Positions 1-23,295 of a stretch of DNA of 23,295 nt are shown here, piece by piece. The notes below the pieces were generated by a model. That model was not told the origin of the DNA. It was given only the letters and a program-made list of their open reading frames with translations, and made no database searches. This DNA is from a virus. A program made the translations under genes and the position numbers. The DNA is taken from positions 1 to 23,295 of IMG/VR virus record IMGVR_UViG_3300031707_000182; one strand, written 5' to 3'. Position 1 is the stretch's first letter, and each line of letters starts with the position of its first letter.

Positions 1-1461
1 TTGCTCATTTGTAATAAGACATTATCTTATCTACAAATCCCATTGGAATTGAAACCTGAATTCTATCAACGACCAGCAAAACTCAGAATTTTCCCTGAGA
101 ATAAACTTAAGATATCCTTTGAGTGGCATCGTGGTGATGAACAACTTGAAGGATGGCACTACGACGAAAAGAAATCTCTTTGGGAAAGGATCGTGACTTG
201 TGAAGAAGTTGATGAATACAACTTTGACGTGGATCATATCATTCGGCACCTTGTTTCTAATGAACGTGATGCTGGTTGGTTCATCCTGTCTCGCAGTGGA
301 TGGACATTTGAAAATCGTCAACACGTCGTTGATGTCCTCACATCAAACGGCCTCAAACGTGGAGCTATTTCTAAGATACTAGGAAGTTCTATTCTTGATA
401 ATTGGGAACTTGTCAACATTCCATTCCAAGAAGAATACCCAGGTAATAGACAATGGAATAAGCATCCAGCTAGTTTAGCCTTCGAGCCATTGCAAGGTCA
501 GCATCCCACATGGGATCTAGTTTATAGCCACTGCGGCAAGAATCTAAATGACGCTGTTCGTGCAGCAGAATGGTGCAAACAATATGGGATTCTCAGTGGG
601 GCAGATTACCTACTTACCTGGACCGCAAGTCTTTTCCAATTTCCACTTGAACCTCTACCCTATCTGTTTTTCTACGGTCCTCAGAATTCTGGAAAATCAA
701 CATTCCATGAGTCACTATCCTTGTTATTTCGCAACGGGTACGCAAGAGCCGATGTTGCTCTTACAAGCAAAGGAAGTTTCAACGGTGAACTTGAAGGAGC
801 AGTCTTGTGCGTAGTCGAAGAAGTGAATCTCCAGAAGTCAAAGGAGTCATATGAAAAAATCAAAGATTGGGTTACTGCTTCTACGATCTCAATCCACCCT
901 AAAGGTAGAACACCATATCTGTCCCAGAATACTACCCATTGGATCCAATGTGCAAACAATCCTGGTTTCTGCCCCATTTTTCCTGGAGATAGCCGTATTG
1001 TGGTTACCTCTATTTCACCTATTGGTGGAGTTATACCTAAGAAGTTATTTATTGAGCGACTTACTGAAGAAGCCAGATATTTTCTGTACACATTACTAAA
1101 CTTAAAAATCTCTCTACCTATCGACCGTCTACGCATCCCTGTTCTGAGTACTCAACAGAAAGAAGTCCAACAAGAAATCAATGCTAGTATACTAGATGTA
1201 TTCATTGCTGAGAATTGTTACAGAATAGACGGACATGCTATTCCGTTTGCTGAGTTTTATGAGAAGTTCATGCAGATTGTTCCGATGCACGAACGAGGTT
1301 ACTGGTCACAAAGGAGGGTCGCCTTGTGTATCCCTGAGGACATTCCGAGAGGTAAGACAGGACAGTTTAATGTTACCTGTTTAGGCAACATGACATGGGA
1401 GCAGAACGCTACCCCACGAGTCAAACTTGCTCGTATCGAAGGGAGACTTACTCATGCCTAA
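1..1461 (+). CDS. Superfamily 3 replicative DNA helicase (D5/P4-type), 5' end cut by window
   Basis: Likely ATP-dependent helicase that unwinds phage DNA at the replication fork. The Walker A motif GPQNSGKST lies at about residues 226-234, an acidic Walker B (VVEE) at 271-274, a sensor/motif C asparagine in QCANNPGF near 319-320, and a candidate arginine finger in GDSR near 332. This order and spacing is that of SF3 helicases of the D5/P4 primase-helicase group. About 220 residues precede the ATPase, the last part resembling the D5 N-terminal helical region. The frame is open from the first base and the TTG there has no visible upstream context, so the true start, and possibly a primase domain, probably lies to the left. 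The stop overlaps the next gene's ATG by 8 nt, which suggests translational coupling. The helicase call is firm; the exact subfamily is inferred. Confidence 0.85.
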   Translation: MLICNKTLSYLQIPLELKPEFYQRPAKLRIFPENKLKISFEWHRGDEQLEGWHYDEKKSLWERIVTCEEVDEYNFDVDHIIRHLVSNERDAGWFILSRSGWTFENRQHVVDVLTSNGLKRGAISKILGSSILDNWELVNIPFQEEYPGNRQWNKHPASLAFEPLQGQHPTWDLVYSHCGKNLNDAVRAAEWCKQYGILSGADYLLTWTASLFQFPLEPLPYLFFYGPQNSGKSTFHESLSLLFRNGYARADVALTSKGSFNGELEGAVLCVVEEVNLQKSKESYEKIKDWVTASTISIHPKGRTPYLSQNTTHWIQCANNPGFCPIFPGDSRIVVTSISPIGGVIPKKLFIERLTEEARYFLYTLLNLKISLPIDRLRIPVLSTQQKEVQQEINASILDVFIAENCYRIDGHAIPFAEFYEKFMQIVPMHERGYWSQRRVALCIPEDIPRGKTGQFNVTCLGNMTWEQNATPRVKLARIEGRLTHA

Positions 1462-2275
1462 TACATATGTTTTATACAATAAAACTCATGATAGCTGTTG
1501 TGCTGCTTGGATTGCCAAGGTTTCCCGCGGTGCAGGTTCTCAACGTTTCTTTACTCAAGTTTTCAATGAAGAAAATTATGCTAGTTTTCAGATCTGCGAA
1601 GATGATACAATCTTCTTTATGGACTGTTTATTTAATCCAGATATAATGAGACCTATCTATTGTAAGAACGCTATTGCTCTCATCGGTTGTAATCCAGCAC
1701 TTGAGGAACAGGCAATGGAACTCAAGCGTAAGAAACTAGCACAAGTTGAATGGGATAGCAGATCATCAACTTGTATTCAAGCATGGAAATTCTTCAAAGG
1801 AAGTGGGTCTGAACCACTTTTCTTTGTGAAGTATATAGATGAACTCTTAAGAGGGGTAAGGAGTATGCCCTTCATCCGGGACATGAAAGTTGTTCTTCAA
1901 AGTTATCCTCCTGAATCCAAGACATACTCCACTCTTTTTAACATGAAACTCACAGACCTTCTACAAGAGATTGTTCCATTAAGACGATTACTTGATAATC
2001 TAGCTATTGAAGCAGCGAGTACCTGTACCTTTAACTATCAAAATTACCCAATAATTGTGTGTAGTTCACCGTTTCTTCTTGAAGAAATACTTGAAACTTT
2101 GATAATCCAGTATCCTACGGCCATTGGAATCCAACCAAGAAAGAATACAGCCATTGTTCATATTAAATCAAACAAAGAAATTGTGGATTATAAAGAATAT
2201 AATCCAGTAGGAACGAAGAATTATGTGCGATTCTCAGTAGACAAGGAAGCTCTTGAGGAGATTACAAAACCATGA
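1454..2275 (+). CDS. DHH-phosphoesterase-like protein with lost catalytic triad
   Basis: About 273 residues from the ATG at 1454, which has GGGAG eight bases upstream; the in-frame TTG at 1427 is a weaker choice. The layout follows DHH/DHHA1 phosphoesterases (oligoribonuclease/RecJ superfamily): an N-terminal strand then THDSCCAAW (D13) where active members have a D-G-x-x-A-A motif, a hydrophobic strand ending in D57 (FFMDCLF), then LIGCN at 76-80 where DHH is expected, a STCIQAW helix at 105-111, KYIDELLR at 126-133, and a C-terminal DHHA1-like half. Two aspartates are kept but the DHH triad reads GCN, so metal binding and nuclease activity are probably lost. It overlaps the helicase gene, so a role as a non-catalytic replication partner is an inference. 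Family placement is by eye only and is moderately sure. Confidence 0.55.
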   Translation: MPNTYVLYNKTHDSCCAAWIAKVSRGAGSQRFFTQVFNEENYASFQICEDDTIFFMDCLFNPDIMRPIYCKNAIALIGCNPALEEQAMELKRKKLAQVEWDSRSSTCIQAWKFFKGSGSEPLFFVKYIDELLRGVRSMPFIRDMKVVLQSYPPESKTYSTLFNMKLTDLLQEIVPLRRLLDNLAIEAASTCTFNYQNYPIIVCSSPFLLEEILETLIIQYPTAIGIQPRKNTAIVHIKSNKEIVDYKEYNPVGTKNYVRFSVDKEALEEITKP

Positions 2276-2319
2276 TCCTGACTGACGAAGGTGGAATCTA
2301 CCCTACCCCGGAGCCATGA
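2272..2319 (+). CDS. 15-codon mini-ORF bridging two genes
   Basis: ATG at 2272 overlaps the TGA of the DHH-like gene (ATGA), and its own TGA at 2317-2319 overlaps the ATG of the next gene at 2316 (again ATGA). A GAGGAG stretch at 2255-2260 is placed as its ribosome binding site, about 11 nt away. The peptide would be MILTDEGGIYPTPEP. The gene that follows has only a poor site of its own (GGAG ending two or three bases before its ATG), so ribosomes terminating here could re-initiate there. Whether the peptide matters in itself is unknown; it may be only a translational bridge, or chance. Confidence 0.3.
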   Translation: MILTDEGGIYPTPEP

Positions 2320-2840
2320 ACGTGAAATGGACCGTGTTGCTCGTACTGCTGGCGTCCCTCTGCTACGGAATGACGCTGACGCCGATCGCGCCGACTGTTC
2401 TGCTTCCCTACGACGCGGCGCAGTTGTGGATCGATGATGATAACAACGCTACTACAGGCTACGGAGCCGGGTACGGTCGGATGTGGCGATGGTGCGGAGC
2501 CGAGCCGCAGCACTTCCAGTGGTGCATAATGGGTCCGCAATCCACTGGCGGATGGGGCGACTGGATCGGGCTTGCCGCAGCGACCAGCCTTGGTACGACG
2601 ACCCCGATCATCCCATTCCCGCTCGGTGGTTCAACGCGGTGGGCTTTCGAAACGTACACCACAGGCAAGCTGGTAGAGACGAAAACCGGCACGAAGAGCG
2701 GCACAGCCTTCTCGGTGGTGGACAACTCCGCGATGCTGTGGTGCATGAGCGGGCCGGGCGTGCCGTACCCAGTGGGCTGCGGTGTGTTCGACGTGGACAC
2801 TGACGGAGATGTAGACTTAAAAGACTGGAGCAAGCGATGA
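2316..2840 (+). CDS. Secreted protein with C-terminal dockerin-like calcium loop
   Basis: A 174-residue protein of unknown role. Residues 1-18 form a signal peptide (K4, then a Leu/Val-rich core), so export is expected. Residues about 36-48 (LWIDDDNNATTGY) resemble the loop seen in some bacterial carbohydrate-binding or DOMON-like modules, a weak resemblance. The last 19 residues hold DVDTDGDVDLKDW (159-171), a single EF-hand-like calcium loop as in one half of a type I dockerin; a full dockerin has two. Four cysteines after the signal region could form disulfides. The gene is clearly richer in G+C than both neighbours and uses G/C-ending codons, a sign of recent acquisition. It is the last plus-strand gene before the convergent hairpin. 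It could be a cargo ('moron') gene acting at the cell surface; no function is assigned. Confidence 0.6.
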   Translation: MNVKWTVLLVLLASLCYGMTLTPIAPTVLLPYDAAQLWIDDDNNATTGYGAGYGRMWRWCGAEPQHFQWCIMGPQSTGGWGDWIGLAAATSLGTTTPIIPFPLGGSTRWAFETYTTGKLVETKTGTKSGTAFSVVDNSAMLWCMSGPGVPYPVGCGVFDVDTDGDVDLKDWSKR

Positions 2841-2881
2841 AGATGCTCTGGATCGAGACGTGCCATGAAACTAATAAATAA
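2837..2881 (+). CDS. Possible 14-codon mini-ORF after the secreted protein
   Basis: The stop of the secreted protein is embedded in ATGA, opening a 14-codon frame (MKMLWIETCHETNK) ending at TAA 2879-2881. It copies the overlap arrangement seen at 2272 and 2316. Apart from the overlap there is no evidence that it is translated, and the region runs straight into the A-rich flank of the hairpin. Confidence 0.12.
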   Translation: MKMLWIETCHETNK

Positions 2882-2930
2882 AACTAATAAAAGAGGGGAG
2901 CCGGGGGGAGATCGCCTATCCCCCGGCTCC
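2873..2930 (-). terminator. Strong hairpin between convergent gene blocks; late-operon terminator
   Basis: A perfect 11-bp G+C-rich stem pairs 2897-2907 with 2920-2930 around a 12-nt loop. Read on the minus strand, the stem is followed by CTCTTTTATTAGTTTTATT, the U-rich tail of an intrinsic terminator, and it lies just 24 nt past the stop of the last minus-strand gene. Read on the plus strand there is no U tract, so it would stop plus-strand transcription less well, although the stem could still slow polymerase arriving from the left. Confidence 0.75.
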
Positions 2931-2953
2931 GGCCACAGGAGAGAGAAGAAAGA

Positions 2954-5900
2954 CTATTTCCGCATGATGTACCGTGAAAGTTGTTTAGCTTCCTCTGTAT
3001 TTCCCCAATACATTGGATACTCGTAGAGGTCGCCACGGTCCTCAAGTCGTTGCATTATTTCATTGAACTGTTGTGAATACAGTTCTTCTTTTCCAAGTTT
3101 CGGTCGCGTTTCTTTAACTTTACCAATTAAAAGATTCGCGATTGACCCGCCAGTATCCTCGGTTTCCCAAGGTAACGAGTATGCTCGCACGGCTGGTGTT
3201 GACTTAAAGAGCATATTCCAACGAGGATCAATTCTTTCGTAGCCAGACTCAGCCTTGCGATAACCAGTCTCAATTCCAAGTTTCTGAGCACCCTTGAAAA
3301 GATGCTTCCAAACTGGTGGAGCCTTATCAATTTCTGAAAGATCACGACCAGAGTAGAAATCTTTTTGAGTTACCCATTCTAAAATACCTTTGGGAATCGG
3401 AGCAAGGGAAGAAGCAATCCTGCCTAACTTTCCCATCTGCATTGGGTCTTGAATCGGGAGACCCAAATCCAGCGATTTGATCCCACCTGTAGCTGGATTT
3501 TTACCAAGAATAAAAGCACCCGTCGAACGTAACCACTCAGGCGTTCCCTCAACCGGCTCATCTGTACGTCCAGTTGCGTATGCGTAAGCACGAATTTGAG
3601 GAGCCAACAAGTGCTCAAAGTGCAACGGAATATTTTTTCTTTGCCATGTATAAAAGAAAGCAGCACGTTGCATAGTCTGTCTTTCAAAATTAGAAAGTTC
3701 GTTATAATTAAACATATACTTGCGTACTGATGCAGCAGCCTCAGTAATTGTGTCACCTTTCATTCGACGATCAATAAAATGTGCAAGTCGAAAAGTATTC
3801 TCGACTCTTGTATTAAGTTCAAACCCAGGAGTCATAGCATCAAAGATTGTTCTTTTAGGTTTATCCATAATCTTCTTCTTCAAGTATGTCGTTGGATTCC
3901 AGAAGAAAGACTGCTTAATTTTATCATCAACCCAGGGCAACTGCTGAGATACGGCGTCAGCAATCTCTTTCACAGCACCACTATTAAGAGCCTCTTTCAT
4001 AAACTTCGTATTTGTTTTATCAAGAGTATCGGTAGTGCTATTAATCATTGAACTCATAATCTTATTAGCTTGAACATGCCGAGCAGGATTCCGTGTTCCT
4101 CCAAGAACACCAGAGTTCCAGTAAGCACCAAGGATATTTCTATTAAGATGCAAAGGCCAGATTGAAGTTACGGATGCTCGATAAACACCAGTCACATTAT
4201 CATAATCCTTCCAGAATCCTTTTTGATTTTTTAAGATCTCATAAGGTTTCATTGCGTCTTTCCAAAGTTCACGATCAATTCCATAGCTCTCAGGTATACC
4301 AGCTTCCTTGAGAGCACGAGTAATTGTTGACATATGCGAAACAACAAAGTTGGTATCATTCCACTTCTTGTAACCACTATTCTTAAGCATGGCACCAAGA
4401 GAATAAATCTTGTTGGGATCAGTAGCCTCTTCGCCAAACATATCAAACAATGTTTTAATGTAAACATGCTTCATGCCAGCAAAGGCTGAGGTTCGTGCTC
4501 TGGCCGCCGACGCAAGGAATGGATCATTGAAGAAGAACGGTTGGTCACCAGTATAACCAGCCTTCTTAGCAGAAGCGTTTAACTTAGTGATAGCCTGAGA
4601 AACTTCACGTTCACGCATACCAGCAATTCTTGTTCCGAAACTATTAATCTGACCATTAAAATTATGTTGTTCAAGTTCTTTTAGTTGATCCATCCAATCT
4701 CGACCTTGGGGTGACATATGATGGTGAACATAACTAAGAAGTCGGGATTCGTAAACACGCTCAGGAGCACCTAGAGCAATATTTCTTGCAAGATTCTCCT
4801 CTGTCATCGCAGCAAGATGGCCAAGGATTGCACGGTTTCCATGCGGCAGTCTACTGGTTAATTCTTGAACTAACTTTTCTTGCTGTGCAACAAAGTATTT
4901 TGTATGTCCCATCTGAGACTCGAAGGCGGCAATAGATTCTCTAGTAGGTCTGAGTCTCATTGCTTCATACGCAGCACTCAAGGTATCATTTTCCCAAAGT
5001 AAATTTTGCATTGCCTTTGGCAAGTTTTTGATTTCTTTAGTTGTTAAACCTTTCTTAATACGTTTAGCAAACTCACCAAGAGTGCGTATAACTTCCTTGC
5101 GACCTTGAGAACGAGGTTCACCAGCATACTCCATGTAATTTGCAGCATCATTCATCTGACCTTCTGTAAGTTCATCAACTCCAAGAATCTTCTTATACTG
5201 ATCTCTCAGTCCACCAATAATCTTAGCTTCTTCTTGCATCACAGTACCTTCGAGTCTCTTAGATACATCATAAGCAGCTTGCTTAGCACCAGACGGAAGA
5301 AAATTGAATGCTCTAAGTGGTTTACGAATCCACTCAGGAGTTAAGAACTCTTTATTAAATTTACCAAATTCAAACTGAGGCCCCCAAGGAATTTTCAATT
5401 TAAGAATCGCACGTTCATTCATACCAGCAATAAGACTACCAAGAGCGGTATCGGTCTTACCAAGTTCAGCAAGAGTAAGTTTTGCTCCTGGAACTAATGT
5501 ATCTGATAATCCAGTTTCTGTTGCTCGTTTACCAACTACCTTCTTTAATGTTCCAGCAATATCGTCAATTTCAGCATTGGCAGCTAAGAGCAACCGATCT
5601 CCCGTAAGACCAGCAGCATCAATAGGCTTTCTTACATTCTTAAGAGTATTAATTTCACCAAGAAGTTTGGATGTGCGGAGACCCTCAGCACCCTTTGCTG
5701 TTCTTCCAAGAATTCCTGGGCCTAAATACGTCAGAGGATCAAGACCGATATCAGCAATAAAACCAGCAAGGTCTCCCCAATCTGCCCCTGGTTTATTCTT
5801 ACCAAGCACCCCCCATTTCTCAAGAACATCACGACCACTTGTACTCGGAACTTTTAAATTAAAGAGACGGTTATGGAATGGTATCTGAGAAAGAGCAGCG

Positions 5901-6115
5901 TTCTTTAGATCACCAACAGCAAGATTGCGAACAAACTCTCCTGGTGCCATCACCGGAGCAAGCAAAGTATTAAAAGCATCAAGAGCAGAAAGACCAACTG
6001 TTTTTCCGATATCTAAAATTGAAGGAGACGGCATCTCTGGAATCTGAGCCAGTGCCGGAGGGGGCCTACGACTAATACCCATCTCTTCGTAAATTTGTGA
6101 AATAATCGGATTCAT
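2954..6115 (-). CDS. Large internal virion / ejection-type protein
   Basis: A 1053-residue protein, the last and largest gene of the late operon. It is largely alpha-helical. Near residues 120-135 it has the segment IADIGLDPLTYLGPG and around 800-815 FFYTWQRKNIPLHFE, both of which recur in very large virion proteins of short-tailed phages; I see no lysozyme, protease or polymerase motif. By size and position after the fibre and internal protein genes it is probably packed inside the capsid or tail and ejected with the DNA, but this is inferred. Its ATG overlaps the upstream stop (ATGA at 6112-6115) and has no clear ribosome binding site, so it probably depends on re-initiation. It ends 24 nt before the terminator stem. 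Confidence 0.6.
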   Translation of the reverse strand: MNPIISQIYEEMGISRRPPPALAQIPEMPSPSILDIGKTVGLSALDAFNTLLAPVMAPGEFVRNLAVGDLKNAALSQIPFHNRLFNLKVPSTSGRDVLEKWGVLGKNKPGADWGDLAGFIADIGLDPLTYLGPGILGRTAKGAEGLRTSKLLGEINTLKNVRKPIDAAGLTGDRLLLAANAEIDDIAGTLKKVVGKRATETGLSDTLVPGAKLTLAELGKTDTALGSLIAGMNERAILKLKIPWGPQFEFGKFNKEFLTPEWIRKPLRAFNFLPSGAKQAAYDVSKRLEGTVMQEEAKIIGGLRDQYKKILGVDELTEGQMNDAANYMEYAGEPRSQGRKEVIRTLGEFAKRIKKGLTTKEIKNLPKAMQNLLWENDTLSAAYEAMRLRPTRESIAAFESQMGHTKYFVAQQEKLVQELTSRLPHGNRAILGHLAAMTEENLARNIALGAPERVYESRLLSYVHHHMSPQGRDWMDQLKELEQHNFNGQINSFGTRIAGMREREVSQAITKLNASAKKAGYTGDQPFFFNDPFLASAARARTSAFAGMKHVYIKTLFDMFGEEATDPNKIYSLGAMLKNSGYKKWNDTNFVVSHMSTITRALKEAGIPESYGIDRELWKDAMKPYEILKNQKGFWKDYDNVTGVYRASVTSIWPLHLNRNILGAYWNSGVLGGTRNPARHVQANKIMSSMINSTTDTLDKTNTKFMKEALNSGAVKEIADAVSQQLPWVDDKIKQSFFWNPTTYLKKKIMDKPKRTIFDAMTPGFELNTRVENTFRLAHFIDRRMKGDTITEAAASVRKYMFNYNELSNFERQTMQRAAFFYTWQRKNIPLHFEHLLAPQIRAYAYATGRTDEPVEGTPEWLRSTGAFILGKNPATGGIKSLDLGLPIQDPMQMGKLGRIASSLAPIPKGILEWVTQKDFYSGRDLSEIDKAPPVWKHLFKGAQKLGIETGYRKAESGYERIDPRWNMLFKSTPAVRAYSLPWETEDTGGSIANLLIGKVKETRPKLGKEELYSQQFNEIMQRLEDRGDLYEYPMYWGNTEEAKQLSRYIMRK

Positions 6116-7893
6116 CGTTTTCTACTACGAGCACGTTGCCTAGCGTCTTCCTTTTCTTTCTTCTCAACTTCAACTTGATTCTTGCGCATAGTTTCAAAAA
6201 GTTGCTTTCGGAAAAGCAACTCACCAACGTTAGGATTGGCCGCCATTTGCCATTGCATATATTCTTGAAACTTTTCTGGTTCTAACGTAGACTGCATTTG
6301 GATCATTTCGGCCATGATTACTTTCAAAGCGGGAGCATCTGCTCCTGCAAGAACATCTAGTTTACCTTTAATAAGATTTCTTTCAGCCACTTTCAATAGT
6401 GAATCATCTTTAGCAGTGGCTATCTTAAGTGCAACTTCTTGTAAAGCAACATCACGAGCAGTTCTTGAAGTTTCTATTTGCTCAAGAAGTGCCTCACGTT
6501 GAGTTGGAATTAGACCACGTTGAGCATCTCGGAAAGCATTTTCAGATATAGCCTTTTTTTCTTCAATACTAAGTTGACGCCCTTCCATTTCTGCCCTTCT
6601 ATAAGCTAGATTAATCTCAGAACGAAACCTTTCCATCTGGACTTCATTCATAAGACTTCTTGCAAGTGAATCAGTTTCTTCAATAGATAATCTACGCCCA
6701 TCATGATCTATCTGCATATTTTGTAACTGTTGAGCCAACTCAATTCTCTGATCCTCAATAGACATACCATGTATAACTGCACTAGAATCAACACGCATTT
6801 TTGCAACTTGAGCAGATATTAGACCCCTCTGAGTCTCAGCTAGAGCATCCTCAATTTCTACTTGATGTGATTTAATAATAAGTTCTTGCTTTGCTAGATC
6901 AGTTTGAACTGCAAACTTTTCCCTCTCAAAACCTAGACCTTGCTCAGCCATTTGACGGCCATGCACCAAACTCAGAGCTTGCTGATTTGAAAGATTGGCT
7001 GCTGTATTAGTTGCGATTCTATTAAGATCTAATTCTTGCCACTCACGTTGTCCCTTTCCTTCAAGATAATCAGTTTGAGTACGGATTCCCTCAGTCTGAG
7101 CATCCTGTTGAGCAACAGCACCAGGTAACAAAGCCGCTGTCTTTTCTGTCTCGCCCTGGATATTACCAGTCTTTGCTTGCTCGCCAGGAAGGCCGCTTAA
7201 AAACTGAGCAACATCAAGGGCCCCTCGCTGCTGGACATTTTGAGCAGCAGAAGCTGATGTCGCTAATCCCGAAAGAGCATTAATTAGACTGGCCTGTCCT
7301 GTAGTCTCAGCAGAACGTGCTTGCATCCTTTGACCAGCAACATCGGCCTTAGTTTTAAAAAGATCGTTCAATGTTGTACTTTTAAGAACAGCTTGCTTTG
7401 TAGCAGTATCACGTTCATCTCTTGCACCTTCAACTCCAAGATTGCCACGCATTTCGAGAAGTTTCATACCGAGTTCAGCATTAGGATTGCGAGCGAGAGG
7501 AATAGAAGAATAGATTTTATTCGCACGCATCATCTTGCCAGCCATAGGAGCAACTTCGTTCCAGGCGGCACCAGTATCAAGAGTAGCCCGATCAGGGATA
7601 TTCTGAGTAGACCTTTGGATCTGATCTGAAAGACTTCTCAAATCAACATCCTCTACTGAGGACGTTGCAAAATCTGGCATTGCAAGACGGTTAGAAAGAC
7701 TGCCAGCATTTTTATAAAGTAGATCCATCATACGAGGATCAAACTGAGGTTGCTGCATTTGCATCAATTTTTGATAAAGCATCTCAGGTGTAACCTGTTG
7801 CTGAGGTTGCTGCTGGAATTGCTGCTGAGGTTGCTGCTGAGGTTGCTGCGCGTTTCTTAAATTCTCAAGCCTACCAATAGTCAAGAAAGCCAT
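6112..7893 (-). CDS. Glutamine-rich, coiled-coil internal virion protein
   Basis: A 593-residue protein with a short N-terminal tail (1-15), a Gln/Pro tract (16-33, PQQQ units), then an almost continuous helical, charged and Ala/Gln-rich body. It has internal repeats: GRRLSIEE at 399-406 and GRQLSIEE at 438-445, and TQRGLI at 354-359 and AQRGLI at 457-462. The C-terminus is strongly basic and acidic in alternation (KKEKEDARQRARSRKR). The start is backed by AGGAG six bases upstream. No enzymatic motif is seen. Length, composition and place between other structural genes suggest an internal or ejection protein, comparable in role only to the core proteins of T7-like phages; homology is not claimed. 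Confidence 0.55.
   Translation of the reverse strand: MAFLTIGRLENLRNAQQPQQQPQQQFQQQPQQQVTPEMLYQKLMQMQQPQFDPRMMDLLYKNAGSLSNRLAMPDFATSSVEDVDLRSLSDQIQRSTQNIPDRATLDTGAAWNEVAPMAGKMMRANKIYSSIPLARNPNAELGMKLLEMRGNLGVEGARDERDTATKQAVLKSTTLNDLFKTKADVAGQRMQARSAETTGQASLINALSGLATSASAAQNVQQRGALDVAQFLSGLPGEQAKTGNIQGETEKTAALLPGAVAQQDAQTEGIRTQTDYLEGKGQREWQELDLNRIATNTAANLSNQQALSLVHGRQMAEQGLGFEREKFAVQTDLAKQELIIKSHQVEIEDALAETQRGLISAQVAKMRVDSSAVIHGMSIEDQRIELAQQLQNMQIDHDGRRLSIEETDSLARSLMNEVQMERFRSEINLAYRRAEMEGRQLSIEEKKAISENAFRDAQRGLIPTQREALLEQIETSRTARDVALQEVALKIATAKDDSLLKVAERNLIKGKLDVLAGADAPALKVIMAEMIQMQSTLEPEKFQEYMQWQMAANPNVGELLFRKQLFETMRKNQVEVEKKEKEDARQRARSRKR
7795..7848 (-). repeat. CAG/CAA-rich tract encoding Gln/Pro repeats
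   Basis: Short imperfect tandem units (CAGCAACCTCAG-like on the minus strand) encode residues 16-33 of the 593-residue protein. The tract is a likely site of replication slippage and of length variation between related phages. Confidence 0.8.
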
Positions 7894-7902
7894 ATCTTAC
7901 TC

Positions 7903-8475
7903 CTAACTAATTTGAGTCCCACCGTAACGATTATTCATCCAGTTATATAACCATTGATTTCTCATCGACATTGAAGGTGGAACAATACCCTGGTTCAAGT
8001 CAATAGCATTTCCCTCACTAAAGATACCTGGAGTATTTTCAAGAGAAGAATCTAAAAGCATATTCGGGTTCTCAACAGCATTTCCCTCACTAAAGATACC
8101 TGGAGTATTTTCAAGAGAAGAATCTAAAAGCATATTCGGGTTCTCAACAGCTTTGTTCCCCATCCCCTTAGCAACTGCACTCTCCATCTCCCCACCTTCT
8201 AGGACATTCCCCACCATCGTCCCCGGCCAACTAGCAATCCCACCAGCAATACTATCTTTATCAGCACCAAGAATATCACCAGCAAGACCAAAGGCCATAG
8301 CTCGACGCTGATTTGCTAACTCGCCCTTGCCGAGATTCTTTTTAACTCTACGGTCTGACATTGCATTTGAAAGTTGCATAAGCAGTTGCTGGCGTGCAGA
8401 CTCATCGCCCATCACGTCACGCATTGACTGCATATACATTCCTGGAATATTTCTCTGTGCTAGGAATGGTATCAT
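7903..8475 (-). CDS. Small structural-region protein with a 24-residue tandem duplication
   Basis: A 190-residue protein of unknown function between two helical internal-type proteins. Residues about 110-157 consist of two identical 24-residue copies (AVENPNMLLDSSLENTPGIF plus SEGN). The N-terminal third (SARQQLLMQLSNAMSDRRVKKNL) has the look of a short helical module; RRVK near residue 42 recalls the 'SDRRVKKNI' strand of phage intramolecular chaperone (peptidase S74) domains, but the rest of that domain is absent, so I do not assign it. The start overlaps the upstream stop (ATGA, 8472-8475) with GGGGAG three bases before the ATG, which is a short spacing. It is likely a virion protein by context. 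Confidence 0.5.
   Translation of the reverse strand: MIPFLAQRNIPGMYMQSMRDVMGDESARQQLLMQLSNAMSDRRVKKNLGKGELANQRRAMAFGLAGDILGADKDSIAGGIASWPGTMVGNVLEGGEMESAVAKGMGNKAVENPNMLLDSSLENTPGIFSEGNAVENPNMLLDSSLENTPGIFSEGNAIDLNQGIVPPSMSMRNQWLYNWMNNRYGGTQIS
8005..8148 (-). repeat. Perfect 72-bp tandem duplication in a coding region
   Basis: Positions 8005-8076 and 8077-8148 are identical, with a further 3 nt of match (AGC) after the second copy. The unit is 24 codons and keeps the reading frame. The absence of any silent difference points to a very recent event, or to an assembly artefact. Confidence 0.95.
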
Positions 8476-9352
8476 AAGCTCCCCGCTAGATTAAAAAATT
8501 TCTCACTGCCCTGATTTAGAAGCATGGGCCACAAGTCATTCAGAAGGTTACCAAGAAAATCGGGGAGACCAAGACTACTAAAAGGGTTCATAGAATCAAT
8601 TTGATCCTGGTACATTTTGAGTGCTTTATCAACGTCATCTTCTTCCCGTAGTATAGACTCAAAAGCTGTAATATCTATAGGTTGAGAAAGACCCAATGTT
8701 TCAAGTTGAGCAAGTTGGTTCATGATAGCTGAATTTTTACTTTCAAAATCTCCAAACCCACTCACAAGATTTGACCAGTTAGAACCAAAAGTATTCTCAA
8801 CATCAGAGAAACCTTTCTGTCGCATCAATCCAGCTTGACCCATCAGATCAGAATTAACAGCAGCTTGATAACCACCACCAAGTCCACGATCACCAAGAGC
8901 AGCGTTAATTTTATTCTGTTGCAACCGCTGTGTCTCAGCAGCATTAGATCTCACAAGGTCTCTAGCACGATTAGAAGATTCTCCCTCTGGATTCCAGTAG
9001 TCAATGGCCGTCTGGAATTGCTGACGAGCATTAGCAAGAGCAGGATTATCTTTGTAACCAGCTATCAGACTAGCAACTTCATCCTTCATTTGACGATTAT
9101 TATCCTCTTGATTCGCCCAGAATCCAGCCATTCGGGCAGCATCATCTTCACCATACTGGTCTGAGATACGATTAAAGAAATCAGTTTCATAGGAATCAAG
9201 ACCACCTTCACCAAAGTATTCATTATACTTTGGATTACTGGGATTCCAAAGATCATACTCTGGTTCAGGACTGTATCTAGCATTAGTCCGACGACTAGGC
9301 CGGCGTGCTCCATACCAGTCGCTGGTACCAGGTAACCAAGAGAGGCCACCGC

Positions 9353-9356
<4 letters not shown>
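8472..9356 (-). CDS. Internal virion-type helical protein
   Basis: A 294-residue protein. The N-terminus is low in hydrophobic residues and rich in Arg/Tyr/Asn/Gly; the middle (about 90-250) is helical with Gln/Asn/Ala, including LGDRGLGGGYQAAVNSDLM, a type of segment seen in minor virion proteins of short-tailed phages. The C-terminus (about 262-294) is amphipathic and hydrophobic (LPDFLGNLLNDLWPMLLNQ). AAAGGAG lies seven bases before the ATG, and the start overlaps the fibre gene's stop (ATGA). No enzyme motif. Probably one of the internal or ejection proteins with its two downstream neighbours; inferred from context. Confidence 0.5.
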
Positions 9357-10750
<1,394 letters not shown>

Positions 10751-10767
<17 letters not shown>

Positions 10768-12682
10768 CTGACTCAATTGAGAAACTACGAACTTGTGTTG
10801 CGGAACTTGTCAGAGTTCCGGTAAACTTGAAACTTATTCTTTTACTACGTTTCTTTAAACGTACACGATCAGAGTTTCCAAAAGTTATTGAACTACCCAT
10901 ACCAATTTCATCTGTTTTGCACTCAACAGCGAGAGTACCAGACGTACTAAATGAAACTCTTAATTCACGCCAATATTTTTTAAGAGCAGAATTACCACCA
11001 ACATAATCTTTAGTTGTAAAATTCCAGACTATAGATGTTTCATTCTGGAAAGAAGCAGCCGGTAAGACTGTATCATAGTATTGACAAACTACAGAACCCA
11101 GAAGAAAAACAGGAGAACGTTCGAAAGTAGACATACCACTAACAGGAACACCGTCAATTCCAGCCTGAAAGGATGAGTATAAAGTCCATTTAGTCCATGC
11201 TCCAGTCTCTCCGTAGTGGTAACAAAGAACAGTTGTCTTAGATTGGAAAGTAACTAGGATTTGTTGATGTGCTTCGTTATGGAAAACCTTAATTCCAAAC
11301 AAACTTCCACCAGTTACTGGTCCAGTATAACCATAGATACTAGTTAATTGCCCACCAAGACGCTTATAATTCATAAGATCATAAATAATTAATTCGCGTC
11401 GATCACAAAAGTAAATAGCACTACCTTGTATACAGACAATGTTAGAATAACATTGGACTTCAGGATGTTGGCAGAATATCTCATAATTGCTAGAAGCTAT
11501 GTCATCACCGATAGTGCCAACAAGAGTATAGATTCCCTCAGTTGTAAAGATAAAAAGGGTGCCTTGAACTTCGATCATATCACTAATTTGACCAGTCCCC
11601 TTACAGATAGGAATTGGTCCATTGATAGGAATAGAAATAGCTTCTGGATCATCAAATTTACTAAAGTAAATATCCCCATTTTTAGCATAAACCATCCGAC
11701 CACGATAAGAAGTTATGGCCGACAGATATGTAGGAATACCAACAACAGCAGAAGTATCATACCATTCAGCCCCAATAGGAACAACTAATTCATCAAAAAT
11801 TTCCCAAGTATTATTAGTATCATTCCAAACTACAGTACCATCCTCAGCAGAAGCTCTACCAACTAACCAATAGAAAGACCCATCTATATTCAAGTCTTTT
11901 CTATAAACAAGAAGATCATCATAATAAGTCCCAATATGTTTAGGTGGACTGTCAGTTGGATGATCCGCTACTGGAGGTTTGATATAGATGCGTGTCTGAT
12001 ATGTAGTAGTAACACCATCAGCACCAGGAACACCATGTATAAATTTACACGGTTTAGAATAACGAGTAATACTGGAAGTCGTTTTAGCATAAACAATTAT
12101 ATACTCATAATCACCTTTTGATAAACCTGGAGCACTCACAGGATTGGCAACAAAATGTGTGTATGTATCAACTGAGGGCATGTAAGCATTAAACTTCCAA
12201 GCAGAAGGGTCAAGTGTAGTAATAGAGGGTTCAATTACTTCTGTTAAGGTTCCAGGTACACCGTTAGTTCCGATCAATGTTTTATAAGCTTTTGTTCCAA
12301 GGTTAATATAAACATAACTTCCATACTCGAAAAACTGGGGAATAGAACCAGTTGTCCAAGTTGGACTTCCAGCAATCATCGCACAAGTTGTGAATTGTTG
12401 AGTTGAAAGGGCATAAATTAGATAATATATCTCCTGACCATCAGGATCATCATAAACAGCAATTATAACTTCGTAAGAGGAAGCTCTGAATTTGTGTAAA
12501 CCAGTAATATAGCCAAGAGCATTAAAAGTAGTGTTATCTGTTAATTTACGAAAGAACCGACGTGGACTAATCTTCCCGTTCATTATAATTGTATTATTAC
12601 AATCAACAATACGACCTGGTTCCAAATCCTCAGGATCTTTGTAACGATCAAGTCCAAAGAAAGTGTCAACAGTTTCTCTCAT
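10751..12682 (-). CDS. Tail nozzle / stabilisation-type protein (beta-propeller-like)
   Basis: A 643-residue, beta-rich protein. The N-terminal segment DPEDLEPGRIVDCNNTIIMN with GKISPRR (residues 16-42) and the central block YRGRMVYAKNGDIYFSKFDD and following GTLFIFTTEGIYTLVG (about 326-389) are typical of nozzle or tail-stabilisation proteins of short-tailed phages (the T7 gp12 / P22 gp10 type role). Such proteins assemble below the adaptor to form the tail tube exit. It lies directly downstream of the adaptor gene with a 1-nt TAATG overlap and GGAG eight bases before the ATG. The family assignment rests on sequence style and gene order. Confidence 0.7.
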
Positions 12683-13299
12683 TAAAAATACTCCGCAAGA
12701 ACCTTTACGTTTCTTCCGACACAGGGTTCCTCTCTGAACTCAGTGCTCAGCATCGCGGAAATACCATCATCAAAAAGTTTCTGCCAACGAGCATAGTCTT
12801 TACCTTCTATAGTCTTTCCAAGTATAGTTGCATAAACTACGATAAGATTATGAAAGTTTGTTGGAATCTCAGGATTAGCAGTTGTTAAAGCTGCTGGTTG
12901 TCCAGCATAATAAATTGTAAAAGTATCAGTCATCTGGTGATCCTTGAAGAAGTTAAGCGTCTTAGAAGCAGAACCGCGAACAAGATAAGCTGGATATAAG
13001 ATATTCTCATCAGTCGGGTACTGACGAACATCAATTAGATCAATCTCTTTCAGAGTTGTTAAACTTATAATCTTAAGAATTTTCCTAAAATCAACTGAAA
13101 TTGTATACGTTTTAGTGTCAGAAACTACATTAATCGTTGTACTCGAAACCTGATAAAATTTATCAACAGAGGTTAGATAATTGATAATGTGTTTGTACGC
13201 CTCATTCAACAAAAGAGTGAGGTTAGCATCACTCCACTCAACAGTGGATGGAGCTTCCATGTACACACGATGTAACGCTAGAAGCTCAGTTAGAGTCAT
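12682..13299 (-). CDS. Neck adaptor / head-completion protein
   Basis: A 205-residue protein. The N-terminal helices MTLTELLALHR and WSDANLTLLLNEAYKHI (22-38) match the pattern of phage adaptor proteins of the SU10/T7 gp11-like type, which form a dodecameric ring beneath the portal. A beta-rich middle (FYQVSSTTINVVSDTKTYTI) and a C-terminal helical part follow, as in this group. It is followed by the nozzle gene, the expected neighbour. Start overlaps the upstream stop (ATGA at 13296-13299) and AAGGTG lies five bases before it. Confidence 0.7.
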   Translation of the reverse strand: MTLTELLALHRVYMEAPSTVEWSDANLTLLLNEAYKHIINYLTSVDKFYQVSSTTINVVSDTKTYTISVDFRKILKIISLTTLKEIDLIDVRQYPTDENILYPAYLVRGSASKTLNFFKDHQMTDTFTIYYAGQPAALTTANPEIPTNFHNLIVVYATILGKTIEGKDYARWQKLFDDGISAMLSTEFREEPCVGRNVKVLAEYF

Positions 13300-13739
13300 A
13301 TGATCACCTTACCTCTCTTTACTTTCTCATTGAATTCTTTACGAGCATCAGTTATCAAACTCAACTTCTCCTTATTCTTCTTCTCAGCAATCTTTGTGTT
13401 GTGATCCATTATAGTCTTAACAAATTGAAGAGCAGTCATGTTGCGATACATACATTTATTCAGAAGTTCAAAGAGCCAGAAACCTGGGTTCCCAGGAAGC
13501 TCGCGTTGTTTCACGAGCAAATCGCCAGCAGGACTAGCCCCCGGTGTTTTAAGAAGATAAAGATACCACTTCTTTGTTTCATTATTAAAAAGAACTTCAA
13601 GTTGAGGATCAAAGGCTTTCAACCTGTTTAAGAATCCAACAGGAAGATCAGCACTTCTATCAGTCAAAGGAAGTTGATAACGATAGACATAATCAAGTCT
13701 ATCAGAAGGAACGTGAGTTTTACCCTCTAATTGGAGCAT
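13296..13739 (-). CDS. Conserved-looking phage protein of unknown function
   Basis: About 147 residues from ATG 13739; the frame also allows TTG 13769, but that would overlap the upstream gene by 50 nt instead of 20. It contains LNRLKAFDPQLEVLFNNETK followed by WYLY (about 45-70), a short beta unit of the kind found in unassigned proteins of head-to-tail gene clusters, then ELPGNPGFWLFELLNK and a basic helical C-terminus (KRGKVII). Placed between the decoration-like gene and the adaptor gene, it may have a head-completion or assembly role, but nothing in the sequence shows this. Confidence 0.5.
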   Translation of the reverse strand: MLQLEGKTHVPSDRLDYVYRYQLPLTDRSADLPVGFLNRLKAFDPQLEVLFNNETKKWYLYLLKTPGASPAGDLLVKQRELPGNPGFWLFELLNKCMYRNMTALQFVKTIMDHNTKIAEKKNKEKLSLITDARKEFNEKVKRGKVII

Positions 13740-14130
13740 AATCAGAATCCACAGGATGGCCGTGAACAAATGTCCAGAAGGTACCTGTACCAGAGGAAGC
13801 AGTAACAGTTAGAACAAGAGGGATGTTTTTAGGAAGAGTAAACGGAGTAAAGACAAGAGGAGCAACAGTATTAGCAGCACAAGAAACTGCCCCGATACCC
13901 TTTGCGTCACCATAAGCATTACCAGAAGTAAGATTACCAATGTCAATATCAACATCGGCTGTAGCACAAACCTCAATAAAGAGGAGATCGATTTTAGTTA
14001 CATAGAAAGCATGGTTACTATTAAGAAAGATAACCTCAGCGGCAACACCAGCAGACTTGTCTGCCAATGCTGCAGTTTTGATTACTCGTGTTGCGAGTGC
14101 CTTGGTGCAGCCTTTAACCTTAACAGGCAT
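13720..14130 (-). CDS. Small beta-rich protein after the capsid gene, possible decoration protein
   Basis: A 136-residue protein, mostly predicted beta strands and short polar loops (FYVTKIDLLFIEVCATADVD; LPKNIPLVLTVTASSGTGTF). There is no signal peptide or enzyme motif. It has the strongest ribosome binding site in the capsid area (AAGGAGG, 14136-14142, five bases before ATG) and starts 12 nt after the major capsid gene. High expression, small size and a beta-sandwich-like pattern suit a capsid decoration or head-fibre protein, inferred from context. Confidence 0.5.
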   Translation of the reverse strand: MPVKVKGCTKALATRVIKTAALADKSAGVAAEVIFLNSNHAFYVTKIDLLFIEVCATADVDIDIGNLTSGNAYGDAKGIGAVSCAANTVAPLVFTPFTLPKNIPLVLTVTASSGTGTFWTFVHGHPVDSDYAPIRG

Positions 14131-14142
14131 CGGCTCCTCCTT

Positions 14143-15393
14143 CTACGACAACGACGACTCAAGATCAGCCAGACGAACAAGATTACCCGGCTTATCAGTT
14201 GCGAGTTCCAGATCCCAGACCATGCCCGCGATGTACGAGTCATAGCCAGAAACCCACTTCCAGAGGCGTCCATCCTCTTCGAGCCACTGGAGATCACCAT
14301 CTGACAAGAAGAATAAATTCTCTTTATTGAAGAAATTGATCACGCCAGCCTCAGCATCCTTATCGTAGACAAGATTGACACCAGAGAACCCAAGAGCCTT
14401 CCATCCACCTTCAAGTGTGGTGACTTCACCAGAGTACCGCTTGTCAGCGTGCAGAAGGATACCGATGGTTGCCCAGATATTCGTGGGCATCACACCCATC
14501 GTTGGGATAACTCCACCGTAACGATTATTGATCGGCTTGAGGATCGCACTTTCAAGTAGAGAAATCGTTACCGAACGAGCAGTTCCAGAGTTGGCATCAA
14601 CATTCGCTTGCCACCAGTCATTCGAGGCTCGCGTGACCCCGCCAACATAAGCTGTAGACATGTTTGTAATGTTAGCATTAAAAGCAAGAGCCTTGAGACC
14701 AGTGAGAGCCTGACGATACGGAGTAATCGAGGTTGATTCAGTTTCACCGTAAATACCATAAGTGGAAGTTGTGCAAGTCAAACCAGTAGCAGCAAAAGAT
14801 ACAACTGTATCAGAGGAAATGTTAGTAATTGTAAGAGAAGTAACAAGAATGGCTCCATCATCATTCTTAAGAACCGAACAAATACGATCCTTATCAAGAA
14901 AACGAGTCTCACCAAGAGTTCCGCTAGTCGCAACAGTTGAGATTGTAGTAGCAATAGATGCAAGAATGTTAGTTCCATCACCAAACAACTGACGATTGAT
15001 ATCCATAGAAAGGGCTTCGCCCAACCCCTTGGTCTCGGCATCAACTGCAGCGATGAAAGAACCCCTGTCACCACCCGAAGAACGACGCATCGTAGGACCG
15101 TCGATCTCGATGACACCGTAATGGTACTTCATCCCGTAGGTTGCCACAGCATATTCCTGGTGCTGTGCAGTGGGCAACTTGGGTTTGCTGGTTCCCGACC
15201 GCGAGGTCACACCAGGATGCCGACGGGCAATCAAGGGAACAATATAATTACGACCAGAAACAGTTTCCTTTCGAGTCTCAAGTTCATCAAGAAGAACAGT
15301 AGACTTGTTTACCATTTCTCGCAGAGGCTCAAGATAATAAGTCTTGAGTGCTGCATCAAATCCAGTCGAGGCTGCGGAATCAAGAACTGCCAT
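14143..15393 (-). CDS. Major capsid protein (HK97 fold)
   Basis: A 416-residue protein that forms the icosahedral shell. The N-terminal helix, the RNYIVPLIARRHPG strand-turn (48-61), the YGVIEIDGPTM strand (92-102) and QLFGDGTNILA (135-145) follow the pattern of HK97-type capsid proteins, in which a 'GDGT' turn after the spine helix is common. Residues about 160-215 look like an inserted beta domain. The C-terminal part (DLQWLEEDGRLWKWVSGYDS) fits a P-domain strand. AGGAG eight bases before the ATG. It follows the scaffold gene by 11 nt and precedes the small beta-rich gene, the usual order. No protease gene is visible and the N-terminus has no obvious cleaved delta domain. Confidence 0.85.
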   Translation of the reverse strand: MAVLDSAASTGFDAALKTYYLEPLREMVNKSTVLLDELETRKETVSGRNYIVPLIARRHPGVTSRSGTSKPKLPTAQHQEYAVATYGMKYHYGVIEIDGPTMRRSSGGDRGSFIAAVDAETKGLGEALSMDINRQLFGDGTNILASIATTISTVATSGTLGETRFLDKDRICSVLKNDDGAILVTSLTITNISSDTVVSFAATGLTCTTSTYGIYGETESTSITPYRQALTGLKALAFNANITNMSTAYVGGVTRASNDWWQANVDANSGTARSVTISLLESAILKPINNRYGGVIPTMGVMPTNIWATIGILLHADKRYSGEVTTLEGGWKALGFSGVNLVYDKDAEAGVINFFNKENLFFLSDGDLQWLEEDGRLWKWVSGYDSYIAGMVWDLELATDKPGNLVRLADLESSLS

Positions 15394-15404
15394 TTATACG
15401 GCTC

Positions 15405-16097
15405 CTACCCAATCTTGGTCAGTTTTTTCAGATGCCGAGCAATGTTACCTCTTTTCAAGTCATCACCAGTAAACTTGTGGTCAGAACTGAAAATTCCACC
15501 ACCGCCCGGCCCATCTGTCCCTTCATCTATTTTCTTAACTTTATCAGCTAGAATCTTCTGGACCTTCTTATCCACCAGACCTCTGACTAATTTCAACGCT
15601 TCATTATGAATAGAGATCAGATTCCCTTTAGGATTCTGATAGAAGTTTGCAGTCGTGATAATATCAACAAGCCGAGTTGCATCCTCATCCGTTTTCGTAA
15701 AGTCATCACGAGAAGCCAAAGCAGAAAGTGCTCGGTCAAGGTCATCAGCAATCTTCTCAGCATTCTTCGACTGTTTGAGATTCTCAACTTCTTTACGAAG
15801 TAAAGATACCTCATCCTCTGGTTCAACCTTAATCTCTTCCTTGGACACTTCCTGTTTCCTTAACTCACCTGTCTGCGGATCAAGATGACCGTCACGGATT
15901 AGTCGCTGCACTACATCTGTTGCAGCCTTCCCATACCTCAACGCTTCTGTCAACTCTGCTTTCTTAAATTTATGTTTAGATTCACCAAAAGCAAGTTCAA
16001 CCTCGTCCACGTCCGGCGGAGGTGGCGGGGCCGCTCCCTCTGCCGGCGGGACTGTTGGGTCTGCCGGCGGGGCCGGCTGGACTACTGGGTCTGGCAT
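15405..16097 (-). CDS. Capsid scaffolding protein
   Basis: A 230-residue, strongly charged, largely helical protein between portal and major capsid genes, the standard place for the scaffold that shapes the procapsid. Residues 1-32 are Pro/Ala-rich; about 100-120 is coiled-coil-like (VSLLRKEVENLKQSKNAEK); a Gly-rich loop (DGPGGGG) precedes a basic C-terminal helix (RGNIARHLKKLTKIG), suited to binding the capsid protein. The start is well defined by AGGAGG six bases upstream. The first 101 nt overlap the end of the portal gene in another frame. Confidence 0.75.
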   Translation of the reverse strand: MPDPVVQPAPPADPTVPPAEGAAPPPPPDVDEVELAFGESKHKFKKAELTEALRYGKAATDVVQRLIRDGHLDPQTGELRKQEVSKEEIKVEPEDEVSLLRKEVENLKQSKNAEKIADDLDRALSALASRDDFTKTDEDATRLVDIITTANFYQNPKGNLISIHNEALKLVRGLVDKKVQKILADKVKKIDEGTDGPGGGGIFSSDHKFTGDDLKRGNIARHLKKLTKIG

Positions 16098-18009
16098 TAT
16101 TAGCCTCCTGTGGCATCGGTTGTCCCATTAACTGTTGTGCAGCCTGTTGCAATAAGACTTCTTTATTTACCATTAAGAAAGCAGCCAAGTTCTCATGTTC
16201 ATCTCGATGCATCATGAACATTTGCAACTGACCATTTTGTTCGAGTTCATCTCTATGAATATTAATATACTCATCATGCTCAGCCATATGAATATCATGT
16301 CTTTCAGTTTTAAGAGGTTTAACTTCCTTGCCTTTAGACATCCGATAATTTTCTTCATTAGCTCTAGCCTTATGTTTTTGATTATCAGAAAACTCGTGTG
16401 CTACGTCTCCCGAACCAAGGAAACTCAGAATACGTTCCCTATCTTTGGCAGGATCGAGAAGCCCACGTTGAAGCATCCAGTCAACTCGCTGTTCCATTCC
16501 AACACGAGACATAGGATACTGTGAATAACTACTGATAATAACATCAAAGTAATCAATATCAGGGAGACCATTGTTCTTACCAACAAGATCTCGACCTGTG
16601 AATGTTAGAATCTCAGGAATATGTGAATCACCTACAATCTTAAGAAGTCGAGGTTCATCAATATTCTTGTGCAGGATATTCAGAAGTTTGCGACCTAGTT
16701 CTTTAAGACCTTCATCAGCCATCTGCATTACCGGACCCAAGATACTATCATCAGCATCCTGGGCTGTCGCAATGGCGTGACCAGACCTCATTCCAGGGTC
16801 AACCTTGGCCTCTGAAACATTGTGGATACTTCCTACATCCTGCATATCAGCCTTAGTCTGGTACATCATTCCTTGAATGAAAGCAGGAATAGTTGGAGGA
16901 TTCATAATCTTAGGTGGAATCATTCCTTCGTATTCAATGATCTCACCCGGTTTGTTGCTAATAGCATCCCGCCGAAGACGTGCTGTCGCAGGCGAGAGAA
17001 TCTTAGGAGCACCCATAAGATTCGCTACTTCAACCATCCACGAGCGGATCTTATTATAGTGTGCCTGGGACGACCTGTTCATTTTTACAGTAGACATTGC
17101 TAACGGCGACCCAGGCACATTTTGCTCTTTAAAGTGAACAAACGGATTCTCACCGTATGGATTCTTTCCTTTCTTCATAACTTTATTTCCAACTAAGAAA
17201 ACATATTTCTCATCAGAGAAGAACTCATGAGTAACACATTTGTCCATATCATCAACACCTTGATAACTTTCGAGCATACTCATCAATTTCATATCAAAAT
17301 ACTTGGAACCAAAACTATCGAAGTTGGGAAATTCTTTAAGATTATAACGTTTAGTTATGTAATCTTTAGAACGAAGTTTGGTGTGAATGACCCACTCAGA
17401 GTCATAGAGTTCAACTCCAGGTTGCCACGTCACACTAAAGAATGACGGAACTTCAATATACGCCTCACCTAATTGGATCGTCTTAGGTGCTCGTTTTCCA
17501 GTTGCGTTTAGAACCTGTGACCGTTCCTCATCAGTAAGTGTAAACGACGGACCTGCCTTGGTATCCCAACCACATTTGAGAATCGCATTCCCAGTTGAAC
17601 ATAACCAGGAAAGCATCTCAATCCACTTGATAGGCATACGAAGTTTACGCCAGTAGGCTTGAAGAACTTTAGTGTTAAGAATTGCAGTATTAATATCATC
17701 CTGGTCTGAGGTCGCAGCAAGAACATCCCAGATAGGTTTCTTCGCTAACTTGGCGATATTCCTACGGACCTGCGGATAAAGAAGATTGGTAATTAAGCGA
17801 ACACGATGTTCCTCAGGAGGGGGAAGATCAAGAAGTTGTTTAGAATAACGATCATAGAAAACATCCTGCCGACCAACAAGTGCCCACAAGATGTTCAGCC
17901 AACATTCATTATGAAAGTCTCGCAAGCTAGAGAGACGATCTTCCTGAGTCTCAATGATCTCGCGAGCGAGACGGTCATTATCGTCCCAATCTAGCTTGGA
18001 TATGATCAC
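15997..18009 (-). CDS. Portal protein
   Basis: A 670-residue protein that should form the dodecameric DNA-entry ring. Evidence is size, the helical N-terminal segment with RLITNLLYPQVRRNIAKLAK (about 71-90), the conserved-style stem LSWLCSTGNAILKCGWD, the beta-rich middle and the clip/crown region; the gene lies directly before scaffold and capsid genes. The start is GTG at 18009 with GGAG eight bases upstream, overlapping the upstream stop by one base. The last about 34 residues (PSSPAGPAGRPNSPAGRGSG) are low-complexity Gly/Pro/Ser/Arg and are dual-coded with the scaffold N-terminus. It is larger than the T7-type portal (about 535 residues) and closer to that of P22-like phages. Confidence 0.8.
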   Translation of the reverse strand: MIISKLDWDDNDRLAREIIETQEDRLSSLRDFHNECWLNILWALVGRQDVFYDRYSKQLLDLPPPEEHRVRLITNLLYPQVRRNIAKLAKKPIWDVLAATSDQDDINTAILNTKVLQAYWRKLRMPIKWIEMLSWLCSTGNAILKCGWDTKAGPSFTLTDEERSQVLNATGKRAPKTIQLGEAYIEVPSFFSVTWQPGVELYDSEWVIHTKLRSKDYITKRYNLKEFPNFDSFGSKYFDMKLMSMLESYQGVDDMDKCVTHEFFSDEKYVFLVGNKVMKKGKNPYGENPFVHFKEQNVPGSPLAMSTVKMNRSSQAHYNKIRSWMVEVANLMGAPKILSPATARLRRDAISNKPGEIIEYEGMIPPKIMNPPTIPAFIQGMMYQTKADMQDVGSIHNVSEAKVDPGMRSGHAIATAQDADDSILGPVMQMADEGLKELGRKLLNILHKNIDEPRLLKIVGDSHIPEILTFTGRDLVGKNNGLPDIDYFDVIISSYSQYPMSRVGMEQRVDWMLQRGLLDPAKDRERILSFLGSGDVAHEFSDNQKHKARANEENYRMSKGKEVKPLKTERHDIHMAEHDEYINIHRDELEQNGQLQMFMMHRDEHENLAAFLMVNKEVLLQQAAQQLMGQPMPQEANNARPSSPAGPAGRPNSPAGRGSGPATSAGRGRG
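16104..16109 (-). promoter_or_regulatory. Strong ribosome binding site for scaffold gene inside portal gene
   Basis: A perfect AGGAGG lies six bases before the scaffold ATG. Since it sits inside the portal coding sequence, scaffold translation does not depend on portal termination, which suits the need for far more scaffold than portal. Confidence 0.8.
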
Positions 18010-18191
18010 TAGCTATGCTCCACTGATTCGCCCAGGCTTCGCCGGTAATTCATAAATGAAAGTATCACGAGTTCGCGTTCCTCAAGTTGTTTCTCCATTC
18101 GATTGACAATATTAGTAAGAATGTGAAAATTAAACCATAGCATTACAAGGTTGCTTAGAAGGAGTACGCTTCCCACGATTACGAGTGTCAT
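18009..18191 (-). CDS. Small single-span membrane protein
   Basis: 60 residues: one transmembrane segment at about 3-24 (LVIVGSVLLLSNLVMLWFNF) followed by a charged helical tail (MEKQLEERE). Start overlaps the upstream stop (ATGA, 18188-18191). Together with the next gene upstream, this could be a holin/antiholin pair or a spanin component, but no family was recognised, and no endolysin neighbours it. Confidence 0.55.
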   Translation of the reverse strand: MTLVIVGSVLLLSNLVMLWFNFHILTNIVNRMEKQLEERELVILSFMNYRRSLGESVEHS

Positions 18192-18493
18192 CTTTCTTCA
18201 CCTGTGGCTTCGGTTTTGGCTTTACCGTTGGCTTTGCTGGCTTCTTCATATTTCTTCTTCTCCGTACTATACCGGGTTTTCCAGATTATAAAAATCAAAG
18301 TTGCAAGAATAGTTGCGAAGATTGAATCACGTTTTAGAGAGTAGTCTAACCAAGGTTCAGGGTTATTGATTTCATGTGCAGTCTGCTGCACAATAGGTTC
18401 GACCCTTGCTATGGGAGCGTTGCAGGCTGTAAGAACTCCAACAGCCAAGCAAACAAGGCCGACAGTGTAACCAAGAAATCGATGATGTTCCAC
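18188..18493 (-). CDS. Small membrane protein, two hydrophobic segments, lipobox-like
   Basis: About 101 residues from GTG 18493. Segment 1 (about 6-24) ends with LTAC, a lipobox-like motif with C24; segment 2 (about 59-74, IFATILATLIFIIW) is a clear membrane span; the tail is Lys/Glu-rich (KKKYEEASKANGKAKTE). Two spans and a charged tail would suit a class II holin; the lipobox would suit a lipoprotein. The two readings conflict, since a lipoprotein seldom has a second span. GGGAGG sits eight bases before the GTG, and six before an out-of-frame ATG at 18495. A TTG at 18511 would extend the frame into the upstream gene and is less likely. Confidence 0.5.
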   Translation of the reverse strand: MEHHRFLGYTVGLVCLAVGVLTACNAPIARVEPIVQQTAHEINNPEPWLDYSLKRDSIFATILATLIFIIWKTRYSTEKKKYEEASKANGKAKTEATGEER

Positions 18494-18507
18494 ATGGTTA
18501 TCCTCCC
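18491..18507 (-). promoter_or_regulatory. Ribosome binding site serving two overlapping starts (ATGTG)
   Basis: GGGAGG (18502-18507) is six bases from ATG 18495 and eight from GTG 18493. The GTG opens the 101-residue membrane protein; the ATG opens a 28-codon frame with an equally hydrophobic peptide (MWNIIDFLVTLSALFAWLLE...) ending at 18409. Confidence 0.5.
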
Positions 18508-18836
18508 TCAAGATGGTAATGGATTATCATTGTCCCGTATGTGCTAGTACCTTGAAAATAAACACCAAGACCAACACCAATTTTAAAATTTAAATCCTTA
18601 AACTGTGAAGATTTAGCAGCGATTGTACTTATATTAAATACGCTTGTCATAGCAACATCATTATTACTAGAAGAAATAATCAGAGAACTAGCAGCAGTCG
18701 CAGGAGCTGTAAAACAAAGAGAATCAATAACAACACGACGTTTAGTTGTTACTACCGCAGCAGTGACAACTGCCTCCACATCCGCCATTGTTGAAGACCA
18801 AACTTTAGTATACTGTTGTGTTTGAAACTCTCTCAT
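18498..18836 (-). CDS. Small beta-rich virion-type protein, paralogue B
   Basis: 112 residues, no membrane segment and no enzyme motif, mostly beta strands with Ser/Thr/Val. It is paralogous to the neighbour upstream: both begin MRE(F/Y)QTQQ and both end in an I-I-x-Y-H-(L/I)-E-G motif, while the middles differ. AAGGAG seven bases before the ATG; start shares one base with the upstream stop (TAATG). A decoration, fibre or spike role would suit the composition, but there is no direct evidence. Confidence 0.55.
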   Translation of the reverse strand: MREFQTQQYTKVWSSTMADVEAVVTAAVVTTKRRVVIDSLCFTAPATAASSLIISSSNNDVAMTSVFNISTIAAKSSQFKDLNFKIGVGLGVYFQGTSTYGTMIIHYHLEGG

Positions 18837-19156
18837 TACTTGGCTCCTTCAATATGGTAATTGATGATCAACTCGTGGAGAGTCCCACTCGTTACACAAC
18901 GAAACCCAAGTTGTGTATTAACTGGCCATTTGTAATCAAAGTCAAAGACAACAGGAGGACTAACAGAATTAAAAATCATAACTGTAACACCGTCGGCTGT
19001 TTCTAAATAAAGAGCACCATCAGTAGTATTGTTACCAGAGTGGACAAGTTTCTCAATAACAAAACACTTACCAAGACCTGGAGTAGTTTTTAAAACTGTA
19101 AAAGCAGTAGGTGGGATCTGAGACAATATAATTTGTTGAGTTTGGTATTCTCTCAT
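18836..19156 (-). CDS. Small beta-rich virion-type protein, paralogue A
   Basis: 106 residues with the same ends as the gene downstream (MREYQTQQ at the start; IINYHIEGAK at the end) and a beta-rich middle (GALYLETADGVTVMIFNSVS). The pair is best explained by gene duplication. Start overlaps the upstream stop (ATGA, 19153-19156), with GGAG ten bases upstream. Function unknown; probably a virion surface protein by analogy of composition only. Confidence 0.55.
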   Translation of the reverse strand: MREYQTQQIILSQIPPTAFTVLKTTPGLGKCFVIEKLVHSGNNTTDGALYLETADGVTVMIFNSVSPPVVFDFDYKWPVNTQLGFRCVTSGTLHELIINYHIEGAK

Positions 19157-19461
19157 GGGTTGTTTACTCCAACCTTTTCAGCAATACGTGCCAAGAGAAT
19201 TGCCTGCCTTTTTAGTTCTTCCTGATTTTTTGTTCCAACCTCATAAATCATACTACGAAGTTCAGTATGCTCACCAATTTTATCACTAATTGTTGTTTTA
19301 ATATCTTTGTGTTCGGCTTGATTTTCAACTCTTAAAACATTCAATTCCTTTATGGCTGATTCAACAATAGTAACTGTTTGAGCATATTGATATACTATAC
19401 CACCTATCAAACTAAAAACAGCAATTGAGCACCCTAGAATCCACTTAATATTTCCATTCAT
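19153..19461 (-). CDS. Membrane-anchored coiled-coil protein (spanin- or holin-like)
   Basis: 102 residues: a transmembrane segment at about 7-26 (WILGCSIAVFSLIGGIVYQY) preceded by one Lys, then a long hydrophilic helix (about 32-95) with heptad spacing. An N-terminal anchor plus coiled coil is the shape of inner-membrane spanin subunits and of XhlA-like proteins, but the gene has no overlapping outer-spanin frame that I could see. Overlaps both neighbours by ATGA. It could act in lysis or in DNA ejection; undecided. Confidence 0.5.
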   Translation of the reverse strand: MNGNIKWILGCSIAVFSLIGGIVYQYAQTVTIVESAIKELNVLRVENQAEHKDIKTTISDKIGEHTELRSMIYEVGTKNQEELKRQAILLARIAEKVGVNNP

Positions 19462-20198
19462 TCCGGCCCCTTTATTAAAGGAAAATATACATCCTCACTT
19501 ATGTGACCCACGAGACACATAGCGTGAACATATATTTTGAAACCTGCTGCACGAGCACGACGACAGAAGGCAATATCTTCACCAACTATTGGCATTTTAT
19601 CATTCTTGTTTTCCCCAAACTCAATCAACACCTGTGCCAATTTCTCAGTTTCTCCCCATCCCTTCTTGATTCTTGTTGCCGCATCCTCTATTACTACCTT
19701 CTTTTCTTCTTCGTAAGTCTCACGAATTGCACATTCATTGGTGAACCAGATTGGTTCAAGATTAGTTTCAATCTTAAGAGCATCAAAAACTTCACGTTTT
19801 ATAAGTGTAAAGAAGAGACCAGTGAAGAGTGTTTCTGCAACTTGTACATCTGGTGATTGGTCTGGATGAAGTGAGAATGTACAAGGTCGATTGCCATTCT
19901 TATCTTTACGGGACATAGCAGTAATCCCGCTAACTATATCTTTATCACATTCTAGGAGTAAATCAAGGTGTTTATAATTAAAGCCACACTGATCGGCATC
20001 AATGAAAAGAACATGAGAGAAACCTGGTTTATGTTTATAAATTAAGTTAATAAGATCATTGCGAGCTTGAGGAAGGAGTGTGCCTTCAACAATAACATAA
20101 CTTTGAACTCTACCACTCAAACAGAGTCCTAGAAAATCAATAACCATTTTAGGTTTCATACTCTCAAGAACGGGGACACATGCGACTATCTTGCTCAT
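19458..20198 (-). CDS. Family 2-like (GT-A) glycosyltransferase
   Basis: 246 residues. It has the features of a small GT-A fold enzyme: an N-terminal strand (KIVACVPVLES), LPQARN (42-47), the metal/nucleotide-binding DAD in LFIDADQ (64-70), a second acidic motif GED (206-208) followed by a helix, and GH near 231-232 that would complete metal binding. It would transfer a sugar from an activated nucleotide donor; the acceptor is unknown. It lies between a methyltransferase-like gene and the membrane and beta-protein genes, inside the late operon, so a virion protein is a candidate acceptor. AGGAG nine bases before ATG; ATGA overlaps on both sides. Confidence 0.75.
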   Translation of the reverse strand: MSKIVACVPVLESMKPKMVIDFLGLCLSGRVQSYVIVEGTLLPQARNDLINLIYKHKPGFSHVLFIDADQCGFNYKHLDLLLECDKDIVSGITAMSRKDKNGNRPCTFSLHPDQSPDVQVAETLFTGLFFTLIKREVFDALKIETNLEPIWFTNECAIRETYEEEKKVVIEDAATRIKKGWGETEKLAQVLIEFGENKNDKMPIVGEDIAFCRRARAAGFKIYVHAMCLVGHISEDVYFPLIKGPE

Positions 20199-20650
20199 CC
20201 TGTGGCTCTCCTAAACATGACCGTAGCATAAAAGTATGGGTCAACCTGGACAAATTCTTGTGGAACATCAAAAATCTCTGTCCCCCAATCATGCACAACT
20301 AAGTAATCATTAATTTTAAGATAAGGAGAATATAGCTCGACCTCTTTAGGTTTGTCTCCGTTATCACAAAAGAGTAAACTTGTGCCAGGATGTTGAAGAA
20401 TATCAGCAATTTCCTGTTGAAAAGTTAAGACATCTAAAAGTATGGCGTGATCAAGTTTAATCTGACCCATTGTTTTATCTTCAATATCATAAGAAAAGAC
20501 TGGTGCAGTTGTAAGAAGTTCAAGTATACTAGAAAAGACTCCTGTACCAGTACCAAGCATTACTATCTGTGCTATCTCTTGTTGAGGAAGCCAATGTTCC
20601 CAGATATCAATATCCCCTACAGTTTGTTGAGTGCCGAGTCGCGGTATCAA
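20195..20650 (-). CDS. SAM-dependent methyltransferase-like protein
   Basis: 151 residues with a Rossmann-like order: strand plus glycine loop IVMLGTGTGVFSS (29-40, motif I), an acidic strand end FSYDIED (52-58), then LLFCDNGDKP (92-101) and YLVVHDWG (116-123). The VHDWG and CDN segments resemble the cephalosporin-hydroxylase-like/Methyltransf_24 group often found beside glycosyltransferases. It is shorter than typical members (about 200 residues or more). The start is TTG 20650, supported by AGGGAG six bases upstream and overlapping the terminase stop. Substrate unknown; modification of a sugar or a virion protein is inferred from the neighbour. Confidence 0.6.
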   Translation of the reverse strand: MIPRLGTQQTVGDIDIWEHWLPQQEIAQIVMLGTGTGVFSSILELLTTAPVFSYDIEDKTMGQIKLDHAILLDVLTFQQEIADILQHPGTSLLFCDNGDKPKEVELYSPYLKINDYLVVHDWGTEIFDVPQEFVQVDPYFYATVMFRRATG

Positions 20651-22179
20651 AATTCGCTCCCTAGTAAATCATGAACAGGTCTCTTTGTGTGGCCACGAGT
20701 ATCCATCCACTGTTCCAGCAGTTCCTCAAGACTACTCCCCACATTTACATTGTGTTTAGGCCGCTTTGCAATAACTTGCGGACGTTCAAAATAACTAACA
20801 TTTGAAGTTGCGAAGTAACGGAAACAGTCGCAAGTATGATCGTGTTGTTTTAGTGGTGCGTCTACTGGTTCATTCTTATTCCTCATTGCTTTCATAGGTC
20901 GAATACGATAGTTGCCCATTTCCTCATAGAAGTTAGGGTTATCGAAAGTAAAGAAATGGTAGCGTTGGGGTATAGCAATAATCTCACCATCGTCGAGAGT
21001 ATACTCATTGAAACCTTCGAGTTGACGATCCTTCAATAGACCACGAGCACATTCGATACCGTAATGTTTAGACTTCATGGCGGGGGAGTAATAAAGATTA
21101 TAATACTCAGCTAGGCGGTGGAGTACACCGAGTTCACCAGTGATCAACTTGCTTCCGTATTTATCATCAATAATTCTGTAATCAATAATTTCTGACCCTT
21201 CGAGAAGTTTAATTTCCTCAGCAACGTTATCTACAGTTTCTTCACGGACGTATAATTCACGGTAGCAGATGTGCTGATTCTTGGGCGTAGTCGCAAACCA
21301 GAGGCTCGCACACACGCGAAAGCCAGGGTCGAGGATGTTTGTTTTTGTCCAGTGTATGGGTATCTTAAACGTATCGAGCACATGGTGTCTGCCCCACGTT
21401 TTATATACCAGTCCACTCGATCTTCTAGATTTCCCATAAATCCTATACCTTTGTGTATCAGCATCCCAACCATCCTCGCCAATTAGTCTTTTAACTTGAT
21501 CTTGATTAACATAAGGATTTTCAAGTGTAGAAAGACGGGTAAGAAATGTGTCCCTGTGCTTGAGTTCTCCCTTCTTTTCCAGACCAACAACCCAATCGTA
21601 TGACTCAACAAGAGTAGCAGTGAAGATGATACGACCACCAGACGTGAGCATACGAGCCTGAACCTCGTCCCAAATATAATTTTCAACTTCCTCATCAATA
21701 CACATTAGATCAACTTCAGCAGCCTGGAACTTCTGCCGGGCCTCATCAGCACCCTTGGCAGATATAAACTCTATAGTATCTCCACGAGGGGATTTAATGT
21801 AACTGTTAATATCGAAGCCTTGGATTTTGGGACCGCGATCTTTGATATCCCAATCAGGGATAATGTTGTTTAGATGGCGATAAACACCATTCTTAATGGT
21901 TCGATACTCAGTGGAAGTTACCCAGATAGTAACAGGACGGTCAGGAGTTTTAAGATAAGGGTGTGTGTGGGTGTACCACCAGGCAATCTCCTGTGCACCA
22001 CACCTAGACTTGCCCGATTGATTGCCACCAAACACACAACGGACATACTTATCAGACTGATGAAATTCAATCTGACCACCATAAGGTTTATATTTGTGGA
22101 ATTCGTGCTCAGAGCGTCGGCGAAGTTCGCTTAGAAGCTCATAAGTCCGTTCAATTTGGTACGCTGTTTGGGGTTGCAA
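20647..22179 (-). CDS. terL: Terminase large subunit
   Basis: 510 residues: the DNA-packaging motor. ATPase domain: Walker A GGNQSGKS (51-58), Walker B VDLMCIDEE (156-164, catalytic acid E163/E164), coupling motif FTATL (186-190). RNase H-like nuclease domain: ILDPGF with D284, IIDD at 336-339 and an acidic cluster near D447/D451 (HDHTCDCFRY), matching the three acidic sites expected. It cuts concatemeric DNA and pumps it through the portal. The start is probably TTG 22179, without a good ribosome binding site, overlapping the lipoprotein gene by 29 nt; the only in-frame alternative before a stop is CTG just upstream. The large subunit is not next to the portal gene: about 2.6 kb with seven genes lies between. 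Confidence 0.92.
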   Translation of the reverse strand: MQPQTAYQIERTYELLSELRRRSEHEFHKYKPYGGQIEFHQSDKYVRCVFGGNQSGKSRCGAQEIAWWYTHTHPYLKTPDRPVTIWVTSTEYRTIKNGVYRHLNNIIPDWDIKDRGPKIQGFDINSYIKSPRGDTIEFISAKGADEARQKFQAAEVDLMCIDEEVENYIWDEVQARMLTSGGRIIFTATLVESYDWVVGLEKKGELKHRDTFLTRLSTLENPYVNQDQVKRLIGEDGWDADTQRYRIYGKSRRSSGLVYKTWGRHHVLDTFKIPIHWTKTNILDPGFRVCASLWFATTPKNQHICYRELYVREETVDNVAEEIKLLEGSEIIDYRIIDDKYGSKLITGELGVLHRLAEYYNLYYSPAMKSKHYGIECARGLLKDRQLEGFNEYTLDDGEIIAIPQRYHFFTFDNPNFYEEMGNYRIRPMKAMRNKNEPVDAPLKQHDHTCDCFRYFATSNVSYFERPQVIAKRPKHNVNVGSSLEELLEQWMDTRGHTKRPVHDLLGSEF

Positions 22180-22480
22180 CAGTGATAGCTTTCAGTAGGA
22201 GTTCTGTCACGGTCTTGATACCCTCGTTAGCAGCCTTCTGCTGCTCCACAAGGGCCAACATCTGCTGAACATTCGCCTCAATCACTGGGGAACTCTTATT
22301 CGAGATTGTCAATTTTTCAATTATAAATTTTCCAGATTCAAAATTGCCCACGAACTCGATATCATTATCTTTTGTGTCAACGAAATGCCAACCTGGACCA
22401 GAGAGTTCAGTAGTTGGAGTGATGAAGGCACAGCCTTCCAGCAGGAACAGCAAGCAAAGTGGACTAAGCATTTTTCTCAC
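22151..22480 (-). CDS. Small lipoprotein between the terminase genes
   Basis: About 109 residues from GTG 22480, chosen because GGAGG lies exactly six bases upstream and the resulting N-terminus (MRKMLSPLCLLFLLEGC) is a proper lipoprotein signal: RK, hydrophobic core, LEGC lipobox with C17. Without that start the frame would extend into the small terminase gene with a non-signal sequence. The mature part has a beta region and a helical C-terminus (NVQQMLALVEQQKAANEGI). It overlaps the upstream gene by 17 nt and terL by 29 nt. It could be an outer spanin or a superinfection-exclusion lipoprotein; neither is shown. Confidence 0.6.
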   Translation of the reverse strand: MRKMLSPLCLLFLLEGCAFITPTTELSGPGWHFVDTKDNDIEFVGNFESGKFIIEKLTISNKSSPVIEANVQQMLALVEQQKAANEGIKTVTELLLKAITVATPNSVPN

Positions 22481-22814
22481 GGCTTTCCTCCACAAGGTTA
22501 GCGAGACCTGGAATCTTTGCAATCGGAAGGTCCAGAATCTCAGCAAGTTCGGACAATAACTGACTCGTCGGTACGTCTGTAACACGTTGAATTCTTCTGG
22601 GCATAAAAATTTTCAGTTCTTCAAGATCAGCTTTGTCTGCTGCTATCGCCGCTTTAGTTGCTTCTAATTTTAACTTCGCTCCAACTTCTTCATCATCTAA
22701 TATTTCAAGTATATTTCTTCTTATCTTATCTTTGATTTCATGACCAATGTTCCAACGTGCTCTAACTGCACGTTGTACCATCTTGAAATCTCCTACTGAA
22801 TCATATTCTGCCAT
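22464..22814 (-). CDS. terS: Terminase small subunit
   Basis: About 116 residues from ATG 22814, which has GGAG six bases upstream; the GTG at 22826 is a poorer alternative. The segment VQRAVRARWNIGHEIKDKIR (13-32) followed by a helix with LKLEATKAAIAADKADLEEL is typical of small terminase-like proteins of environmental short-tailed phages, where the N-terminal part binds the packaging site and a central helical region oligomerises. First gene of the late operon, two genes before the large subunit. The call rests on sequence style and position. Confidence 0.6.
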   Translation of the reverse strand: MAEYDSVGDFKMVQRAVRARWNIGHEIKDKIRRNILEILDDEEVGAKLKLEATKAAIAADKADLEELKIFMPRRIQRVTDVPTSQLLSELAEILDLPIAKIPGLANLVEESREKNA

Positions 22815-22937
22815 CGGTTTCTCCACTTAAAACCCTCAAACTCAGTTGACTTTAAGGGGCTATGTGACTCAAAATGGGGGCACCACCTACACACTAGGAC
22901 GTACGCCTCCTGCGGACACACCATACACAGCACACGC

Positions 22938-22995
22938 TTCACTGGCCACAGCCGCAAGCACCGCGAGTACGCTGGCTTGCTACGCTTCCAGTGGA
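22938..22995. repeat. Nested hairpin in the late leader
   Basis: An outer stem pairs CACTGG (22940-22945) with CCAGTG (22988-22993), extended by a wobble and one A-U pair; inside it GCAAGC (22954-22959) pairs with GCTTGC (22975-22980); innermost GCG/CGC with a 4-nt loop. Confidence 0.55.
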
Positions 22996-23019
22996 ATAAA
23001 GCCCGCTCGTATTGCGGGC
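22995..23019 (-). terminator. Terminator-like hairpin in the late leader
   Basis: GCCCGC and GCGGGC form a perfect 6-bp stem (23014-23019 with 23001-23006) with a 7-nt loop, followed on the minus strand by TTTATT (23000-22995). This has the shape of a short intrinsic terminator lying just after the large hairpin and about 190 nt before terS. The U tract is short, so it may be weak or conditional. Confidence 0.4.
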
Positions 23020-23031
23020 ATAGACCGCTCC

Positions 23032-23097
23032 GGCACAGCACCGCCATCCATACTATGCCTCGCATGGCTCGGCATAGTATGGGCGGTGTGCTGTGCC
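23032..23097. repeat. 25-bp imperfect inverted repeat (large hairpin)
   Basis: Arms 23032-23059 and 23071-23097 pair as 10 bp, 4 bp and 11 bp blocks separated by a 3-nt bulge on one side and a 2-nt bulge on the other, closing an 11-nt loop. The pairing blocks are 23032-23041 with 23088-23097, 23042-23045 with 23082-23085, and 23049-23059 with 23071-23081. Confidence 0.9.
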
Positions 23098-23295
23098 TCC
23101 GCCCGTAGTAGCACACGCTTATTAACATAAGATACGGGCCTGGTGGGAATACTACTGGTGCTGCGCACGCATTGGAAACAGCCTTTCGCGCTAAAAGTCC
23201 ATATTTTTTCTTTGCCCGAAGGTCATTGTTAAGATTAAAACTCAGGGGGCTTTCTGTCTACTAAAATCTTAGCAAAAGCCTCACTTGATCTACAG

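Follow-up and report, generated by a model that had tools for sequence, protein, structure and literature searches.

The gene of a degenerate NrnB-like DHH/DHHA1 protein, a predicted pseudoenzyme, overlaps a primase-helicase gene in a phage record

Closest described systems and the locus

The NrnB-like (COG2404) subfamily, with Bacillus subtilis NrnB and phage proteins, e.g., from Vibrio phage H2 and Polaromonas phage Tiera, among its members, is characterized by 3' exoribonuclease activity on short RNA. Individual residues of the DHH motif have roles as metal ligands. In a published survey of NrnB, a GGGH motif in the DHHA1 domain is a requirement, and a long C-terminal extension is described for NrnB-A, as given in parts of that survey (PMC12709177). 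The replication factors of archaea and eukaryotes include inactivated DHH proteins, according to parts of a 2012 survey of the RecJ-like family (PMC3307487). The RecJ clade of that survey comprises bacterial RecJ (COG0608), CDC45 and archaeal homologues, COG2404 being listed beside other COGs, and in those same parts its authors noted no link to viruses. Finally, Polaromonas phage Tiera (L004, 2646-4912) has an NrnB-like DHH gene whose start shares 4 nt with the end of a replication ATPase gene.

The window analyzed here, a virus record of 23,295 bases, encodes a DHH-like protein (P0001) directly behind a primase-helicase gene (Table 1). P0001 is collinear with NrnB-like proteins over its full length and has the same two domains. 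Its length is similar too, and it lacks the long C-terminal extension that NrnB-A has according to parts of the NrnB survey (PMC12709177). It differs from them by the replacement of DHH by GCN and of GGGGH by NPVGT, and by the loss of the Asp of DRDLW and the Arg of SLRS. With CDC45 and the inactivated archaeal RecJ homologues it shares an inactivated DHH domain, the superfamily fold and a tie to a replicative helicase. Yet those proteins belong to the RecJ clade, as stated in part of the 2012 survey (PMC3307487), whereas P0001 escapes the RecJ profile; its helicase is SF3-type, while that of CDC45 is MCM, and its pairing is not conserved. The Tiera locus resembles the present one in its overlap but has an intact DHH protein, and its ATPase is a DUF3987 protein, a putative primase of another family than the helicase next to P0001. 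Such coupling can thus arise with an intact enzyme too. What is new here, judged from sequence, is that a phage replication operon, in a single record, encodes an NrnB-like DHH protein that is predicted to be inactivated. A literature search, mainly of freely accessible papers, found none that describes a phage helicase with a degenerate NrnB-like protein next to it.

The reading frame called in the original prediction is present with an ATG start, and its claimed overlap with the helicase stop is borne out: the helicase ORF ends with a TAA at 1459-1461 and includes the ATG at 1454. A ribosome-binding-like GGGAG is found about 8 nt 5' of this ATG. The in-frame codon score of P0001 is 0.165 (0.146 for the helicase), and the other five frames all score negative. 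Since the 273-codon frame is open and its codon use is like that of the phage's other genes, a sequencing error or frameshift pseudogene is rejected. Directly downstream, an ORF at 2316-2840 (+) is of foreign composition, with a third-position GC of 0.75 against 0.22-0.43 in the genes of this phage; it has a signal-peptide-like N-terminus and a DVDTDGDVDLKDW stretch, and a Pfam search with it gave no match.

Table 1. Coordinates of the features of the P0001 locus within the window.
Feature	Position	Strand	Details and basis
Primase-helicase C-terminal part, DUF5906/SF3-type ATPase	1..1461	+	Pfam, PHROG; 5' part cut by window start
Degenerate NrnB-like DHH/DHHA1 protein P0001, predicted pseudoenzyme	1454..2275	+	273 aa; profiles, model, blastp
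Overlap of P0001 start and helicase stop, 8 nt	1454..1461	+	Sequence
Codons of GCN (78-80), site of the lost DHH	1685..1693	+	Ungapped alignment LIGCNPALEE / VIDHHKTAEK
Codons of NPVGT (250-254), site of the lost DHHA1 GGGGH	2201..2215	+	KEYNPVGTKNYVRFSV / AKFGGGGHKHAAGFSI

Subfamily and predicted fold of P0001

P0001 has no match in Pfam, PHROGs or NCBIfam, even at E-values up to 1 or 10, and its comparison with PDB sequences yields noise only. With tblastn, two chance matches at E 7 were obtained in phage records and none in plasmid records, and a relative was likewise absent from viral scans that used the terminase, the 1052-aa protein or P0001 itself. As the standard family libraries are silent, profiles of phage relatives were needed. 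An NrnB-like profile was built from 15 phage DHH proteins, two of which are ORFs read from unannotated records. P0001 scores 25.5 bits against this profile, compared to 5.6 for the best of 5000 shuffles, and hhalign aligns the two collinearly from end to end with a probability of 96-98%. The DHH/DHHA1 relationship foreseen in the original prediction extends over the full length of the protein. Subfamilies were compared using profiles built from the same number of sequences, 13 each for NrnB-like, NrnA and RecJ. Two NrnB-like profiles give 27.2 and 31.9 bits (best shuffles 6-7.4), while the NrnA profile gives -2.7 bits, below the best shuffle, and P0001 goes unreported with the RecJ profile (hhalign probability 0.34%). 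A blastp alignment with an intact viral DHH protein reaches 50 bits at 25% identity over 186 aa. Because the NrnB-like profiles score and those of RecJ and NrnA do not beat the shuffles, P0001 is assigned to the NrnB-like/COG2404 branch, a group common in phages and, by these sequence comparisons, the sole subfamily with a match. A RecJ/CDC45 lineage is rejected by the profile comparison; the closer sequence relation to RecJ that would mark this clade is not seen.

AlphaFold2, supplied with an alignment of 71 rows (A4), yields a model of P0001 with a mean pLDDT of 88.5 and a pTM of 0.78, compared to a pLDDT of 39 for the single-sequence model. This alignment comprises P0001, L027 (the DHH protein of a helicase-family locus described below) and 69 of the best 80 of 466 viral DHH relatives; the 11 omitted were chosen by eye and are mostly near-copies or cut ones. 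The protein is thus predicted to adopt a two-domain DHH plus DHHA1 fold, as had been proposed. Foldseek relates the model to Helicobacter 6mtz, PAP phosphatase, NrnA, RecJ and RecJ-Cdc45 at E-values from 1e-9 to 1e-4 and, among viral proteins, to DHH proteins of phage PaBG and others at E-values down to 1.5e-15. With VIA-align, Z-scores of 15.9 for the archaeal RecJ2 of M. jannaschii, 14.5 for RecJ-Cdc45 and 12.4-12.8 for human CDC45 are obtained, with 256-260 residues aligned in these comparisons, i.e., the whole length of P0001. Since Z is high for many superfamily members, the fold alone favors no CDC45 assignment. The sequence evidence is also the stronger leg compared to the model, as the latter is guided by the intact relatives in its alignment.

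Active-site loss and retention of the core

The proposed replacement of DHH by GCN at residues 78-80 is seen in a gap-free alignment with an intact protein (Table 1), and no intact DHH is present elsewhere in P0001. Asp13 and Asp57, the two aspartates claimed to remain, are both present, and Asp101 is also retained. Nonetheless, the extent of the degeneration had been understated. In addition to DHH, P0001 has lost the Asp of DRDLW, the His, Cys and Gly of motif I and the Arg of SLRS (now HIKS), and the GGGGH of DHHA1 has become NPVGT, again in an ungapped alignment. The loss of GGGGH was read directly from the sequences, because its columns fell short of the 95% limit used for the column count. 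Both the DHH motif typical of NrnB-like/COG2404 proteins and the GGGH required in parts of the published NrnB survey (PMC12709177) are thus replaced, by GCN and by NPVGT at 250-254, respectively.

Among columns that are at least 95% conserved in 70 intact relatives (from the best 80 of 466, plus L027), P0001 has changed 28 of 35 and kept seven, including Asp13 and Asp57 (A4). Invariant polar positions, with 69 intact rows as reference, are retained in 8 of 24 cases, a count that understates by one because motif I of P0001 falls in gaps while Asp13 is kept in A4. Each of 16 intact members (L027 and the 15 phage proteins) keeps 18-24 of the same positions; L017 is likewise gapped at motif I, its annotated protein starting late. 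The alignment of motif I in P0001 is itself ambiguous, with the position of the His taken by Tyr8 or Asn9 depending on one gap. The hydrophobic core behaves differently: P0001 keeps 54 of 66 core positions, compared to 48-54 for the most divergent intact proteins (L027, PaBG, FishSpeaker, NCTB). Hydrophobic residues make up 46% of P0001, and its identity to the family majority is 20%.

We consider it somewhat probable (roughly 0.55) that P0001 is a pseudoenzyme derived from a phage NrnB-like (COG2404) phosphoesterase, with the two-domain fold kept and both halves of the active site lost. Neither the two-metal site in the DHH domain nor the DHHA1 substrate clamp would have survived in a fold that itself persists. 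Judged by its residues, P0001 is very probably devoid of phosphodiesterase activity. A folded pseudoenzyme is preferred over a decaying gene because the loss is specific to the active site, 54 of 66 core positions are kept and codon use is phage-like; this combination, seen in one sequence, looks like that of a folded, inactive protein.

The strongest competing explanation is slow decay, in which a disused phage NrnB-like enzyme has been drifting and has acquired no stop or frameshift yet. P0001 is indeed a single case without a conserved partner or close homologue, and its catalytic positions are lost throughout. We nevertheless regard decay as unlikely, given the open frame of 273 codons and the ordinary codon use, and because long neutral decay should erode the core too instead of leaving it largely intact at 20% identity to the family majority. 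Alternatively, P0001 may still be an enzyme whose site was rebuilt around the remaining Asp13, Asp57 and Asp101 with new residues, e.g., His12 or Cys79. This appears improbable, as the whole DHH, the Asp of DRDLW, the His and Cys of motif I, GGGGH and the Arg were lost together, and the loss on the substrate side speaks against a conserved reaction with an unchanged substrate. That P0001 counters nucleotide-signalling defence as a nucleotide sponge or decoy is highly improbable. Family context speaks for it, as part of a review on jumbo phages raises the possibility that signalling by cyclic nucleotides is countered by phage DHH enzymes (PMC7824862), but the substrate-recognition motifs of DHHA1 are lost (GGGGH to NPVGT, SLRS to HIKS) and the known pocket with them, and the gene sits in a replication operon. 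The loss of these motifs points to a contact or scaffold role rather than to a sponge. Finally, that the resemblance to DHH proteins is due to chance, or that P0001 has another fold, is barely credible: against the silence of Pfam, PHROGs and NCBIfam and the noise among PDB sequences stand the shuffle controls, the full-length profile alignment, the pairwise blastp match and the predicted fold, which all agree.

Degeneration of this kind was encountered in P0001 only. The best 80 of 466 viral relatives all keep DHH and G[GNS]GH, a proportion that is biased because these relatives were picked by patterns requiring DHH or GGGH. A scan in which a degenerate motif was allowed (A7) gave six loci, all intact on reading, and no second degenerate homologue was found in the viral, phage and plasmid searches. 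At the least, phage DHH proteins would include predicted pseudoenzymes that standard family models miss.

The primase-helicase and the occurrence of the pairing

The upstream gene matches Pfam DUF5906 (1.4e-16) and a PHROG for DNA primase (3.3e-15) and has an intact Walker A motif, GPQNSGKS. It classifies as a DUF5906/P4-primase-type ATPase with Walker A, TIGR01613 scoring below its cut-off. The SF3 helicase of the original prediction hence stands as an SF3-type ATPase, with the qualification that the window holds the C-terminal part of a longer protein. Homologues are mostly about 850-970 aa (the one in L002, among the nearest relatives, has 865 aa and 45% identity), which indicates that the copy in the window lacks its 5' part. 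The N-terminal part of the protein is presumably a PrimPol/archaeo-eukaryotic primase.

The helicase family was collected from 40 loci (38 viral and two in bacterial MAGs), some of which are copy-like, e.g., L038-L040 and L046/L047. An adjacent DHH gene occurs in 0 of these 40, downstream sequence being present in 39 (L054 ends within the helicase). A full-sensitivity profile scan of 1933 flank ORFs detects one DHH protein, L027, at 112.6 bits, the next best score being 7.0. This protein is intact; its gene lies on the strand opposite to the helicase, about 2 kb upstream, and overlaps a neighbor that resembles ThyX by sequence. When 39 whole virus records (the 38 viral loci and the window) were searched, the intact-family alignment (A3) missed P0001 itself, and A4, which contains P0001, gave matches only in the window and in the record of L027. 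The gene following the helicase varies from phage to phage; for instance, L002 has two HTH genes (Cro/C1-type) there. In L042, a second, partial copy resembling the same SF3 helicase family lies 768-1454 bases after the end of the helicase.

Conversely, the helicase family occurs within about 3.5 kb of none of the 80 intact viral DHH loci (best 80 of 466). Neighbors of these loci were annotated in 72 cases upstream (PHROGs and Pfam) and 64 downstream (PHROGs only), the remaining loci having no neighbor of 80 aa inside the set limits. The neighbors are mixed; upstream, three DNA methylases, two terminases, two reverse transcriptases and one DnaB_C were recognized. A family-wide association between viral DHH proteins and helicases was not found among these 72 upstream and 64 downstream neighbors. 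As a separate observation, five of the 64 downstream neighbors are deoxyribonucleoside 5'-monophosphate phosphatases, which hints at nucleotide salvage around viral NrnB-like genes.

With 0 of 40 helicase loci having an adjacent DHH gene and 0 of the best 80 of 466 DHH loci having this helicase nearby, the pairing is a single case. The original prediction of a non-catalytic DHH protein coupled to an SF3 helicase holds for the degeneration, the predicted fold, the probable lack of catalysis and the 8-nt overlap. It is not supported where the protein was cast as a helicase partner by family, because P0001 belongs to NrnB-like/COG2404, a DHH group other than RecJ/CDC45, and because the pairing does not recur in the survey.

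A tentative proposal, possible though not favored, is that synthesis of P0001 is coordinated with that of the helicase and that P0001 serves the phage replication module as a non-catalytic accessory, by analogy to CDC45 and inactivated archaeal RecJ homologues. It would act through protein contacts or through weak single-strand binding in the domain cleft; its pI of 6.2 does not suggest strong nucleic-acid binding. A replication role is suggested by the gene's position. A CDC45-like role would likewise be an analogy, and the conserved association with a replicative helicase that characterizes CDC45 is seen in 0 of 40 loci. More doubtful is the further idea that an NrnB-like enzyme for RNA trimming became a subunit without catalytic function in the SF3 primase-helicase of a tailed phage. 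If true, a CDC45-like arrangement would have arisen twice independently, and this second origin would lie in a virus and start from another DHH clade. An inactivated DHH protein of another group overlapping a viral helicase gene would offer a test of whether this fold has been recruited repeatedly as a helicase partner.

Other parts of the window show repeats and duplications. In its second half, the protein encoded at 7903-8475 (-) repeats about 24 residues (AVENPNMLLDSSLENTPGIFSEGN) perfectly in tandem. Adjacent proteins at 9353-10195 and 10162-10776 (-) carry collagen-like GATGDK repeats, the first with a Pfam Collagen match. Finally, the tandem small proteins at 18498-18836 and 18836-19156 (-) share their start (MREFQTQQ and MREYQTQQ) and are, by this likeness, likely the product of a gene duplication.
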